Position numbers and translations under genes: made by a program. The notes under the pieces were generated by a model. It had not been told where the DNA came from. It was given only the letters and a program-made list of their open reading frames with translations, and did no database searches. Of a stretch of DNA of 64,000 nucleotides, positions 1 to 64,000 are shown in pieces. Position 1 is the first letter of the stretch, and each line of letters opens with the position of its first letter. Origin of the DNA: Streptomyces eurythermus (GTDB taxonomy: Bacteria; Actinomycetota; Actinomycetes; Streptomycetales; Streptomycetaceae); assembly GCF_014649115.1 (NCBI RefSeq), contig NZ_BMSK01000021.1, positions 62,001 through 126,000 of the forward strand. Reading direction: 5' to 3'.

Positions 1-333
1 CGTGGCGTGCTCGTTGCCGAGGAAGAGGTTCTCCGCGATGGACAGGTGCGGCACCAGTGCCAGTTCCTGGTGGATGATGACGATGCCGTGCTGCTCGCTC
101 GCCCGGATGTCACGGAACTGGCAGATCTCCCCGTCGAAGAGGATGTCCCCCTCGTAGGTGCCGTACGGATGGACGCCGGAGAGCACCTTCATCAGGGTGG
201 ACTTGCCGGCGCCGTTCTCCCCGCAGATGGCGTGGACCTCGCCCCGCCGGACGGACAGGGTGACGTCCGACAGCGCCTTGACACCGGGAAAGGTCTTGAC
301 GATCGAGCGCATTTCCAGGACGGGTCCCGCCAT
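1..333 (-). CDS. Sugar ABC transporter ATP-binding protein (CUT2 type), partial
   Basis: N-terminal 111 codons of an ABC ATPase; the rest lies beyond the left edge. It should energise import of a sugar or sugar derivative at the inner face of the membrane. The Walker A motif GENGAGKST is at residues 38-46. A Q-loop with [13 protein letters not shown] follows near residues 85-97, as in the XylG/MmsA/RbsA family, whose members normally carry two fused ATPase domains of about 500 aa in total. ATG at 333 follows an AAAGG ribosome site. It lies 34 bases downstream of the binding-protein gene in the same operon, and the permease is expected next, outside the window. Family call is firm; the substrate is unknown. 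Confidence 0.9.
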
Positions 334-367
334 GGTCGTGCCTTTCACTCCGTAGGAAATGGGCGGG

Positions 368-1477
368 TCACTTCAGCTGGGACTCGGTGTAGTAACCGCC
401 GTCGACCAGCACCTTCTGGTAGTTGGACTTGTCGACGCTGACCGGCTGGAGCAGGTAGGCCGGCACGACCTTGGCGCCGTTGTCGTACGTCTTGGTGTCG
501 TTGACCTCGGGCTTCTTGCCCTTCAGGGACTCGTCCAGCATCGTGGCGGCGACCTCGGCGAGCTTGCGCAGGTCCTTGTAGACGGTCTGCGTCTGCTGCC
601 CGGAGATGATCGACTTCACGGAGGCCAGCTCGGCGTCCTGGCCGGTGATGACCGGCAGCGGCTTGCTGCCCGAGCCGTAGCCGTCCGACTTCAGCGCGGA
701 CAGGATGCCGATGGAGATGCCGTCGTACGGCGAGAGGACCGCGTCGACCCGGCCGGACTTGTACGACGAGGTGAGGATGTCCTCCATGCGCTTCTGCGCG
801 GTGGTGCCGTCCCAGCGCAGGGTGACGACCTGGTTGAGCCGGGTCTGCCCGGACTTGACGACCAGCTGCTTCTTGTCGATGTACGGCTGGAGCACCTTCA
901 TCGCCCCGCCGAAGAAGTACTTCGTGTTGTTGTCGTCGTTGGAGCCGGCGAACAGCTCGATGTTGAACGGGCCCTTCGCGCCCTTGTCCAGCCCGAGCTT
1001 GTTCACGATGTACGTGCCCTGGAGCGTGCCGACCTTCTCGTTGTCGAACGAGGCGTAGTAGTCGACGTTCTTGGTGCCGAGGATCAGCCGGTCGTAGGAG
1101 ATGACCGGGATGTTCGCGTCCGCGGCCTGCTGGAGCACGCTGTTCAGCGACTTGTTGTCGATCGCCGCGATGATCAGGCCCTTCACGCCCTGCGTGATGA
1201 GGTTCTCGATCTGCGAGACCTGGGTCTCCGGGTCGTCCTCGCCGTAGACCAGCTTGGTCTTGTAGCCCTTGGCCTGAAGGTCCTTGACGACGTTGTTGCC
1301 GTCGTTGATCCAGCGCTCGGAGGACTTGGTCGGCATGGCGATGCCGATGGTGGCGCCCTTGGCGTCACCGGACTTCTCCTTGCTGCCGCCTTCGCTGTTC
1401 TGGCCACAGGCGGTGAGGGCGAGCGCGAGCGAGGCGGCGCCGGCTATCGAGGCGAGGGCGGCTCTGCGGTTGTGCAT
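368..1477 (-). CDS. Sugar-binding lipoprotein of CUT2 ABC transporter (ChvE/XylF-like)
   Basis: 369-aa extracellular solute-binding lipoprotein. Residues 1-24 are a lipoprotein signal ending in the lipobox LTAC (lipidated Cys24). The mature part has the periplasmic-binding-protein fold of the ribose/xylose/ChvE group, with typical stretches such as [12 protein letters not shown] near the start and [15 protein letters not shown] in the C-terminal lobe. It delivers its ligand to the ATPase/permease encoded next. The start was moved far inside a longer open frame because the signal peptide begins here. It follows the U32-like gene by only 5 bases, so the two are co-transcribed. The nearby dehydratase and dehydrogenase suggest a sugar or sugar-acid substrate such as a galactose or fucose derivative; that is inference. 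Confidence 0.92.
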
Positions 1478-1482
1478 GGGGA

Positions 1483-2484
1483 TCAGTCCTTGTCGTTCTC
1501 GTCGTGGGCAGGGGCGGACGCTTCTACGGGGAACCGGTTCAGGGAACCCGGCAGCCGGGAGCCGAGCGGCGCCATGTCGCCGTCCGCGCCGTGCCGGGCG
1601 AGCAGGTCCAGGGCGAGCCGGCCGCGCCGCACCCGCTCCCGGGCGGTGTCCAGGGTGAGGTCCCGCAGGTGGCGGCCCCACGGGTAGATGCCGGGCGCCT
1701 TGGACAGGCCGAACTTCAGGTACAGCGGGGCGCCGCGCCGGATCAGCTCGGCGACCTCGTACATCCGGACGTAGCCGCCGAGGTCGTCGGGGGCCTCGAT
1801 GTACATGTCCATCGGGGCGCCGGAGATCCGCCGGATCTCGGTGAGGTGGTCCAGCGTCAGATCGCTGGGCACGTTGACGGAGTCGGCGCCGAGCCGCTCG
1901 TACACGGCGTACGAGGCGGGGTTGACCGGGCCGATCAGCGCGGACACCTTCAGCGTGGTGTCGGCCGGGATGATGCCGGCGGTGCGGGCCCGGTGCAGGG
2001 TCCACAGCACGCCCTCGTCGGCGACGAGCAGGCACTTGACGCCCAGCTCGGTGGCCCGGACGGCGTCCTCCACACAGCCGGCGACCGCGTCGTGGCCCCG
2101 GGCGCGCAGTCCGGCCCCCCGGGAGTCGGACCGCACCGAGCCGCCGATGTCCCAGGTGCCGCGCGGGCCGGTGAACAGGCACAGTTCGATGTCGCGTTCG
2201 GCGGTCGCCTCGACCATCTCGGTGATCTCGGCGTCGGTGAGCATCCATACGCCGCTGCCCTGGCTGATCCGGTGGATCGGCACATCCAGGCGGGAGGCCT
2301 CCTTGAGGACGACCGCCAGCGCCTCGGGACCCTCGCACGAGGGGATCTCGGTGCGCCAGCGGCCGCCGCCCGGGAAGGTGTGGACGGAGGCGTCGGCGGG
2401 GTCGAGGGCGGGCGCGCCCAGACCGAGAGCGGCGAGCACCTGCTCGCCGGGCCTGCGGGCTGCCGGGGCGGAAGCGTCGGTCAC
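1483..2484 (-). CDS. U32-like TIM-barrel protein of unknown function
   Basis: 333-aa cytosolic protein without signal peptide or membrane segment. Alternating strand/helix texture ([80 protein letters not shown]) suggests a TIM barrel, and the protein resembles Streptomyces proteins often labelled U32-family peptidase. The diagnostic Cys-containing U32 signature is absent, so protease activity is doubtful. A sugar-metabolising lyase or aldolase-like role would suit its place between a sugar dehydrogenase and the transporter. The GTG start follows an AAGGA site. A 14-bp motif shared with the dehydratase leader sits at 2498-2511 just upstream, so this gene may begin a second transcript. Function not established. 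Confidence 0.7.
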
Positions 2485-2497
2485 AAGCTGTCCTTCG

Positions 2498-2511
2498 TGT
2501 TCGGTATTTCG
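2498..2511 (-). promoter_or_regulatory. Candidate operator shared by the two transcription blocks of the sugar operon
   Basis: The 14-mer CGAAATACCGAACA (gene strand) lies 14 bases before the U32-like gene and recurs exactly at 4781-4794, 18 bases before the dehydratase gene. Here it extends to the imperfect palindrome GTCCGAAATACCGAAC, reminiscent of operators used by IclR-type regulators. No regulator gene is visible nearby in the window, so the binding protein is unknown. Confidence 0.5.
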
Positions 2512-2598
2512 GACAAGGGTCGCGGCTCTGGGTAACGAAAGAAGCGTGGGTGTACGCCGGCCGGGGCGTGGTCAGGGCACCCCCCGGCCGGCGTACGG

Positions 2599-3603
2599 TC
2601 AGGGGCGGAGCAGCACCTTGCCCACGGCGGGATCGCCGGCCCCCACCAGCTCGATGGCCCGCGGGAAGTCGGTCAGCGGCACCTCGTGCGTGACCATCGG
2701 CAGCGGGTCCAGCAGTCCGGCACCGAACACCCGCACCGCGTGCGCCCAGGCGTCCGGCGGCGCGCCGAAGACGGTGTGCACCTCCAGCTGCCGTACGACG
2801 AGATCGGTCGGGTCGAGCCCGTCCGCGCCCGGCGCCGGGATCCCGGTGAGGACCAGACGCCCGCCGCGCCGCAGCAGCGCGGCGGCGGTCCGCGCGGCGG
2901 AGGCGGACCCGGCGGTCTCGATCACCACGTCGAAGCCGGCGGGCAGTTCCTGGTCCCGCAGCCGGAAGTCGCTCGCCCCGAACCGCCGGGCCAGCGCCTC
3001 CCGGTCGCCGCGGGTGCCCACGACCAGCAGCTCGGCCGGCGAACCGGCCGCGAGGAACTGCACGGCGAACATCCCGAGGGTGCCGGTGCCGACCACCGCG
3101 ACCCGCTCGCCCGGCCGGGCGTTCGCCTTCAGCGCCGCGGCGGCGATACAGGCGGCCGGCTCCAGCAGCGCGGCGGCGGTGAGGTCGGCGTCGTCCGGCA
3201 GCACGTGCAGCAGCCGGGCGGGCAGGGTGAGGGTGGCCGCCATGGCACCGGGCCGGGTGAACCCGGTCTCCTCGTACCCGGCGGAGCACAGCGTGGTCTC
3301 GCCCGCGTGACAGCGGTCGCACACCTGGCAGTTGCGGAAGCCCTCGCCGACCACCTTGCGGCCGGTCAGCGAGCCGGGCACCCCGGCCCCCACCGCGGTG
3401 ACCGTCCCCGACCACTCGTGCCCGGGGACGAGCGGGTAACGGACGTACCCCTCGGGCCGGTTGCCCTGGTACACCTCGCGGTCGCTGCCGCAGATGCCGA
3501 CCGCGTGCACGGCCACCAGCGCCTCGCCGGGACCCGGCTCGCGCGGCGTGTGGGCCTCGACCCGGTGGACGCCCGGCGCCTCGACCAGGACCTGAGAACT
3601 CAC
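2599..3603 (-). CDS. Zinc-dependent alcohol/polyol dehydrogenase (MDR family)
   Basis: 334-aa medium-chain dehydrogenase. Catalytic zinc ligands Cys38 (GICGSD), His62 and Glu63 (PGHEWSG) are present. Four cysteines in [15 protein letters not shown] form the structural zinc site. A Rossmann motif [11 protein letters not shown] marks NAD(P) binding in the second half. It would oxidise a sugar, polyol or sugar acid. The GTG start overlaps the upstream dehydratase stop by four bases (GTGA), which implies translational coupling, so the two enzymes probably act in one pathway. There is a 114-bp gap to the next gene. Family assignment is firm; the substrate (galactonate-, fuconate- or threonine-like) cannot be read from sequence. 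Confidence 0.9.
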
Positions 3604-4763
3604 TGGGCGTCCTTCGGATTGCGCTTCTCCCAGCCCTCGGCCCACAGGTCGAAGTGGGCCCGCTGCTGCGGGAACTCGGCCGCCGCGTCGACGTCCAGCT
3701 CGACGCCGAGACCCGGCGCGTCGGAGAGGTGGAAGCAGCCGTCCTCCGGGTTCACCTGCGGCGCGCCCTTGACCACCTTCTTGATCTCCGCGTCCGCGAA
3801 GTCGTTGAAGTGCTCGAGGATCTTGAAGTTCGGGGAGGTGAAGCCGACCTGGAGGGAGGCGGCGGTGAGCACGGAGCCGCCCACGTTGTGCGGCGCGACC
3901 AGCATGTAGTGGGTCTCGGCGGTGGCGGCGAGCTTGCGGGTCTCCCAGATGCCGCCGATGTGGCCGACGTCGGGCTGGATGATGTCCACGGCCTGGCTGT
4001 CGAACAGCTCGCGGAACTCGATGCGGTCGTGGATGCGCTCGCCGGTGGCCACCGGGATGTCGACCTTGGCGGCGACCTTCTCCAGCGCCTTCAGGTTCTC
4101 CGGCGGCACCGGCTCCTCCAGCCAGGCGGGCTTGAACGGCGCCATCTCCTTGGCCAGCCGGACCGCGGTGGCGGGGGAGAAGCGGCCGTGCATCTCCAGC
4201 ATCAGCTCCGCGTCCGGGCCGATGGCGTCCCGTACGGCCTCGATGAGCGAGACGGCGTAGAGGGTCTCCTGGTGGTCCAGCTCGAAGTGGCCGGTGCCGA
4301 ACGGGTCGATCTTCAGCGCCCGGTAACCGCGCTCCACGACCCCCTGGGCGGCCTTGTGGTACGCCTCCGGCGTCCGCTCGGTGGTGTACCAGCCGTTGGC
4401 GTACGCCTTGACCTTGTCGGTGACCTTTCCGCCGAGCAGCTGCCACACCGGCACGCCCAGCGCCTTGCCCTTGATGTCCCAGCACGCCATCTCGACCACC
4501 GCGATGCCGGACATCACGATCTCGCCCGCGCGGCCGTAGTCGCCGTACTTCATACGGCGCACCAGGTCCTCGACGGCGAACGGGTCCGAACCGAGGATGT
4601 GGTTGACCTCGGCCTCCCGCAGATAGCCGATCAGCGCGTCCGTATGCCCGAGCATCCGCGTCTCGCCGACTCCCGTGATCCCCTCGTCGGTGTGCACCTG
4701 GACATAGGTCAGGTTGCGCCACGGCGTGCCGACCACGTGTGTGCTGATTCCGGTGATGCGCAC
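3600..4763 (-). CDS. Enolase-superfamily sugar-acid dehydratase (mandelate racemase/galactonate dehydratase type)
   Basis: 387-aa enzyme of the enolase superfamily. Metal ligands Glu190, Glu216 and Glu242 have the 26/26 spacing seen in D-galactonate dehydratase. The KxD pair K151-x-D153 (LKIDPFG), His192 in EMHGRFS, the pair in QPDVGHIGG and His292 in APHN complete the active-site pattern of the dehydratase subgroup. The likely reaction is beta-elimination of water from a sugar acid to a 2-keto-3-deoxy acid. It is first in a minus-strand operon, overlapping the dehydrogenase gene by four bases. A GAGGGG site precedes the ATG, and a candidate operator lies at 4781-4810. The exact sugar acid is inferred only by analogy. 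Confidence 0.88.
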
Positions 4764-4780
4764 GGCAGTTGCCCCTCAGC

Positions 4781-4810
4781 TGTTCGGTATTTCGTCGCAC
4801 GTTCGAAATG
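4781..4810 (-). promoter_or_regulatory. Candidate operator upstream of sugar-acid dehydratase
   Basis: Contains the exact 14-mer found at 2498-2511, followed on the plus strand by a second related element (GTTCGAAAT, 4801-4809), giving two half-site-like boxes about 20 bases apart. Placement just before the first operon gene fits a repressor site. The regulator is unknown. Confidence 0.45.
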
Positions 4811-4962
4811 CTGGCGTGACAGTAAGGACGGGGCGCCGGGGGTGTCAATGGGTCGAACAGGTAACGGTTTCGGCAAGGCTTTCGAGATTGTTTCGCTCCC
4901 GCACCGAACCTTCACAGCCACACCTGGAACCCGGCCCGCGCGGACTCTAGTCTTCCCGCGTC

Positions 4963-6210
4963 ATGGACTATTGCCACCCCTGCCGACGCCACCTGAACGG
5001 CGCCCTGGCCTGCCCCGGCTGCGGCACGCCCGCGTACGACGACGCGTACGGTGCCGGGGAGGCGTCATGGGACGCCTGGGGCGGCCCGGCCCGCGGGGCG
5101 GGAGCCGACGGGGAGGCCCACGGACTCGCCGCGAGCGGCCTGCCGAACCGGGCGTCCGCCACGGTCGACCGGTGGCCCGCCGGGGACGGCCAGGGGAGCG
5201 CGGGGAGCGCTTGGCGTCCCGACGCCGACGGCCTCGCGCCCGCCGGGATCCCCTACGCCCCGCCCGGCACCGTCCGCGTGCCCGAGCAGCGCGGCCCGGG
5301 TCCCGCCGCTCCGGGCCGCGCACCGGCCGGGGACGGTGGTGGACCGGGCGGGAGCGGTGGCGAACCCGTCGGCCACGGCCGGGAGTTCGCGGATGACGGC
5401 CAGGTGCCCGGCGGTGACGGCAACGCCTCCGCCACCGGGGGCCGTCGCCCGCCTGCCGGCGAGGGCGCCCACACGGACGCCGGTGCCCATACGGAGGCCG
5501 GTGTCCACACCGCCGAGGGGCGCACCGGCGGCGGGTACGCCGATGAAGGGCACCCCGCCGAGTGGCGCCCCGCCGAAGGGGACGCCGGTGAGGAGCGCAC
5601 CGCTGGAGATCCTTCCGGCGGGCGGGCCGCTGCCCGTGCCGGGCGGCGGGAGCGCAAGGCGGCCGGGCACCGGCGCCGTCGGCGGCGGGTCCTCGTGGTC
5701 GTCGCCGGGTTCGCGCTCGCGGCCGGCGGGCTCAGTCTCGCGGAGCTGGGTACGGACGCGCCCTTCTCGCCCTTCGCCGACGACCCATCGGCCACGGCCG
5801 GGGAGACCGAGGCGGAGGACGATTCCGGTTCCGGCGCTCCGGACCGTACGGCGGGACCGGCCGGCGTGACGTCCGCCGCCTTCCCGGGCGCCGCCTCCGG
5901 CTCCCCGGGCGCCTCGGCCCCGGGCTCCGCCTCCGCCTCGCCGTCCGCCGGAGACAAGGGCGACGAGGACGACCGGGACGGCACGGGCGACAAGGATTCC
6001 GCTTCCGCCTCGCCGGGGGAGTCCGGGGATGCGGGGCGGTCGGCGACCGCGGGTGCCACGGGTTCCGGTACACCGGCGACGACGACAGCCGCCCCGGCGC
6101 CCACCGGGCCCGCCACCACCGCCCCCACGACGGCCCCGACGACCTCCGCCCCCACCCCAAGTCCCTCGCCCGAGAAGACCTGCGACCGCTTCCTGTGGTG
6201 GTGTCGCTGA
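4963..6210 (+). CDS. SCO2400-type zinc-ribbon membrane protein with long low-complexity tail
   Basis: 415 aa. It begins MDYCHPCRRHLNGALACPGCGTPA, a CxxC...CxxC zinc ribbon. A Gly/Ala/Asp-rich linker follows, then an Arg-rich stop-transfer cluster (about 226-242) and one membrane segment (VLVVVAGFALAAGGLSLAEL, about 243-262). The outside tail is rich in Ser, Thr, Pro, Ala and Asp/Glu and ends in a short Cys-bounded motif CDRFLWWC. The expected topology is zinc ribbon in the cytoplasm and tail in the wall. It resembles the Streptomyces SCO2400 family; function unknown. TAGTCT at 4948-4953 is a possible -10 box 9 bases from the ATG, with no ribosome site. The minus-strand protein at 57846-58748 has a similar overall plan but a different C-terminal domain. 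Confidence 0.75.
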   Translation: MDYCHPCRRHLNGALACPGCGTPAYDDAYGAGEASWDAWGGPARGAGADGEAHGLAASGLPNRASATVDRWPAGDGQGSAGSAWRPDADGLAPAGIPYAPPGTVRVPEQRGPGPAAPGRAPAGDGGGPGGSGGEPVGHGREFADDGQVPGGDGNASATGGRRPPAGEGAHTDAGAHTEAGVHTAEGRTGGGYADEGHPAEWRPAEGDAGEERTAGDPSGGRAAARAGRRERKAAGHRRRRRRVLVVVAGFALAAGGLSLAELGTDAPFSPFADDPSATAGETEAEDDSGSGAPDRTAGPAGVTSAAFPGAASGSPGASAPGSASASPSAGDKGDEDDRDGTGDKDSASASPGESGDAGRSATAGATGSGTPATTTAAPAPTGPATTAPTTAPTTSAPTPSPSPEKTCDRFLWWCR

Positions 6211-6221
6211 GCGGTGCGCAT

Positions 6222-6266
6222 ACGACGGCAGCCGCATCCCACGTCCAAGGATGCGGCTGCCGTCGT
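6222..6266. terminator. Perfect 18-bp hairpin between convergent genes
   Basis: ACGACGGCAGCCGCATCC at 6222-6239 pairs perfectly with 6249-6266 around a 9-base loop. It lies 12 bases past the stop at 6210 and 16 bases before the 3' end of the Ohr gene, so it can stop transcripts from both sides. There is no T-tract, which is usual for Streptomyces. Confidence 0.85.
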
Positions 6267-6281
6267 GGCCGACGACGAGGG

Positions 6282-6701
6282 TCAGGCCAGCGTCACGGTG
6301 ATGTTGCCCCGGGTCGCCTTCGAGTACGGGCACACCTGGTGCGCCTTCTCGACCAGGCTCTTCGCGGTCGCGGCGTCGACGTTCGGGATGTTCGCGGAGA
6401 TCTCCACGATGATCCCGAACCCGTCGTCGTTCTTGCCGATGCCGACCTTGGCGGTGACCGTCGACCCGGAGATGTCGGCGCCCTCCTCCCGGGCGACGAC
6501 CCCCAGCGCCCCCTGGAAGCAGGCGCTGTACCCGGCGGCGAACAGCTGCTCCGGGTTGGTGCCGGCGCCGCTGCCGCCCATCTCCTTGGGCGGGTTGACG
6601 ACCACGTCGAGCTTGCCGTCGTCGGTGGCGACCCGGCCGTCACGGCCGTTCTCGGCGGTGGCGACGGCGGTGTACAGGACGTCGGACTGCGTGATGGGCA
6701 T
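6282..6701 (-). CDS. ohr: Organic hydroperoxide reductase, Ohr/OsmC family
   Basis: 139-aa cytosolic thiol peroxidase that reduces organic hydroperoxides. It begins with the Ohr signature MPITQSDVLYTAVATAENGRDG, has the first reactive cysteine in NPEQLFAAGYSACFQGAL and the second in HQVCPYSKATRGN. Length and motifs match Ohr rather than general OsmC proteins. A strong AGGAGGAAGA site precedes the ATG. The gene stands alone. The MarR-type regulator nearby (7923-8360) sits beyond another gene and is not shown to control it; OhrR regulators also belong to the MarR family, so cross-control is possible but unproven. Several paralogues are usual in Streptomyces, so the letter of this one is not assigned. 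Confidence 0.93.
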   Translation of the reverse strand: MPITQSDVLYTAVATAENGRDGRVATDDGKLDVVVNPPKEMGGSGAGTNPEQLFAAGYSACFQGALGVVAREEGADISGSTVTAKVGIGKNDDGFGIIVEISANIPNVDAATAKSLVEKAHQVCPYSKATRGNITVTLA

Positions 6702-6796
6702 GCGGTTGTCTTCCTCCTCGGTCCACGGCGACTCGCGCCCACGATCGCCACAGGATTCCGGAAAGAAGTTACCGCATCGCGAAAAAACCCGGAAGG

Positions 6797-7831
6797 TCAG
6801 AGCTTGACGACCATCTTGCCGATGTTGTCGCCGCGCAGGACCCCGAGGAACGCCTCCAGGGTGTTCTCGATGCCCTCGACCACGGTCTCGCGGTACTTCA
6901 GCGCGCCCGAGGCCACCCACGGGCCGACCTCCTGGACGAACTGCGGCTGGAGGTCGTAGTGGTCGCCCACCAGGAAGCCCTCGATCCGGCCCCGGGTCTG
7001 GATCAGCCGGGCCAGGTTCCTCGGGCCGGGCGCGGGCTCGGTGTTGTTGTAGACCGAGATCATGCCGCAGACCGCGATCCGGCCGCCCTGGTTGAGCGAG
7101 CCGACGGCCGCCTCCAGGTGCTCCCCGCCGACGTTGTCGAAGTAGACGTCGATGCCGTCGGGCGCCGCCTGCCGCAGCTGCTCGGCGACCGGGCCGTTCT
7201 TGTAGTTGAACGCGGCGTCGAAGCCGTACTCGTCGACGAGCAGCTTGACCTTCTCGTCGGACCCGGCCGAGCCGATGACCCGGGAGGCGCCCTTGAGCTT
7301 GGCGATCTGGCCCACCTGGCTGCCCACGGCGCCGGCCGCGCCGGACACGAACACGATGTCGCCCTCCTTGAAGGAGGCGGTGCGCAGCAGGCCGGCGTAG
7401 GCGGTCAGGCCGGTCATGCCGAGGACGCCGAGGTACGCCGACAGCGGCACGCCCTGGGCGTCGGCGTCGACCGTGACGGCGGGCACGGCCGTCGGCCCCA
7501 CCTTGACGGCGTTCTTCGCGTCCACGACCGCGTACTCGCGCCAGCCGAAGAAGTGCAGGATGTGGTCGCCGGCCTCGATGCCCTCGGCCTTGGACTCGAT
7601 CACCTCGCCGACCGCGCCGCCCTGCATGACCTTGCCCAGCTCGAAGGGGGCGGCGTAGGACTTGGCGGCACTCATCCGGCCGCGCATGTACGGGTCGACG
7701 GAGAGGTACTTGTTCCGCACCAGCACCTGACCCTCGGCCGGGGCCGGGACGGGTGACTCGACGAGCGCGAAGTCCTCGGGCTTCGGCCAGCCGACGGGAC
7801 GGCTGAGGAGGTGCCACTCGCGGTTGATCAT
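6797..7831 (-). CDS. NADP-dependent oxidoreductase (zinc-free MDR, leukotriene B4/curcumin reductase type)
   Basis: 344 aa. It begins INREWHLLSRPVGWPKPEDF and contains YLSVDPYMRGRM, both typical of the zinc-free medium-chain enone/quinone reductases. The nucleotide-binding motif is GAAGAVGSQVGQIAKLKG in mid-protein. It should reduce the C=C bond of alpha,beta-unsaturated ketones or quinones using NADPH. It is divergent from a MarR-family regulator across 91 bp. The intergenic region carries TTGACA (minus strand, 7900-7895) and a palindrome, so control by that regulator is likely. The ribosome site is GAAAGG. The physiological substrate is unknown; detoxification of reactive electrophiles is inferred. 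Confidence 0.9.
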   Translation of the reverse strand: MINREWHLLSRPVGWPKPEDFALVESPVPAPAEGQVLVRNKYLSVDPYMRGRMSAAKSYAAPFELGKVMQGGAVGEVIESKAEGIEAGDHILHFFGWREYAVVDAKNAVKVGPTAVPAVTVDADAQGVPLSAYLGVLGMTGLTAYAGLLRTASFKEGDIVFVSGAAGAVGSQVGQIAKLKGASRVIGSAGSDEKVKLLVDEYGFDAAFNYKNGPVAEQLRQAAPDGIDVYFDNVGGEHLEAAVGSLNQGGRIAVCGMISVYNNTEPAPGPRNLARLIQTRGRIEGFLVGDHYDLQPQFVQEVGPWVASGALKYRETVVEGIENTLEAFLGVLRGDNIGKMVVKL

Positions 7832-7880
7832 GACAGAGCCTTTCAGGGTGGTACTTCACTACCTGAAACAACCATGCTCC

Positions 7881-7915
7881 TGAATATTTCATGATGTCAA
7901 GTAACCGGGTATCCT
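7881..7915 (+). promoter_or_regulatory. Leaderless promoter and candidate MarR operator
   Basis: -35-like TTTCAT (7887-7892), 17-bp spacer and -10 TATCCT (7910-7915) put the transcription start on or next to the ATG at 7923. There is no ribosome site. The palindrome TGAA-TAT-TTCA (7881-7891) overlaps the -35. On the other strand it lies between TTGACA (7900-7895) and the -10 region of the divergent reductase promoter. One bound MarR dimer could therefore block both directions. Confidence 0.5.
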
Positions 7916-7922
7916 GGCGGGC

Positions 7923-8360
7923 ATGTCCACCCCATCGAACGCCCGCCGCCCCGACCCCCTCACCATGGAGGTCCTCGAGCTGATCGGTGAGATCGTGGCC
8001 CGCTTCTACGCGGACTACGAGGAGGCGGCGGGCGAGCACACCCTGACCGGCCCGCAGGCCCGGCTGCTCAGCCTGCTCTCGCTGGAGCCGCTGCCCATGC
8101 GCAAGCTGGCCCAGAAGCTGAAGTGCGAGCCGTCGAACGTGACCGGGATCGTGGACCGGCTGGAGTCCCGGGGACTGGTGGAGCGCCGCCCCGACCCGGC
8201 CGACCGCCGGGTGAAGGTGGCCGCCGCCACCGAGCAGGGCCGCGAGGTGGCCCGGGACCTGCGCGAGGGCCTGCGGTTCGCCCGCGAACCCCTCGCGGGG
8301 CTGTCCGAGGAGGAGCGCCGCTCCCTGCGTGACCTGCTGCGCCGCATGCTCGGGGACTGA
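7923..8360 (+). CDS. MarR-family transcriptional regulator
   Basis: 145-aa winged-helix regulator. The recognition region is LPMRKLAQKLKCEPSNVTGIVDRLESRGLVERRPDPADRR (about residues 58-97), with the usual wing ending in KVAAATEQGREV. It most likely represses itself and the divergent oxidoreductase (6797-7831). The only cysteine in the recognition region follows the K-L-K turn and is not placed like the OhrR redox cysteine, so the signal may be a small ligand. It appears to be translated from a leaderless transcript (-10 at 7910-7915). The class is firm; targets are inferred from position. Confidence 0.92.
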   Translation: MSTPSNARRPDPLTMEVLELIGEIVARFYADYEEAAGEHTLTGPQARLLSLLSLEPLPMRKLAQKLKCEPSNVTGIVDRLESRGLVERRPDPADRRVKVAAATEQGREVARDLREGLRFAREPLAGLSEEERRSLRDLLRRMLGD

Positions 8361-8386
8361 GCCCCCGCCCCGCCAAGCGAAGCCAG

Positions 8387-8392
8387 TAGAGT
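8387..8392 (+). promoter_or_regulatory. -10 box of leaderless EI24 transcript
   Basis: TAGAGT seven bases before the ATG at 8400, with no Shine-Dalgarno sequence between. No convincing -35. Confidence 0.35.
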
Positions 8393-8399
8393 CCTGGCC

Positions 8400-9203
8400 A
8401 TGCGCGATCTCGGGGTGGGTTTCGGTTATCTGCTGAAGGGCCAGCGGTGGGTGACCCGGCACGGGCGCCGGTACGGCTTCGGCCTGCTGCCCGGCCTGAT
8501 CACACTGGTGCTGTACGCCGCCGCGCTGGTCGCGCTCGCCATATGGGGCGAGGACGCCGTCGCCTGGGCCACCCCGTTCGCCGACGACTGGTCCGGTCCC
8601 TGGCAGGGCCTGTTCCGCGGCTTCCTGACGGCCGTCCTGTTCGCGCTCGGCCTGCTGCTGGCCGTGCTCACCTTCACGGCCGTCACCCTGCTGGTCGGCC
8701 AGCCCTTCTACGAGTCCCTCTCCGAGCGGGTCGACGCCGACGTCTCGCCCGACGGCACCGCTCCCGTCTCCGGCCTGCCGCTCTGGCGCGAGCTGTGGAT
8801 CTCGGCCCGGGACAGCCTGCGGATCCTGGCCCGGGCCGGGCTGTGGGGCGTCCTGCTCTTCGCCCTCGGATTCCTGCCGTTCGTCGGGCAGACCGTCGTC
8901 CCCGTGATCGGCTTCTTCGTCACCGGGTTCTTCCTCACCGAGGAACTCGCCGCCGTCGCCCTCCAGCGCCGGGACGTCGACCTGCGCGCCCGGCTCGCCC
9001 TGCTGCGCTCCCGCAAGATGCTGGTCTGGGGGTTCGGTACCCCCCTGGGCCTGGCCTTCCTGGTTCCGTTCGTCGCGGTGTTCCTGATGCCGGGCGCGGT
9101 CGCGGGCGCCACGCTGCTCGCCCGTGACCTGCTGGGCGAGGAGACCGCCGACACCGACGCCGCCCCCGGCGGGCGGCCCGACACGGAGGACGTCACCTCG
9201 TGA
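8400..9203 (+). CDS. EI24-domain (CysZ-like) membrane protein
   Basis: 267-aa polytopic membrane protein. An N-terminal MRDLGVGFGYLLKGQRWVTRHGRRYGFGLLPGLITLVLY leads into four or five hydrophobic segments (about 30-50, 72-105, 140-165, 165-190, 215-240) with the central FYESLSERVD region typical of EI24/CysZ proteins. The tail is acidic and hydrophilic. CysZ moves sulfate in enterobacteria; actinobacterial EI24 proteins are uncharacterised, so sulfate transport is only a possibility. The stop overlaps the following LysE gene by four bases (GTGA), implying coupling. It is probably leaderless. Confidence 0.85.
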   Translation: MRDLGVGFGYLLKGQRWVTRHGRRYGFGLLPGLITLVLYAAALVALAIWGEDAVAWATPFADDWSGPWQGLFRGFLTAVLFALGLLLAVLTFTAVTLLVGQPFYESLSERVDADVSPDGTAPVSGLPLWRELWISARDSLRILARAGLWGVLLFALGFLPFVGQTVVPVIGFFVTGFFLTEELAAVALQRRDVDLRARLALLRSRKMLVWGFGTPLGLAFLVPFVAVFLMPGAVAGATLLARDLLGEETADTDAAPGGRPDTEDVTS

Positions 9204-9814
9204 CCCAGCTGCTGGCCGTCGCCGTCATCACGGTCCTCGCCGTGATCGCCCCCGGCGCCGACTTCGCGATGATCGTCCGCAACAGCTGTCTGCACGGCCG
9301 CCGCACCGGCCTGCTCGCGGCCACGGGCGTGGCGGCCGGCGTCCTGGTCCACGTCGCCTACACCCTGCTCGGCGTCGGACTGCTCATCGCCTCGTCCACC
9401 GTCGTCTTCACGGTCGTCAAGCTGATCGGCGCGGCCTACCTCGTCTACGTCGGCGTCCGCACCTTCCGCGCCCGCGGCGAGGTCGACGTCGACCTCGGGA
9501 ACAAGACGGAGCTGACCCCGTTCGCCGCCCTGCGCACCGGCTTCCTCACCAACGTCCTCAACCCCAAGACGACCCTGTTCGTCGTCTCCACCTTCTCCCA
9601 GGTCGTCGGCCCCGGCACCCCGCTGTACGGGCAGGTGGGCTACGGCCTGTTCATGTCGCTGGCCCATCTGGCGTGGTTCGGCGCGGTCGCCGTGTTCTTC
9701 TCGCACTCCCGGATGCGCGCCGTGCTGCTGCGCGGCCAGAAGGTCCTCAACAAGGCGATCGGCTCCGTCCTGGCCGGCCTCGGCGTCAGCCTCGCCCTGG
9801 CCCCCTCGCACTGA
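9200..9814 (+). CDS. LysE/RhtB-family exporter
   Basis: 204-aa integral membrane protein of the LysE superfamily with about six hydrophobic segments. Family hallmarks are APGADFAMIVRNS near the start, the GRRTGLLAATGVAAG turn, and TGFLTNVLNPKTTLFVVSTFSQ in the middle. It should export an amino acid or derivative (threonine, homoserine lactone, lysine-like). Its GTG start overlaps the EI24 gene stop, so the two are co-translated. The substrate cannot be read from the sequence. Confidence 0.92.
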   Translation: MTQLLAVAVITVLAVIAPGADFAMIVRNSCLHGRRTGLLAATGVAAGVLVHVAYTLLGVGLLIASSTVVFTVVKLIGAAYLVYVGVRTFRARGEVDVDLGNKTELTPFAALRTGFLTNVLNPKTTLFVVSTFSQVVGPGTPLYGQVGYGLFMSLAHLAWFGAVAVFFSHSRMRAVLLRGQKVLNKAIGSVLAGLGVSLALAPSH

Positions 9815-9905
9815 CCGCCGGGCGGCGCCGCCTACCGGGCCGGCGGCGGCACGGGCACCATGGAGGTTCCGCACGGGCCGGCAGGGATGCCACGAGGAGG
9901 AACCG

Positions 9906-12347
9906 ATGACGGGACCGGAGCCCACCTCGGCCGAGGAGGCCCGCGAGGCCGTCGTGGCGGCCGCCCTGCGCGCGCTCGACCTCGACACCAAGACCCGGCT
10001 GCTGGCCGGGCAGGACATGTGGAGCCTGCCCGCGCTGCCCGGGATCGGCCTGGCGTCCCTGGTGATGTCGGACGGCCCGGTCGGCGTCCGGGGCGTGCGC
10101 TGGAGCGCCGACGACCCCTCCGTGGCCCTGCCCTCGCCGACCGCGCTCGCCGCCGCCTGGGACCCGGAACTCGCCCGCCGCGCCGGGGCGCTGCTCGCCC
10201 AGGAGGCCCGCCGCAAGGGCGTCCACGTCCTGCTCGCCCCGACCGTCAACCTGCACCGCTCCCCGCTCGGCGGGCGCCACTTCGAGTGCTACAGCGAGGA
10301 CCCGTACCTGACCGGGGCGATCGGCGGCGGCTATGTGAACGGCGTCCAGTCCGGCGGGGTCGGCACCACCGTCAAGCACTTCGTCGCCAACGACGCCGAG
10401 ACCGACCGCTTCACGGTGGACAACCTGGTCTCCGAACGGGCCCTGCGCGAGCTGTACCTGGCACCCTTCGAGGCCATCGTGCGGAGCGCCCGCCCGTGGG
10501 GCGTCATGACCGCCTACAACTCGGTCAACGGCACGACGATGACCGAGCACCACCACCTCGTCGAGGAAGTCCTGCGCGGCGAATGGGGCTTCGACGGCGT
10601 CAACGTCTCCGACTGGACGGCCGCCCGGGACACGGTGGGCGCCGCGAACGGCGGCCTGGACATCGCCATGCCCGGCCCGCGGACCGTCTACGGCCCCGCC
10701 CTCGCCCGGGCCGTACGGGACGGAAGGGTCGCCGAGGCCACGGTCGACGCCGCCGTCCGCCGGGTGCTGCGCCTCGCCGCCCGCGTCGGCGCCCTGGCCG
10801 GCGCCGAACCGGTGGTCACCGAACCGCCCGCGCCGGCCGACGGAGCCGCCCTGGCCCGCGAGATCGCCCGCCGCTCCTTCGTCCTGGCCCGCAACGAAAG
10901 GCGCGTCCTGCCCCTGAGGCCGCGCGGCACCGTCGCCCTGATCGGCGCCGCCGCCCGCGACGCCCGGGTCCTCGGCGGCGGCTCCGCCACCGTCTTCCCG
11001 GCCCGGACCGTCTCCCCGCTCGACGGCCTCACCGCCGCCCTCCCCGACGGCACCCTCACCTACGCGGTCGGCGCCGACCCGGCCACCGAACCGGCCCTGG
11101 ACGACCCGGGGTTCACCGTGCGGGCGGTCTGCCGGAACACGGCCGGCGAGATCATCGGCACCCGCTCCGCCCCCGGCGCGGCCATCCAGTGGACGGGCAC
11201 CGACCTCCCCGAGGGCGTCACCCACGACACCCTGGACACCGTCGAACTGACCGGCACCTACACCCCCCGCGAGTCGGGCCGGCACACCTTCGCGGTCAAG
11301 GGCACGGGCGCCTTCACGCTCACCGTCGGCGGGACGGCGTACTACGACGGTGTCCAGCGCCCCGAACCGGACGACCCCTTCGACACGTTCTTCGGCGCCC
11401 CCGTGCCCCGTGCCGAGGCCGAACTCACCGCGGGGGAACCGGTCGAGGTCTCCCTCACCCACGCCGTCCGCCTCCCCGAGGACCTCCCGATGAAGGTCGT
11501 CGCCTTCGCGCTCGCCCACTCCGGCCCGCCGCGCGACCCGGACGAGCTGATCGCCGAGGCCGTCGAGGCCGCCCGGAACGCGGACACCGCCGTGGTCGTG
11601 GTCGCCACCACCGAGCGGGTGGAGTCCGAGGGCTTCGACCGCCGGGACCTGAGGCTCCCCGGCCGCCAGGACGACCTGGTGCACGCGGTCGCCGCCGCCA
11701 ACCCGGACACCGTCGTGGTCGTCAACTCCGGCTCCCCGGTGGAACTTCCCTGGCGGGACGAGGTCGCCGCGATCCTGCTCACCTGGTTCCCCGGCCAGGA
11801 GGGCGGCGCCGCCCTCGCCGACGTCCTCACCGGCACCCACGAGCCCGGCGGCCGGCTCCCCACCACCTGGGGCACCCTCGCCGACGCCCCGGTCACCCAG
11901 GTCGTCCCGGTGAACGGCGAACTGCCCTACAGCGAGGACCTGTTCATCGGCTACCGCGCCTGGGACCGGGCCGGCCGCACCCCCACGTACCCCTTCGGCC
12001 ACGGCCTCGGCTACACCGACTGGGCCTACGAGTCGCTGGAGACCGACGGCACCACCGTCCGCGTACGCGTCCGCAACACCGGCGGACGGCCGGGCCGGGA
12101 GGTGATCCAGCTCTACCTCTCCCCGGACGGGCCCGCCCCCGACCGCCCGGTCCGCCGCCTGGCCGCCTTCGCCTCCGTCGAGGCCGGCCCCGGCGAGAGC
12201 GCCGAGGCCACCGTCGAACTGCCCCGCCGCGCCTTCGAGGTGTGGGACGACACGGCGAAGGCGTGGGCTTTTGTGAAGGGTTCGTACGAGATCTTCGCCG
12301 GCCGCTCGATCACCGACCGCCGGCTCACCGCACCGATTAACGTCTGA
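9906..12347 (+). CDS. GH3 beta-glucosidase with inserted PA14 domain
   Basis: 813 aa, intracellular (no signal peptide). The order is: GH3 TIM-barrel domain (about 20-300) with SDGPVGVRG, KHFVANDAE (157-165) and the nucleophile Asp236 in GVNVSDW; the start of the alpha/beta sandwich; a PA14-like carbohydrate-binding insert (about 395-540, including YTPRESGRHTFAVKGTGAF); the rest of the sandwich with ERVESEGFDRRDL; and a fibronectin-III-like end (about 710-800). It hydrolyses terminal beta-glucosides from imported oligosaccharides. Start choice: GAGGAGG lies 7 bases before the ATG. The neighbouring aldose epimerase fits sugar catabolism. Exact linkage specificity is unknown. Confidence 0.93.
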   Translation: MTGPEPTSAEEAREAVVAAALRALDLDTKTRLLAGQDMWSLPALPGIGLASLVMSDGPVGVRGVRWSADDPSVALPSPTALAAAWDPELARRAGALLAQEARRKGVHVLLAPTVNLHRSPLGGRHFECYSEDPYLTGAIGGGYVNGVQSGGVGTTVKHFVANDAETDRFTVDNLVSERALRELYLAPFEAIVRSARPWGVMTAYNSVNGTTMTEHHHLVEEVLRGEWGFDGVNVSDWTAARDTVGAANGGLDIAMPGPRTVYGPALARAVRDGRVAEATVDAAVRRVLRLAARVGALAGAEPVVTEPPAPADGAALAREIARRSFVLARNERRVLPLRPRGTVALIGAAARDARVLGGGSATVFPARTVSPLDGLTAALPDGTLTYAVGADPATEPALDDPGFTVRAVCRNTAGEIIGTRSAPGAAIQWTGTDLPEGVTHDTLDTVELTGTYTPRESGRHTFAVKGTGAFTLTVGGTAYYDGVQRPEPDDPFDTFFGAPVPRAEAELTAGEPVEVSLTHAVRLPEDLPMKVVAFALAHSGPPRDPDELIAEAVEAARNADTAVVVVATTERVESEGFDRRDLRLPGRQDDLVHAVAAANPDTVVVVNSGSPVELPWRDEVAAILLTWFPGQEGGAALADVLTGTHEPGGRLPTTWGTLADAPVTQVVPVNGELPYSEDLFIGYRAWDRAGRTPTYPFGHGLGYTDWAYESLETDGTTVRVRVRNTGGRPGREVIQLYLSPDGPAPDRPVRRLAAFASVEAGPGESAEATVELPRRAFEVWDDTAKAWAFVKGSYEIFAGRSITDRRLTAPINV

Positions 12348-12391
12348 TCCGGGACACTCCCCGCACACCGCGGACAAAGTCCCCCACGAAC

Positions 12392-12427
12392 AGCCCCGGT
12401 CCGGGACCTGACCCCTGGACCGGGGCT
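12392..12427. terminator. Hairpin terminator between convergent GH3 and epimerase genes
   Basis: AGCCCCGGTCC (12392-12402) pairs perfectly with GGACCGGGGCT (12417-12427) across a 14-base loop, 45 bases after the GH3 stop and 9 bases before the 3' end of the epimerase gene. Confidence 0.8.
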
Positions 12428-12435
12428 CACCGTTC

Positions 12436-13416
12436 TCAGCCGCGCACCCCGAAGCCGTACACCGTCTCCGAGCGGTAGACCTCGCCCGGGCGCAGGGTCG
12501 TGGTGGGGAAGTCGGGACGGTTGGGGGAGTCCGGGAAGTGCTGGGTCTCCAGGGCGGTGCCGGCGTTCGGCGGGAACGGGCCGGACAGGTGGTCGCCGGT
12601 GTAGAGCTGGAGGCCCGGCTCGGTCGTCGCCACCGTCAGGACGCGGCCGGAGACCGGATCGTACAGCTCCGCCACCTCCTCGGGGTCCCCGGTCACGCCC
12701 TTGTCCAGGACGAAGTTGTGGTCGTAGCCGGAACCCGTCGGGCGGGGCGCCCGGAAGTCGAGACGGGTGCCCGCCACGTCCGCCGGCGGCCCCACCGGAA
12801 TCAGGTCCGCGCCCACCGGTGTGTACCGGGACGCGGCCAGCCGCAGCTCGTGCCCGCCGGTGTCACCGGACCCCGCGCCCCCCAGGTTCCAGTACGTGTG
12901 GTTGGTCAGGTTCACGACCGTCGGCGCCTCGGTGAACGCCTCGTAGCCGATCCGCAGCGCCCCCGACGCCGTCAGCGTGTACGTCACCGTCACCGACAGC
13001 CGCCCCGGGAACCCCTCCTCGCCGTCGGGGCCGACCCGGCTCAGCCGCAGCCCGTGCTCCACCGGCGTCACCTCCCACACGTGCTTGTCGAAGCCACGCT
13101 CCCCGCCGTGCAGGCAGTTGGCGCCCTCGTTGCGCGTCACCTGGTACGTCCGGCCGTCCAGCGGGACGCGGCCGCCCGCGATCCGGTTCGCGTACCGGCC
13201 GATCACGGCACCCAGATACGGCTCCGGATGCCGCAGATAGCCCTCCAGGTCCGGGAAGCCCAGCACCACGTCCGCCGTCCGCCCGGCCCGGTCCGGAACC
13301 TCGGCCGACTGCACGATCCCGCCGTACGACAGCACCCGCACCCGCACCCCGCCGCGCTCCAGCGTCCACCGGTGCACCGGAGTGCCGTCGGGAAGTGTGC
13401 CGAAAAGTTCGTTCAT
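12436..13416 (-). CDS. galM: Aldose 1-epimerase (mutarotase)
   Basis: 326 aa, the normal GalM length. It interconverts alpha and beta anomers of glucose/galactose. Family motifs include YGGIVQSAEVPDRAGRTADVVLGF, GRYANRIAGG, NEGANCLHGG (conserved His), TNHTYWNL with the catalytic His, and ETQHFPDSPN at the C-terminal substrate end. It is convergent with the GH3 glucosidase, consistent with processing of released glucose. TACTGT at 13429-13424 is a -10 box 7 bases before the ATG with no ribosome site, so the mRNA is probably leaderless. Confidence 0.95.
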   Translation of the reverse strand: MNELFGTLPDGTPVHRWTLERGGVRVRVLSYGGIVQSAEVPDRAGRTADVVLGFPDLEGYLRHPEPYLGAVIGRYANRIAGGRVPLDGRTYQVTRNEGANCLHGGERGFDKHVWEVTPVEHGLRLSRVGPDGEEGFPGRLSVTVTYTLTASGALRIGYEAFTEAPTVVNLTNHTYWNLGGAGSGDTGGHELRLAASRYTPVGADLIPVGPPADVAGTRLDFRAPRPTGSGYDHNFVLDKGVTGDPEEVAELYDPVSGRVLTVATTEPGLQLYTGDHLSGPFPPNAGTALETQHFPDSPNRPDFPTTTLRPGEVYRSETVYGFGVRG

Positions 13417-13423
13417 GCGGGAA

Positions 13424-13429
13424 ACAGTA
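13424..13429 (-). promoter_or_regulatory. -10 box of leaderless epimerase transcript
   Basis: TACTGT on the minus strand, seven bases upstream of the ATG at 13416. No Shine-Dalgarno sequence. Confidence 0.4.
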
Positions 13430-13431
13430 GG

Positions 13432-14313
13432 TCACGGACGCGAGGCCGTGACCTTCCGGTACGCGATCTCCGCGAGCCGCGCCTGCCCGTCCTTGCTGGG
13501 GTGGAACCAGTCCCAGTGGCTCAGCTGGTCCGTGCCGAAGCGGAAGTCGTACACCGCGCCCCCGTCGAAACGGCAGCGGCGGTCCTTGGCGCACACCTCC
13601 TTCAGCACCTTGTTGTACTCCACCACCCGTTGCTGCACGGTCTCCCGGCGCAGCGTCGCCGCGCTGGTCAGATCGTCCGCGTCGGCCAGCATCGACGGGC
13701 AGATGCCCAGCTTCCACACCTGCTTGCCCAGCACGTTCGTCCGGCCCTCGGACCACAGCCGCATCAGGTTCGGCACGCTCGACACGTACACCTGCGTCTT
13801 CGGCAGCGCCGAGCGCAGGGTGCGCAGCGCCTCCTCGAAGCCCGCGCGGAAGTCGGCCACCGGTGTCATCGCCGACGCCGTGGTCCGGCAGGCGTCGTTC
13901 CCGCCGACCATCACCGTCACCAACTCCGGGCGGCGGGCCACCGCCTGCGCCATCTGCCCCGGCAGGTCGGCCATACGGGCCCCGGTCACCGCGTAGTTCC
14001 AGCTGTGCTCCGCCGCCCCCGTCACCCCCAGCAGCCGCACCGCCAGGCTCCGCACCGCCGCGTCGCTGCCCGTCGCCCAGGACGCCTCCGGGCAGTCCGA
14101 CAGCACCGTGCACGCGTCGAACCCGCGGGTGATGGAGTCGCCCACCGCCGCGACCGAGTCCGGGCTGGTGTCCCACAGCGGGGGCCGGACCGCGCGCGCC
14201 TTCGTGCCCTCCGCCGACGGCGAACCGTCCCCGCCCTGGCACCCGGCGACCCCCAGCACCACGGCCGCCACGACGGCGAGGGCGGCTCGCACACGGTGGC
14301 TTCGCTTCCGCAT
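13432..14313 (-). CDS. SGNH/GDSL-family hydrolase, lipoprotein
   Basis: 293 aa. The signal peptide ends in the lipobox GVAGC, so it is probably anchored outside the membrane. SGNH blocks: AVGDSITRGFD (Ser nucleophile), a Gly in block II (YAVTGARMADL), MVGGNDACR (Asn), and HWDWFHPSKDG, whose D-W-F-H supplies the catalytic Asp and His. It should hydrolyse an ester, such as a lipid or an acetylated sugar; the substrate is unknown. Extra cysteines (DACTVLSDC, KDRRC) may form disulfides. The GAGGGGAACAGCAGGG leader supplies a ribosome site. It stands alone, upstream of and parallel to galM. Confidence 0.9.
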   Translation of the reverse strand: MRKRSHRVRAALAVVAAVVLGVAGCQGGDGSPSAEGTKARAVRPPLWDTSPDSVAAVGDSITRGFDACTVLSDCPEASWATGSDAAVRSLAVRLLGVTGAAEHSWNYAVTGARMADLPGQMAQAVARRPELVTVMVGGNDACRTTASAMTPVADFRAGFEEALRTLRSALPKTQVYVSSVPNLMRLWSEGRTNVLGKQVWKLGICPSMLADADDLTSAATLRRETVQQRVVEYNKVLKEVCAKDRRCRFDGGAVYDFRFGTDQLSHWDWFHPSKDGQARLAEIAYRKVTASRP

Positions 14314-14568
14314 CCCTGCTGTTCCCCTCGCTCGACGGTCCGGTGCCCCCCTATGACAACGACTGAGGGTTCCCGGCCCGGCACCCGGGGAACGGCCGGC
14401 CCCCGTACAAGCGTCCCCCTGGGTGAATGGCGGCGATTTCCTGGCGCCGGGACCGACGGTACGTCACACTCCTCGCCCCGTCGCAAGGTAGCCTCGCCAT
14501 CAACGCGGCCGTCGTGCCACTGCCGCCCAGCCAGTCCGCAAGATGTCCCGCTCTGCCCGGAGGTTCCG

Positions 14569-15063
14569 GTGACGACACGTGGAGTTCTGTACGTGCACTC
14601 CGCGCCGCGCGCGCTGTGCCCGCACGTCGAGTGGGCCGTCGCCGGGGTGCTCGGCACGCGCGTCAGCCTCGACTGGATCCGGCAGCCCGCGTCCCCCGGC
14701 ACCTGGCGCTCGGAGTTCTCCTGGCAGGGCCAGGCCGGCACGGCCTCCAAGCTCGCGTCCGCGCTGCGCGGCTGGCACCTGCTGCGGTTCGAGGTCACCG
14801 CCGAGCCCTGCCCGACCGCCGAGGGCGAGCGCTACAGCTGCACCCCCGACCTCGGCATCTTCCACGCCGTCACCGGCCTCCACGGCGACATCCTGATCCC
14901 CGAGGACCGCCTGCGCGCCGCCCTGACCCGCTCCCAGCGCGGCGAGACCGACCTGGAGGCCGAGATCGCCAAGCTCCTGGGCAAGCCCTGGGACGACGAA
15001 CTGGAACCCTTCAGATACGCGGGCGAGGGCGCCCCGGTCCGCTGGCTGCACCAGGTGGTGTAG
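14569..15063 (+). CDS. DUF3145 protein
   Basis: 164-aa conserved actinobacterial protein of unknown function. It starts VTTRGVLYVHSAPRALCPHVEWAVAGVLG and contains the conserved WIRQPASPGTWRSEFSW and YSCTPDLGIFHAVTGLHGD segments. The GTG start is chosen for the GGAGG site 5 bases upstream; longer frames upstream are unsupported. It is soluble with no signal. It sits convergent to the fatty-acid synthase cluster, and this placement beside fabF is common in Streptomyces, but no functional link is shown. Confidence 0.88.
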   Translation: MTTRGVLYVHSAPRALCPHVEWAVAGVLGTRVSLDWIRQPASPGTWRSEFSWQGQAGTASKLASALRGWHLLRFEVTAEPCPTAEGERYSCTPDLGIFHAVTGLHGDILIPEDRLRAALTRSQRGETDLEAEIAKLLGKPWDDELEPFRYAGEGAPVRWLHQVV

Positions 15064-15113
15064 AGCGGCCCCCACGCACCCGCACCCGGCGGCAAAAAGC
15101 ACCACCCACGACG

Positions 15114-15145
15114 ATGGCCCGACCTCCACCAGGAGACCGGGCCAT
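15114..15145. terminator. Bidirectional terminator after DUF3145 gene and fabF
   Basis: Nested hairpin: ATGGCCCG (15114-15121) pairs with CGGGCCAT (15138-15145), and inside it CTCC pairs with GGAG around ACCA. It lies between the convergent ends at 15063 and 15162. Confidence 0.8.
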
Positions 15146-15161
15146 TCACACGTCAGGGAAC

Positions 15162-16424
15162 TCAGACCGTACGGAACGCCAGCACCACGTTGTGCCCGCC
15201 GAACCCGAACGAGTCGTTCAGCGCGGCGATCCGGCCCTCCGGCAGCGCCCGCGCCTCACCGCTCACGATGTCCGCGTTGACCTCGGGGTCCAGGTTCTCC
15301 AGGTTGATGGTCGGCGGAGCCGTACGCTTCACCAGCGCCAGGATCGACGCGACGGTCTCCACACCGCCCGCGCCGCCGAGCAGATGACCGGTCATCGACT
15401 TGGTCGCGGAGATCGCCATGTGGTCGGCGTCGTCACCGAACACCTTGCGCAGCGCCTTGATCTCGGCCACGTCGCCCTGCGGCGTGGACGTGGCGTGCGC
15501 GTTGACGTGCACGATCTCGGCCGGCTTCAGGTCGGTGTTGTCCAGCAGGTTCTGCAGCGCGTGCGCGATCCCGTTGCCGGACGGCTCCGGCTGCGTGATG
15601 TGGTGGGCGTCGGCGGAGATGCCCTGTCCGACCGCCTCGGCGTAGATCCGGGCACCGCGGGCCTTCGCGTGCTCCTCGGACTCCAGGACGATCACACCGG
15701 CGCCCTCGCCGAGCACGAAGCCGTCACGGCCGGCGTCGTAGGGACGCGAGGCGCCCTGCGGGTCGTCGTTGTTCTTGGACATCGCCATCATGTTGCCGAA
15801 CGCGGCGATGGGCAGCGGGTGGATGGCGGCCTCGGTACCACCGGCCACGACCACGTCCGCACGCCCGGTGCGGATCATCTCGATCGCGTACCCGATGGCC
15901 TCCGCGCCCGAGGCGCAGGCCGAGACGGGGGTGTGCACACCGGCGCGGGCACCCAGCTCGATCCCGACGTTGGCCGCGGGGGAGTTGGGCATCAGCATCG
16001 GCACGGTGTGCGGGGAGACGCGGCGTACGCCCTTCTCCTTGAGGACGTCGTACTGGTCCAGCAGGGTCGTCACGCCGCCGATGCCGGAGGCGATGACCGC
16101 ACCGAGACGGTCGGGGTTCATGGAGGAGTCCACCCCGGCCTTGGCGGTGAAACCGGCGTCCTTCCAGGCCTCCTGAGCGGCGATCAGCGCGAACTGCGCG
16201 GACCGGTCCAGCTTGCGGGCCTGCGGCCGGGGGATGATCTCGCCCGGCTCCACGGCGATCTGCGCGGCGATACGGACCGGCAGGTCCGCCGCCCAGTCCT
16301 GCTCCAGCAGGCTGACACCGGACGTGCCGGCGACCAGGGCCTCCCAGGTCGAGGCTGCGTCGCCACCCAGCGGTGTGGTTGCGCCGATACCGGTGACGAC
16401 CACGGTGCGATTGGTCGGGCTCAC
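15162..16424 (-). CDS. fabF: 3-oxoacyl-ACP synthase II
   Basis: 420 aa. Condensing enzyme that elongates acyl-ACP with malonyl-ACP in type II fatty-acid synthesis. The Cys-His-His triad is complete: Cys170 (PVSACASGAE), His310 (VNAHATSTPQGD) and His347 (KSMTGHLLGGAGG). The glycine-rich end NDSFGFGGHNVVLAF is typical. The GTG start has GGAGAAAG upstream. It is last gene of the fabD-fabH-acpP-fabF cluster, separated from acpP by 110 bp with hairpins. There is only one ketosynthase and no chain-length-factor partner, so this is primary metabolism and not an aromatic polyketide set. Confidence 0.97.
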   Translation of the reverse strand: MSPTNRTVVVTGIGATTPLGGDAASTWEALVAGTSGVSLLEQDWAADLPVRIAAQIAVEPGEIIPRPQARKLDRSAQFALIAAQEAWKDAGFTAKAGVDSSMNPDRLGAVIASGIGGVTTLLDQYDVLKEKGVRRVSPHTVPMLMPNSPAANVGIELGARAGVHTPVSACASGAEAIGYAIEMIRTGRADVVVAGGTEAAIHPLPIAAFGNMMAMSKNNDDPQGASRPYDAGRDGFVLGEGAGVIVLESEEHAKARGARIYAEAVGQGISADAHHITQPEPSGNGIAHALQNLLDNTDLKPAEIVHVNAHATSTPQGDVAEIKALRKVFGDDADHMAISATKSMTGHLLGGAGGVETVASILALVKRTAPPTINLENLDPEVNADIVSGEARALPEGRIAALNDSFGFGGHNVVLAFRTV

Positions 16425-16460
16425 GGGAATTCTTTCTCCAACGGATACGGGGGAGGACTA

Positions 16461-16502
16461 CCCCCGCCGGTGCGGGGATTACGGCGCCACCGCCGGGTGG
16501 CG
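16461..16502 (-). promoter_or_regulatory. Hairpins between acpP and fabF, candidate attenuator
   Basis: Two adjacent stem-loops: CCCCG/CGGGG (16462-16466 with 16473-16477) and CGCCAC/GTGGCG (16485-16490 with 16497-16502). They lie in the 110-bp acpP-fabF gap and could lower fabF transcription relative to acpP or protect the upstream mRNA. Confidence 0.4.
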
Positions 16503-16534
16503 GGGCCTTGCTACACGCGGCCTACGCGGTGGCC

Positions 16535-16783
16535 TCAGGCCTGGTGCTTGAGGATGTACTCGGTCGCGTCGCCGACGGTCTTGAGGTTCTTGACGTCCTC
16601 GTCCGGGATCTTCACGTCGAAGCGCTCCTCGGCGGCGACGACGACCTCGACCATGGACAGCGAGTCGACGTCCAGGTCGTCGGTGAAGGACTTGTCCAGC
16701 TTGACGTCCTCGACCGGGATCCCGGCGATCTCGTTCACGATCTCGGCGAGACCGGCGACGATCTCTTCCTGAGTGGCGGCCAT
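16535..16783 (-). CDS. acpP: Acyl carrier protein of fatty-acid synthase
   Basis: 82-aa acidic four-helix carrier. Ser41 in DVDSLSM is the phosphopantetheine attachment site. The sequence (FTDDLDVDSLSMVEVVVAAEERFDVKIPDED) matches fatty-acid ACPs. It carries growing acyl chains between FabD, FabH and FabF, encoded on either side. AAGGAGCG lies 7 bases before the ATG. An 81-bp gap to fabH contains a short GGCAC/GTGCC hairpin, so separate processing or an internal promoter is possible. Confidence 0.97.
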   Translation of the reverse strand: MAATQEEIVAGLAEIVNEIAGIPVEDVKLDKSFTDDLDVDSLSMVEVVVAAEERFDVKIPDEDVKNLKTVGDATEYILKHQA

Positions 16784-16864
16784 GTCAGGCGCTCCTTCTT
16801 GATATTCCAGACGGGTTAATGGCATTTGTATCCGAACCGGACCGGGTGATCCGGCACGGAGTGC

Positions 16865-17896
16865 CTAGGGGAGGGTAACGACCGTGGCGGCGTAGACGAG
16901 ACCCGCCCCGAATCCGATGACGAGCGCGGTGTCGCCGCTCTTCGCCTCCCCGGTCGCCAGGAGCCGCTCCATCGCGAGCGGGATCGAGGCGGCCGAGGTG
17001 TTGCCGGTGGTGCGGATGTCACGGGCGACCGTGACGTGCTCCGGCAGCTTCAGTGTCTTCACCATCGAGTCGATGATCCGCACATTGGCCTGGTGCGGGA
17101 TGAAGACGTCCAGGTCGTCCGCGGTGATTCCGGCCGCGTCCAGCGCCTGCTGGGCGACCTTCGCCATCTCGAACACGGCCCAGCGGAACACCGCCTGGCC
17201 CTCCTGCGTGATCGCAGGGAACTTGAGGTTGCCCTCGCTGTCGACGGGCAGCTGGGTCAGGTCGCCGACCCGGAACCGGTCCCAGGAGACGGTCTGCTTG
17301 ATCGTCTCGGCCTTGTCGCCCTCGGAGCCCCACACGGTCGGGCCGATGGCCGGCTCCTGCGAGGGGCCCACGACGACCGCGCCGGCGCCGTCACCGAACA
17401 GGAAGGCGGTGGCCCGGTCCTCCAGGTCGGTGAGGTCGCTCAGCCGCTCCACGCCGATCACCAGCACGTACTCGGCGGAACCTTCCACCACCATGCCCTT
17501 GGCGAGGGTGAGGCCGTAGCCGAAGCCCGCGCAGCCGGCCGAGATGTCGAAGGCGGCGGCCTTGTTCGTGCCGAGCTTGTCGGCGATCTCGGTGGCGATG
17601 GCCGGGGTCTGGCTGAAGTGCGAGACGGTGGAGACGACCACCGCGCCGATCCGCTCGGCGTCGATGCCGGAGTCCGCGATCGCCTTGCCGGAGGCCTCGA
17701 TGGCCATCGCGGCCACGGTCTCCTCGGGACCGGCCCAGTGCCGGGTCTCGATGCCGGAGCGGGAGCGGATCCACTCGTCGGACGAGTCGATCTTCTCCAG
17801 GATCACCTCGTTCGGCACGACCCGGGTCGGCCGGTAGCCGCCGACGCCGAGGATGCGCGCGTACGGGGCGCCCTTGCTGGGCTTGATCTTCGCCAT
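16865..17896 (-). CDS. fabH: 3-oxoacyl-ACP synthase III
   Basis: 343 aa. It initiates fatty-acid synthesis by condensing an acyl-CoA starter with malonyl-ACP. Catalytic Cys122 (DISAGCAGF), His268 (FIPHQANVRI) and Asn299 (RTTGNTSAASI) are present. In Streptomyces this enzyme accepts branched starters, giving iso/anteiso fatty acids; that is family knowledge. The ATG follows AAGGAGAG. It lies 12 bases after fabD, clearly in one operon. Confidence 0.97.
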   Translation of the reverse strand: MAKIKPSKGAPYARILGVGGYRPTRVVPNEVILEKIDSSDEWIRSRSGIETRHWAGPEETVAAMAIEASGKAIADSGIDAERIGAVVVSTVSHFSQTPAIATEIADKLGTNKAAAFDISAGCAGFGYGLTLAKGMVVEGSAEYVLVIGVERLSDLTDLEDRATAFLFGDGAGAVVVGPSQEPAIGPTVWGSEGDKAETIKQTVSWDRFRVGDLTQLPVDSEGNLKFPAITQEGQAVFRWAVFEMAKVAQQALDAAGITADDLDVFIPHQANVRIIDSMVKTLKLPEHVTVARDIRTTGNTSAASIPLAMERLLATGEAKSGDTALVIGFGAGLVYAATVVTLP

Positions 17897-17908
17897 GTAC
17901 GGCTCTCC

Positions 17909-18841
17909 TTAGGCTCCGGCGTGCTCTGCGAACAGAGCCCGGGCCGCTTCCAGGTCGTCGGGGGTCTTCAGGGCCAGCGTCTTGACACCGGGCAGCGCCC
18001 GCTTGGCCAGGCCGGTCAGGGTGCCGCCCGGGCACACCTCGACGAGCGCGGTGACGCCCAGCTCCTTGAAGGTCTCCATGCACAGGTCCCAGCGGACCGG
18101 GTTGGCGACCTGGCCGACCAGCCGCTGGAGCACCTCGGTGCCGGAGGCGACGGCCTGACCGTCCTTGTTGGAGACGTAGGTCACCTTCGGGTCGGCCGGC
18201 GACAGCTTGGCCGCGGCCTCCTCCAGGGTCGCCACGGCCGGGGCCATGTGGTGGGTGTGGAAGGCGCCGGCCACCTTCAGCGCGACGACCTTGCGGACGC
18301 CCTCGGGCTTGTCCTCGTTCAGCGCGGCCAGCTGCTCCAGCGTGCCCGCGGCGACGATCTGGCCCGCGCCGTTGATGTTCGCCGGGGTCAGGCCCAGCTT
18401 CTCCAGGTGCGGCAGGGTCACCTCGGGGTCGCCGCCGAGCAGCGCCGACATGCCGGTCTCGGTGACCGCGGCGGCGTCGGCCATGGCCAGGCCGCGGGTG
18501 CGGACCAGGCCGAGGGCGGCCGTGTCGTCCAGGACACCGGCGAAGGCCGCGGCGGTGATCTCGCCGACGCTGTGGCCCGCGACCGCGTCCGGCGCGATCT
18601 CGGAGATGTCACCCAGTGCCGCCGCGGACAGCAGACCGGCGGCGACCAGCAGCGGCTGCGCCACGGCGGTGTCGCGGATCGCGTCGGCGTCGGCCTGGGT
18701 GCCGTAGTGGGCGAGGTCCAGTCCGATGGCGTCCGACCAGGCGGCCACGCGGTCCGCGGCACCGGGCAGGTCGAGCCAGGGAGTCAGGAAGCCGGGCGTC
18801 TGGGCGCCCTGGCCGGGAGCGACGAGTACGAGCACTCTCAC
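17909..18841 (-). CDS. fabD: Malonyl-CoA:ACP transacylase
   Basis: About 310 aa. It transfers malonyl from CoA to AcpP. It begins LVLVAPGQGAQTPG, with the active-site Ser91 in AGHSVGEI and later motifs such as AGAFHTHHM. First gene of the fab operon. Two GTG starts six bases apart (18841 and 18835) are possible; the second, giving MLVLVAPGQG, fits related proteins equally well. A promoter (TTGTCG, 17 bp, TACGTG) with a palindrome lies in the 83-bp gap after fasR, matching the known role of FasR as activator of this operon. Confidence 0.96.
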   Translation of the reverse strand: MRVLVLVAPGQGAQTPGFLTPWLDLPGAADRVAAWSDAIGLDLAHYGTQADADAIRDTAVAQPLLVAAGLLSAAALGDISEIAPDAVAGHSVGEITAAAFAGVLDDTAALGLVRTRGLAMADAAAVTETGMSALLGGDPEVTLPHLEKLGLTPANINGAGQIVAAGTLEQLAALNEDKPEGVRKVVALKVAGAFHTHHMAPAVATLEEAAAKLSPADPKVTYVSNKDGQAVASGTEVLQRLVGQVANPVRWDLCMETFKELGVTALVEVCPGGTLTGLAKRALPGVKTLALKTPDDLEAARALFAEHAGA

Positions 18842-18891
18842 ACTCTCTCTTGGGGTGGGCGGGGGCCGCCCGTGGGGACAGGGACGAAGAA

Positions 18892-18922
18892 CACGTAGGG
18901 CTTTTGTAGAGCCCCGACAAAA
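18892..18922 (-). promoter_or_regulatory. fabD operon promoter with candidate FasR site
   Basis: TTGTCG (18920-18915), a 17-bp spacer and TACGTG (18897-18892) on the minus strand. The palindrome TTTTGT-N9-ACAAAA (18902-18922) covers the -35, and a nested GGGCT/AGCCC repeat lies within the spacer. Since FasR is known in S. coelicolor to activate fabD-fabF, this palindrome is a good candidate binding site; that assignment is inference. Confidence 0.55.
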
Positions 18923-18924
18923 CC

Positions 18925-20130
18925 TTATGTCTGGGGTTCACCATCGGCCAGACGCCCCAGGATGAGCGCGATCCGTAGTGTGAACGCGGATCTTACATCC
19001 GAGGGGGACCAGCCGGTGACGTCAGTCACACGTCGGAGCCGGTAGCGCACGGTGTTCGGGTGAACGAAGAGCATCCTCGCCGCGCCTTCGAGACTGCTGG
19101 CCTGCTCCAGGTAGACACTCAGCGTTTCCAGCAGCGCCGAGCCGGCCTCCTCCAGCGGTCTGTAGATCTCCTCCACCAGTTGCTCGCGGGCGCTCGGGTC
19201 GCCCGCGATGGCGCGCTCCGGGAGCAGGTCGTCGGCGAGCACCGGGCGCGGCGCGTCCTGCCAGGCGGTGCACGCCTTCAGCCCGGCGGCGGCGGCCTGC
19301 GCGGACCGGGTGGCGGCCAGCAGATCGGGGACGACGGGGCCCGCGACGACCGGTCCGGCGGCGAACGGCCCGATCAGCGAGCGGGCCACGGCCAGCGGGT
19401 TGTCGCTGCCGCCCGCGATGACCACCAGCCGGTCGCCGAGCACCCCGGTCAGCACCTGGAGTTTGGCGTGCCGGGCGGCCCGCCGGATGGCCTCCACGGT
19501 CAGCTCGCTGTCCCCGTCGGGCGCGGTGCCGAGCACCACGCACACGTGCTCCGGCGAGTTCCAGCCGAGCGCGGCGGCCCGGCTGACGGCCCCCTCGTCG
19601 GCCTCCCCGCTCAGCACGGCGTTCACCACCAGCGACTCCAGCCGCGCGTCCCAGGCACCGCGTGCCTCGGCGGCCTGGGCGTAGACCTGGGCGGTGGCGA
19701 AGGCGATCTCCCGGGCGTACACCAGCAGCGCCTCGCGCAGCACGCTCTCGTCGCCCGGGGCGGCCACCTCGTCGATGGCGGACTCCATCACCTCGATGGT
19801 GGTGCGCACCATCTCCACGGTCTGCCGCAGCGTGATGGCCCGGGTCAGTTCCCGGGGCGCCGTCCCGAAGACGTCGGTGGAGATCGCCTGGGGGGCGTCC
19901 GGGCGCCGGAACCACTCGGTGAAGGCCGCGATGCCCGCCTGGGCGACGAGCCCGATCCAGGAACGGTTCTCCGGGGGCATGGCCCGGTACCACGGCAGGG
20001 TCTCGTCCATGCGCGCGATGGCCTGCGCGGCGAGACTCCCGGAGGACTTCTCCAGCCGCTTCAGGGTCGCGGCGTGCGGGTGGACGTGACGGGCTGCGGG
20101 GTCACCGTGGTGGGATTCGGGTTCGGGCAC
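18925..20130 (-). CDS. fasR: FasR, PucR-type activator of fatty-acid synthesis
   Basis: 401 aa. A long N-terminal sensory region (about 1-330) is followed by the PucR C-terminal helix-turn-helix: GAARMLFVHPNTVRYRLRRVTDVTGW, then SDVRSAFTLRIALILGRL. Position immediately upstream of fabD, on the same strand with 83 bp between, matches fasR of S. coelicolor, an activator of the fab operon. The GTG start lacks an obvious ribosome site. The ligand is unknown; a lipid intermediate would make sense for feedback control. Confidence 0.93.
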   Translation of the reverse strand: MPEPESHHGDPAARHVHPHAATLKRLEKSSGSLAAQAIARMDETLPWYRAMPPENRSWIGLVAQAGIAAFTEWFRRPDAPQAISTDVFGTAPRELTRAITLRQTVEMVRTTIEVMESAIDEVAAPGDESVLREALLVYAREIAFATAQVYAQAAEARGAWDARLESLVVNAVLSGEADEGAVSRAAALGWNSPEHVCVVLGTAPDGDSELTVEAIRRAARHAKLQVLTGVLGDRLVVIAGGSDNPLAVARSLIGPFAAGPVVAGPVVPDLLAATRSAQAAAAGLKACTAWQDAPRPVLADDLLPERAIAGDPSAREQLVEEIYRPLEEAGSALLETLSVYLEQASSLEGAARMLFVHPNTVRYRLRRVTDVTGWSPSDVRSAFTLRIALILGRLADGEPQT

Positions 20131-20379
20131 GGGGACAAGACTGCCTTATCCGGACGGGACCCCGTGCCGCCGGGGGGCGGTGACCGCCGGCCGGGCCGGT
20201 GGCCGGCGGGGGCGGCGGCCGGCGCCCGGGCGGCCGTGGACGGGTGGCCGGGACGGTGCGGCGGGGCGTCCGGCCGGGCCTTTGCCGGGCGGCCGGCCAC
20301 GCCCCGTAAGGCGTCGCGGCCGGTCTCCGTACGGTGCCCCGGACCGGGCCCGACTGCGGCCCGGTCCGCACCGCGGGGC

Positions 20380-20385
20380 TACCGT
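20380..20385 (+). promoter_or_regulatory. -10 box of leaderless pirin transcript
   Basis: TACCGT, seven bases before GTG at 20393. The rest of the 262-bp gap 20131-20392 is very GC-rich and shows no other feature. Confidence 0.35.
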
Positions 20386-20392
20386 GGGGGCC

Positions 20393-21052
20393 GTGATGAC
20401 GGACGTACGGCGCGCCGGTGAGCGCTATCGCGGCGGGGACCCCGGGGCCGGGATCGACACCCGGCACGCCTTCTCCTTCGGACCGCACTACGACCCCGAC
20501 AACCTGCGGTTCGGCGCGCTGATCGCGTGCAACGAGGAGCGGCTGGCCCCCGGCGCCGGTTTCGACGAGCACCCGCACAGCCACACCGAGATCGTCACCT
20601 GGGTCGTCGAGGGCGAGCTGACCCACCGCGACTCGGCCGGGCACGAGACCCGGGTCGGCCCCGGGGACGTGCAGCACCTGAGCGCGGCGGCGGGCGTGCG
20701 GCACGTGGAACGCAACGACGGCCCGGCCCCGCTGACCTTCCTCCAGATGTGGCTGACCCCCCGGGAGCCCGGTGGCACCCCGTCCTACACCCTCGTCCCG
20801 GCCGCCGAGGGACCCGTCAGGTACGCGATCCCGGCCGCGGGCGCGGTGCTGCACGTACGGCGGCCGGGGCCCGGGGAGCGGACGGCGGTGCCGGACGCGC
20901 CATGGGTGTACGTCCATGTGGTGCGCGGCACGGTCCGGCTGGCCGGGGCGGAGCTGGGCCCCGGCGACGCGGCGCGGATCACCGGCGCCGAAGGGCTCCA
21001 GGCGCTGGCGACGGCGCCGGCGGAGCTGCTGCTGTGGGAGATGACGCCGTAG
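20393..21052 (+). CDS. Pirin-family bicupin
   Basis: 219 aa (GTG at 20393 or ATG at 20396). The N-terminal cupin carries the pirin metal-site pattern: FDEHPHSHTEIVTWVVEGEL supplies two histidines, and GDVQHLSAAAGVRHVERN supplies a third His and Glu. The second cupin (about 140-215) lacks ligands. Pirins bind iron or other metals; some bacterial members have quercetinase activity and others modulate pyruvate dehydrogenase. Cytosolic. There is no ribosome site, but a -10 box sits 7 bases upstream, so a leaderless GTG start is favoured. It stands alone and the substrate is unknown. Confidence 0.88.
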   Translation: MMTDVRRAGERYRGGDPGAGIDTRHAFSFGPHYDPDNLRFGALIACNEERLAPGAGFDEHPHSHTEIVTWVVEGELTHRDSAGHETRVGPGDVQHLSAAAGVRHVERNDGPAPLTFLQMWLTPREPGGTPSYTLVPAAEGPVRYAIPAAGAVLHVRRPGPGERTAVPDAPWVYVHVVRGTVRLAGAELGPGDAARITGAEGLQALATAPAELLLWEMTP

Positions 21053-21107
21053 CGCCCGGAGACGGTAGCCCCCGGACGCTGCGGGCCCCCGGCGGCCGTG
21101 GCCGTCG

Positions 21108-21929
21108 TCAGCCGCGCAGTTCCGCGAGGACCGCGTCCGTGAGGGCCGGCCACGCCTCGATCGCCCAGGGGCCGAACGCGCGGTCGGTCAGGGCGACCCC
21201 GGCCGCCCCGGCGTCCGGGTCGATCCACAGGAACGTGCCCGACTGCCCGAAGTGCCCGAACGTGCGCGGCGAGGAGGAGGCGCCCGTCCAGTGCGGGGAC
21301 TTGCCGTCGCGGATCTCGAAGCCCAGGCCCCAGTCGTTCGGGTTCTGGTGCCCGTACCCGGGCAGGACGCCCTTGGTCCCCGGGTACTGCACGGTCATCG
21401 CGGCCGCCACCGTCCGCGGGTCCAGCAGCCGGGGCGCCTGCACCTCCGCCGCGAACCGCAGCAGGTCCTCGACCGTCGACACCCCGTCCTTGGCCGGCGA
21501 GCCCTCCAGCGAGGTGGCCGTCATGCCCAGCGGCTCCAGCACGGCCTGTCGCAGATACTCCGCGAACGGGATGTCCGTGGCCTTGGCGATGTGGTCCCCG
21601 AGCTGCTCGAACCCGGCGTTGGAGTACAGCCGCCGGTCCCCGGGCGGGGCCGTGACCCGGTGCTCGTCGAAGGCCAGCCCCGAGGTGTGCGCGAGGAGGT
21701 GACGGACCGTCGCCCCGGGCGGACCGGCCGGCTCGTCCAGCTCGATCGCGCCCTCCTCGTACGCGACGAGCGCCGCGTAGGCCGCCAGCGGCTTGGTGAC
21801 GGAGGCCAGCGGGAAGCGGTGCCCGACGGGGCCGTGCGTCCCGAGGACGGTTCCGTCGGCCCGTACGACCCCCGCCGCGGCGGTGGGGACGGGCCAGTTC
21901 TCGATCAGGGCCAGGCTCTGCAACGACAT
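21108..21929 (-). CDS. Serine hydrolase, beta-lactamase/DD-peptidase fold
   Basis: 273 aa. Class C-like motifs: S-x-x-K as PLASVTKPLAAY (about 41-52), Y-x-N as RLYSNAGFEQLGD, and HFGQSGTFLW in place of K-T-G. The first Ser-Lys and Tyr-Asn are intact, so an esterase, amidase or DD-peptidase activity is plausible. It has no signal peptide, so it is probably cytosolic and not an exported resistance beta-lactamase. TAGGCT lies 7 bases before the ATG, suggesting leaderless translation. Substrate unknown. Confidence 0.88.
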   Translation of the reverse strand: MSLQSLALIENWPVPTAAAGVVRADGTVLGTHGPVGHRFPLASVTKPLAAYAALVAYEEGAIELDEPAGPPGATVRHLLAHTSGLAFDEHRVTAPPGDRRLYSNAGFEQLGDHIAKATDIPFAEYLRQAVLEPLGMTATSLEGSPAKDGVSTVEDLLRFAAEVQAPRLLDPRTVAAAMTVQYPGTKGVLPGYGHQNPNDWGLGFEIRDGKSPHWTGASSSPRTFGHFGQSGTFLWIDPDAGAAGVALTDRAFGPWAIEAWPALTDAVLAELRG

Positions 21930-21936
21930 GCGTCCG

Positions 21937-21942
21937 AGCCTA
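21937..21942 (-). promoter_or_regulatory. -10 box of leaderless serine hydrolase transcript
   Basis: TAGGCT on the minus strand, seven bases before the ATG at 21929. No ribosome site. Confidence 0.4.
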
Positions 21943-21948
21943 TGCGGC

Positions 21949-22425
21949 TCACAGCGACAGCCGCATCGACGGGTCGGGATCCCGGGCGAAGCCCAGCGCG
22001 GTGTACAGCGGCTCGGCCTCCGGCGAGGCGTTGAGCAGCACGTGTCCGGCGCCGCGCGCCCGGAACCAGGCCAGCAGCTCCTCCATGCAGGCGCGTGCGT
22101 AGCCCCGCCTGCGGGCGTCCGGGTCGGTCGCCACGCTGAAGACGTACCCGACCCGGCCCAGGGGGTTGCCGGGCTTGCCTATGCGGTACTCCACGGTCCC
22201 CGCCACCAGCGCGGCCAGCGTCCCCGGCCGGCCGGGGTGGTCCACCACGAACGCGGCGAAGTCCCCGTCGTCCCCGGCGAGCCGCTCGCGCAGTCCCGGC
22301 AGCGACTCGCTCTGCCAGCCGGCCGCGGCGTCACCCCCGTCGCCCCACAGGGAGTCGATCATGACCTGGCGCAGTCGCAGTACTTCCCCGGCATCCTCGG
22401 GCCGGGCCCGTCGCACGAGACTCAT
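21949..22425 (-). CDS. GNAT-family N-acetyltransferase
   Basis: 158 aa with the GNAT acetyl-CoA signature VATDPDARRRGYARACMEELLAWFRARGA (about 96-124) and C-terminal PLYTALGF, matching motif B. Probably acetylates a small molecule or protein; the substrate is unknown. TAGCCT lies 6 bases before the ATG with no ribosome site. It lies 19 bases upstream of the serine hydrolase but has its own -10. Confidence 0.9.
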   Translation of the reverse strand: MSLVRRARPEDAGEVLRLRQVMIDSLWGDGGDAAAGWQSESLPGLRERLAGDDGDFAAFVVDHPGRPGTLAALVAGTVEYRIGKPGNPLGRVGYVFSVATDPDARRRGYARACMEELLAWFRARGAGHVLLNASPEAEPLYTALGFARDPDPSMRLSL

Positions 22426-22431
22426 GGGCGC

Positions 22432-22437
22432 AGGCTA
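22432..22437 (-). promoter_or_regulatory. -10 box of leaderless GNAT transcript
   Basis: TAGCCT on the minus strand, six bases before the ATG at 22425. No ribosome site. Confidence 0.4.
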
Positions 22438-22484
22438 ACCACCACGGCCGGGCCCGGTCCTGGGGATTTTCTTACCGGATCAGC

Positions 22485-22515
22485 TTGCTTGGAGTGCACT
22501 CCAACGCCATAGCGT
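22485..22515 (+). promoter_or_regulatory. MerR-type promoter with 19-bp spacer and perfect palindrome
   Basis: -35 TTGCTT (22485-22490), a 19-bp spacer and -10 TAGCGT (22510-22515). The perfect palindrome TTGGAGTGCACTCCAA (22489-22504) lies in the spacer. The over-long spacer with a central palindrome is the classic MerR activation design, and the sequence resembles AdhR/NmlR-type operators. The expected start of transcription falls on the ATG at 22522. Confidence 0.8.
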
Positions 22516-22521
22516 GGAGGC

Positions 22522-22986
22522 ATGACGGTGATGCAGACCACGCCAGCGGCCACCGAGCACGCCACCCCCGCCGACATCTGCTCCGCCCCTCCCCGGCGCC
22601 ACCCCCGCCCCGACGGCCAGGACCGCTACACGATCAGCGAGGTCGTCGCGTTCACCGGTCTGACCGCGCACACCCTGCGCTGGTACGAGCGGATCGGGCT
22701 GATGCCGCACATCGACCGCTCGCACACCGGCCAGCGCCGCTATCGCAACCGCGACCTGGACTGGCTGGACTTCGTCACCAAGCTCCGGCTGACCGGCATG
22801 CCGGTGGCGGACATGGTCCGGTACGCGGAGCTGGTCCGGGAGGGCGAGGACACCTACGCGGAGCGGCAGGCCCTGCTGGAGTCGACCCGCCGGGACGTCC
22901 TGAACCGGATCGCCGAACTGCGCGACACGCTCGCCGTACTCGACCGCAAGATCAGTTTTTACGCCACGGAGGGGACCACTCGATGA
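22522..22986 (+). CDS. MerR-family regulator (AdhR-like)
   Basis: 154 aa. After a 32-residue variable start come the MerR DNA-binding helices: YTISEVVAFTGLTAHTLRWYERIGLMPHIDRSHTGQRRYRNRDLDWL (about 34-80), then KLRLTGMPVADMVRYAELV, a dimerisation helix and a short C-terminus. One cysteine near residue 20 (DICSAPP) is outside the usual sensor position. It should activate its own operon, including the coupled aldo/keto reductase, in response to an aldehyde or other electrophile, as for AdhR-type relatives. The start could be 22522 (leaderless) or the ATG at 22531, 10 bases after GGAGG. Confidence 0.92.
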   Translation: MTVMQTTPAATEHATPADICSAPPRRHPRPDGQDRYTISEVVAFTGLTAHTLRWYERIGLMPHIDRSHTGQRRYRNRDLDWLDFVTKLRLTGMPVADMVRYAELVREGEDTYAERQALLESTRRDVLNRIAELRDTLAVLDRKISFYATEGTTR

Positions 22987-23999
22987 CCGACGCCAGGATT
23001 CCGACGGTACGGCTCGGCACGGACGGGCCGGAGGTCGGTGTGCAGGGCCTCGGCTGCATGGGCATGAACTTCGGCTACGGCCCGACGGACGCCGGGCAGG
23101 CCCGTGCCGCGCTGGACCGGGCGCTGGAGCTGGGCGTCACGCTGTACGACACGGCGGACGCCTACGGTGCCGGGGAGAACGAGCGGTTCCTCTCGCCGTT
23201 CTTCAAGGCGCACCGGGACGAGGTGGTCATCGCGACCAAGTTCGCCCTGTCCATCCCGCCGGACGACCCGACCAAGCGCATCATCCGCAACGACGCGCCC
23301 TACATCCGCGAGGCGGTCGAGGCCAGCCTGAAGCGGCTGGACGTCGAGGTGATCGACCTCTACTACATGCACCGCCGCGATGTGAACGTCCCCATCGAGG
23401 AGACCGTCGGCACGATGGCGGAGCTGGTCCGCGAGGGCAAGGTCAAGCACCTCGGGCTCAGCGAGGTCACCGCGGACGAGCTGCGCGCCGCGCACGCCGT
23501 GCACCCGATCGCGGCCGTGCAGTCGGAATGGTCGCTGTTCAGCCGGGACATCGAGGCCAGGGTCGTACCGGCCGCGCGGGACCTGGGCGTGGCCCTGGTG
23601 CCGTACTCGCCGCTCGGCCGCGGTTTCCTCACCGGCTCCTTCACCAACGCCGAGCAGGACCTGACGGCCGACGACTTCCGCCGCCAGCAGCCCCGCTTCA
23701 CCGGCGACAACGCGGCGGCCAACGCGGCCCTGCTGGAGCCGATCCGGGCGATCGCCGAGGCCCGCGGCGCCACGCTCGGCCAGATCGCCCTGGCCTGGGC
23801 GCAGCAGCGGGCGTCGGTCGCGGGCCTGCCCGTGGTGCCGATCCCGGGCACCCGCAAGCCGGGCCGGGTGGAGGAGAACGTGGCGGCGACCCGCATCACC
23901 CTCACCGAGGACGAACTCGCCACCCTGGAGCCGATCGCCTCCCGAGTCTCCGGCGACCGCTACCCGGACATGCGCTTCGCCTCGGCGGGCCGCGAGTAA
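22983..23999 (+). CDS. Aldo/keto reductase
   Basis: 338 aa. Family motifs: GLGCMGMNFGYGP, LYDTADAYGAGENE (Asp, catalytic Tyr), the catalytic Lys in VVIATKFAL, YYMHRRD (His), and the NADPH-binding end PVVPIPGTRKPGRVEEN. It reduces aldehydes or ketones. The ATG overlaps the MerR stop (ATGA), so regulator and enzyme are co-translated under the MerR promoter, supporting a role in aldehyde detoxification. Confidence 0.94.
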   Translation: MTDARIPTVRLGTDGPEVGVQGLGCMGMNFGYGPTDAGQARAALDRALELGVTLYDTADAYGAGENERFLSPFFKAHRDEVVIATKFALSIPPDDPTKRIIRNDAPYIREAVEASLKRLDVEVIDLYYMHRRDVNVPIEETVGTMAELVREGKVKHLGLSEVTADELRAAHAVHPIAAVQSEWSLFSRDIEARVVPAARDLGVALVPYSPLGRGFLTGSFTNAEQDLTADDFRRQQPRFTGDNAAANAALLEPIRAIAEARGATLGQIALAWAQQRASVAGLPVVPIPGTRKPGRVEENVAATRITLTEDELATLEPIASRVSGDRYPDMRFASAGRE

Positions 24000-24896
24000 C
24001 GACCACTCGCCGGGCGCGGCCCAGTGGGGTTGGCCGTGCAGCGGGGATGGCATTCGGGCGGGGCCGGCCGCCCGGCGGGGTGGGCCTTCCGGGTGGGGCC
24101 GTCCTTCGGACGGGGCCGCCCGCCCGGTGAGTCCGACCTTCTGGCGAACCCGTCCGCCCGGCGGGATCGGCCGGGACTCGCCGCCCGACGGGTCCGCCGT
24201 CCGCCGGGGCTGACTGCCTGGCGCGCCCGACTGCCTGGCGTGCCCGGCTGCCCGACGCGTCCGGCCGTCCGGCGGGTTCGGCCGCCTGGTGGGGTTGGTT
24301 GTCCGGTGAGTCCTTACCCTCCGGTGAGCTCGGCCGCTCGGCGGGGCTGGTCGTCCAATGCGGCCGACCGCTCGGTGGGGCTGGTTTTCGGGTGGGGTCA
24401 GCCGTCCGGCGTGCCCCGCGGTCCGGTGGGGCTGGCTGGGACTCGCCGCCCGGCTGTAGATGGGCCGACCGCCTGCCGGGGCTGATTGCCTGGCGTGCCC
24501 GGCTGTCCGGCGCGCCCGGCTGTCCGGCGGGTTCGGCCGCCTGGTGGGGTTGGTTGTCCGGTGAGTCCTTACCCTCCGGTGAGCTCGGCCGCTCGGCGGG
24601 GCTGGTCGTCCAATGTGGCCGACCGCTCGGTGGGGCTGGTTTTCGGGTGGGGTCAGCCGTCCGGCGTGCCCCGCGGTCCGGTGGGGCTGGCTGGGACTCG
24701 CCGCCCGGTTGTAGGTGGGCCGACCGCCTGGCGGGTCCGCCGTCCGCCGGGGCTGACTGCCTGGCGCGCCCGGCTGTCCGGCGCGCCCCGCCGTCCGGCG
24801 CGCCCCGCCGTCCGGCGGGCTCGGCCGTCCGGTGTGCCCGGCCGTTCCGCAGGGTCTGCCGGTCCGTCGTGTCGGACGAGGGAGTCGGCCGGGCGG
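24000..24896. repeat. 897-bp gene-free stretch of degenerate short repeats
   Basis: Between the convergent aldo/keto reductase and DUF4429 genes. It consists largely of variants of a short unit such as GGCTGTCCGGCG and GGTTCGGCCGCCTGG. Open frames run through it on both strands, but their products are Pro/Arg/Ala/Ser low-complexity, with no start site, domain or terminator, so I treat it as non-coding. It contains the large duplication listed separately. Confidence 0.7.
24232..24741. repeat. 255-bp tandem direct duplication
   Basis: Positions 24232-24486 recur at 24487-24741 with an offset of exactly 255 bases and only scattered differences. Anchors such as GGGGTTGGTT (24291/24546) and TGGGCCGACC (24461/24716) confirm the offset. 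A flanking 40-bp segment at 24190-24229 also recurs at 24733-24772. The high identity of the copies suggests recent duplication or gene conversion. Confidence 0.9.
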
Positions 24897-25745
24897 TCAC
24901 AGTTCGGCGAGTAGTTCCGCCTTCTTGGTGGAGAACTCCTCGTCGGTGACCAGGCCGGCCTGGTGGAGTTCGCCGAGGTGGCGGATCCGTTCGGCGATGT
25001 CGGCGGGGTCGCGCCGGGCCGGGGCCGGTAGCGCGGGCACCGGTCCCCGGGTGCGCACGGCGGCCAGGACCGCCGCGGCGAACGGCAGCGACTCGTGCAC
25101 CGGGCCGTAGCCCAGCCCGAAGACGACGGCCGCCGGGTCCTGGTCGGGCTGCGCGGGCGCCGCCGGGCCGGCCGACCGCCGGATCAGCCGCAGATGGCCC
25201 TCGAAGACCTCCGGCGAGCGCCACTCCACCCCGCTCAGCTCGGCCACCGCGAAGCTCTGGTCGCCGGCCTTCCACTTCGTCGAGGACGCCCCCGTCCAGG
25301 ACCAGCGGAACTGCACGGACGTCCCGTCGAAGGACGCCTTGCCGTCGTAGGCCTTGAACTGCAGGGGTGCCTCGGGCGCCGCGACCAGGTGCCGGTCGGC
25401 GGGGCCGGACTCGGTGAGCAGCCCCTTCAGCTCGTCGGCGTAGTACTCGGCGAGGGTCTCCCGCTCGGCCGGCAGCACCAGCCGGTAGGGGTCGGAGCCC
25501 TCCTTCAGCTGCCCGTCGGCCGCCTCCATCAGCGGATCGGCGCCGGGGCGCGGCCGCAGGCGCAGGACGACCGTCCCGCGCCGGCCCGGGCCGAGCGTCA
25601 CGCCCTCGACCGCGGCCAGCGGGATCCGGCGCTCGCCCAGCGCCTGGAACAGCTTGGGTGTTCGAATCCCCCGTTCGTAACGGATGAGCACGGAGTCGGA
25701 CTCGAACTCCCAGACGGCATGAAATCCCGCCAGTACGTCACCCAT
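24897..25745 (-). CDS. DUF4429 protein with C-terminal SHOCT motif
   Basis: 282 aa. It begins MGDVLAGFHAVWEFESDSVLIRYERGIRTPKLFQALGERRIPLAAV, the DUF4429 signature; the domain is then repeated (about 140-220). The end, IRHLGELHQAGLVTDEEFSTKKAELL, is a SHOCT short oligomerisation helix pair. Soluble; PH-like lipid or protein binding has been suggested for related folds, but function is unknown. The start at 25745 is preferred to a longer frame because TACGAT lies 7 bases upstream and the family starts with MGDVLAG. Confidence 0.88.
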   Translation of the reverse strand: MGDVLAGFHAVWEFESDSVLIRYERGIRTPKLFQALGERRIPLAAVEGVTLGPGRRGTVVLRLRPRPGADPLMEAADGQLKEGSDPYRLVLPAERETLAEYYADELKGLLTESGPADRHLVAAPEAPLQFKAYDGKASFDGTSVQFRWSWTGASSTKWKAGDQSFAVAELSGVEWRSPEVFEGHLRLIRRSAGPAAPAQPDQDPAAVVFGLGYGPVHESLPFAAAVLAAVRTRGPVPALPAPARRDPADIAERIRHLGELHQAGLVTDEEFSTKKAELLAEL

Positions 25746-25752
25746 GCGGCTC

Positions 25753-25758
25753 ATCGTA
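25753..25758 (-). promoter_or_regulatory. -10 box of leaderless DUF4429 transcript
   Basis: TACGAT on the minus strand, seven bases before the ATG at 25745. No ribosome site. Confidence 0.4.
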
Positions 25759-25811
25759 TGCGGCACGTGTCCCTCCGTCGCCACCCTCGCGGACCGCACT
25801 TCCTGCTGTTT

Positions 25812-27029
25812 CTACGCGCGTTGGGCCGTCGGCGTGCCGGACAGACCGGACCGGCACGCATCGTCCTCCCGTGCGCACGTCACCTCGCTGTACGCGCCCA
25901 CCCCGACGTCGGCGAGATTGCGCAGGCTGTCCGTGCCCGGCTGGAAGTAACCGCTGTGACCCTCGGCGTCCCGGGCGGACAGCACCCGCGCGCCGAACCC
26001 GGCGGACACCGGGTCGGCGCCGTGGCCGAGGCCGCCCAGCTCCAGGTAGGGCACATCGCGCACCCAGTCGCTGGCGTCCCGCATGGCCCACACCCGGGCC
26101 GTCGTGCCGAGGTCGGCGGCGCTGGCGGCGCGCATGCCGGGGCTCGCGGCCACCGCCAGGTCGGCGACCCGGCGGGGCATGCCGCGCGCGGCCACCCCGC
26201 ACAGCACCGAGCCGTAGCTGTGACAGAACATCGACACCGGGGCCCGGCCGGGCAGGGCCCGCAGCAGCGCGTTCAGCCGTACGGCGCCCTCCTCGGCGCG
26301 CAGTCCGGTGGCCGCGTCGACCCCGAGTCCGTCGGGGGAGGTGTAGTCGGCCCAGGCGATCACCGCGGTACGGGTCGAGGGGCGCGCCGCGCGCTCGGCC
26401 GCGTAGAGCGCCTTGGCCATGCCGACCGGGGCGCTGTAGGGGCGGCTGGTGCGCTGGAAGGTGAGCAGGTCGGTGTCGACGCCGGGGACGACGACCGAGA
26501 TCCGCCGGGCCGCGCCGAGGTCGCCGAACACCTCGGCGATCCGGCCGGAGCCCTCGGGGTCGAAGGCCAGGATCTGCCGGCCGTCGCTCAGCAGGGACTC
26601 GTAGCGGTGCATCCGCCGGCCCGCGTCCTGCTGGCCCGCGGTGCTGAGCCGGCTGTCGTGCATGCGGGCGCGCTCGGTCTTGCGGGCCTGGTCCACCGCG
26701 ATGTGGTTGGCCCGGTAGCGCAGGGAGACCGGCGCGCCGTTCATGTTGCCGACCGCGAGCGGGTAGCGGCGGGCCAGCCGGTCGCGGTCGCCCGGGGTGA
26801 GCGAGCCGAAGAAGCGGGCGAGCCGGGTGGGGGCGGCGTCGGGGTCCGGCAGGCGCAGGCCGTGCAGGTGACCGTGGCGCCACTCGGCGAGGGAGGCCGC
26901 GAGCGCCGACGACTCCCGGTGGGTGCGCAGGGCGGTCCAGCCGGTGGTCGCGAGCATCACGAACACCACGGCCAGCGCCAGCAGGGCGCGCCAGATGCTG
27001 AGCTGTGGGGAGGTGTCGAAGGAAGTCAC
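25812..27029 (-). CDS. Alpha/beta hydrolase (DUF1023), membrane-anchored
   Basis: 405 aa. One N-terminal membrane segment (about 13-32) anchors an external domain. The DUF1023 alpha/beta-hydrolase part lies in the second half: SVVVPGVDTD, VIAWADYTSPDG, the nucleophile elbow FCHSYGSV, and a candidate catalytic His in AEGHSGYFQPGTDSL. It is probably an esterase or lipase-like enzyme acting outside the cell; substrate unknown. The ATG is preceded by a short gap with GGTGTCCTCCC only, so the ribosome site is weak. It lies 103 bases downstream of the TetR gene on the same strand. Confidence 0.85.
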   Translation of the reverse strand: MTSFDTSPQLSIWRALLALAVVFVMLATTGWTALRTHRESSALAASLAEWRHGHLHGLRLPDPDAAPTRLARFFGSLTPGDRDRLARRYPLAVGNMNGAPVSLRYRANHIAVDQARKTERARMHDSRLSTAGQQDAGRRMHRYESLLSDGRQILAFDPEGSGRIAEVFGDLGAARRISVVVPGVDTDLLTFQRTSRPYSAPVGMAKALYAAERAARPSTRTAVIAWADYTSPDGLGVDAATGLRAEEGAVRLNALLRALPGRAPVSMFCHSYGSVLCGVAARGMPRRVADLAVAASPGMRAASAADLGTTARVWAMRDASDWVRDVPYLELGGLGHGADPVSAGFGARVLSARDAEGHSGYFQPGTDSLRNLADVGVGAYSEVTCAREDDACRSGLSGTPTAQRA

Positions 27030-27132
27030 TGGGAGGACACCCTAGGAGAGCGAGCGGGTCTCGGGGTAACCGAGTGACGGGGATCACGTTTCGGCGGGCG
27101 GTGGTGAGGGAGTCGGCGATCTGCCAACGATC

Positions 27133-27759
27133 TCAGGTGCTCCGCCAGTTTCCGGTCAGCGCCGAACCCACCTGATCGAGGTACGACGTGGTGAGCGTCC
27201 GGATCAGCTCGGGCCCGGGGTCCTCGCTCGTGCACCACTGCCGTTCGGTGACGCGCATCACCCCGCCGAACACGGACACGGCCAGCCGGGGCCGGGGGTC
27301 GCCGTCCACGTCGACGCCCTCCCGCTCGGCCAGCACCCGCGCGAGGGTCTCCTCCATCGCGGCCAGCCGGCGCAGCCGGGCGGCGAGCAGCGCGGGCTCG
27401 GCCTCGATCGTGCGGTACATGCTCAGGTGCAGCTCGACCGGTACGACCGACTCGACGGTCTCGCGCATCTCGTCCCAGCTCTCCAGGAACGCCTGGCGCA
27501 GGGCCCGCATCGGCGTCTCGTGCGGCGGGCGCGCCCGTACGGCCGCCACGAACGCCGCCTCCGCCATGTCCTGGACCGCGAAGGCCACGTCCTCCTTGCC
27601 CGCGAAGTAACGGAAGAAGGTGCGCTGCGAGACGTCGACGGCTTCGGCGATCTCGTCGACGGTGGTGCGCTCGTAGCCCTGCGTGGTGAACAGTTCGAGA
27701 GCGGCCCGCAGCAGTGATTCCCGTGTACGCCGCTTCTTCCGCTCGCGCAGCGTCTCCAT
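27133..27759 (-). CDS. TetR-family repressor
   Basis: 208 aa. The N-terminal helix-turn-helix reads RESLLRAALELFTTQGYERTTVDEIAEAVDVSQRTFFRYFAGKEDV (about 14-58), with a variable ligand-binding C-terminal half. It is divergent from an MFS efflux pump across about 120 bp containing repeated TGACA/TGTCA and AGTG/CACT elements, so it most likely represses the pump and itself. The ATG at 27759 was chosen over the GTG at 27765 because AGGAG lies 7 bases upstream of the ATG. The inducer is unknown. Confidence 0.93.
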   Translation of the reverse strand: METLRERKKRRTRESLLRAALELFTTQGYERTTVDEIAEAVDVSQRTFFRYFAGKEDVAFAVQDMAEAAFVAAVRARPPHETPMRALRQAFLESWDEMRETVESVVPVELHLSMYRTIEAEPALLAARLRRLAAMEETLARVLAEREGVDVDGDPRPRLAVSVFGGVMRVTERQWCTSEDPGPELIRTLTTSYLDQVGSALTGNWRST

Positions 27760-27847
27760 GGCCACTCTCCTGTGAACGCGGGCGAACCTCCGTCCGGCCC
27801 TGACTTGACCCCCATTTTTCGTGTCAGTAACCGACTAGTGAATTGGT

Positions 27848-27877
27848 TTGTCAACTGTCAGTGGCTGTCACTAACCT
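27848..27877 (+). promoter_or_regulatory. Leaderless MFS pump promoter, overlapping TetR operator region
   Basis: TTGTCA (27848-27853), an 18-bp spacer and TAACCT (27872-27877) put the start on the ATG at 27884. On the opposite strand TTGACA (27854-27849) shares the same bases. Within the spacer AGTG-GCTGT-CACT is a palindrome suited to a TetR dimer. Confidence 0.6.
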
Positions 27878-27883
27878 GAGTGT

Positions 27884-29503
27884 ATGACTAGTCAGACCAC
27901 CATCGACGCGACGGGGCCGGGGGACGACGCACCGGCCGCCCCGTCCGGGCCGCGGCCGGCCGCGGGCCTGCGCGGCCACCCGTGGCTCACGCTGATCACC
28001 GTCGCCGTAGGGGTCATGATGGTGGCCCTCGACGGCACCATCGTGGCCATCGCCAACCCGGCCATCGGCAAGGACCTGCACGCCAGCTGGGCGCAGCTGC
28101 AGTGGATCACCAACGCCTACTTCCTGGCGCTCGCGGTCTCCCTGATCACCGCCGGCAAGCTCGGCGACCGCTTCGGCCACCGGCAGACGTTCCTGATCGG
28201 CGTCACCGGCTTCGCCGCCGCCTCCGGTGCCATCGGACTGTCGGACAGCATCGCCGCGGTCGTCACCTTCCGTGTCTTCCAGGGCCTGTTCGGCGCGCTG
28301 CTGATGCCGGCCGCACTCGGCCTGCTGCGCGCGACCTTCCCGGCCGAGAAGCTCAACATGGCGATCGGCATCTGGGGCATGGTCATCGGCGCCTCCACCG
28401 CCGGCGGCCCGATCCTCGGCGGTGTCCTCGTCGAGCACGTCAACTGGCAGTCGGTGTTCTTCATCAACGTGCCGGTCGGCGCCCTCGCCCTGCTGCTGGG
28501 CCTGCTGATCCTGCTCGACCACCGCGCCGAGAACGCCCCGCGCTCCTTCGACCTGCTCGGCATCGCCCTGCTCTCGGGCGCGATGTTCTGCCTGGTCTGG
28601 GCCCTGATCAAGGCCCCGGCCTGGGGCTGGGGCAACGGCAAGACCTGGCTGTTCCTCGTCGCCTCGGTGGTCGGCTTCGCTCTGTTCGCCGTCTGGGAGA
28701 AGCGGGTGAAGGAGCCGCTGATCCCGCTGGCGCTGTTCCGCTCGGTCGCGCTGTCCGCGGGTGTCGTCCTGATGGTGCTCATGGCCATCGCCTTCATGGG
28801 CGGCCTGTTCTTCGTCACCTTCTATCTGCAGAACGTCCACGGCATGAGCCCGATCGACGCGGGCCTGCACCTGCTGCCGCTGACCGGCATGATGATCGTC
28901 GGCTCCCCGCTGGCCGGTGCCCTCATCACCAAGGCCGGCCCGCGGATCCCGCTGGCGGGCGGCATGGCCGTCACCGCGATCGCCATGTACGGCATGTCCA
29001 CGCTGGAGGAGAACACCGGCAGCGGCCTGATGTCCGTCTGGTTCGCCCTGCTCGGCCTCGGCCTCGCCCCGGTGATGGTCGGCGCCACGGAGGTCATCGT
29101 GGGCAACGCCCCGATGGAGCTGTCCGGTGTCGCGGGCGGACTCCAGCAGGCGGCCATGCAGATCGGCGGCAGCCTCGGCACGGCCGTGCTGGGCGCGGTG
29201 ATGGCCTCCAAGGTCGACCACACCCTCGGCGACAACTGGGCGGACGCCGGGCTGCCGAAGCTGCCCCCGCAGCAGCTGCACCAGGCGGCCGAGGCGGTCC
29301 AGCAGGGCGTCGCGCCGGTGACCAAGGGCACCCCGGCACCCATAGCCGAGAAGATCACCGAGGTGGCCCACCACACCTTCATCGACGGCATGAGCCTCGC
29401 CTCCCTCGTGGCGGCGGGCGTGGCCGCGGTCGCCGTCCTCGTCGCGCTGCTCACCAAGCGCGGCGCGAACGCGGAGGCGGGCGCGGGCGTGGGCCACATC
29501 TGA
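27884..29503 (+). CDS. MFS multidrug efflux transporter (DHA2/EmrB-QacA type)
   Basis: 539 aa with about 14 membrane segments. Motifs: VALDGTIVAIANPAIGKDL (helix 1, motif D1), the helix 2-3 loop GKLGDRFGHRQTF (motif A), and the helix 5 region AALGLLRATF...IGIWGMVIGASTAGGPILGG (motif C, antiporter signature). Expected to export drugs or a metabolite using the proton gradient. Divergent from a TetR repressor. No ribosome site; transcription appears to start at the ATG. The substrate is not predictable. Confidence 0.94.
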   Translation: MTSQTTIDATGPGDDAPAAPSGPRPAAGLRGHPWLTLITVAVGVMMVALDGTIVAIANPAIGKDLHASWAQLQWITNAYFLALAVSLITAGKLGDRFGHRQTFLIGVTGFAAASGAIGLSDSIAAVVTFRVFQGLFGALLMPAALGLLRATFPAEKLNMAIGIWGMVIGASTAGGPILGGVLVEHVNWQSVFFINVPVGALALLLGLLILLDHRAENAPRSFDLLGIALLSGAMFCLVWALIKAPAWGWGNGKTWLFLVASVVGFALFAVWEKRVKEPLIPLALFRSVALSAGVVLMVLMAIAFMGGLFFVTFYLQNVHGMSPIDAGLHLLPLTGMMIVGSPLAGALITKAGPRIPLAGGMAVTAIAMYGMSTLEENTGSGLMSVWFALLGLGLAPVMVGATEVIVGNAPMELSGVAGGLQQAAMQIGGSLGTAVLGAVMASKVDHTLGDNWADAGLPKLPPQQLHQAAEAVQQGVAPVTKGTPAPIAEKITEVAHHTFIDGMSLASLVAAGVAAVAVLVALLTKRGANAEAGAGVGHI

Positions 29504-29730
29504 CGGCCTCCTCCGGGCGGAGTTCGCCTATCAGGGTGACTCCGCTCAAGATCGCTGGCTCCCGGCGCGCGCCGCAGGTCACAGTGGGTCAACTCCTCCG
29601 CAGGACATGGGAGGACCACCGGGCCGCGGCGCGCGCTGTCGGAGGGGGACAGCGCGCCCGGTCTGCTCCGGCGCAACCGGGGTACTCGCACCGTGAAGCC
29701 GAACTGTCCAGATGCCTCAGGGAGTTGATG

Positions 29731-30036
29731 ATGGCTGGCTTCGGGCACGGAACACGCGGGTACCCCCGGTCGCGTGGCCGGACGTGGTCACACACCGGGC
29801 CGGACCGCGCGACGCTCGGGATCATCGGCGCCATCTGCGCGGTGGCCGGCTTCTTCGCGCTGGGGATCGTCCTCGGTCCCGTCGCGATCTTCTGCGGCTG
29901 GCAGTCCATGGGCCGCAGCTGGTCCGGCGAACGCAATGTACCGGCGCTGGTGGCCCTGGTCCTGGGCGCCATCGACACCCTGCTCGCCGCCATAGCCCTC
30001 GCGGGCGCGGCGACCTGGGGCAACGGCCTCCTCTAG
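29731..30036 (+). CDS. Small two-helix membrane protein
   Basis: 101 aa. A polar, Gly/Arg-rich start is followed by two hydrophobic segments (GIIGAICAVAGFFALGIVLGPVAIFCGW and ALVALVLGAIDTLLAAIALAGA) joined by SMGRSWSGERNV. The plan resembles DUF4190-type small membrane proteins. AGGGAG lies 6 bases before this ATG; an in-frame ATG three bases earlier is also possible. The stop codon TAG overlaps the stop of the convergent channel gene, sharing the four bases CTAG. Function unknown. Confidence 0.75.
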   Translation: MAGFGHGTRGYPRSRGRTWSHTGPDRATLGIIGAICAVAGFFALGIVLGPVAIFCGWQSMGRSWSGERNVPALVALVLGAIDTLLAAIALAGAATWGNGLL

Positions 30037-30848
30037 GCCCTGTCGGCCTGGGGGGCCCGCGGCTCGTTGCCGGGCGCGGGCGGGCCGGCGCTGACCGCGC
30101 GGCCCTCCGCGCCCCTTCGAGGCTCCGCCTCCGTCAGCCGTGCCACCTCGGCGCGCAGCAACCGCACCTCCTCGGCCAGCGCGGCGATGGCCTCCGTCTG
30201 CCGCCGCTCCTCCACGTCGTCCTTCTCGAACCGTGAGATGAACCAGGCGGCGATGTTCGCGGTGACGACACCGAGCAGGGCGATCCCGGACAGCATCAGC
30301 CCGACCGCGATCATCCGCCCCAGGCCCGTCGTCGGCGCGTGATCGCCGTACCCCACGGTCGTCATCGTCGTAAAGGACCACCACACCGCGTCACCCAGCG
30401 TCCGGATGTTCCCGCGCGGTGACTCGCGTTCCACGGACAGCACGGCCAGCGAGCCGAACATCAGAAGGCCGATCACGGCCCCGACGACATACGTGGTCAG
30501 CCGGATCTGCGGAGCCATCCGCGCCCGCCGGCCCACCAGCAGCAGCGTCGACACCAGCCGCAGCAGCCGCAGCGGTTGCAGCGCCGGCAGGACGACCGCG
30601 CACAGGTCGGGCCAGTGCCGCCGTACGAACGTCTTCCGGTGCGGGGCGAGCGCCAGCCGGACCAGGTAGTCCAGGGCGAACGCCCCCCACACCACCCACT
30701 CGACCCCCGTGCACAGGGCCGTCAGGGACCGCCCGGCCGAGGCGTCCACGATGGGCACCGCGTAAGCGACGGCGAAGGCCACCGCGAGCCCCAACAACGG
30801 CCGTTCGGTGAACCGCTCCCACCGCGCCTGCGCGGACAGCTGCTCCAT
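30033..30848 (-). CDS. Voltage-gated-type potassium channel
   Basis: 271 aa with six predicted membrane segments. The selectivity filter TVGYGD is at 164-169 after a pore helix (LGDAVWWSFTTMT). An S4-like helix, LQPLRLLRLVSTLLLVGRRAR, carries regularly spaced arginines. A C-terminal coiled coil (EEVRLLRAEVARLTEAE) probably helps tetramer assembly. It conducts K+ and may set membrane potential. TACCAT lies 6 bases upstream of the ATG and there is no ribosome site, so the transcript is probably leaderless. Confidence 0.9.
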   Translation of the reverse strand: MEQLSAQARWERFTERPLLGLAVAFAVAYAVPIVDASAGRSLTALCTGVEWVVWGAFALDYLVRLALAPHRKTFVRRHWPDLCAVVLPALQPLRLLRLVSTLLLVGRRARMAPQIRLTTYVVGAVIGLLMFGSLAVLSVERESPRGNIRTLGDAVWWSFTTMTTVGYGDHAPTTGLGRMIAVGLMLSGIALLGVVTANIAAWFISRFEKDDVEERRQTEAIAALAEEVRLLRAEVARLTEAEPRRGAEGRAVSAGPPAPGNEPRAPQADRA

Positions 30849-30854
30849 GGCGCA

Positions 30855-30860
30855 ATGGTA
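30855..30860 (-). promoter_or_regulatory. -10 box of leaderless channel transcript
   Basis: TACCAT on the minus strand, six bases before the ATG at 30848. No clear -35. Confidence 0.35.
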
Positions 30861-30877
30861 AAAAAGCCGTAAGGGGA

Positions 30878-30895
30878 GCGCCCCGTAAGGGGCGC
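30878..30895. repeat. Dispersed hairpin repeat at the 3' side of aceE
   Basis: GCGCCCC-GTAA-GGGGCGC perfect hairpin followed by CGGGGAACGGCGCG. The same arrangement (GC-box hairpin next to GGGGAAC(T/G)GCGCG) occurs at 54993-55011 and, in tandem, at 57580-57845. It may act as the aceE terminator, 74 bases past its stop. Confidence 0.65.
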
Positions 30896-30968
30896 GGGGA
30901 ACGGCGCGGGCCACCGGCCCGCACCTTCCCCACGACCCCCTGTCGGCCGAAGCCGAGAGTGGGGGAGG

Positions 30969-33716
30969 CTACGCGTCGCCCCCGGCCACTCCCGGGTCCG
31001 CCGCCGAGACATCCAGCAGCCGGTACCGGTCGATGGCCTGCTTCAGCACGGACCGGTCGACCTTCCCCTCCCGCGCCAGTTCCGTCAGCACCGCCACCAC
31101 GATCGACTGGGCGTCGATGTGGAAGAAGCGGCGCGCGGCGCCCCGGGTGTCGGCGAAGCCGAACCCGTCTGCGCCCAGGGACTGGTACGGTCCGGGCACC
31201 CAGCGCGCGATCTGGTCCGGAACCGATCGCATCCAGTCGGACACGGCCACGAACGGTCCCTCCGCGCCGCCGAGCTTGCGCGTCACGAACGGCACCCGCT
31301 GCTCCTCCTCCGGATGCAGCAGGTTGTGCCGCTCGCAGTCCACGGCCTCGCGGCGCAGCTCGTTCCAGGAGGTCGCCGACCACACGTCCGCCCGGACGTT
31401 CCACTCCTCGGCCAGGATCCGCTGCGCCTCCAGGGCCCAGGGGACCGCCACGCCGGAGGCCATGATCTGCGCCGGGACGGCGCCGCCGGTGGCCTCGCCG
31501 ATCTTGTGGATGCCCTTGACGATGCCCTCGACGTCCACGTTCGGCGGTTCGGCCGGGTGCTGGATGGGCTCGTTGTAGACGGTGAGGTAGTAGAAGACGT
31601 CCTCGCCGTGCGGGTGCTCGGGCGAGCCGCCGTACATCCGGCGCAGGCCGTCCTGGACGATGTGCGCGATCTCGTAGGCGTACGCCGGGTCGTAGGCCAC
31701 GCACGCCGGGTTGGTGGAGGCCAGCAGCTGGGAGTGGCCGTCCGCGTGCTGGAGACCCTCGCCGGTCAGGGTCGTACGGCCGGCGGTCGCGCCCAGGACG
31801 AATCCGCGCGCCAGCTGGTCGGCCATCTGCCAGAACTGGTCGCCGGTGCGCTGGAAACCGAACATCGAGTAGAAGACGTACACCGGGATCAGCGGCTCGC
31901 CGTGCGTGGCGTACGCCGAGCCCGCGGCCATCAGCGAGGCCGTGCAGCCCGCCTCGGAGATGCCGTCGTGCAGCATCTGGCCGGTCGGCGACTCCTTGTA
32001 CGCCAGCAGCAGCTCGCGGTCCACCGCCTCGTACTGCTGGCCCAGCGGGTTGTAGATCTTCGCGCTCGGGAAGAAGGAGTCCATGCCGAACGTGCGGTAC
32101 TCGTCCGGCGCGATCAGCACGAACCGCCTGCCGATCTCCTTGTCCCGCATGAGGTCCTTCAGGAGCCGGACGAAGGCCATGGTCGTCGCGATGGACTGCT
32201 GGCCCGTGCCCTTCTTCACGGTCGCGTACGCCTTGTCGTCCGGCAGGGCGAGCGGCTCCGAGCGCACGACACGCGTCGGGACGTAACCGCCGAGCGACCG
32301 GCGGCGGTCGTGCATGTACTGGATCTCCTCCGAGTCCCGGCCCGGGTGGTAGTACGGCGGCAGGCCGGACTCCAGCTCCCGGTCGGAGATCGGCAGGTGC
32401 AGCCGGTCCCTAAAGCGCTTGAGGTCGTCGACCGTCAGCTTCTTCATCTGGTGCGTGGCGTTGCGGCCCTCGAAGTTCGGGCCCAGCGTCCAGCCCTTGA
32501 CCGTCTTGGCCAGGATGACCGTCGGCTGGCCCTTGTGCTCCTTGGCCGCCTTGAACGCGGCGTAGATCTTGCGGTGGTCGTGTCCGCCGCGGCCCAGGTG
32601 CAGGATCTGGTCGTCGGTCATGTTCTCGACCATCGCGCGCAGCCGGTGGTCGTCGCCGAAGAAGTGCTCGCGGATGTAGGCCCCGGACTCGGTGGCGTAC
32701 GTCTGGAACTGGCCGTCCGGGGTCGTGTTCATCTTGTTGACGAGGATGCCGTCCCGGTCCTGCGCGAGCAGCGGGTCCCAGGAGCGGTCCCAGATCAGCT
32801 TGATCACGTTCCACCCGGCGCCCCGGAAGACCGACTCCAGCTCCTGGATGATCTTTCCGTTGCCGCGCACCGGGCCGTCGAGGCGCTGGAGGTTGCAGTT
32901 GACCACGAAGGTCAGGTTGTCCAGGCCCTCGCGGGCGGCCAGGGTGAGCTGGCCGAGCGACTCGGGCTCGTCCATCTCGCCGTCGCCGAGGAACGCCCAC
33001 ACGTGCGAGCGCGAGGTGTCGGCGATGCCGCGCGCCTGCATATAGCGGTTCATCCGCGCCTGGTAGATCGCCGAGAGCGGGCCGAGGCCCATGGAGACCG
33101 TCGGGAACTCCCAGAAGTCCGGCATCGAGCGCGGGTGCGGGTAGCTGGACAGGCCGTCCGGGTACTTCGACTTCTCCTGGCGGAAGCCGTCGAGCTGCTC
33201 GGCGGTGAGCCGGTCGAGCAGATAGGCGCGGGCGTAGATGCCGGGGGAGGCGTGGCCCTGGAAGAAGACCTGGTCGCCGCCGTCGCCCTCGTCCTTGCCG
33301 CGGAAGAAGTGGTTGAAGCCGACGTCGTAGAGCGAGGCGGAGGAGGCGAAGGTGGCGATGTGGCCGCCGACGCCGATGCCCGGGCGCTGGGCGCGGGAGA
33401 CCATGACGGCCGCGTTCCAGCGGGTGGCGTTCAGGATCCGGCGCTCGATCTCCTCGTTGCCGGGGAAGAACGGCTCGCTCTTGGTGGGGATCGTGTTGAC
33501 GTAGTCCGTGCTGCGCATCTCGGGCACGGCCACGCGCCTCTCGCGGGCCCGCTCGATCAGGCGCAGCATGAGATAGCGGGCCCGCTCCCGGCCGCGCTCG
33601 TCGACGGCGGCGTCCAGGGAGTCGAGCCACTCCCGGGTCTCTTCGGGATCGAAGTCGGGGACCTGACTCGGAAGGCCGCCAATGATGATCGGGTTGCGAT
33701 CGGATCCGGAAGCCAC
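30969..33716 (-). CDS. aceE: Pyruvate dehydrogenase E1 component, homodimeric
   Basis: 915 aa, full length for AceE. It decarboxylates pyruvate with thiamine diphosphate and passes the acetyl group to the E2 lipoyl domain, feeding acetyl-CoA into the TCA cycle and fatty-acid synthesis. The thiamine-diphosphate motif begins GDGEMDE at 244-250 and continues through [18 protein letters not shown]. Other typical parts are [28 protein letters not shown] and the C-terminal [19 protein letters not shown]-like end. The GTG start follows AAGGAA. A stem-loop lies in its leader (33768-33792). It stands alone, since actinobacteria usually keep E2 and E3 genes elsewhere. Confidence 0.97.
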
Positions 33717-33767
33717 GCTGTTCCTTACCTGTCGGAGGGCCAGTTCTCGTTAACAGCTGCCTGCACC

Positions 33768-33792
33768 GTTCCCCATCGTGTACCTGGGGAAC
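33768..33792 (-). promoter_or_regulatory. Stem-loop/palindrome in aceE leader
   Basis: GTTCCCCA (33768-33775) pairs perfectly with TGGGGAAC (33785-33792) across 9 bases, about 50 bases upstream of the aceE start. It could be a repressor site or an RNA hairpin. Confidence 0.45.
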
Positions 33793-34126
33793 GCGTACGT
33801 CATCTCCACGGTCGTCTCCGCCGGCGCACCACCGGTCAAAACGCAACGATACGCCCGGGGTGTGACGTGCTTGGCAAAATTGTTCGAGCGACGTAACCCA
33901 GGATGATTCCGAACGGTGCAAACCGGGCACACCGGCGTGATGTGGGTAGGGGAAAAGCGCGATACGGTGCCAGGAGTTGCGACGACACGGCCGGGATCGT
34001 CACCGTTTCGACGGTCCCGACGGCCGGGTACTTGCGCGATCCGTCCCGCCCGTGTGGACTACGGCCAATGCTTCGCGCACGCGCGTGGCTGAGATACTCA
34101 ACAAAGACATGATCAGGAGGCAACCC
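33793..34126. other. Divergent intergenic region between aceE and DUF3052 gene
   Basis: No gene. It holds an ACCGT-TTCG-ACGGT hairpin (34002-34015), a weak TTGCCA (minus, 33877-33872) that could serve aceE, and GATACT (34093-34098), a possible -10 for the DUF3052 gene. Short open frames on both strands have no ribosome sites. Confidence 0.5.
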
Positions 34127-34564
34127 GTGAGCGCGACCGCGGACCACGCGGAGGAGCGGACGAACCCTGCCGCCAGGCTGGGGTTCCAGCCCGGGCAGGT
34201 GGTCCAGGAGATCGGCTACGACGACGACGTCGATCAGGAGCTCCGCGAGGCCATCGAGGAGGTCACCGGGACTGACCTCGTGGACGAGGACTACGACGAC
34301 GTGGCCGACGCCGTTGTGCTGTGGTTCCGTGACGACGACGGCGACCTGACGGATGCGCTGGTGGATGCCACCACGTACATCGAGGAAGGCGGCGCCATCC
34401 TGCTCTTCACGCCGAAGACCGGCCGTGACGGGTATGTGGAACCGAGCGACATCCAGGACGCCGCCACGACGGCCGGCCTGACGGCGTCGAAGAGCGTCAG
34501 CGTCGGCAAGGACTGGAGCGGCTCGCGCCTGGCGACGCCCAAGGCCGCCAAGTCCAAGCGGTGA
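34127..34564 (+). CDS. DUF3052 protein
   Basis: 145-aa small acidic soluble protein of the actinobacterial DUF3052 family: LGFQPGQVVQEIGYDDDVDQELREAIEEVTG, VDEDYDDVADAVVLWFRDDDGDLTDALVDA, and a basic end (TPKAAKSKR). Function unknown. The GTG start is chosen for AGGAGG 6 bases upstream; an ATG at 34109 lacks a ribosome site. It lies divergent from aceE, a common arrangement in Streptomyces. Confidence 0.88.
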   Translation: MSATADHAEERTNPAARLGFQPGQVVQEIGYDDDVDQELREAIEEVTGTDLVDEDYDDVADAVVLWFRDDDGDLTDALVDATTYIEEGGAILLFTPKTGRDGYVEPSDIQDAATTAGLTASKSVSVGKDWSGSRLATPKAAKSKR

Positions 34565-34720
34565 CCGTCTGAGCCGACCGCCGGCCGGGCCGGGCCTTCA
34601 TCGGGGCCCGGCCCGGCCGCCGTGAACCCCTCGGTGACCGCTGCGTAGGGTGGACCCGAGCGCCGGTGCGCGCTCACGCGTCACTTCCACCCGAACAGTC
34701 CCCCGAAGGGATGCACGACG

Positions 34721-35179
34721 ATGGCGATCCAGGTCGGCGACAAGGCACCCGACTTCGAGCTCAAGGACAACCACGGCCGGAGCGTGAAGCTCTCGGACTT
34801 CCGCGGCGAGAAGAACGTGGTCCTGCTCTTCTACCCCTTCGCCTTCACCGGCGTGTGCACCGGCGAGCTGTGCGAGCTGCGTGACAACCTGCCGAAGTTC
34901 ACGGACCGCGACACCCAGCTGCTCGCCGTCTCCAACGACTCCGTCCCCACCCTGCGCGTCTTCGCCGAGCAGGAGGGCCTGGAGTACCCGCTGCTGAGCG
35001 ACTTCTGGCCGCACGGCAACGTCTCGCGCGCCTACGGCGTCTTCGACGAGGACAAGGGCTGCGCCGTCCGGGGCACCTTCATCATCGACAAGGAGGGCGT
35101 CGTGCGGTGGACCGTGGTCAACGGCCTGCCGGACGCCCGTGACCTCGGCGACTACGTGAAGGCGCTCGACGCTCTGTGA
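34721..35179 (+). CDS. Peroxiredoxin, AhpE-like
   Basis: 152 aa. Thioredoxin fold with the peroxidatic motif PFAFTGVC (Cys46) and Thr43 three residues before it, followed by TGELCELRD with a second cysteine at 51. The active-site arginine is probably in the C-terminal half ([12 protein letters not shown]). It reduces peroxides or peroxynitrite in the cytosol. GGATGC precedes the ATG with only a weak ribosome site. It is upstream of the TerD pair in the same direction (137 bp gap), which hints at a shared stress theme but not at one operon. Confidence 0.92.
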
Positions 35180-35315
35180 GCCACGCGGGCCGACACCTGG
35201 GTTTCCTCGGCCCGAGCTGCGCGGCGGGCGGGAACCCGTCACTAGGATCGGCACGTTGATCCCATATCCGAAGCACGACGGGGCTCCCCGCCCCTGAACA
35301 CCACATGGAGGACCC

Positions 35316-35891
35316 GTGGGAGTCAGCCTCAGCAAGGGCGGCAACGTATCGCTGACGAAGGAGGCCCCGGGCCTGACCGCGGTCATCGTCGGTCTGGGGT
35401 GGGACGTGCGGACCACGACCGGTACCGACTTCGACCTCGACGCGAGCGCGCTGCTGCTGAACAACGCCGGCAAGGTCATCAGCGACCAGCACTTCGTCTT
35501 CTTCAACAACCTCAAGAGCCCCGACGGCTCGGTGGAGCACACCGGTGACAACCTCACCGGTGAGGGCGAGGGCGACGACGAGCAGATCAAGGTGAACCTG
35601 GCCGGTGTCCCGGCCGACGTCGACAAGATCGTGTTCCCGGTGTCGATCTACGACGCCGAGAACCGCCAGCAGTCCTTCGGCCAGGTCCGCAACGCCTTCA
35701 TCCGCGTCGTCAACCAGGCCGGCGGCGCGGAGATCGCCCGCTACGACCTGAGCGAGGACGCCTCCACCGAGACCGCCATGGTCTTCGGCGAGCTGTACCG
35801 CCACGGCACGGAGTGGAAGTTCCGCGCCATCGGCCAGGGCTACGCCTCCGGGCTGCGCGGCATCGCGCAGGACTTCGGCGTCAACGTCTGA
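35316..35891 (+). CDS. TerD-family stress protein (copy 1)
   Basis: 191 aa, canonical Ter[53 protein letters not shown] (calcium-binding acidic loop), [12 protein letters not shown], and the ending [23 protein letters not shown]. TerD domains bind Ca2+ and act in tellurite, phage and other stress responses, probably at the membrane with TerC-type proteins. The GTG start has ATGGAGGA upstream. It is followed by a close paralogue (copy 2) 103 bp downstream and a membrane partner. Confidence 0.95.
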
Positions 35892-35994
35892 TCCCGGCAG
35901 CGTAACGACACCCGCAGTGTCCGGCGCCGCACCGTTTACGGGCGGCGCCGGACGCGCAGGAGAACCAGGGAAGCACCAGCAGGGGAGGATCAGC

Positions 35995-36573
35995 ATGGGC
36001 GTCACGCTCGCCAAGGGAGGCAATGTCTCCCTCTCCAAGGCGGCACCGAACCTCACCAACGTCATGATCGGGCTCGGCTGGGACGCGCGCTCCACCACCG
36101 GTGCCCCCTTCGACCTGGACGCCAGCGCGCTGCTGTGCGGCGCCGGCAACCGGGTGCTGGGCGACGACTGGTTCGTGTTCTACAACCAGCTCAAGAGTCC
36201 CGACGGCTCGGTGGAGCACACCGGCGACAACCTCACCGGTGAGGGCGACGGCGACGACGAGTCGATCCTGGTGGACCTCGCCAAGGTCCCGCTCCACTGC
36301 GAGAAGATCATCTTCCCGGTCTCCATCCACATGGCGGACGAGCGCGGCCAGACCTTCGGCCAGGTCTCCAACGCCTTCATCCGCGTGGTCAACCAGGCCG
36401 ACGGCCAGGAACTGGCCCGCTACGACCTCAGCGAGGACGCCTCCACCGAAACCGCGATGATCTTCGGCGAGCTGTACCGGCACCAGGGCGAGTGGAAGTT
36501 CCGGGCGGTCGGTCAGGGGTACGCGTCGGGCCTGCGGGGCATCGCTCTAGACTTCGGAGTCAACGTTTCGTAA
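35995..36573 (+). CDS. TerD-family stress protein (copy 2)
   Basis: 192 aa. Very similar to copy 1 along its full length, with the same FDLDASALL and [15 protein letters not shown] calcium-binding loops and the same C-terminal block. The pair arose by tandem duplication. Differences such as two added cysteines (LLCGAG, LHCEKI) and MADERGQ suggest some specialisation. AGGGGAGGAT precedes the ATG, a strong ribosome site. Likely co-expressed with the DUF475 membrane protein 75 bp downstream. Confidence 0.95.
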
Positions 36574-36648
36574 AGCCGCGTACGGCGCGGGGGAGAACTC
36601 TCCCCGGAATTCGTCCGGGAGGGGCCTCAACAGATGATGGGGTAGCCA

Positions 36649-37788
36649 GTGCTTCTCAAAACCTTCGGATGGTCCTTCGCGATCACCGTGCTCGGTCTGA
36701 TCGCGGCGGCGTTCTACGGGGGGTGGACCGGCTTCGGGGTCGTGGCGATCCTGGCCATCCTGGAGATCTCGTTGTCCTTCGACAACGCCGTGGTCAACGC
36801 CGGAATCCTGAAGAAGATGAGCCCCTTCTGGCAGAAGATCTTCCTCACCGTCGGTGTGCTCATCGCCGTGTTCGGCATGCGGCTGGTCTTCCCCGTCGTC
36901 ATCGTCGCCATCAGCGCCAAGATGGGCCCGATCGAGGCCGTCGACCTCGCGATCAACAACAAGGAACGCTACGAGCAGCTGGTGACCGACGCCCACCCGG
37001 CGATCGCCGCGTTCGGTGGCATGTTCCTGCTGATGATCTTCCTCGACTTCATCTTCGAGGACCGGGACATCCAGTGGCTGCGCTGGCTCGAGCGGCCCCT
37101 GGCCAAGCTCGGCAAGGTCGACATGCTGTCGGTCTGCATCGCCCTGGTCGTCCTGCTGATCACGTCCTTCACCGTCGCCACCCACGCCCACCAGCACGGC
37201 GGTATCCACGCCGACAAGGCCCAGACGGTGCTGATCTCCGGCATCGCCGGCCTGATCACCTACATGATCGTCGGCGGTCTCTCCGGCTACTTCGAGGACA
37301 AGCTGGAGGAAGAGGAGGAGCGCGAGCACGAGCAGGAGGAAGAGGCGGCCCGCAGCGGCAGGAAGAAGCCCGCGATCGTCCTGGCCGGCCAGGCCGCGTT
37401 CTTCATGTTCCTCTACCTGGAGGTCCTGGACGCGTCCTTCTCCTTCGACGGCGTGATCGGCGCCTTCGCCGTCACCAACGACATCGTCCTGATGGCCCTG
37501 GGCCTCGGCATCGGCGCCATGTACGTCCGTTCACTGACCGTCTACCTGGTCCGCCAGGGCACCCTCGACGACTACGTGTACCTGGAGCACGGCGCCCACT
37601 ACGCCATCGGCGCCCTCGCCGTGGTCCTGCTGATCACCATCCAGTACGAGATCCACGAGGTCATCACCGGCTCCATCGGCGTGATCCTGATCCTCGCGTC
37701 CTTCCTCTCCTCGGTCCGCCGCAACCGCGCCCTGGCCGCCGCGGGCGAGGGCAGCGACGCGAAGGCAGAGGTCTCCTCCGGGGTGTGA
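36649..37788 (+). CDS. DUF475 (TerC-like) integral membrane protein
   Basis: 379 aa, about nine membrane segments. The two halves each carry an acidic/Asn motif in a helix: ILEISLSFDNAVVNAGIL (about 37-54) and YLEVLDASFSFDGVIGAFAV (about 258-277), the inverted-repeat pattern seen in the TerC/LysE-like superfamily of metal and ion transporters. A cytosolic Glu-rich loop (EEEEEREHEQEEEAARSG) lies between them. It probably moves a metal ion and works with the TerD proteins upstream; the ion is not known. GTG start with a weak ribosome site. Confidence 0.9.
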   Translation: MLLKTFGWSFAITVLGLIAAAFYGGWTGFGVVAILAILEISLSFDNAVVNAGILKKMSPFWQKIFLTVGVLIAVFGMRLVFPVVIVAISAKMGPIEAVDLAINNKERYEQLVTDAHPAIAAFGGMFLLMIFLDFIFEDRDIQWLRWLERPLAKLGKVDMLSVCIALVVLLITSFTVATHAHQHGGIHADKAQTVLISGIAGLITYMIVGGLSGYFEDKLEEEEEREHEQEEEAARSGRKKPAIVLAGQAAFFMFLYLEVLDASFSFDGVIGAFAVTNDIVLMALGLGIGAMYVRSLTVYLVRQGTLDDYVYLEHGAHYAIGALAVVLLITIQYEIHEVITGSIGVILILASFLSSVRRNRALAAAGEGSDAKAEVSSGV

Positions 37789-37876
37789 CACCCCCGCCGG
37801 TGAGGAACGCTTCGAACGGGGCGGCCGACGCGGTCGGCCGCCCCGTCGGTGTCACAACAGGTACCTGGGGGCGGGA

Positions 37877-38608
37877 ATGGGTTTCTTCGACGGACTGCTC
37901 GGCGGGCGCGCCGCGGCCTTCGACTCGGGCAACGCGGCCACCAACGCCATCGAGCTGACCAGGCGGCACCCGACGGTGTCCCTGACCAAGCAGGGCGCGG
38001 CCACCGGCAATCTGCGCGTCAACCTCACCTGGCGGATGCGGACCTCCGACTTCGGCTCCGGCCCCCGCACCAGCCTGCTGCGCCACCCCTTCAAGGCGCT
38101 GAAGCCGCCGGAGATCCTCGGCCACGGCCAGAGCATGGTCAACGTCGACCTCGACCTGGGCTGCCTGTACGAACTCGCCGACGGCACCAAGGGCGTCGTC
38201 CAGCCCCTCGGCGGCTACCTCGGCGACGTCAACGCACCGCCGTACATCAAGCTCAGCGGCGACGACCGGTTCGGCTCCGGTTCCGGCGAGACGATGTACG
38301 TCAACCTCGACCACCGCGAGGACATAAAGCGGCTGCTGGTCTTCGTCTACATCTACGACCAGACGCCCGCCTTCGACCGTACCCAGGCCGTCGTCACCCT
38401 CTACCCGAGCAACGGCCCCCGCATCGAGATCGGCCTGGACGAACGCCACCCCCAGGCCCGCTCCTGCGCCGTCGTCCTCCTGGAGAACGTCAAGGACGAG
38501 ATGATCGTCCGCCGCGAGGTGAAGTTCGTCTACGGCTTCCAGGGCGAACTGGACCGCCTCTACGGCTGGGGCCTCCAGTGGGGCAGGGGCTACAAGACGA
38601 AGGCGTAG
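37877..38608 (+). CDS. TerA/TerD-family tellurium resistance protein (copy 3)
   Basis: 243 aa. It starts MGFFDGLLGGRAAAFDSGNAATNAIELTRRHPTVSLTKQG, then a divergent TerD-like domain: VNLTWRM, VNVDLDLGCLYEL, YIKLSGDDRFGSGSGE and YVNLDHREDIKRLLVFVYIYD. The aspartate-rich calcium loop is kept in changed form. It resembles TerA-like proteins found with TerD. Soluble. It ends 21 bases before the 3' end of the convergent fourth paralogue. Confidence 0.88.
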   Translation: MGFFDGLLGGRAAAFDSGNAATNAIELTRRHPTVSLTKQGAATGNLRVNLTWRMRTSDFGSGPRTSLLRHPFKALKPPEILGHGQSMVNVDLDLGCLYELADGTKGVVQPLGGYLGDVNAPPYIKLSGDDRFGSGSGETMYVNLDHREDIKRLLVFVYIYDQTPAFDRTQAVVTLYPSNGPRIEIGLDERHPQARSCAVVLLENVKDEMIVRREVKFVYGFQGELDRLYGWGLQWGRGYKTKA

Positions 38609-38629
38609 GGGTGAACGGGTCGCGTCCGC

Positions 38630-39331
38630 TCACCGCCCGATGAACTGAGGCCCCTGAGGCGGCATCCGGAAGTACCCGTCCCCCGCCGAAGCCGCCGGCA
38701 CCGGCACCGGTACCGGCTGGGGATACCCGTACGCCGGCACCTCCGGAGGCAACGGCAGGGCGGACGTCGGCGGCTCCTCCGCCGCCTCGGACTCGTCCAC
38801 CGAGATACCGAAGTCCGTCGCGAGCCCCTTCAGCCCGTTGGAGTAGCCCTCGCCCAGGGCCCGGAACTTCCAGCCCTCCCCGCGCCGGTACAGCTCACCG
38901 CAGATCAGCGCCGTCTCGGACCCGGTCTCCGGCTTGATGTCGAACCGGGCCAGCGGCTCGGCGTCGGCGGCCCCCGCGTCGTACAGCAGGATGCACAGCG
39001 CCGGCACCTGGTCGAAGGTGACCCCGTCGGCGGAGGCGACCAGCAGTATCCGGGAGACGCCCGGCTCGACCCCGGTCAGGTCTGTCTGGATCGTGTCGGT
39101 CAGCCCCTCGGCGACCCGCTTCTTGCCCAGCCGCCACACCTTCCCGGAGGGGTGCCGGGGCTGGTTGTAGAAGACGAAGTCCTCGTCGGAGCGCACACGG
39201 CCGTCGGGCCCGAGCAGCAGCGCCGACACATCCACGTCCGGGACGCCCTGCCCAGGTGTCCAGCGCAGCACGGCGCGTACCGTGCCGGCCTCCAGCGGGA
39301 CGTTCGACCCCTTCAGCATCGCGTGCGTCAT
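38630..39331 (-). CDS. Divergent TerD-family protein with Pro-rich tail (copy 4)
   Basis: 233 aa. TerD fold at about 5-175: [84 protein letters not shown]. The acidic GEGDGDDE loop of copies 1 and 2 is replaced by [16 protein letters not shown], so one calcium site is probably lost. A Pro/Ala/Val-rich tail (about 180-233) may bind another protein. It is divergent from the CitE-like gene across 175 bp, so both may share control. CAGGAT lies 6 bases upstream of the ATG, which allows a leaderless start. Confidence 0.9.
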
Positions 39332-39506
39332 GCGGTCATCCTGCCCTCTCGGTCCTGGTCACGACAATGTGGGGGGCGTGGCGCCGGCATGGGGGAGTTA
39401 CCGGAAATTCATGTCCACGGGGAACCTCCGCCATGGGTCCCTACGTACTATTACCGGCCACCCTTTACCGAACCCAGAGGTGTGGCCGGAGTCCAAAGGG
39501 AGTCCT

Positions 39507-40673
39507 ATGCGTCATTTCGGGCACATTGCCCCCGAGGTGCGGAAGCGCCTCTTCCACCAGGAGCCGTGCGCGTTCACCGCCGACTCCCCGGCCAGGCTGC
39601 TCTCCGCGGCCCTGGGTGCCACGCTCTACAGCCCGGCGACCCGGCCCCGGCTCGCGGACGACATCGTCAAGCAGGCGGGCAGGGGCGTGGTCTCGATGGT
39701 GCTGTGCCTGGAGGACTCGATCGACGACGCGGACGTGGCGGCGGGCGAGGAGAACCTCGTCCGGCAGTTCGCCGACCTCGCCGCCCGGCCCGGGGCGGAG
39801 CCGCCGCTGCTGTTCATCCGGGTGCGCACCCCCGAGCAGATACCGGACCTGGTCCGCCGTCTCGGCCCGGCCGGGCGCCTGCTGTCCGGGTTCGTGCTGC
39901 CCAAGTTCACCGAGGAACGCGGCATCCCCTTCCTGGAGGCCCTGACGGCGGCCGAGCACGCCGGCGGCCGGCGGCTGTTCGCCATGCCGGTCCTGGAGTC
40001 GCCCGAGCTGCTGTACCGCGAGTCGCGCGTGGAGACCCTGGAGGGCATCTCCCGCGCGGTCGACAAGTACCGCGACCGGGTGCTGGCCCTGCGCCTCGGC
40101 GTCACCGACTTCTGCTCCTCGTACGGCCTGCGCCGGGCCCCCGACATGACCGCCTACGACGTCCAGATAGTCGCCTCCGTGATCGCCGACGTCGTGAACA
40201 TGCTCGGCCGGGCCGACGGCACCGGTTTCACCGTCACCGGCCCGGTCTGGGAGTACTTCCGCGCCTCCGAGCGCATGTTCAAGCCGCAGCTGCGGCAGAG
40301 CCCCTTCCTCCAGGTGCAGGCCGCCGAGCTGCGCGAGCGGCTGATCGCCCACGCCATGGACGGGCTGCTCCGGGAGATCTCCCTGGACCAGGCCAACGGT
40401 CTGCTCGGCAAGACCTGCATCCACCCCTCCCACGTCCTGCCCGTGCACGCGCTCTCCGTGGTCAGTCACGAGGAGTTCAGTGACGCCCAGGACATCCTGC
40501 GGCCCGAACGCGGCGGCGGGGGTGTACTGCGGTCGGCCTACACGAACAAGATGAACGAGGTGAAGCCGCACCGCGCCTGGGCCGAGCGGACCCTGCTGCG
40601 CGCCGAGGCGTTCGGTGTCGCCCACGAGGACGTCGGCTTCGTGGAACTGCTCGCCGCCGGCATACCCGGCTGA
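39507..40673 (+). CDS. CitE-like aldolase/lyase of Ter-associated biosynthetic module
   Basis: 388 aa, HpcH/HpaI-CitE TIM-barrel family. Landmarks: GATLYSPATRPRLADD, MVLCLEDSIDDADV (substrate/metal-binding acidic residues), FIRVRTPEQI (Arg), GFVLPKFT, FAMPVLESPELLYRE (Glu metal ligand) and LRLGVTDFCSSYGLRR. It should catalyse a carbon-carbon bond reaction on an acyl or keto acid. AAAGGGAG precedes the ATG. First gene of a plus-strand operon with the phosphoribosyltransferase fusion (27 bases on) and HAD phosphatase. CitE-like enzymes are a known component of predicted Ter-linked nucleoside-like pathways. Confidence 0.85.
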   Translation: MRHFGHIAPEVRKRLFHQEPCAFTADSPARLLSAALGATLYSPATRPRLADDIVKQAGRGVVSMVLCLEDSIDDADVAAGEENLVRQFADLAARPGAEPPLLFIRVRTPEQIPDLVRRLGPAGRLLSGFVLPKFTEERGIPFLEALTAAEHAGGRRLFAMPVLESPELLYRESRVETLEGISRAVDKYRDRVLALRLGVTDFCSSYGLRRAPDMTAYDVQIVASVIADVVNMLGRADGTGFTVTGPVWEYFRASERMFKPQLRQSPFLQVQAAELRERLIAHAMDGLLREISLDQANGLLGKTCIHPSHVLPVHALSVVSHEEFSDAQDILRPERGGGGVLRSAYTNKMNEVKPHRAWAERTLLRAEAFGVAHEDVGFVELLAAGIPG

Positions 40674-40700
40674 ACCTTTCGCCACCTCAGCAAGGAACGC

Positions 40701-43154
40701 ATGAAGAACGCAGTGAACGACGGGGTCTGGTCCGGCAGCTGGGTCGCCGAGCGACTCGGGGTCGGGCTCGTGGGCGACGACGGGCTGCCGGCCCTGCTGG
40801 GGCTCGCGCTGCGCCGCAACCCCAAGCGGGCCCACCTGCTCGTCTCCCACGTCCTCGGCAAGCACGTCCCGCAGTCGCCGTCCGTGATCTACGAGCATGG
40901 GCTGGACCTGGGCCGCCGGGTCGCCGCGCTGCTCGGCGCCGAGGCGTCGGACGCGGTCGTCCTCGGGTACGCCGAGACCGCGACCGGGCTCGGGCACTCC
41001 GTGGCGGACGGGCTCGGTGCCGTGCCGTATCTGCACTCCACGCGGCGGCCGGTGCGCGGGGTCGCCCCGGCGGGCGGGTTCGAGGAGTCGCACTCCCACG
41101 CCACGTCGCATCTGCTGCTGCCCGAGGATCCGCGGCTGCTGGCCGGGCGGGGGCCGCTGGTGCTGGTGGACGACGAGTTCTCCACCGGCAACACCGTGCT
41201 GAACACCATCCGTGACCTGCACGCGCGGTATCCGCGCCGTCGGTATGTCGTGGTCGCGCTGGTGGACATGCGGTCGGCCGAGGACACGGCCCGGCTGGAA
41301 CGATTCGCCGGGGACATCGGGGCGCGGGTGGATGTGGTGGCCCTCGCCTCCGGGGTCGTGGAGCTGCCGGAGGGGGTGCTGGAGAAGGGGCAGCGGCTGG
41401 TCGCGGAGTGCGAGGCGGGGGATGAGGTCCCGTCCCGTGCCCCGCACGGGGCGCCTCAGCCGGGCCACGTCGTAAAAGCCGACCTGCACTGGCCCCCCGG
41501 CCTCCCCGACGGCGCCCGCCACGGTTTCACCCCCGCCCACCGCGCCCGCCTCGAAGCCGCGCTCCCCGCCATGGCCGGCCGGATACGCGAGGCCCTGCCC
41601 GCCGGCGCGCGCCGGGTGCTCGTGCTCGGGTTCGAGGAGCTGATGTACGCCCCGCTGCGGCTCGCGCGGGAGCTGGAGCGCGGTACGGACGCCGAGGTGC
41701 GGTTCTCCACCACCACCCGCTCGCCCGTGCTCGCGGTGGACGACCCGGGCTACGCGATCCGTACCCGCCTGGTCTTCCCCGCCCACGACGACCCGGCGGA
41801 CGGACCCGGCGAGCGCTACGCCTACAACGTGGCCGGCGCCGGTTTCGACGCCGTCGTGGCCGTGGTCGACTCCGTCGCCGACACCCCCGCCCTGCACGCG
41901 CCGGACGGCCTGCTGGCCCGGCTCGCCGAGCAGGTCCCGCACGTTCTGCTCGCGGTCGTACCGTCGTACGTCCCGCACGTTCCCGAAAGGCCGGCCATGC
42001 TGCCCGAGCCCCTCCGCGGTCCCGCGTTCTCCTCGTACGCGCCGGAGGAGGTCGGCTGGCTGCTCCAGGACCTGTCCGACGTGCCCCTGGAGGCGCCGAC
42101 CGAGGAGCGGGAGGAGGCCGTCCAGAGCGGTGGCGCGCACTACGCCGAGTCGCTGCCGGTGGAGTACCAGCCCAGCGAGCGCTACCAGGAGCTGTTCCAC
42201 ACGGCCCTCGAGGCGTCGGCGGCCCGGCTGGCGCGGGCGGTGGGGGTGGTCACCGAGACGGTGATCGCCGAGCGCTCGCCCCGCCCGGTGCTGGTCTCCC
42301 TGGCCCGCGCCGGCACCCCGGTGGGCATTCTGATGCGCCGCTGGGCGCGGTTCCGGCACGGGCTGGACCTGCCGCACTACGCCGTGTCGATCGTGCGCGG
42401 CCGGGGCATCGACGCCAACGCGCTGCGCTGGCTCGCCGCCCACCACGACCCCCGGGACGTCGTCTTCGTGGACGGCTGGACCGGCAAGGGCGCCATCACC
42501 CGGGAACTCGCCCAGGCCCTGGAGGAGTTCGCGCAGAAGGAGGGCGTCACCGGGTTCGACCCGGAGATCGCCGTCCTCGCCGACCCCGGTTCCTGCGTGC
42601 GCACGTACGGCACCCGGGACGACTTCCTCATCCCCTCCGCCTGCCTCAACTCCACCGTGTCCGGGCTGGTCTCGCGCACGGTGCTGCGCGCGGACCTGGT
42701 CGGCCCGGACGACTACCACGGCGCGAAGTTCTACCGCGAACTGGCCGGCGCCGACGTCTCCGTGGCCTTCCTCGACGCCGTCTCCGCCCGCTTCGAGGAG
42801 GTCGACGGCACCGTCACCGGCGCGGTCAAGGAACTCCTCGCCACCGACCGCACCCCGACCTGGGCGGGCTGGCGGGCGGTCGAGCGGATCTGCGAGGAGT
42901 ACGGCATCCACGACGTGAACCTCGTCAAGCCTGGCGTCGGCGAGACCACCCGGGTCCTGCTGCGCCGGGTGCCGTGGAAGATCCTGGCCCGCGCGGGCGC
43001 CGGCCCCGAACTGGACCACGTCCGCCTGCTGGCCCAGCAGCGGGGCGTGCCGGTGGAGGAGGTCGGCGAGCTGCCGTACAGCTGCGTCGGGCTGATCCAC
43101 CCCAAATACACACGCGGTGCCACGGGCGCCGACGGAAAGGCGGTGCACGTCTGA
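40701..43154 (+). CDS. Fused dual phosphoribosyltransferase with TRSP and Pelota-like domains
   Basis: 817 aa, apparently four parts. First PRTase (about 25-240) has a PRPP-binding loop LVLVDDEFSTGNT ending at 165. The TRSP region (about 265-430) has the name motif T339-R-S-P342. A second PRTase-like (StiP) domain (about 470-700) has VVFVDGWTGKGA at 587-598. The C-terminal region (about 740-805, VPWKILARAGAGPELDHVRLLAQQRGVPV) resembles the Pelota/L7Ae RNA-binding domain. It probably makes a nucleoside-like compound from PRPP. Such parts are often encoded by two genes in ter operons. AAGGA precedes the ATG, and the stop overlaps the HAD start by one base. Chemistry is unproven. Confidence 0.82.
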   Translation: MKNAVNDGVWSGSWVAERLGVGLVGDDGLPALLGLALRRNPKRAHLLVSHVLGKHVPQSPSVIYEHGLDLGRRVAALLGAEASDAVVLGYAETATGLGHSVADGLGAVPYLHSTRRPVRGVAPAGGFEESHSHATSHLLLPEDPRLLAGRGPLVLVDDEFSTGNTVLNTIRDLHARYPRRRYVVVALVDMRSAEDTARLERFAGDIGARVDVVALASGVVELPEGVLEKGQRLVAECEAGDEVPSRAPHGAPQPGHVVKADLHWPPGLPDGARHGFTPAHRARLEAALPAMAGRIREALPAGARRVLVLGFEELMYAPLRLARELERGTDAEVRFSTTTRSPVLAVDDPGYAIRTRLVFPAHDDPADGPGERYAYNVAGAGFDAVVAVVDSVADTPALHAPDGLLARLAEQVPHVLLAVVPSYVPHVPERPAMLPEPLRGPAFSSYAPEEVGWLLQDLSDVPLEAPTEEREEAVQSGGAHYAESLPVEYQPSERYQELFHTALEASAARLARAVGVVTETVIAERSPRPVLVSLARAGTPVGILMRRWARFRHGLDLPHYAVSIVRGRGIDANALRWLAAHHDPRDVVFVDGWTGKGAITRELAQALEEFAQKEGVTGFDPEIAVLADPGSCVRTYGTRDDFLIPSACLNSTVSGLVSRTVLRADLVGPDDYHGAKFYRELAGADVSVAFLDAVSARFEEVDGTVTGAVKELLATDRTPTWAGWRAVERICEEYGIHDVNLVKPGVGETTRVLLRRVPWKILARAGAGPELDHVRLLAQQRGVPVEEVGELPYSCVGLIHPKYTRGATGADGKAVHV

Positions 43155-43966
43155 TGCCGGTGCTGGTGGCGAGCGACCTCGACCGGACGCTGATCTACTC
43201 CTCGGCGGCCCTCGCGCTGACCATGCCGGACGCCCGGGCGCCCCGGCTGCTGTGCGTGGAGGTGCACGAGGCCAGGCCGCTGTCCTACATGACGGAGACG
43301 GCGGCCGGGCTGCTGACGGACCTCGGCGACGCGGCCGTGTTCGTGCCCACGACGACCCGGACGCGCAAGCAGTACCAGCGCATCAACCTGCCCGGCCCGC
43401 CGCCCCGGTACGCGATCTGCGCCAACGGGGGGCATCTGCTGGTCGACGGGGTCACCGACGCCGGCTGGCACGCGCGCGTGCTGGCGCGGCTCGCCGACGA
43501 GTGCGCGCCGCTGGCGGAGGTCCGCGAGCATCTGCTGCGCACGGCCGACCCGGTGTGGGTGCGCAAGCACCGGGTCGCCGAAGACCTGTTCGCCTACCTG
43601 GTGGTGGAGCGCGAGCTGCTGCCCGAGGACTGGGTGAAGGAGCTGGCGGTGTGGGCGGAGAACCGCGGCTGGACCGTCTCGCTCCAGGGCCGCAAGATCT
43701 ACGCGGTCCCCAAGCCGCTCACCAAGAGCGCGGCCGTCCGCGAGGTCGCCCGCCGCACCGGCGCGGATCTGACCCTGGCCGCGGGCGACTCCCTCCTGGA
43801 CGCCGACCTCCTCCTGGCCGCCGACCGGGGCTGGCGCCCGGGCCACGGAGAACTGGCGGACACAGGCTGGACGGCCCCCCGGATCACCGCACTACCGGAA
43901 CGGGGCGTACTGGCGGGGGAGCGAATCCTGCGGGAGTTCCTGAGAACGGTCCGACAGCCGGCCTGA
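43154..43966 (+). CDS. HAD-superfamily phosphatase of Ter-associated module
   Basis: 270 aa. HAD motif I D8-L-D10-R-T-L, motif II near PTTTRTRKQYQR (Thr), the Lys of motif III near KPLTKSAAV, and motif IV AGDSLLDADLLLAADRG. The C2-type cap with CANGGHLLVDG resembles sucrose-phosphatase/Cof-type enzymes. It probably removes phosphate from the product of the fused phosphoribosyltransferase, with which it is translationally coupled (TGATG). The physiological substrate is unknown. Confidence 0.87.
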   Translation: MPVLVASDLDRTLIYSSAALALTMPDARAPRLLCVEVHEARPLSYMTETAAGLLTDLGDAAVFVPTTTRTRKQYQRINLPGPPPRYAICANGGHLLVDGVTDAGWHARVLARLADECAPLAEVREHLLRTADPVWVRKHRVAEDLFAYLVVERELLPEDWVKELAVWAENRGWTVSLQGRKIYAVPKPLTKSAAVREVARRTGADLTLAAGDSLLDADLLLAADRGWRPGHGELADTGWTAPRITALPERGVLAGERILREFLRTVRQPA

Positions 43967-43974
43967 GGGGGCGA

Positions 43975-44190
43975 CTACCCGCAGCACCCTCCACCACAAC
44001 ACCCGCCACCCCCGGACCGGGGCGCGGGCGCCGGCCCACTGGAGACGCCGCCCACAGCCACCGTGGACAAAAGCTTCACCGTGTCGTCATGCCCCGCGGG
44101 GCACGTCGCGGGGTCGGCGGACTCCGCCATAGGGCGGTTGAGTTCGAACGTGTCGCCGCAGCTCCGGCAGCGGTACTCGTAGCGAGGCAT
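43975..44190 (-). CDS. FmdB-type zinc-ribbon protein
   Basis: 71 aa. MPRYEYRCRSCGDTFELNRPM, then CPAGHDD, gives a CxxC...C-x-x-x-H style zinc ribbon of the FmdB/putative regulatory protein family. The tail ends in Gly/Cys (GGGGCCGGGCCG), an unusual cysteine-rich end that could bind metal. Function unknown. TAACCT lies 6 bases before the ATG with no ribosome site, so it is probably leaderless. Convergent with the HAD gene. Confidence 0.82.
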   Translation of the reverse strand: MPRYEYRCRSCGDTFELNRPMAESADPATCPAGHDDTVKLLSTVAVGGVSSGPAPAPRSGGGGCCGGGCCG

Positions 44191-44196
44191 GGGCCC

Positions 44197-44202
44197 AGGT
44201 TA
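44197..44202 (-). promoter_or_regulatory. -10 box of leaderless FmdB transcript
   Basis: TAACCT on the minus strand, six bases upstream of the ATG at 44190. No ribosome site. Confidence 0.4.
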
Positions 44203-44290
44203 GCCGTCAGGGGGGTGCCGGGGGCAGCTCAATGTTTCATGAGTGTTGCCATCTGTGCGGCATATGTGCGGGGCATTCGAAAACGTTACT

Positions 44291-44296
44291 GATAAT
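44291..44296 (+). promoter_or_regulatory. -10 box upstream of PBP-like gene
   Basis: TGATAAT-type box (GATAAT 44291-44296 with upstream T). Transcription would start near 44303, after the GTG at 44299, which supports translation from GTG 44368 with its GAGGGAG site. No clear -35. Confidence 0.45.
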
Positions 44297-44367
44297 TTGT
44301 GAACGCCGTGGCGAGGATGCTCAGCTCACCCGCGCGAGCGAGACCGAGTGCGGAGGGAGACGCAGGC

Positions 44368-46584
44368 GTGACCGATGCGTCGCAGGGGGAGGACGGCCCC
44401 ATGGGGGGTGGCCGTGGCGACAAGCCGCTGGGGGCCGACGAGACCCTGCATCTGAGAGTCGACGCCCTCAGGGCGGACGAAACGATGCAGCTGCGCGTCC
44501 CCGCGCCCTCGATGGAGTCCTCGCCGTCGAAGGAGTCCGCGCCGACCGGTGGCCGGGCCGACCGCCGACGCGGCGCGCGCTCCGCCGGCCGGAAGCGCTC
44601 GGCGGGCCGTCTGCTCGGCCCGCTCGCCCCGTATACCCGCCGAATAGCGCCCTACGCGCGCCGCCTGAAGCCCGTCTATCCGCGCCCCGGCCGCACCGGC
44701 TGGCGCCGCTGGATGCCCTCCTGGCGCCAGTGGATCGGCGGCCTCCTGGCCTCGTTCGGCCTGCTCGGCGCGTTCCTGGTGACCGCGTACGCGATGACGG
44801 ACATACCGAGCGACATCAACTCGTACGCCACCCAGCAGGACAACGTCTACTTCTGGTCCGACGGCACGCCCATGGCCCGTACGGGCTGGGTGCAGCGGCA
44901 GGCGATGCCGCTGGAGGACATCCCGCAGGACGTGCGCTGGGCGGTGCTCGCGGCGGAGAACGAGAGTTTCTACTCGGACCCGGGCATATCCCTCAAAGGC
45001 ATCAGCCGGGCACTGTTCCGCACGGTGGGCGAGGGGGACACCGAGGGCGGATCCACTATTACCCAGCAGTATGTGAAGAACGTTTACCTGACCCAGAATC
45101 AGACGGTCAGCCGTAAATTCACCGAGGCGATGATCGCCCTCAAGCTCGACAACAAGATGAGCAAGGACGAGATCCTGGAGGGCTATCTCAACACCAGCTG
45201 GTTCGGCCGGGGCACCTACGGCATCCAGCGCGCCGCCCAGGCCTACTACGGCAAGGACGTCGACAAGCTCGACGTCTCCGAGGCGGCGATGCTCGCCTCG
45301 CTGCTCAAGGGCGCCGGTCTGTACGACCCGACGCTCGGCAAGGCCAACCACGCGCGGGCGGTGGAGCGCTGGTCCTGGATCCTGGACCGGATGGTGAAGA
45401 TCGGCAAGCTGTCGAAGCAGGAGCGGGCGAAGTACACGAAGTTCCCCGAGCCGTTGAAGACCAACCCGCTGTACGACACCGGCGAGCAGAGCGACTACCT
45501 GGTGGAGCTGGCGTCGAGTTACGCCAAGAAGGCCGCGCACCTGACGGACAAGCAGTTCGACCTGGGCGGCTACCAGATCTACACCACCTTCGACCGCAAG
45601 CGGGAGAAGGCCCTCACCGACGCCGTCACCAAGGCCCGGGAGGAGGCGCGGGACGAGACCCCCGAGGCGGCGCAGAACGGTCACTACGGCGCCGCCTCGG
45701 TGGCCGCGGACGGCAGGATCCTCGCCGTCTACGGCGGCCCGGACCACCGCAAGCAGGGCTACAACGAGTCCAACGCCACCACCGTCCCGGCCGGCACCGC
45801 GTTCCTGCCCTTCGTTTACGCCGCCGGACTCGAACACGGTGTGCACAAGACGCGCAGCGGCCCCGCCACCCCCGTGGGCCCGGACAGCGTCTACGACGGC
45901 GACGACGGCGTGCCCGTCACCACGCCCGAGGGCCCCTACTGGGACCGCAGCGGCAAGAAGGTCGCCGCGCACAACGACGGCGGGAAGTCGTACGGGAAGA
46001 TCACCCTGCGCGAGGCGCTCGCCAAGTCGGTGAACACCCCGTTCATGCAGCTGGGCATGGACGCGGGACTGGACAAGGTGCGCGACACCGCCGTGGCCTC
46101 CGGGCTGCTGCGCTCCAGCATGGGCCCCCAGGTGCCCGGGCTGTCGCTGGGCACCTCCACGCCCAGCGCGATCCGGATGGCGAACGGCTATGCCACCTTC
46201 GCCGCCGGAGGCAACCACACCGAGCCGTACTCGGTGGGCCGGATCACCCGCAACGGCGCGCCGGTCGCGCTGAGCACCCCGTGCCCGAAGCGGGCGGTCG
46301 GCGCGCGGGTGGCCGAGCAGGTCACCGAGGCGCTCACCGACTCCTTCCGCACCGCCCACCCCGACGCGGCGGCCGGCCGGTCCGGGGTGTCCGGGAAGGC
46401 CGGCGGCACCGAGAAGGACACCGCCGCCTGGTACGTGGGCACGGCCGACTCGGTGTCCACCGCGATCGTCGTCTACCGGATCGACCTGGCCAAGTCCCTG
46501 GAGCCACTGCCGCTCCAGGGCCTGGCCGGGCCCGCCCACAGCGTCCCGTATGCCCTCTGGTCGGCCGCGACGGGCCTCGGCTGA
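44368..46584 (+). CDS. Class A PBP-like transglycosylase with degenerate transpeptidase domain
   Basis: 738 aa from GTG 44368. Cytosolic low-complexity start (about 1-120), one membrane anchor (about 122-142), then a GT51 glycosyltransferase with E197-N-E-S-F, GGSTITQQ (ending 234), RKFTEAMIALKL and KDEILEGYLN, which polymerises lipid II. The C-terminal transpeptidase fold (about 400-730) keeps KSVNTPF (SxN, 554-556). It has TAFLPF (477-482) where the catalytic S-x-x-K-P-F should be, and GKAGGT where KTG should be. Both the nucleophile Ser and its Lys are therefore missing, and it is probably transglycosylase-only. Thr477 as a substitute nucleophile without the Lys seems unlikely. Confidence 0.88.
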   Translation: MTDASQGEDGPMGGGRGDKPLGADETLHLRVDALRADETMQLRVPAPSMESSPSKESAPTGGRADRRRGARSAGRKRSAGRLLGPLAPYTRRIAPYARRLKPVYPRPGRTGWRRWMPSWRQWIGGLLASFGLLGAFLVTAYAMTDIPSDINSYATQQDNVYFWSDGTPMARTGWVQRQAMPLEDIPQDVRWAVLAAENESFYSDPGISLKGISRALFRTVGEGDTEGGSTITQQYVKNVYLTQNQTVSRKFTEAMIALKLDNKMSKDEILEGYLNTSWFGRGTYGIQRAAQAYYGKDVDKLDVSEAAMLASLLKGAGLYDPTLGKANHARAVERWSWILDRMVKIGKLSKQERAKYTKFPEPLKTNPLYDTGEQSDYLVELASSYAKKAAHLTDKQFDLGGYQIYTTFDRKREKALTDAVTKAREEARDETPEAAQNGHYGAASVAADGRILAVYGGPDHRKQGYNESNATTVPAGTAFLPFVYAAGLEHGVHKTRSGPATPVGPDSVYDGDDGVPVTTPEGPYWDRSGKKVAAHNDGGKSYGKITLREALAKSVNTPFMQLGMDAGLDKVRDTAVASGLLRSSMGPQVPGLSLGTSTPSAIRMANGYATFAAGGNHTEPYSVGRITRNGAPVALSTPCPKRAVGARVAEQVTEALTDSFRTAHPDAAAGRSGVSGKAGGTEKDTAAWYVGTADSVSTAIVVYRIDLAKSLEPLPLQGLAGPAHSVPYALWSAATGLG

Positions 46585-46632
46585 GCCGGGAAAGAGCCCG
46601 TCCGTCCGCCCCTTCCGCAGAATGAGCCGCGC

Positions 46633-47940
46633 ATGCCCCGCAAGATGTCGTCGTCAGGCCGCCGTCGAGCCCCCCGCCGCCGTGGCGCGCCCCGTGTCAC
46701 CCGCCCCCAGGTCCTGACCCTGGCCGCGCTCCTCGTCGCGGCCTCGCTGGTGGCCGGGTTCCTGGCGCTGTCCGGTACGGACGGCGACGGCGCACCGGCC
46801 GCCGCGACGGGAAGCAGGAAGCCCGAACCGGCGGCGTCCCCCAGGAAGCCCAGCCCGACCCCGACCTGGGACGGCAAGGTCGAGGTGCTGGGGGACGGCT
46901 CGACCTCCTACACCGGCCCGCAGAAGGGCCAGTTGAAGCCGGTGCCGCTCAAGCCCGGTGAGAAGCCGCCCCAGTTCGTGGTCTTCTCCTGGGACGGCGC
47001 GCTGGAGGGCGGCGACCACCTGTTCTCGCACTACCGGGAGCTGGCGAAGGAGTACAACGCGCACATGACCTTCTTCCTCACCGGCATCTATCTGCTGCCG
47101 AAGAGCAAGAAGGCGCAGTACCAGGGCCCCATGCACTCCCCGGGGGACGCCGCGATCGACTACGCCACCGACGACCACATCCGCACCACCGTGGAGGAGC
47201 TGTCCAGGGCGTATAAGGACGGCAACGAGATCGGCACCCACTTCAACGGCCACTTCTGCGGCGCCAAGGGCGGCGGCGACTGGAGCGTGGCGCAGTGGAA
47301 GAGCGAGATCGACCAGTTCTACAAGTTCGTGGAGAACTGGAAGACCAACACCGGCTTCACCGATGTTCCGCCGCTGCCCTTCGACTTCAAGCGGGAGGTC
47401 ACCGGCGGCCGGGCGCCCTGCCTGGAGGGCCAGCCGAACCTGCTGAAGGCCATCAAGGACTACGGCTGGCGCTACGACGCCAGCTCCCCGGGCGACTTCC
47501 AGATATGGCCCGTGAAGAAGAACGGCATCTGGGACTTCCCGCTGCAGATGCTGCCGTACGAGGACGGCAAGTACCAGGGCCTGTCCATGGACTTCAACTT
47601 CCTCTACAACCAGTCCGAGGGCGAGACCCAGGGCGACCCGGCCAAGTTCCCCGAGTGGGAGAAGCGCACCGTCGACTCCTACATGGCCGGCTTCAACCGC
47701 GTCTACTACGGCAGCCGCGCCCCGCTGTTCATCGGCAACCACTTCGAGGACTGGAACGGCGGCATCTACATGAAGGCCATCGACCAGGTGGTCAAGAACG
47801 TGTGCACCAAGGAGGGCGTCAAGTGCGTCTCCTTCAAGGAGCTGGCGGACTGGCTCGACGTGCAGAAGCCGGGGACCCTGGCCGCCCTGCGGGGCCTGGA
47901 CCCGGCCCAGTCGCCGGACTGGTCGGCGGTCGTCAAGTAA
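46633..47940 (+). CDS. NodB-fold (polysaccharide deacetylase-like) exported protein
   Basis: 435 aa. Basic start, one membrane segment (about 26-46), a Pro/Ser linker, then a CE4/NodB-like domain. The metal triad appears as Asp121 (FSWDGAL), His203 and His207 (GTHFNGH). The usual TFDDG reads FSWDG, so the first Asp, the catalytic base of true deacetylases, is Trp120. Activity is therefore doubtful, or another residue serves as base. It acts outside the membrane, on peptidoglycan or another polysaccharide. Parallel to and 48 bp downstream of the PBP-like gene. Confidence 0.85.
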   Translation: MPRKMSSSGRRRAPRRRGAPRVTRPQVLTLAALLVAASLVAGFLALSGTDGDGAPAAATGSRKPEPAASPRKPSPTPTWDGKVEVLGDGSTSYTGPQKGQLKPVPLKPGEKPPQFVVFSWDGALEGGDHLFSHYRELAKEYNAHMTFFLTGIYLLPKSKKAQYQGPMHSPGDAAIDYATDDHIRTTVEELSRAYKDGNEIGTHFNGHFCGAKGGGDWSVAQWKSEIDQFYKFVENWKTNTGFTDVPPLPFDFKREVTGGRAPCLEGQPNLLKAIKDYGWRYDASSPGDFQIWPVKKNGIWDFPLQMLPYEDGKYQGLSMDFNFLYNQSEGETQGDPAKFPEWEKRTVDSYMAGFNRVYYGSRAPLFIGNHFEDWNGGIYMKAIDQVVKNVCTKEGVKCVSFKELADWLDVQKPGTLAALRGLDPAQSPDWSAVVK

Positions 47941-48049
47941 CCGGTCAGCACGGCTGATTCCACTTGTGCGCCCCTCTTCACAACCGCTGTGGCGGCCATG
48001 CGAAGATGCCCCTCTCCCGGTAGGTGTACCGGCGTAGAGGGGAACATCA

Positions 48050-49231
48050 TTGAAATCCAGAAGACTGAGCCGTAAGGGGCGACGTACGGCCATAGTGACC
48101 GCCGCGGCCGCCTCGGTGGTCGCCGGTGTGGCCCTGGTGCCGAACTGGAGCGCGGGCGCGGCGGTGACCGACGACCCGACGGTGGACGCGGCCACCAAGG
48201 CGACCTTCCAGCGGCTGGCCGACGCGGTCTTCACCGACCGCACGCAGGCCCTGGTGGAAGGCGCGGGGACGAAGGAGACCCGGCACACGGCCGGTTTCTC
48301 CGGTTCCGTGAGTCTGTCCGGCGGACAGACGCGGGAGCAGACGTCGGCGCTGGAGCAGCTGCGCGACCGCCGCGGCCGGCTCGCCCGGCTGGGTGAGACG
48401 TACCGCGCGGGCAGCACCCAGGTCCGGCTCGACGCGACGCAGGTGAAGGGCCGCACGGCGAAGGTCGCGGTCACCGAGACCACGACGCTGACCTACGGCA
48501 GGACCACCGAGAAGAGCCCGAAGTCGACCGGCTTCCAGGCCCACCACGAGCTGACCTTCTCGGCCGACCGGCACGGGAACTGGCGGCTCACCGGCATCCG
48601 CGACACCGACGACGGCTACCTCGCCGTGAACCAGGTCGCCAAGCCGGACGTCGCCGCGCCGCAGGCCGAGGCCGAGGACGACGGTCCGCCGAGCGCGGCC
48701 CGCGCGGCCACCACCCGGCCGGCGCCGGCCAACCCGAAGAACTTCTCCGCGAGCGGCTACGACTACAAGGCCATGGTCGCCTACGCGCAGAAGTACTGGA
48801 GCAGGTACAACCCGGACTACCCGAACTTCAACGGGCAGGGGGCCGGCGGCGACTGCACCAACTTCGTCAGCCAGGCGCTGAAGGCGGGCGGCTGGAAGCA
48901 CGTGCCCGGGTACACGTACGACTTCCACAAGTGGTTCGGCAACTCCGAGATCCAGTCGGACTCGTTCGTCGGCGTGAACGAGTGGTCCTGGTTCGCCCTG
49001 TCGTCCAAGCGGGCCACCAGCCTCGCCAACGTCTACCAGGCGGACCTCGGCGACGTGATCCAGATGGACTTCAACCGTGACGGTTCGAAGGACCACACGA
49101 TGATCGTCACCTCCCGGGACCGCCTGGGCGTGCCGTACGTGACCTACCACTCGACCAACACGTACAACCGGTCGGTGGCCAGCCTGGTCGCCTCGTACCC
49201 GAACGCGGCGTTCTACGCCTACCGGACCTGA
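48050..49231 (+). CDS. Secreted amidase-fold protein (Amidase_6)
   Basis: 393 aa with a TTG start; GAGGGGAA lies 8 bases upstream. Signal peptide about 1-37 ending SAGA-A. Residues 40-200 form a helical/strand stalk. The C-terminal Amidase_6 domain (about 237-393) is NlpC/CHAP-like: YDYKAMVAYAQKYW, the nucleophile Cys269 in GGDCTNFVSQAL, and the His in DHTMIVTSR. Expected to hydrolyse a cell-wall or peptide amide bond; no substrate is known. The stop overlaps the convergent DUF4383 gene by 13 bp. Confidence 0.88.
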   Translation: MKSRRLSRKGRRTAIVTAAAASVVAGVALVPNWSAGAAVTDDPTVDAATKATFQRLADAVFTDRTQALVEGAGTKETRHTAGFSGSVSLSGGQTREQTSALEQLRDRRGRLARLGETYRAGSTQVRLDATQVKGRTAKVAVTETTTLTYGRTTEKSPKSTGFQAHHELTFSADRHGNWRLTGIRDTDDGYLAVNQVAKPDVAAPQAEAEDDGPPSAARAATTRPAPANPKNFSASGYDYKAMVAYAQKYWSRYNPDYPNFNGQGAGGDCTNFVSQALKAGGWKHVPGYTYDFHKWFGNSEIQSDSFVGVNEWSWFALSSKRATSLANVYQADLGDVIQMDFNRDGSKDHTMIVTSRDRLGVPYVTYHSTNTYNRSVASLVASYPNAAFYAYRT

Positions 49232-49791
49232 TCCGGTCCCTGCCGCGGGCCCGGCCGCCCGCCGCCCTCCTCGTGCGGGGAGGGCTCGGGGTGGCGGGCC
49301 CGCCAGTACGGGTTGTCGTGCGGCAGCGCGTGCCCGACCCGGCCGTACATGCCGAAGGTCATCAGCAGCAGGCCCACGACGAAGCTGAAGTACACGTTCT
49401 GGATCTTGAACGCCAGGAAGTTGTTCGGGGTGTCCAGCAGGCCGAGGAACAGGAAGCCGTTCAGCAGGAACAGCACGCCGAGGACCATGTTCAGGGTGGA
49501 GGCGAAGTTCCCGCCGACGGCCGCGCCCACCAGCAGCAGCAGGCCGATGCAGATCGACAGCACGCTGAGCGCGCCGTTGGTGTTCAGCCCGGCGACCTGG
49601 TTGCCGCCCGTGTTGAAGAAACCGATCTGGTCCAGCAGGCCGAGAATGCCGAAGGCGACCAGGAACGCGCCTATCAGGCCCGCCCCGGCGCGGTAGACCC
49701 GGTTGAGCCGGTGGTCCACGGGCAGGTGATCGTCCAGCCGGGTCCGCCGGCGTTCCCGGGCGTTCCTCGAATGCACCGCGTGTGTGGCCAT
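49219..49791 (-). CDS. DUF4383 membrane protein
   Basis: 190 aa with four hydrophobic segments (about 34-54, 75-95, 100-118, 128-148). It contains NRVYRAGAGLIGAFLVAFGILGLLDQIGFF, LNTNGALSVLSICIGLLLLVGA and NMVLGVLFLLNGFLFLGLLDTPNNFLAF, typical of DUF4383. Function unknown. GAGGAGG lies 6 bases before the ATG. Its 3' end overlaps the amidase gene. Confidence 0.87.
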   Translation of the reverse strand: MATHAVHSRNARERRRTRLDDHLPVDHRLNRVYRAGAGLIGAFLVAFGILGLLDQIGFFNTGGNQVAGLNTNGALSVLSICIGLLLLVGAAVGGNFASTLNMVLGVLFLLNGFLFLGLLDTPNNFLAFKIQNVYFSFVVGLLLMTFGMYGRVGHALPHDNPYWRARHPEPSPHEEGGGRPGPRQGPDQVR

Positions 49792-50182
49792 GTCCGCCTC
49801 CTCGGGCGCTAGCGGAGGCCATCCGTCCGTTCACCCAATATCCACCGGCCCCGCCCACCCGGCAACACGCCGGCCCCGGCCGCCGAGGGGTCACTCCGGC
49901 GCGGCGACCGGTGACGCGCCTGGTCCGGCGACTGGCGACGCCCCCGCTCGGCCGCCCGGCGTCGCACCGGCCTCGGCGGTCGGCAGCGCGCTTTCGGCGG
50001 CCGTCGGCGCGTCCGCTCCGGTGCCCGGCGATGCGCGGCCCCGGGCCGACCGGCGCCACACGTCACCCGCCCGCCCCGCCCGCCCGGTACCGACGTGACC
50101 CCGCCCGTCCGGTGTGGAGGCGGCACGCCGGCCCCGGCCGCTCGGGATCACAGCGCACGCGGCCGTCCGCCGCCCGCCGGGC
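49792..50182. other. GC-rich intergenic stretch, no gene seen
   Basis: 391 bases made of loose repeats of units such as CCGGTGACGCGCC and GGTCCGGCGACTGGCGACGC. Frames here are low-complexity Arg/Pro/Ala and have no ribosome sites. No terminator or promoter could be recognised with confidence. Confidence 0.5.
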
Positions 50183-51613
50183 TCAGTGGCCGGCGCCCCG
50201 GTCCTCGCGGATGAGGGCCACCACCCGTGCCACGCTCTGCCTGACCGCCTCCGTCTCGCCGAGGAAGTGCCAGTAGTCGGGGTGGCGCTCCGCCAGGGTG
50301 CCGATCGCGCGCTCCAGCCGGGCCACCGCGTCGTCCAGGGGGCGGGCGTGCCGGGGGTCGGGCGTCGTGCGGCCCGCCATCGCCAGCCGCTGGGCGTCCC
50401 GGATCGCGAACCGGGTCCGCTCGATCTCCTCCTGCGGGTCCTTCTGCACGGCGTTCAGCCGGGCCAGCCGGTCACCGGCGGCCGACACCGCCTCGTCGGT
50501 GGCGTTCAGCAGCGCCCGGACGGTGGACAGCAGCGCCGTGGCGTCCGCCCACCGCTGGTCGTCCCGCGCCGCCCGCGCCTCCGCCAGCCTCAGCTCGGCC
50601 TGCCGTACCTGGTCGGCCGCCAGCGCGGGCACCTGCTGGAGGTCCTGCCAGCAGGCGGCGGTGAACCGGCGGCGCAGCTCGCTGAGGACCGGCTCCACCT
50701 GCTCGGCCCGGGTGGTCAGCGCCTGCGCCCGGGTGCGCAGGGACACCAGCCGGTGGTCGATCTCCGCCGCCCGCTCGGGCAGCCGCTCGGCCTCGGCCCG
50801 GATCGCCCCGGCCTCCCGCTGCACCCGCTCGGCCCGCTCCAGCGTGGCGTCCACCCCGTGCTGCCCGGCGCCCTGGTTCAGCCGGGTCAGCTCCGGCGCC
50901 AGGGCGGCGAGCCGCGCGGCCAGGTCGTCGGCCCGCAGGTGCTTCGCGCGTACGGCGTCCAGGGCGTTGCTCGCGGCCAGCAGCGACTGCCGGGCCCGCT
51001 CCACGGCGGGCACCAGCCGGGCCAGCCGGGTCTCCGCCTTGTCCAGCAGCGGTCCGAGCGAGCGGCCGAACTCCTCCAGCTCCCGCCGCGTCCGCAGCAG
51101 TTCGTCCCGGGCCGCGGTCAGCTCGGTGCGGGCCCGCGCGGCCGGGCCGGCCTCCAGGGCGTCCCGGTCCAGGTCGTGGGCGTCGACGGCCTCGATGTAC
51201 CGCCGGCTGGCCTCGTCGACGCGGTGCCCGAGCGCCGCGAAGTCGGTGACGGCGCGGCGGGCGGCGGGGGAGTCGTCCGCCGCCGCGATGGTCTCGACCG
51301 AGATCCGCAGGTCCCGCTGGGCGGTGTCGAGTTCGTAGAAGGCCGCCGCGGCGGCGTCCTTGGCGGCCTGGGCCTCGGCGCGCTGGTTCTGGGCCCGCCC
51401 GCCGAACCAGCGCCGGGTGCCCCCGCCGGCGAACGCGGCGGCCAGCAGCGGCGCGGCCAGCAACGGCAGGCCGAGCAGGACGAGGGTGTCCCGGACGGCG
51501 CGGCGGCCGAGCGGGGTGGGGGTGTCCCGGACGGCGCGGCGGTCACGCCGGGTCCGGGCGGTGGACGGCGGCGGGTGCGGCGGTGTCGCTGGCGTGCCCG
51601 GTGTCGCCGTCAC
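50183..51613 (-). CDS. Long coiled-coil membrane-anchored protein of unknown function
   Basis: 476 aa. Pro/Thr-rich start containing the duplicated heptad RRAVRDT (about 26-32 and 37-43), one membrane segment (LVLLGLPLLAAPLLAAAFAG, about 44-63), then almost 400 residues of charged, Ala/Leu/Arg/Glu-rich helix with heptad character and no Cys-rich or enzymatic motif. It may be a structural or scaffold protein facing the cytoplasm or wall. The GTG start has AGGAG 6 bases upstream. No homologue is recognised. Confidence 0.75.
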   Translation of the reverse strand: MTATPGTPATPPHPPPSTARTRRDRRAVRDTPTPLGRRAVRDTLVLLGLPLLAAPLLAAAFAGGGTRRWFGGRAQNQRAEAQAAKDAAAAAFYELDTAQRDLRISVETIAAADDSPAARRAVTDFAALGHRVDEASRRYIEAVDAHDLDRDALEAGPAARARTELTAARDELLRTRRELEEFGRSLGPLLDKAETRLARLVPAVERARQSLLAASNALDAVRAKHLRADDLAARLAALAPELTRLNQGAGQHGVDATLERAERVQREAGAIRAEAERLPERAAEIDHRLVSLRTRAQALTTRAEQVEPVLSELRRRFTAACWQDLQQVPALAADQVRQAELRLAEARAARDDQRWADATALLSTVRALLNATDEAVSAAGDRLARLNAVQKDPQEEIERTRFAIRDAQRLAMAGRTTPDPRHARPLDDAVARLERAIGTLAERHPDYWHFLGETEAVRQSVARVVALIREDRGAGH

Positions 51614-51747
51614 ATGCCTCTCCTGCGTGGTGATTCGCCCTGGGTGGTGTCATTGTCCCACCCGGGGAGGACGAGGACACGGGCCGGTCGGTTCGCCCGG
51701 GGCGCGTGACCTTGCCGTCTGTTTGCGGTGCGGCCCGCCGGGCAATG

Positions 51748-51753
51748 TAGGCT
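51748..51753 (+). promoter_or_regulatory. tRNA-Val -10 box
   Basis: TAGGCT 12 bases before the tRNA. A weak TTGCGG (51723-51728) lies 19 bases upstream as a possible -35. Confidence 0.4.
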
Positions 51754-51765
51754 GTCGACCTGTCC

Positions 51766-51837
<72 letters not shown>

Positions 51838-51842
51838 CGGAC

Positions 51843-51872
51843 AAGGCCCCTCGGAGCTCTCCGGGGGGCCTT
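51843..51872. terminator. Terminator between tRNA-Val and convergent gene
   Basis: AAGGCCCC-T-CGGA (51843 on) pairs with TCCG-G-GGGCCTT (ending 51872), followed by a pyrimidine-rich run (CTTCCTTTC). It serves the tRNA on the plus strand and probably the minus-strand gene ending at 51880. Confidence 0.85.
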
Positions 51873-51879
51873 CTTCCTT

Positions 51880-52221
51880 TCACTGTCCTTCCGCCTGCTC
51901 CTCATGGGCGTGCTTCAGGCAGGTCCGGGCGTCCATCCGCTCCGCCGCCGGGACCTCCGTCCAGAACCGGTGGGTGCTGACGAAGACCGCCAGCTCGTGC
52001 TCGCGCCGCCGCAGCTTCTCCACCTGGGCCTGCTCGTCCTCCGTCCAGCCGGGGGACGCGGGCCGCTCCACCTTGCGCCAGCCGTTGTCGTCGCTGAAGC
52101 CGTCCATCGGCTCGACCGACCAGGGCAGCCGCTTGAGCAGGGCCGACAGCTCGGCCCGGACCTGATGCAGCTCCTCCTGACCGGCGAGGAGGTCACTGGG
52201 GAATTCATAGGTCGTAGCCAC
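51880..52221 (-). CDS. Small conserved-looking hypothetical protein
   Basis: 113-aa soluble acidic protein: MATTYEFPSDLLAGQEELHQVRAELSALLKRLPWSVEPMDGF..., with a central coiled segment (EDEQAQVEKLRRREHELAVFV) and RFWTEVPAAERMDARTCLKHAH near the end. I do not recognise a family. The GTG start lies 6 bases after TAGCAT (52233-52228) with no ribosome site, so it appears leaderless. Three tandem palindromes lie about 77-136 bp upstream and could regulate it. Confidence 0.8.
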   Translation of the reverse strand: MATTYEFPSDLLAGQEELHQVRAELSALLKRLPWSVEPMDGFSDDNGWRKVERPASPGWTEDEQAQVEKLRRREHELAVFVSTHRFWTEVPAAERMDARTCLKHAHEEQAEGQ

Positions 52222-52227
52222 GCGGCA

Positions 52228-52233
52228 ATGCTA
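52228..52233 (-). promoter_or_regulatory. -10 box of leaderless hypothetical gene
   Basis: TAGCAT on the minus strand, six bases before the GTG at 52221. No ribosome site. Confidence 0.4.
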
Positions 52234-52297
52234 CGCCTGTTCGAATTAGTGAAGCGAGGCCGGACAGGTGGTACGGGTGAGGTTTCAGCCGTACGAG

Positions 52298-52357
52298 TGA
52301 CCGACGGTCAGTATGCCTGAGTGACCGTCGGTCAGCAGCTCGACTGACCGGTGGTCA
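52298..52357. repeat. Three tandem 13-bp palindromes
   Basis: TGACCGACGGTCA (52298-52310), TGACCGTCGGTCA (52322-52334) and TGACCGGTGGTCA (52345-52357), start-to-start 24 and 23 bp. Each is symmetric about its centre, and the following bases (GTAT or GCAG) partly repeat too. The third covers the stop codon of the PanE-like gene. They look like a triple operator for a dimeric regulator (TetR-like) upstream of the 113-aa protein gene; the regulator is unknown. Confidence 0.8.
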
Positions 52358-53254
52358 GTATCCCGCCTCGCGCAGCTCCCGCACCAGCCGCCGCGCCACC
52401 GGCACCGGTACGCCGTGCCGCTCGGCCGCCCGCAGCAGGGCGCCGCCGATGGCGTCCAGCTCCAACGGCCGGCCGGCCTCGGCGTCACGCTGCATGGACG
52501 ACTTGGCGGCGGGCGGGAAGGCGTCGTACCGGGCGAGGGCTTGCACCGGATCGGTGGGCGCGCCACAGGCCCGGCCGACCGCGGCCGTCTCGGCGACCAG
52601 CGCCTCCAGCTCGGCGCGGTACCGGGTGCGGACGGTGCCGAGGGGGACGCCGTACCGGGTCGTGAGCAGGGCGAACGGGGCGAGGAAGGCCATCTTGGCC
52701 CACAGTGCCGCCGACTCCTCCCCGGCCACCCGGGCCGTCGTGCCGCACTCCGTGAGCAGCGCGGCCAGCGCCTCCAGCCGGGCGCGGGGCACGGCGTCCC
52801 CGGCCAGGTCCAGCTCCGTGAACGGGCTGCCGTGTTCGATCACGCCCGGCGCGACGCGGGTGGACTCCACGCGGATCACGGCCGGGGCGACCCGGTCGGG
52901 GCGGTAGCGCCCGCGCAGGACCGCGGGGTGTTCGACGCCGTTCAGCAGCGGGACGAGCAGGGCGTCACCGAGCACGGCGGGCGGGACCCGGGTGAGCGCG
53001 GCGTCGAGCGCGGTGTGCTTGACGGCGACCAGGCAGATGTCCACCGGTGCGCGCAGCTCGGTGTCCGCGTCGACGGCGGCGGTGAAGTCGCCGAACTGCG
53101 CACTGCGGACGGAGATGCCGTCGCGGCGTAGCTTTCCGGCCGTTTCCGCACCGGCGAGGCAGAGCACGCGATGTCCGGAACGGGACAGCAGGGCGGCGAG
53201 CAGACCGCCGGTGCCGCCGGGGCCGAGGACGGCCACGGAGAGCGGATGCGTCAT
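52355..53254 (-). CDS. 2-dehydropantoate 2-reductase family protein (PanE/ApbA)
   Basis: 299 aa. N-terminal Rossmann fold with VAVLGPGGTGGLLAALLSRSGH (GxGxxG variant, about 6-27), VDICLVAVKHTALDAAL, and PLLNGVEHPAVL (Asn). The C-terminal helical domain has ESAALWAKMAFLAPFALLTTRYG (Lys) and SSMQRDAEAGRPLELDAIGGALL, which is the PanE end block. It reduces ketopantoate to pantoate with NADPH in pantothenate synthesis, or a similar keto acid. The usual catalytic Lys region is present. AAGGGAA precedes the ATG. Whether it is the main PanE is unclear. Confidence 0.88.
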   Translation of the reverse strand: MTHPLSVAVLGPGGTGGLLAALLSRSGHRVLCLAGAETAGKLRRDGISVRSAQFGDFTAAVDADTELRAPVDICLVAVKHTALDAALTRVPPAVLGDALLVPLLNGVEHPAVLRGRYRPDRVAPAVIRVESTRVAPGVIEHGSPFTELDLAGDAVPRARLEALAALLTECGTTARVAGEESAALWAKMAFLAPFALLTTRYGVPLGTVRTRYRAELEALVAETAAVGRACGAPTDPVQALARYDAFPPAAKSSMQRDAEAGRPLELDAIGGALLRAAERHGVPVPVARRLVRELREAGY

Positions 53255-53347
53255 GGAGTTGTTCCCTTCGACGGTCGGCCCCGGGAGTCGGTGGCCGCCT
53301 TCGCGTTGATCATCGCAGGGCGCGGCACGCGGCGCGAGACTGAGGAC

Positions 53348-53572
53348 ATGTGCCGGAGCATCAAGACGCTGCGCCCGCCCGTGCTGCCAGGTGAGGCCAC
53401 GGACGACGACATCCGCGCGGCCGCGTTGCAGTACGTCCGAAAGGTTTCGGGCTTCAGGGCCCCCGCTGCCCACAACCGCGAGGCGTTCGACGCGGCGGTG
53501 GACGCCGTGGCCCGCGCCACGGCGGAACTCCTGGGTGCCTTGGAGGTGCGGGGGCGGGCGGGCCCCAGGTGA
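53348..53572 (+). CDS. DUF2277 protein
   Basis: 74 aa. MCRSIKTLRPPVLPGEATDDDIRAAALQYVRKVSGFRAPAAHNREAFDAAVDAVARATAELLGAL matches the DUF2277 family of small proteins with the MCR-I-TL start. Function unknown. Divergent from the PanE-like gene by 93 bp. GAGGA lies directly before the ATG, so its initiation signal is uncertain. Confidence 0.87.
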   Translation: MCRSIKTLRPPVLPGEATDDDIRAAALQYVRKVSGFRAPAAHNREAFDAAVDAVARATAELLGALEVRGRAGPR

Positions 53573-53648
53573 TCACGGGTGATCACGGACGGTGACTGCG
53601 GGGCGGGAGGGGCTGACGGTACGCGGAACCGTTGGCCAGATGTTGAAC

Positions 53649-53680
53649 TTGCAAGTACTGATTAGGTACCCCTAACCTTG
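53649..53680 (+). promoter_or_regulatory. DoxX promoter with possible iron box
   Basis: TTGCAA (53649-53654), an 18-bp spacer and TAACCT (53673-53678). TTAGGTACCCCTAACCTTG (53662-53680) overlaps the -10 and matches 13 of 19 positions of the IdeR/DmdR iron-box consensus, including both TTAGGT and CTAACCT halves. Suggests iron-dependent repression. Confidence 0.5.
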
Positions 53681-53759
53681 GCTTGATTCGGTTCCCCTCC
53701 CCACAGCCGGTCACGTCCCCGGCCGGCCCGACAGACACCGAAGAAGGAGTCATCCCCAC

Positions 53760-54215
53760 ATGTCCGCTCGTCTCGATTCCGCTCAGCCCTACGCTCTGGG
53801 GCTCTTCCGCATCGTCATCGGCCTGCTCTTCGCCGTGCACGGTGCCGCTTCCCTGTTCGGCGTCCTCGGCGGCGCCGCCGGCACCAACGGCGGCACCCTC
53901 GCGGCCGGCACCTGGCCCGGCTGGTACGCGGCCGTGATCCAGCTCGTCGCCGGCGGCCTCGTCCTGCTGGGCCTCGGCACCCGCGGGGCCGCGCTGATCG
54001 CCTCCGGCTCCATGGCCTACGCCTACTTCGACGTCCACCAGCAGCTCGCGCTGTGGCCGATACAGAACGGCGGCGAGCTGTCGGTGCTGTTCTGCTGGTC
54101 GTTCCTGCTGCTGGTCTTCACCGGCTCCGGCGCCTTCGGCCTGGACCGCCTCCTCGCCCGGCGCCCGGCGCAGGAGGAGGCCAAGGCGGCCGAGCAGGCC
54201 CCGGTGGCGGTCTGA
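53760..54215 (+). CDS. DoxX-family membrane protein
   Basis: 151 aa, four hydrophobic segments: YALGLFRIVIGLLFAVHGAASLFGVLGG, WYAAVIQLVAGGLVLLGLGTRGAALIASGSMAYAYF, and a C-terminal pair with LSVLFCWSFLLLVFTGSG, the DoxX layout. DoxX proteins often belong to redox or thiol-stress membrane complexes; exact role here unknown. GAAGGAG lies about 9 bases before the ATG. A possible iron box sits in its promoter region, and a strong hairpin follows the gene. Confidence 0.9.
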   Translation: MSARLDSAQPYALGLFRIVIGLLFAVHGAASLFGVLGGAAGTNGGTLAAGTWPGWYAAVIQLVAGGLVLLGLGTRGAALIASGSMAYAYFDVHQQLALWPIQNGGELSVLFCWSFLLLVFTGSGAFGLDRLLARRPAQEEAKAAEQAPVAV

Positions 54216-54228
54216 CGTCGGACAACGC

Positions 54229-54266
54229 ACGGGCGGCCGGCGCACCTCGGGTGACCGGCCGCCCGT
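54229..54266 (+). terminator. Terminator after DoxX gene
   Basis: ACGGGCGGCCGG (54229-54240) pairs perfectly with CCGGCCGCCCGT (54255-54266), loop 14 bases, 13 bases after the stop. Confidence 0.85.
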
Positions 54267-54349
54267 GAACGTACCGTGATCGACTCACGAACCCCCCGCG
54301 AATCTGCTGTCACACCCCCCGCGTACGCTGTACAGCCGTCAACGGGGGA

Positions 54350-54976
54350 ATGTCAGGAGTCGTCGTGTGGGAAAGCGTGGGGTCGCTAGCGGCCGGGCCA
54401 TGGATCTACGCCGTGGTGGCCGTCTCGGTCCTGCTTGATGTGTTCCTGCCGGTGCTGCCCAGCGGAGTGCTGGTCATCACGGCGGGTACGGCAGCGGCGG
54501 CGGGTACCGGCGCGGCGGGCCAGGTCGCGCACGAGGTGCCGGACATCCTGGCCCTGATCCTGTCCGCCGCGACGGCCTCGGTCCTCGGCGACCTGGTGGC
54601 CTACCGCCTCGCCTGGCGCGGCGGCGAGCGGCTGGACCGGGCGATAGCCCGTTCCCGCAGGCTCACCTCCGCGCAGGAACGTCTCGGTGACGCCCTCGCC
54701 CGCGGCGGCGGCGCGCTGGTCGTCCTGGCCCGCTTCGCCCCCGCCGGCCGCTCGGTCGTCTCCTTCTGCGCCGGTGCCGCCCACCGCCGCGCCCGCGACT
54801 TCCTGCCCTGGTCCGCCCTGGCGGGCCTGTCCTGGGCCGCCTACAGCGTGGCCCTCGGCTACTACGGCGCCCAGTGGCTGGGCGCGACCTGGCTGGCCAC
54901 GGGAGTGTCGGTGGCGGCCCTGTTCGGCGCGGGCGCGGCGGCGGGGTTCCTGATGAGGCGCAAGCCCGCTGCTTGA
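54350..54976 (+). CDS. DedA/VTT-family membrane protein
   Basis: 208 aa with five or six hydrophobic segments. It has the DedA/VTT pattern: VLLDVFLPVLPSGVLVITAG near the start, the SVLGDLVAYRLAWRGGERL loop, VVLARFAPAGRSVVSFCAGAA (conserved F/Y-R-F-x-P-G-R type block) and WSALAGLSWAAYSVALGYYG. DedA proteins act in membrane homeostasis, some as undecaprenyl-phosphate flippases. GGGGGA directly precedes the ATG. Substrate unknown. Confidence 0.88.
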   Translation: MSGVVVWESVGSLAAGPWIYAVVAVSVLLDVFLPVLPSGVLVITAGTAAAAGTGAAGQVAHEVPDILALILSAATASVLGDLVAYRLAWRGGERLDRAIARSRRLTSAQERLGDALARGGGALVVLARFAPAGRSVVSFCAGAAHRRARDFLPWSALAGLSWAAYSVALGYYGAQWLGATWLATGVSVAALFGAGAAAGFLMRRKPAA

Positions 54977-54992
54977 GACCGGGCCCGCACGA

Positions 54993-55011
54993 GCGCCCCT
55001 GGAAGGGGCGC
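54993..55011. repeat. Dispersed hairpin repeat between convergent genes
   Basis: GCGCCCCT-GGA-AGGGGCGC followed by CGGGGAACTGCGCGACCGG. Same family as 30878-30895 and 57580-57845. It lies between the DedA gene and the 3' end of the nuclease gene and probably serves as terminator. Confidence 0.7.
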
Positions 55012-55097
55012 GGGGAACTGCGCGACCGGCCGCGATGAGCCCGCAGTCGCAGTATCACCCGCACCCCTACGCCGAGTAGGCGACCGGCCGAGCGACC

Positions 55098-55742
55098 TCA
55101 GCAGCTCGCCAGGTAATTCGTCAGCGCGCTCTTCTCGGCGGAGTCCACCGACAGGCCGTAGTAGTACTTCACCTGCACCCACGCGCGCACGTACGTGCAC
55201 ACGTACGCCGACCGCGACGGCATCCACGTGGCCGGGTCCTGGTCGCCCTTCGCCTGGTTGACGTTGTCGGTCACGGCGATCAGCTGCGGCCGGGTGAGGT
55301 CGTTGGCGAACGCCTGCCGCTGGGCCGTCGTCCACTTGCTCGCGCCGGAGTCCCATGCCTCGGCCAGCGGGACGAGGTGGTCGATGTCGAGGTCGGACGC
55401 GGCGGTCCAGGTCGCGCCGTCGTACGGCGAGTACCAGCTGCCGCTGGTCGCGGCGCAGGAGGAGTCGGTGACGACGTTCGTGCCGTCCCGCTTCAGGACC
55501 GTCTCGCGGGTGTTGCAGGTGCCGCTGATGGTGATCCAGTGCGGGAACAGGTCGCGGCTGTAGCCGGTGCGGTTCTCCGTGGCCACGGTGAGCTGGGAGA
55601 GGTACTCGCGCGCGGTGGCGGCGCTGACCGGCGTGGGCAGGGCGGCGGAGGCGCTCGGTGAGTTCAACAGGGCGACGGAGGCGATCAGGCCGGTGAGGGC
55701 GGCGAGGATGCTCGTCCGTCGACGCGCGTAGAACTTGGGCAT
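55098..55742 (-). CDS. Secreted HNH-family nuclease (GmrSD C-terminal/DUF1524-like)
   Basis: 214 aa. Signal peptide 1-33 ending SASA-A. The mature protein has the HNH-type core LDIDHLVPLAEAWDSG and the following NDLTRPQLIAVTDNVNQAKGDQDPATW, with paired cysteines (GTC...SSC, YVC...LASC) likely in disulfides. Expected to be an extracellular non-specific DNase or RNase for nutrient release or competition. The leader has GGGAG before the ATG. Similar secreted proteins are common in Streptomyces; activity unproven here. Confidence 0.87.
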   Translation of the reverse strand: MPKFYARRRTSILAALTGLIASVALLNSPSASAALPTPVSAATAREYLSQLTVATENRTGYSRDLFPHWITISGTCNTRETVLKRDGTNVVTDSSCAATSGSWYSPYDGATWTAASDLDIDHLVPLAEAWDSGASKWTTAQRQAFANDLTRPQLIAVTDNVNQAKGDQDPATWMPSRSAYVCTYVRAWVQVKYYYGLSVDSAEKSALTNYLASC

Positions 55743-55863
55743 GCGTGAACTCCCTTTGGAGTTGGGGGTGTTGGAGCGCGAGCGAGGGAATGCTCGCGAT
55801 GAGGGGTTGCCGGCGGATGAGCGTTTGGTAAGAAGGTAGTGACGTGATCATGTCAAGACAAGG

Positions 55864-55894
55864 TTGACAGCGAAACTTTCACATCCCGTACGAT
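55864..55894 (+). promoter_or_regulatory. Promoter of manganese riboswitch/GDT1 transcript
   Basis: TTGACA (55864-55869), a 19-bp spacer and TACGAT (55889-55894). It places the start near 55901, just before the aptamer. Confidence 0.6.
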
Positions 55895-55905
55895 GGGAGG
55901 CGCAG

Positions 55906-56010
55906 AAGGGGAGTAGCTCTTCGCCGGACCGTCGACATACTGCTCAGCGAGCCTGAGCCGGCGCCCGGAGGCGGCCTCCAACAGGAGCCGCCAGCGAGAC
56001 CTTCGGCAAG
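55906..56010 (+). ncRNA. yybP-ykoY manganese riboswitch aptamer
   Basis: Conserved yybP-ykoY parts occur in order: AGGGGAGTAGC (55907-55917), the GTCGACATACTGC junction segment (55931-55943) and GCGAGACCTTCGGC (55994-56007), separated by GC-rich stems (GAGCC...GGCGCC, GGCGGCCTCC...GGAGCCGCC). The class senses Mn2+ and switches on exporters. It directly precedes a GDT1/TMEM165-type exporter gene, a classic target. I could not fold it by computer; boundaries are approximate. Confidence 0.88.
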
Positions 56011-56058
56011 CAGTGCACGCCCGTGCCCCACCGGCCCGGGCGAGAAGTGTGCTGCCGT

Positions 56059-56095
56059 GCCGAGGTGTCATCGCGTGACGTACCGCACTCTCGGC
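56059..56095 (+). promoter_or_regulatory. Candidate expression platform of the riboswitch
   Basis: GCCGAG (56059-56064) can pair with CTCGGC (56090-56095) just before the GAGGA ribosome site at 56114-56118. Which state is the off state is not resolved from sequence alone. Confidence 0.45.
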
Positions 56096-56121
56096 GGGGC
56101 AGCCCGACCGATTGAGGACCT

Positions 56122-56703
56122 TTGATCAGCATCACCGTGACGGCGCTCGTCTTCGGCGTCGTCTTCCTCGCCGAACTGCCGGACAAGACCGCGCTCGCCG
56201 GCCTCGTCCTCGGCACCCGCTACCGCGCCTCGTACGTCTTCGCGGGCGTCGCCGCCGCCTTCCTGCTGCACGTCGTGCTCGCCGTCGCGGCCGGCAGCGT
56301 GCTCACCCTGCTGCCGCAGCAGATCGTGCACGCCCTCACCGGCGTGCTCTTCCTCGGCGGTGCCGCGATGCTCCTGCTGAAGAAGGACGACGACGAGGAA
56401 GAGGTCAAGAAGCCCGCCGACCAGTCCTTCTGGAAGGTCGCCGGCACCGGCTTCATGCTCATCCTGGTCGCCGAGTTCGGCGATCTCACCCAGATCATGA
56501 CCGCCAACCTCGCCGCCCGCTACGACGACCCGATCTCCGTCGGTCTCGGCGCGGTGCTCGGTCTGTGGGCCGTCGCCGGACTGGGCATCGTCGGTGGAAA
56601 GGCCCTGATGAGGCGGGTGCCGCTGCGGCTGATCACGCAGATCGCGGCCGTGCTGATGCTGGCGCTCGGCGCCTGGAGCCTGTGGGAGGCGGTGGCCGGC
56701 TGA
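56122..56703 (+). CDS. TMEM165/GDT1-family manganese exporter
   Basis: 193 aa. Six hydrophobic segments in two inverted halves, each with the family motif E-x-G/P-D-K/L-T: E18-L-P-D21-K-T23 and EFGDLTQ. A cytosolic acidic/basic loop (KKDDDEEEVKKPADQ) joins them. Exports Mn2+ (or Ca2+) and protects from excess. TTG start after GAGGACC. Control by the yybP-ykoY riboswitch upstream gives independent support for a manganese role. Confidence 0.93.
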   Translation: MISITVTALVFGVVFLAELPDKTALAGLVLGTRYRASYVFAGVAAAFLLHVVLAVAAGSVLTLLPQQIVHALTGVLFLGGAAMLLLKKDDDEEEVKKPADQSFWKVAGTGFMLILVAEFGDLTQIMTANLAARYDDPISVGLGAVLGLWAVAGLGIVGGKALMRRVPLRLITQIAAVLMLALGAWSLWEAVAG

Positions 56704-56885
56704 GCGGTCGGGCGGGCGAACGGGCGGTGAATCCTCGCCGGGGAAGGTGGCGGAAACGCGGAACCGTTTTGTACCGTGGAGGAACAAAGTGGCTCCCGCC
56801 CGTTTTCCCTGACCGGCGGGCGGGGCCGCCTTGTCCCTCCCGCCGTCTCTCCCGACACGGGCCCTCCTCCCTTCTGGAGCTGCCG

Positions 56886-57554
56886 ATGCCGGCCACCGCC
56901 ACGCCCACCGTCCTCACCTGCCGTGCCCTCCTGCTCGACATGGACGGCACCCTCGTCAACTCGGACGCCGTGGTCGACCGCGTCTGGCGGCGCTGGGCCG
57001 GCTGGCACGGGCTGGACGGCGACGAGGTGATGAAGGTCATTCACGGCCGGCAGGGACACGCCTCCATGGCCCTGCTGCTGCCCGACCGGCCGATGGAGGA
57101 GAACTTCGCGGAGAACGAGCGGATGCTCGCGGAGGAGACCGCCGACACCGAGGGCGTGGTCGAGGTGCCCGGCGCCGGGGCGTTCCTCGCGTCGCTGGCG
57201 GGGCTGCCGCACGCGCTGGTGACCTCCGCCGACCTCGGGCTGGCGACCGCGCGCATGAACGCGGCGGGGCTGGCGCTGCCGGAGGTCCGGGTCACCGCGG
57301 AGTCGGTCGGCGCGAGCAAGCCCGACCCCGAGGGGTTCCTGAAGGGCGCGGCCGAGCTGGGGATCGATCCGGCCGACTGTGTCGTGTTCGAGGACTCCGG
57401 GGCGGGGATCGCGGCGGGGCGCTCCGCGGGGATGCGGGTTGTGGGGGTCGGGCCGCGGGCGGTCGTCCATGAGCCGGATGTGGTGGTGCCGGACCTCACG
57501 TGTGTGCGGGTGGAGGCGGGGGCCGACGGTACGGTGCTCCTGCGGATCGGCTGA
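56886..57554 (+). CDS. HAD-family sugar-phosphatase-like hydrolase
   Basis: 222 aa. HAD motif I LLDMDGTLVNSD (Asp18, Asp20), motif II HALVTSADL (Thr/Ser), Lys in GASKPDPEGF, and motif IV VVFEDSGAGIAAGRSAGM, the beta-phosphoglucomutase/sugar-phosphatase subgroup. The cap region includes IHGRQGHASMALL. Likely dephosphorylates a small sugar or polyol phosphate. GGAG lies 6 bases before the ATG. It stands alone. Confidence 0.9.
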   Translation: MPATATPTVLTCRALLLDMDGTLVNSDAVVDRVWRRWAGWHGLDGDEVMKVIHGRQGHASMALLLPDRPMEENFAENERMLAEETADTEGVVEVPGAGAFLASLAGLPHALVTSADLGLATARMNAAGLALPEVRVTAESVGASKPDPEGFLKGAAELGIDPADCVVFEDSGAGIAAGRSAGMRVVGVGPRAVVHEPDVVVPDLTCVRVEAGADGTVLLRIG

Positions 57555-57579
57555 GCGGGTCGCACGGCGTTCGGGGCCG

Positions 57580-57845
57580 TTGTCGGGTGCGGGTGCGTTG
57601 TGGTTTTTCGCGCAGTTCCCCGCGCCCCTGGAGGGGTCTACTGGTCCGTTTTCGGGTGCGGGTGCGTTGTGGTTTGTCGCGCAGTTCCCCGCGCCCCTAT
57701 AGGGGCCTACCGGTCCGTTTTCGGGTGCCGGTTCGTCGTGGCTTGTCGCGCCGTTCCCCGTGCCCCTTGAACGCCTGCCGGTTCGTTGTCGGGTGCGGGT
57801 GTGTCGTGGTTGATCGCGCCGTTCCCCCGCCCCTGGAGGGGTGCC
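57580..57845. repeat. Four tandem copies of a ~69-bp intergenic repeat
   Basis: Copies begin TTGTCGGGTGC or TTTTCGGGTGC at 57580, 57649, 57718 and 57786 (steps 69, 69 and 68 bp). Each contains GTTGTGG, then TCGCGCAGTTCCCCGCGCCCCT and a short GGGGCGC-type hairpin. Copies 1 and 2 are nearly identical; copies 3 and 4 have drifted. Matches the dispersed elements at 30878 and 54993. Located between convergent genes; probably terminator-like. Confidence 0.85.
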
Positions 57846-58748
57846 TCAGGGATCCCTTGTTTCCGACTCCAGGCTTTTCCGTGTTGCCGGGCCGTATTCG
57901 CCCAAGGGGTCTTCCTTGATGCCCCGGGCCAGTTGGTAGTTGCGTACGGCGTCTTCGACCGGGCGGGTGTAGGTGCCGTCGATCCGGTCGCCGTAGAGGT
58001 TCAGCTGGTGTAGGCGCTGTTGGAGTTCCGTCACCTCGGGGCCGGTGTCGCCGCGCCGTAACACTGTGGTCGCCGACGGTGTGGTGGGCGGGATCGAGGA
58101 GGCCGTCGGTGTCGGGGTGGGGGACGGGGTGTGGGTCGGCGTCGGCGTCGGTGTGGGGGACGGGGTCGGGGACGTGGGGGGCGGGGACTGGGTCGGCGTG
58201 GTGGGTGCGGCGGATGACGGCGGGGGAGCGGGCGGGGCCGCCGGACGCGCCGGTGCCGGGGTCGACGCGGGAGCCTTCGTCGGGTCGGCCGGGATGCTCT
58301 GTCTGATTTCCTGGGCCGCTCGGTCGTGGGCCGGGGTGCGGTAGGAGGTCAGGGCGAAGGCGGTTGCCGTCAGGAGGGCTGCGCCGAGCCCTCCGGCCGC
58401 CAGCAGCAGCGTGCGGCGGGAGCGGGGGCCGGGGGCGGCGGGCCGCTCGGGGGCGGACGGCTGCGGCCGGGGGGCCGGGGCCGGCGGGGGCGGAGGGTCG
58501 GGGAAGTCGGTGTGCACGGGTGGGTGGGCTGTCGTCGCCGGGGGCGTCGTCGTGACGTACGGCCGTATCCGCAGCGGGTCGAAGTCCTCCGCCGCTGCCG
58601 CCTCGGCCGTGCGGGTCTCGCGCAGTGCCTCGGCCGCGCGCTCGGTGCAGTCGCACGCCGGCATGTTGTCCGGCCCCCTCGGCGTCCCGCACTCCGGGCA
58701 GGTGCTGCCCCGCTCTCCCGTCACGCCGTGTCCCCCCTCACCCGTCAC
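57846..58748 (-). CDS. Zinc-ribbon, membrane, Pro/Thr-rich protein with C-terminal peptidoglycan-binding domain
   Basis: 300 aa from GTG 58748. Near the start CPECGTPRGPDNMPACDC may bind zinc. A Pro-rich stretch follows, then an Arg-flanked membrane segment (RRTLLLAAGGLGAALLTATAFAL, about 115-137), a long Pro/Thr/Ser linker that spans the wall, and a PG_binding_1 domain (about 235-290: LRRGDTGPEVTELQQRLHQLNLYGDRIDGTYTRPVEDAVRNYQ). It probably ties the cytosolic ribbon to peptidoglycan. Start choice: GGGGAGGGG lies about 7 bases upstream. Related in plan to the gene at 4963. Function unknown. Confidence 0.85.
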   Translation of the reverse strand: MTGEGGHGVTGERGSTCPECGTPRGPDNMPACDCTERAAEALRETRTAEAAAAEDFDPLRIRPYVTTTPPATTAHPPVHTDFPDPPPPPAPAPRPQPSAPERPAAPGPRSRRTLLLAAGGLGAALLTATAFALTSYRTPAHDRAAQEIRQSIPADPTKAPASTPAPARPAAPPAPPPSSAAPTTPTQSPPPTSPTPSPTPTPTPTHTPSPTPTPTASSIPPTTPSATTVLRRGDTGPEVTELQQRLHQLNLYGDRIDGTYTRPVEDAVRNYQLARGIKEDPLGEYGPATRKSLESETRDP

Positions 58749-58824
58749 GCTGTGCCCCCTCCCCTCGGGAGCTTCCGAGGTTATGCGGACGACCGCCGTT
58801 TCCGCAGGACTCGACAGGCCATAA

Positions 58825-61423
<2,599 letters not shown>

Positions 61424-61430
61424 GGCCGTC

Positions 61431-61436
61431 ATTGTC
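61431..61436 (-). promoter_or_regulatory. -10 box of leaderless GNAT transcript
   Basis: GACAAT on the minus strand, seven bases before the ATG at 61423. No ribosome site. Confidence 0.4.
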
Positions 61437-61565
61437 GCGCCACGGCGGCCGGGTGGAGCCCGGATCGTCGTTCACGGGCCGTCGTTTGTGGACCGGGTTC
61501 CGGGTCACCCGGGGAGTGAACCGGCCGGCGGAGCCGGTCCGATCGGAAGGGGCCGGAAGGCAACC

Positions 61566-62222
61566 ATGTCCACTTGGCTGATCATTCTGCTGATCGTGAT
61601 CGCCGCGGTCGTGGTCCTCGGCGCGGCCGGGCTCGTCGCCCGGCGGAGCCGTGGCCGGCGCGGCGGGACGAGCCTGAAGCGGCGCTTCGGGCCGGAGTAC
61701 GAGCGGGCCGTAGCCCTGCACGACGGGGACACCAAGGCGGCCGAACGGGAACTGGGCGAGCGCCTCGAACGCCACGGTGACCTGCGGGAACGTCCGCTGG
61801 ACGGCGCCGAACGGCAGCGGTACGCGGACCTCTGGACGGCCGTTCAGGAACGGTTCGTGGACTCGCCGAAGGAGGCGGTGGCCGAGGCCGACCGGCTGCT
61901 CGCGCGGCTCGCGGGGGAGCGCGGCTACCCCGACGGCGGGCGGTACGAGGAGCAGATCGACGCGCTGTCCGTGCACCACGCCGACCACGTCGACGGCTAC
62001 CGGCGGCTGCACCGGGCGGCCCGCGAGGGCGGCGGTACCGAGGAGCTGCGCTCGGCGCTGCTCGGCGGGCGCGCCCTCTTCGACGACCTGACCAGCGGCG
62101 AGCCCGGCCGGCACCGGGCCCCGGCGGGTACGGGCCGCGCCACGACGTCCAACGGCGGCCGCTCCCACGCCCGCTCCCACACACCGTGGGCCCTGCACCG
62201 AAGCCGACCGAAGGAGAGCTGA
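61566..62222 (+). CDS. Membrane-anchored protein with C-terminal domain shared with next gene
   Basis: 218 aa. An N-terminal membrane segment (STWLIILLIVIAAVVVLGAAGLVA, 2-25) and basic stretch, then a soluble helical domain: LHDGDTKAAERELGERLERH..., and ADLWTAVQERFVDSPKEAVAEADRLLARLAGERGY, followed by a helix with RSALLGGRALFDDL. The block FVDSPKEAVAEADRLL matches FVDQPKGAVERADRTL in the gene downstream, so the two share a domain. Ribosome site GGAAGG upstream. Located six bases before the next gene. Function unknown; membrane-cytosol anchor. Confidence 0.82.
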   Translation: MSTWLIILLIVIAAVVVLGAAGLVARRSRGRRGGTSLKRRFGPEYERAVALHDGDTKAAERELGERLERHGDLRERPLDGAERQRYADLWTAVQERFVDSPKEAVAEADRLLARLAGERGYPDGGRYEEQIDALSVHHADHVDGYRRLHRAAREGGGTEELRSALLGGRALFDDLTSGEPGRHRAPAGTGRATTSNGGRSHARSHTPWALHRSRPKES

Positions 62223-62227
62223 GCACC

Positions 62228-63487
62228 ATGCGGGACAGGACGAGCGGCCCCGGCGACGACCGCCACCGCACCGAACGCCTCTCCCGGGCCCCGGGCGAGG
62301 AATGGACACCGGAACAGGACTCCCCGGCCACGGACGAATGGTCCCCGGGCGATGCCACCCCCGGCCGGCGCACCCCGAGAACACCCCGCCCGGAGGAACG
62401 CCTCCCGGGCGAACCGGGCCGCGCGGAGCCCCCGCGCGGGGGCACGGGGGGCTGGATCTCGGGCGAGGGCACAGGGGGCGAGGCCGGCGCGGGCACGGCG
62501 GACGCGGAAACCGGCGGCAGCAGAGGACCGACAGGCGGCCTGGCTCCGGACGCGGGCGGTACGGGCCTGGCGGGCGGCCGGGGCGTCCCGGAGGCCGGCG
62601 GTACGGGCCCGGCAGGTACCCGGACCCCGGACGCGGGCGGTACCGCCCCGACGGGCGGCCGGACCCCGGACACATCCGGTGCCGGACCGGCGGGCGGCCG
62701 GCTTCCCGGTGCCTTCGGCCCCGGCCGTGAGGGCCTGACCGGCGACGACCGCACCCCCGACGACACCCCGGCACCGCCCCCGGGACCCGCGGGTGCCGGG
62801 GCCGGGCAGTGGCGCGGGGCGGAGGAGACCGGGCAGTGGCGCGGTACCGAGCAGGCCGGGCAGTGGCACGGGACCGAAGGGCTGCGGCCCGGTACGGAGG
62901 ACATGGGGGCCGGTACCGACGAGGGGTTCGGGGCCAGTCACCGTGCGGAGCGCGAGGCCATCTCGGAGGAGGACCGGATGCCCGACAACGGTCTGGGCGC
63001 ACCGGCGCCCGGCGAGGCGTCCCAGCGCGACGCGATGACGACCGACACCCCGGGCCGCGACACCTGGCCGACGGCCCCGGGCGCACCGACCCGCGACGCG
63101 CCCCGCCCGGCCACCGCCCCCGCCACGGGCGCGGTCGGCACCGAACCGGCCGCCCCCGCCGGCACCCCCTCCACCGCACAGCCCGCCCCCTCCGGCCACG
63201 GCTCCCCCCTGATCGCGCGGGAGGAGGTCGAGGAGTGGCAGCGGCGGATGCGGGAGGTGGTCGGAGGATTCGTGGACCAGCCGAAGGGTGCCGTGGAGCG
63301 GGCCGACCGGACCCTGGAGGAGATCGCCGCCCGGTTCAGCGAGGCGGTGACGCGGCGCCGCCGTACCCTGCGGATGTCCTGGGAGGGCAGCGAGGAACAC
63401 GGGCCCGGCGCCGGGACCGACACCGAGCAGCTGCGGCTCGCCCTGCGGGACTACCGGGAACTCGCGGAACGGCTACTGCACAGCTGA
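62228..63487 (+). CDS. Long low-complexity protein with shared C-terminal helical domain
   Basis: 419 aa. Residues 1-330 are disordered, rich in Gly, Pro, Thr, Arg and Glu, with loose repeats of GGTGPAG and TPDAGGT. The C-terminal domain (about 332-417, REEVEEWQRRMREVVGGFVDQPKGAVERADRTLEEIAARFSEAV...) is helical and shares its central block with the preceding protein; it ends LRDYRELAERLLHS. The ATG follows AAGGAGAG. Co-transcribed with 61566-62222 (5-bp gap). The 3' end overlaps the convergent DUF1992 gene by 15 bp. Function unknown; perhaps binds the partner through the shared domain. Confidence 0.82.
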   Translation: MRDRTSGPGDDRHRTERLSRAPGEEWTPEQDSPATDEWSPGDATPGRRTPRTPRPEERLPGEPGRAEPPRGGTGGWISGEGTGGEAGAGTADAETGGSRGPTGGLAPDAGGTGLAGGRGVPEAGGTGPAGTRTPDAGGTAPTGGRTPDTSGAGPAGGRLPGAFGPGREGLTGDDRTPDDTPAPPPGPAGAGAGQWRGAEETGQWRGTEQAGQWHGTEGLRPGTEDMGAGTDEGFGASHRAEREAISEEDRMPDNGLGAPAPGEASQRDAMTTDTPGRDTWPTAPGAPTRDAPRPATAPATGAVGTEPAAPAGTPSTAQPAPSGHGSPLIAREEVEEWQRRMREVVGGFVDQPKGAVERADRTLEEIAARFSEAVTRRRRTLRMSWEGSEEHGPGAGTDTEQLRLALRDYRELAERLLHS

Positions 63488-63913
63488 CCCCGCCGCGCCG
63501 GTGCCGTCGGCGGCAGCCCTGCGCTGCCGCCATTCCCGTACGACCTCCTCGACGTCGTACGGCTTCTTCCCCAGCGGCGGGCCGGGCGGCGGCTTGAACA
63601 TCATGTCGCGGATCTTGACGTTGACGTCCTCGATGATCTTGCGGGCGATCCGCTCGGAGGGCGCCGCGTACGCCGCCGCGAGCGCGTCCTCCGCCTCCTT
63701 GCGCAGCGCCAGCGCGGGCGGCAGGTAGGCAAGGCCCTCCCGGGCCATCTTCCGCTTGACCCACCACAGTTCGTCGTACGTGGAGTCGACCTCCGCCGGT
63801 AGCGGCGCCCCCGCCCCCGGCAGCCCCTCGAACTCCCCGCGCCCCTGCGCGTCACGGATCTGTTTGTCCACCCAGGAGTCGAACGGAACGCCCGGTGGCT
63901 TTCGCTCGGTCAT
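63473..63913 (-). CDS. DUF1992 (DnaJ-C28-like) protein
   Basis: 146 aa. MTERKPPGVPFDSWVDKQIRDAQGRGEFEGLPGAGAPLP (the I-R-E/D-A-x-x-R-G-E/D-F-D/E-x-L-P-G-x-G motif of DUF1992), followed by LWWVKRKMAREGLAYLPPALALRKEAE. The family relates to a DnaJ-C28-type domain; bacterial members are uncharacterised. CACAAT lies 6 bases before the ATG with no ribosome site, so it may be leaderless. Soluble. Convergent with the preceding gene. Confidence 0.88.
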   Translation of the reverse strand: MTERKPPGVPFDSWVDKQIRDAQGRGEFEGLPGAGAPLPAEVDSTYDELWWVKRKMAREGLAYLPPALALRKEAEDALAAAYAAPSERIARKIIEDVNVKIRDMMFKPPPGPPLGKKPYDVEEVVREWRQRRAAADGTGAAGSAVQ

Positions 63914-63919
63914 GGGTCC

Positions 63920-63925
63920 ATTGTG
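63920..63925 (-). promoter_or_regulatory. -10 box of leaderless DUF1992 transcript
   Basis: CACAAT on the minus strand, six bases before the ATG at 63913. No ribosome site. The remaining bases to the end of the window show no gene. Confidence 0.35.
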
Positions 63926-64000
63926 CCGGACGCCACCGTGCCGGGGGCCTTATCATGCGGCGACGGCACGGCAGCCCGCCCGCCGCAACCCACCGCCGTA

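Follow-up and report, generated by a model that had tools for sequence, protein, structure and literature searches.

Positions 38630-43966 of this Streptomyces eurythermus sequence hold a TerD gene on the minus strand followed by an apparent operon for a CitE-like lyase, a PRT-StiP fusion protein and a HAD phosphatase. Its neighbours are two further TerD genes, one TerA-like gene and a gene for a membrane protein of the DUF475 family (Table 1). What does this operon make, and is its pathway a new one? To our knowledge and in the literature searched, no metabolite is known for Ter systems. Passages of PMC12054061 describe these systems as linked for decades to tellurite, colicin and phage resistance. 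An earlier note on the window (the whole stretch of 64,000 nt that was analysed) took the locus for its best candidate for an undescribed pathway, apparently to a nucleoside-like compound.

Gene content and distribution of the Ter-linked set

Table 1. Features of the Ter-linked locus, in window coordinates
Feature	Position	Strand	Evidence
TerD-family gene 1 (canonical)	35316..35891	+	Pfam TerD E 4.5e-89; part of gene order conserved in 70/80 Streptomyces loci
TerD-family gene 2 (canonical)	35992..36573	+	Pfam TerD E 3.1e-84
DUF475 membrane protein, TerC-related	36649..37788	+	Pfam DUF475 E 7.4e-138, TerC E 3.2e-20
TerA-like protein	37877..38608	+	Pfam TerD at E 0.022 only; 35.5% identity to part of a Polaromonas TerD-family protein
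Divergent TerD gene, reads away from operon	38630..39331	-	Pfam TerD E 1.3e-44
Conserved element GGGAAC-N16-TACGTACTATTACCGGCCAC	39420..39461	+	Alignment of 78 intergenic regions
CitE-like C-C bond lyase/aldolase (C-C_Bond_Lyase PF15617)	39507..40673	+	Pfam E 1.5e-120
PRTase_2-TRSP-StiP-PELOTA_1 fusion, 817 aa	40701..43154	+	Pfam; AF2 models; fold searches
HAD-IIB-like phosphatase	43154..43966	+	Relative of 6d3v; HAD catalytic positions kept

The earlier note had placed a divergent TerD protein, a CitE-like protein, a double PRTase and a HAD phosphatase together, and Pfam matches (for the HAD protein, a match to the structure 6d3v) bear this out at the same coordinates. Among the neighbours it named, Pfam confirmed the two canonical TerD proteins and the DUF475 protein; the TerA-like label is reasonable but weaker, because the TerD match is marginal and the protein aligns to only part of the longer Polaromonas protein. 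The CitE start was set at 39507, rather than at the mechanical GTG at 39282, because homology in relatives begins at the former. The start of the HAD gene and the stop of the PRTase gene overlap. PADLOC defence-system models gave no matches at E<=0.001 for seven of the eight proteins, all except the second TerD protein.

The proposed link to the Ter biosynthetic set is upheld: the PRTase_2, TRSP, StiP, PELOTA_1 and C-C_Bond_Lyase profiles all match, including the TRSP, StiP and PRTase families on which the link had been staked. The window combines PRTase_2 with a C-terminal TRSP, StiP with PELOTA_1, a CitE-like lyase, a HAD phosphatase and TerD/TerC-type neighbours, as defines a Ter biosynthetic module, and has no linked ATP-grasp gene (PF15632). 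The idea of an undescribed pathway cannot be kept, because such a module was reportedly predicted by Anantharaman, Iyer and Aravind in 2012, and homologues of the set adjoin terZABCD on an IncHI2 plasmid and occur in a jumbo phage sequence stretch. The locus is a Streptomyces copy of this known, previously predicted gene set. It shares with the 2012 module the CitE-like lyase, PRTase_2-TRSP, StiP-PELOTA and HAD families beside TerD/TerC-type genes, but appears to differ in its lack of a linked ATP-grasp, its fused PRTase and StiP genes, its leading CitE gene, and its chromosomal, near-universal presence in the genus. In the ter block of E. coli pMRGN207 (IncHI2), homologous PRT, HAD, StiP and CitE genes adjoin TerD, TerC and TerB genes; unlike in the window, the order is ATPgrasp-PRT-HAD-StiP-CitE, TerY-C/vWA, kinase and PP2C genes are added, and the sequences are divergent. 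The jumbo phage with homologues of the Ter set appears in passages of PMC7824862.

TRSP was found in 119 of 121 Streptomyces genomes. Gene-order comparison across the genus, a check that the earlier note had called for, recovered the same order of eight genes in 70 of 80 loci; the remaining 10 are truncated. A TerD gene lies within about 10 kb in all 16 actinobacterial TRSP genomes examined, S. eurythermus included, in agreement with the co-occurrence that had been expected. The association is not absolute, however, since the stretch examined shows no TerD gene at 7 of 35 PRT+StiP loci, an observation that counts against the pathway set out below.

A genome-wide profile search for PF15632, the one ATP-grasp family searched, gave no match on the window's contig and so does not contradict the earlier observation that the window lacks an ATP-grasp gene. 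This absence is no gap in the set: none of the 21 tabulated actinobacterial and Bacillota loci has a linked ATP-grasp, and a ter-type relative is present in the S. eurythermus genome, unlinked, on a separate contig (C24). Such relatives occur in just 48 of 121 Streptomyces genomes. Because a linked ATP-grasp is found at only 9 of the 35 PRT+StiP loci, we do not count it as defining the module; it is not obligate for the set.

The divergent intergenic region carries the element GGGAAC-N16-TACGTACTATTACCGGCCAC. When the window and 77 of the 80 Streptomyces loci were aligned at this region, 16 of the 20 bases of its second block were identical in 78/78 sequences and the others in 75-77. The element is present once in the genome at <=3 mismatches, and a reversed control gave no match. 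It is possibly a promoter or operator of the operon. In the adjacent CitE-like lyase, the Arg107, Glu164, Asp201 and GKT-IHP positions, which are presumably catalytic, are kept in all seven aligned proteins.

Domains of the fusion protein

By Pfam, the 817 aa protein comprises PRTase_2 (residues 32-218, E 4.9e-69), TRSP (270-405, E 1.1e-39), StiP (444-694, E 2.6e-106) and PELOTA_1 (721-800, E 3.3e-35). Its AF2 models (pLDDT 80.6 and 84.1) suggest two predicted phosphoribosyltransferase folds and a C-terminal L7Ae-like RNA-binding domain. PRTase_2 resembles PyrR and APRT by profile (E 1.7e-4), and its predicted model adopts a PyrR/APRT-like PRTase fold (Z about 13). The PRPP loop is intact (VLVDDEFSTGNT), and the loop acids D157 and D158 are kept in 9/9 proteins together with T162 and G163. 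This half therefore has both features of a Type I PRTase, the fold (from the predicted model) and a DD-containing PRPP loop. The Type I fold and PRPP loop are shared with PyrR, APRT and HPRT, whereas PRTase_2 differs from them in having TRSP as its partner and in its conserved F-E-HSHA motif. The literature searched gave no enzyme activity for either PRTase_2 or StiP, which counts against the pathway set out below.

The StiP half is likewise predicted to fold as a PRTase, the second in the protein. Its model matches PyrR by Foldseek (E 4.5e-4) and PyrR/HPRT folds at Z 9-10. In the first VIA row stands 8a0m, at Z 10.4 and rmsd 4.3 with 221 aligned positions; the matched chain residues, 636-1028, correspond to the CriT region of Bcs3 by the boundaries given in passages of PMC10299916. 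This match is tied with PyrR (Z 10.0, a gap below 1), and 8a0m is absent among the 50 Foldseek matches listed. The assignment depends on predicted folds, because sequence ties StiP to PRTases only weakly: HHalign gave E 0.059 at 0.9% probability, and a search of PDB sequences brought up no PRTase at E values up to 10. The StiP loop VDGWTGKG has one Asp, D591, kept in 10/10 proteins, and lacks the vicinal acid pair (DD) of Type I PRTases, a departure from PyrR, APRT and HPRT that, like the weak sequence link, counts against the pathway proposed below. StiP has the loop-3 acid of CriT; the segment tentatively equated with CriT loop 1, SLARAG, has no acid, although the loop after it carries an invariant Asp, D571.

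The Pfam/RefSeq family name would make StiP a cysteine protease in stress signalling. We find this reading scarcely credible, since 10 diverse StiP proteins share no invariant or near-invariant Cys (Cys632 is kept in 8/10) and the predicted fold is PRTase-like.

The C-terminal PELOTA_1 region matches an L7Ae/Snu13 profile (E 0.006), its predicted model has an L30e/L7Ae-type fold (Z about 9), and its K-P----E-TR--LRR-P positions are invariant in 10/10 proteins. Fold and profile thus both point to an L7Ae/PELOTA RNA-binding domain, more weakly when the profile consists mostly of Streptomyces rows, in which case only a ribosomal protein was recovered (E 0.19). The PELOTA_1 domain might hold an RNA (tRNA, rRNA or K-turn) that the PRTase halves ribosylate or repair. 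We consider an RNA target distinctly unlikely, since the presence of a C-C lyase and of a HAD phosphatase is more in keeping with a small molecule and the PELOTA domain could be regulatory, PyrR being itself an RNA-binding PRTase; no Rfam family was found at 34000-45000, which bears only on RNA encoded there.

The HAD phosphatase and its crystallised relative

No Pfam family matched the HAD protein at E<=0.001. It does match 6d3v/6cj0, a 'trehalose phosphatase' of solved structure (E 1.5e-10 by phmmer, 1.1e-55 by profile), and D8, D10, T67, K191 and D216 are kept in 8/8 proteins and D212 in 7/8, positions that we take to be catalytic. The gene is present in 34 of 35 PRT+StiP loci (33 by tblastn and one ORF judged by eye), and its product falls near sugar-phosphate phosphatases (sucrose-P, mannosyl-3-phosphoglycerate). 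A Pseudomonas aeruginosa plasmid carries the operon; its HAD, with the RefSeq product name 'Trehalose-6-phosphatase', is nearly identical to crystallised 6d3v and corresponds to Paer-ecTPP. It appears that crystal structures already exist for one enzyme type of the Ter set, filed under a different name, the P. aeruginosa 'extrachromosomal' trehalose-6-phosphate phosphatase (6d3v, 6d3w, 6cj0), a homologue of the window HAD that the available passages describe as a trehalose enzyme, with the Ter operon unmentioned there.

In passages of PMC6838324, Paer-ecTPP was assayed with trehalose-6-phosphate (T6P), a disaccharide phosphate, its inhibition had a Ki of 2.1 uM, and TPPs are termed exquisitely substrate-specific. 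Such specificity is not predicted by a ribosylation model and counts against one. The HAD might then be a real TPP in an operon that adjusts osmolytes, a reading that we find very improbable. PF02358 (trehalose-phosphatase) was not listed for the window HAD up to E 10; in four relatives that were scanned, the best E for this family was 0.0026, which falls short of the Pfam cut-off, and two of these pass the sucrose-phosphatase cut-off. Furthermore, no trehalose-6-phosphate synthase is named among the annotated genes of the P. aeruginosa plasmid locus, and the PRTases and CitE would be left with no role.

A proposed ribosylation pathway

We regard it as probable that this chromosomal Ter-linked operon makes a ribosylated small molecule by PRPP-dependent ribosylation of an acceptor and subsequent HAD dephosphorylation. 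The CitE-like lyase would make or trim a carbon-skeleton acceptor, onto which the two PRTase heads of the fusion protein would move ribose-5-phosphate from PRPP, and the HAD would take off the 5-phosphate to give the free product. The DUF475 membrane protein and the TerD/TerA proteins would probably sense this product or mediate its action, and the PELOTA domain may bind an RNA, perhaps for autoregulation. The genes, their families, active-site conservation, gene order and predicted folds were observed, whereas the order of reactions, the acceptor, TerD as sensor and the PELOTA role are inferred. The route to the acceptor is uncertain, because CitE is missing from 5 of the 35 loci and a linked ATP-grasp from 26.

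A PRPP-dependent O-ribosylation followed by dephosphorylation has a precedent in BtrL and BtrP of ribostamycin/butirosin biosynthesis. A PRTase step and then dephosphorylation by a HAD have been demonstrated in Bcs3, the polymerase of the Hib capsule (passages of PMC10299916). Its CriT and CrpP regions share with the operon a PRTase fold, predicted in StiP, and a HAD phosphatase, PRPP as the ribose donor, here a proposed role, and a single PRPP-loop acid (E818 in CriT). CriT has a second acid (D680) in loop 1, where StiP appears to have none; Bcs3 is also a polymerase with a ribitol-phosphate transferase, and these passages describe no CitE or PELOTA.

The nucleoside-like product expected by the earlier note, also reportedly proposed in 2012, is now one of two options, since the data are about equally compatible with an O-linked riboside, a serious alternative. 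Both are finer versions of the ribosylation pathway. A true nucleoside, in which PRTase_2 would join a base-like acceptor through an N- or C-glycosidic bond, is quite possible, if short of an even chance: PRTase_2 is closest to the nucleobase users PyrR and APRT and has an intact DD pair, but the HAD groups with sugar-phosphate phosphatases, its plasmid form bearing a T6P phosphatase name and assay, and an O-ribosyltransferase is as good a match to StiP as PyrR is. We give slightly less weight to an O-linked ribofuranosyl sugar, polyol or acid as the product. The leading CriT match of StiP, the lone PRPP-loop acid of CriT and the study of Paer-ecTPP with a disaccharide phosphate favour such a riboside; the tie with PyrR, the Foldseek result and the apparently acid-free first loop of StiP speak against it, and T6P turnover may be genuine.

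A bolder version, which we think rather unlikely, dispenses with the nucleoside: PRTase_2 and StiP would both transfer ribose-5-phosphate in a soluble machinery for PRPP-dependent O-ribosylation, whose HAD, the 'trehalose-6-phosphate phosphatase', would unmask the riboside. The product would be a disaccharide-like or bis-ribosyl stress metabolite of nearly all Streptomyces; in other bacteria, plasmids and a jumbo phage would carry the machinery.

What is new here is that the ATP-grasp is non-obligate, that the HAD of the P. aeruginosa plasmid operon is nearly identical to 6d3v, and that StiP is a predicted second PRTase fold matching PyrR and the Hib O-ribosyltransferase equally. Passages of PMC8779313 report that terCD (or terCE) suffices for tellurite resistance in E. 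coli and that terA or terZ eases the growth burden, so the enzymes of the window operon probably do something else. The crystallised relative makes the product question testable. If the HAD link holds, an assay and crystal structures are available for one pathway enzyme, so that the substrate question is directly approachable, and this core Streptomyces operon would be a natural place to seek the compound.

The operon and its place in Streptomyces

The earlier note had placed a CitE-like aldolase, a double phosphoribosyltransferase and a HAD phosphatase beside TerD, TerA-like and DUF475 genes, and these assignments are real, as judged by Pfam profiles and, for the HAD protein, by a match to a solved structure; the TerA-like assignment is reasonable but weaker. 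The locus comprises eight genes detected with nine query pieces, because PRTase_2-TRSP (termed PRT) and StiP-PELOTA_1 form one gene. The HAD start codon overlaps the stop codon of the 817-aa PRTase gene, and 27 bases separate the latter from the CitE gene; the three genes therefore likely form a single operon. The same note had seen here its best candidate for an undescribed pathway, but the gene set was already predicted in 2012, and a jumbo-phage survey (PMC7824862) and a Klebsiella terC paper (PMC12054061) repeat that prediction. The operon is a genuine, well-conserved new example of an already predicted system.

Coordinates of the operon, its conserved intergenic element and related features (L handles denote stretches from other genomes, except L009 and contig C24, which belong to the genome of the window)
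Feature	Position	Strand	Context or basis
Two canonical TerD genes, DUF475/TerC-like membrane protein, TerA-like gene			In this order in the window, upstream part of locus
Divergent TerD gene		minus	Between TerA-like gene and CitE-like lyase gene
GGGAAC-N16-TACGTACTATTACCGGCCAC	39420-39461		Between divergent TerD gene and CitE
CitE-like lyase	39507-40673	+	Pfam match far above chance
PRTase_2-TRSP-StiP-PELOTA_1 protein, 817 aa	40701-43154	+	Pfam match far above chance
HAD phosphatase	43154-43966	+	Solved-structure match and intact HAD positions
Lone ter-type ATP-grasp, own genome	L009:886-2007 = C24:79694-80812		Unlinked to operon
HAD of P. aeruginosa plasmid pTJPa150	L142:9989-10747		Annotated 'Trehalose-6-phosphatase', inside Ter biosynthetic operon
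Rhizobial PRTase_2-HAD-StiP triads	L153:7895-10828; L059:9896-13152; L155:8896-12152		Rhizobial plasmids
Ter-type ATP-grasp adjoining Macro-domain protein	L146:11456-13624		Beside CitE-PRT-StiP-HAD set
CitE-PRT-StiP of Brevibacillus	L148:7761-11317		Plasmid
Helical-looking protein, Mycobacteriales	L054:5669-6709; L061:5558-6757		Precedes CitE

Of 296 evenly sampled actinobacterial genomes, 16 contain TRSP: all 12 Streptomyces and four of the 284 others, and these four all belong to one other family. Among 121 Streptomyces genomes, TRSP is present in 119 and CitE in 120. The two assemblies without TRSP consist of 1140 and 1420 contigs; the former also lacks CitE, the latter keeps it at 98% identity, and TRSP is found in other fragmented Streptomyces assemblies. 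The eight-gene order is kept in all 11 other Streptomyces and, among loci of named species, in 70 of the 80 most similar of at least 573 confirmed candidates. The remaining 10 have the same order where genes are present and miss only end genes, with a contig ending upstream of six of them. Given this constant order and the near-universal presence of TRSP and CitE, the Streptomyces operon is a core chromosomal feature and not a roaming island.

The 20-base block TACGTACTATTACCGGCCAC and the GGGAAC upstream of it hardly vary across 78 intergenic regions (the window plus 77 of the 80 loci, three having been removed by end and length filters), and with up to three mismatches allowed the genome holds one copy of the pattern. 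This element could be an alternative-sigma promoter plus operator. Its resemblance is presumably to ECF-type promoters, and we know of no regulator for it. No sigma-70-type promoter was found at 35000-44400. Rfam gave no match at 34000-45000, and an RNA element at the locus was dropped from consideration on this basis. A defence-system label was likewise dropped, since PADLOC returned no match for the seven locus proteins given. TerD domains also occur elsewhere in the genome, which has 11 matches across seven contigs (three in the window), some of the others lying within open frames of 400-930 aa.

Partner genes and the ATP-grasp

Homologous stretches were tabulated by tblastn; 36 were collected and one with HAD only (L154) was left out, leaving 35 PRT+StiP loci besides the window. 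In this biased, hand-picked sample, nearly all of which was found with PRT/StiP or HAD queries and in which PRT and StiP are fixed by the selection itself, 34 of the 35 loci have a HAD (33 by tblastn plus an ORF of L146 judged by eye), 30 have CitE, 28 have TerD and nine have a linked ATP-grasp. The order CitE-PRT-StiP-HAD occurs in Actinobacteria and Bacillota, and none of the 21 such loci has a linked ATP-grasp. Exceptions to this order are a Curtobacterium locus without CitE (L060), which shares the PRT-StiP fusion of the window, and the Brevibacillus plasmid locus, where neither a HAD nor a TerD gene was found in the fetched stretch. Proteobacteria and Deinococcus have the order ATPgrasp-PRT-HAD-StiP-CitE, with no ATP-grasp in view in Azospirillum (L151). 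Stretch L146 combines both designs, and the Macro domain encoded there would suit a ligand that is ribosylated or resembles ADP-ribose.

On rhizobial plasmids PRT, HAD and StiP stand together, and the approximately 8-10 kb fetched on each side show no Ter gene, CitE or ATP-grasp. The minimal unit is likely PRTase_2-TRSP, StiP-PELOTA and HAD, and CitE and the ATP-grasp look like acceptor-side additions. A viral scan with query A1 revealed no relatives of the 817-aa fusion; scans with diverse PRT and StiP halves gave two loci each, and the top match in a viral fold library is a PRTase of phage ME3 (E 6.7e-18).

That the window holds no ATP-grasp partner, as the earlier note had stated, agrees with the location of the genome's one strong ATPgrasp_Ter match (E 3.2e-32) on a contig apart from that of the operon. 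This lone gene is flanked by an MFS-transporter-like gene and another membrane-protein-like gene, both judged by eye. Its product aligns over 290-314 residues to nine Ter-cluster ATP-grasps (E 5e-38 to 5e-15), and its alignments to the remaining ATP-grasps in the comparison are far weaker (E 1e-5 or worse). At E<=1e-30, ter-type ATP-grasps occur in 48 of the 121 Streptomyces (four at only 39-43% identity) and in eight of the 12 in the phylum sample; the four TRSP-bearing genomes outside Streptomyces give only weak matches. Because of this patchiness, we conclude that the four-enzyme set does without an ATP-grasp in most hosts. Its absence was rejected as a defect, since 73 of the 121 genomes lack it at that threshold, yet 119 carry TRSP. 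Also rejected was a hidden ATP-grasp in the protein of no known family that precedes CitE in Mycobacteriales loci, as no Pfam family matches the L054 copy and the sequences appear by eye to be helical and not ATP-grasp-like.

The HAD phosphatase and the predicted PRTase halves

Plasmid pTJPa150 carries, in order, ATP-grasp, trypsin-like, PRTase, HAD, StiP and CitE genes, followed by TerD/TerB/TerC genes. Its HAD protein is nearly identical to PDB 6d3v, a crystallised P. aeruginosa 'trehalose phosphatase' (251 residues, E 2e-159). An 'extra-chromosomal TPP from P. aeruginosa' is described as having Cys85 and Cys231 (PMC6838324), and the 6d3v chain has two cysteines at these positions after discounting two extra N-terminal residues (manual count). 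From these correspondences it is very likely that structures of the HAD family of the Ter operon have already been solved and that an assay on trehalose-6-phosphate (T6P) exists for it. The HAD has no match at the trehalose-phosphatase profile cut-off, and T6P may thus be a stand-in for the real substrate. Specific hydrolysis of T6P was reportedly described in the original 2018 paper by Cross et al. A role for the operon in T6P metabolism would accord with a passage calling TPPs exquisitely substrate-specific (PMC6838324), but the missed profile cut-off argues against this role, which we consider highly improbable. No paper in the open-licence literature was found to connect 'trehalose phosphatase' and tellurite.

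An AlphaFold2 model of the 817-aa protein (52 sequences; pLDDT 80.6, pTM 0.58) matches APRT, PyrR and PRPS over residues 23-229 (Foldseek E 1e-5, Z up to 13.4), the portion mainly covered by the VIA matches for the whole model. The StiP-PELOTA half modelled alone (pLDDT 84.1, pTM 0.88) matches PyrR (Foldseek E 4.5e-4; Z 10.0) and, tied with it and first in the VIA list, chain D of 8a0m, the Hib capsule polymerase Bcs3 (Z 10.4, rmsd 4.3, 221 residues within 636-1028); 8a0m is not among the 50 Foldseek matches listed for this model. The C-terminal part resembles L30e/L7Ae-type proteins (Z about 9). Searching PDB sequences with StiP profile A7 turned up nothing notable (best E 0.19), and a cysteine protease assignment was rejected because 10 diverse StiP proteins share no invariant Cys. 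By HHalign, StiP matches PRTase_2 weakly (E 0.059, probability 0.9%) and TRSP not at all. TRSP matches PRTase_2 with 71% probability (E 3.6e-5, one comparison), and, in view of a T(T)R motif common to the two, TRSP may have arisen by decay of a PRTase_2 copy.

The region of Bcs3 from about 599 to 1036 is the O-ribosyltransferase domain CriT, which was shown to move ribose-5-phosphate from PRPP to a hydroxyl before the HAD domain CrpP takes off the phosphate (PMC10299916). CriT is described there as having D680 and E818 in place of the DD pair. StiP carries a single invariant Asp in the loop taken to correspond (VDGWTGKG), and a second invariant Asp lies one loop earlier. PRPP-dependent ribosylation followed by dephosphorylation best fits the evidence. 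PRTase_2 speaks for a base-like acceptor, and StiP and HAD speak for an O-linked one; a single product with two riboses would, speculatively, reconcile these readings. That the product is an O-linked riboside is a tentative proposal, and the statement on TPP specificity (PMC6838324) weighs against it.

A study of Pseudomonas citronellolis found that terCD suffices to make E. coli resistant to tellurite and that terA or terZ eases a growth burden (PMC8779313). The open-licence literature yielded no paper testing the operon enzymes as Ter enzymes and none linking terW/terY to a phosphoribosyltransferase. The Streptomyces form of the operon, the dispensable ATP-grasp, the identity of the HAD protein and the StiP fold make the question sharp enough for testing.
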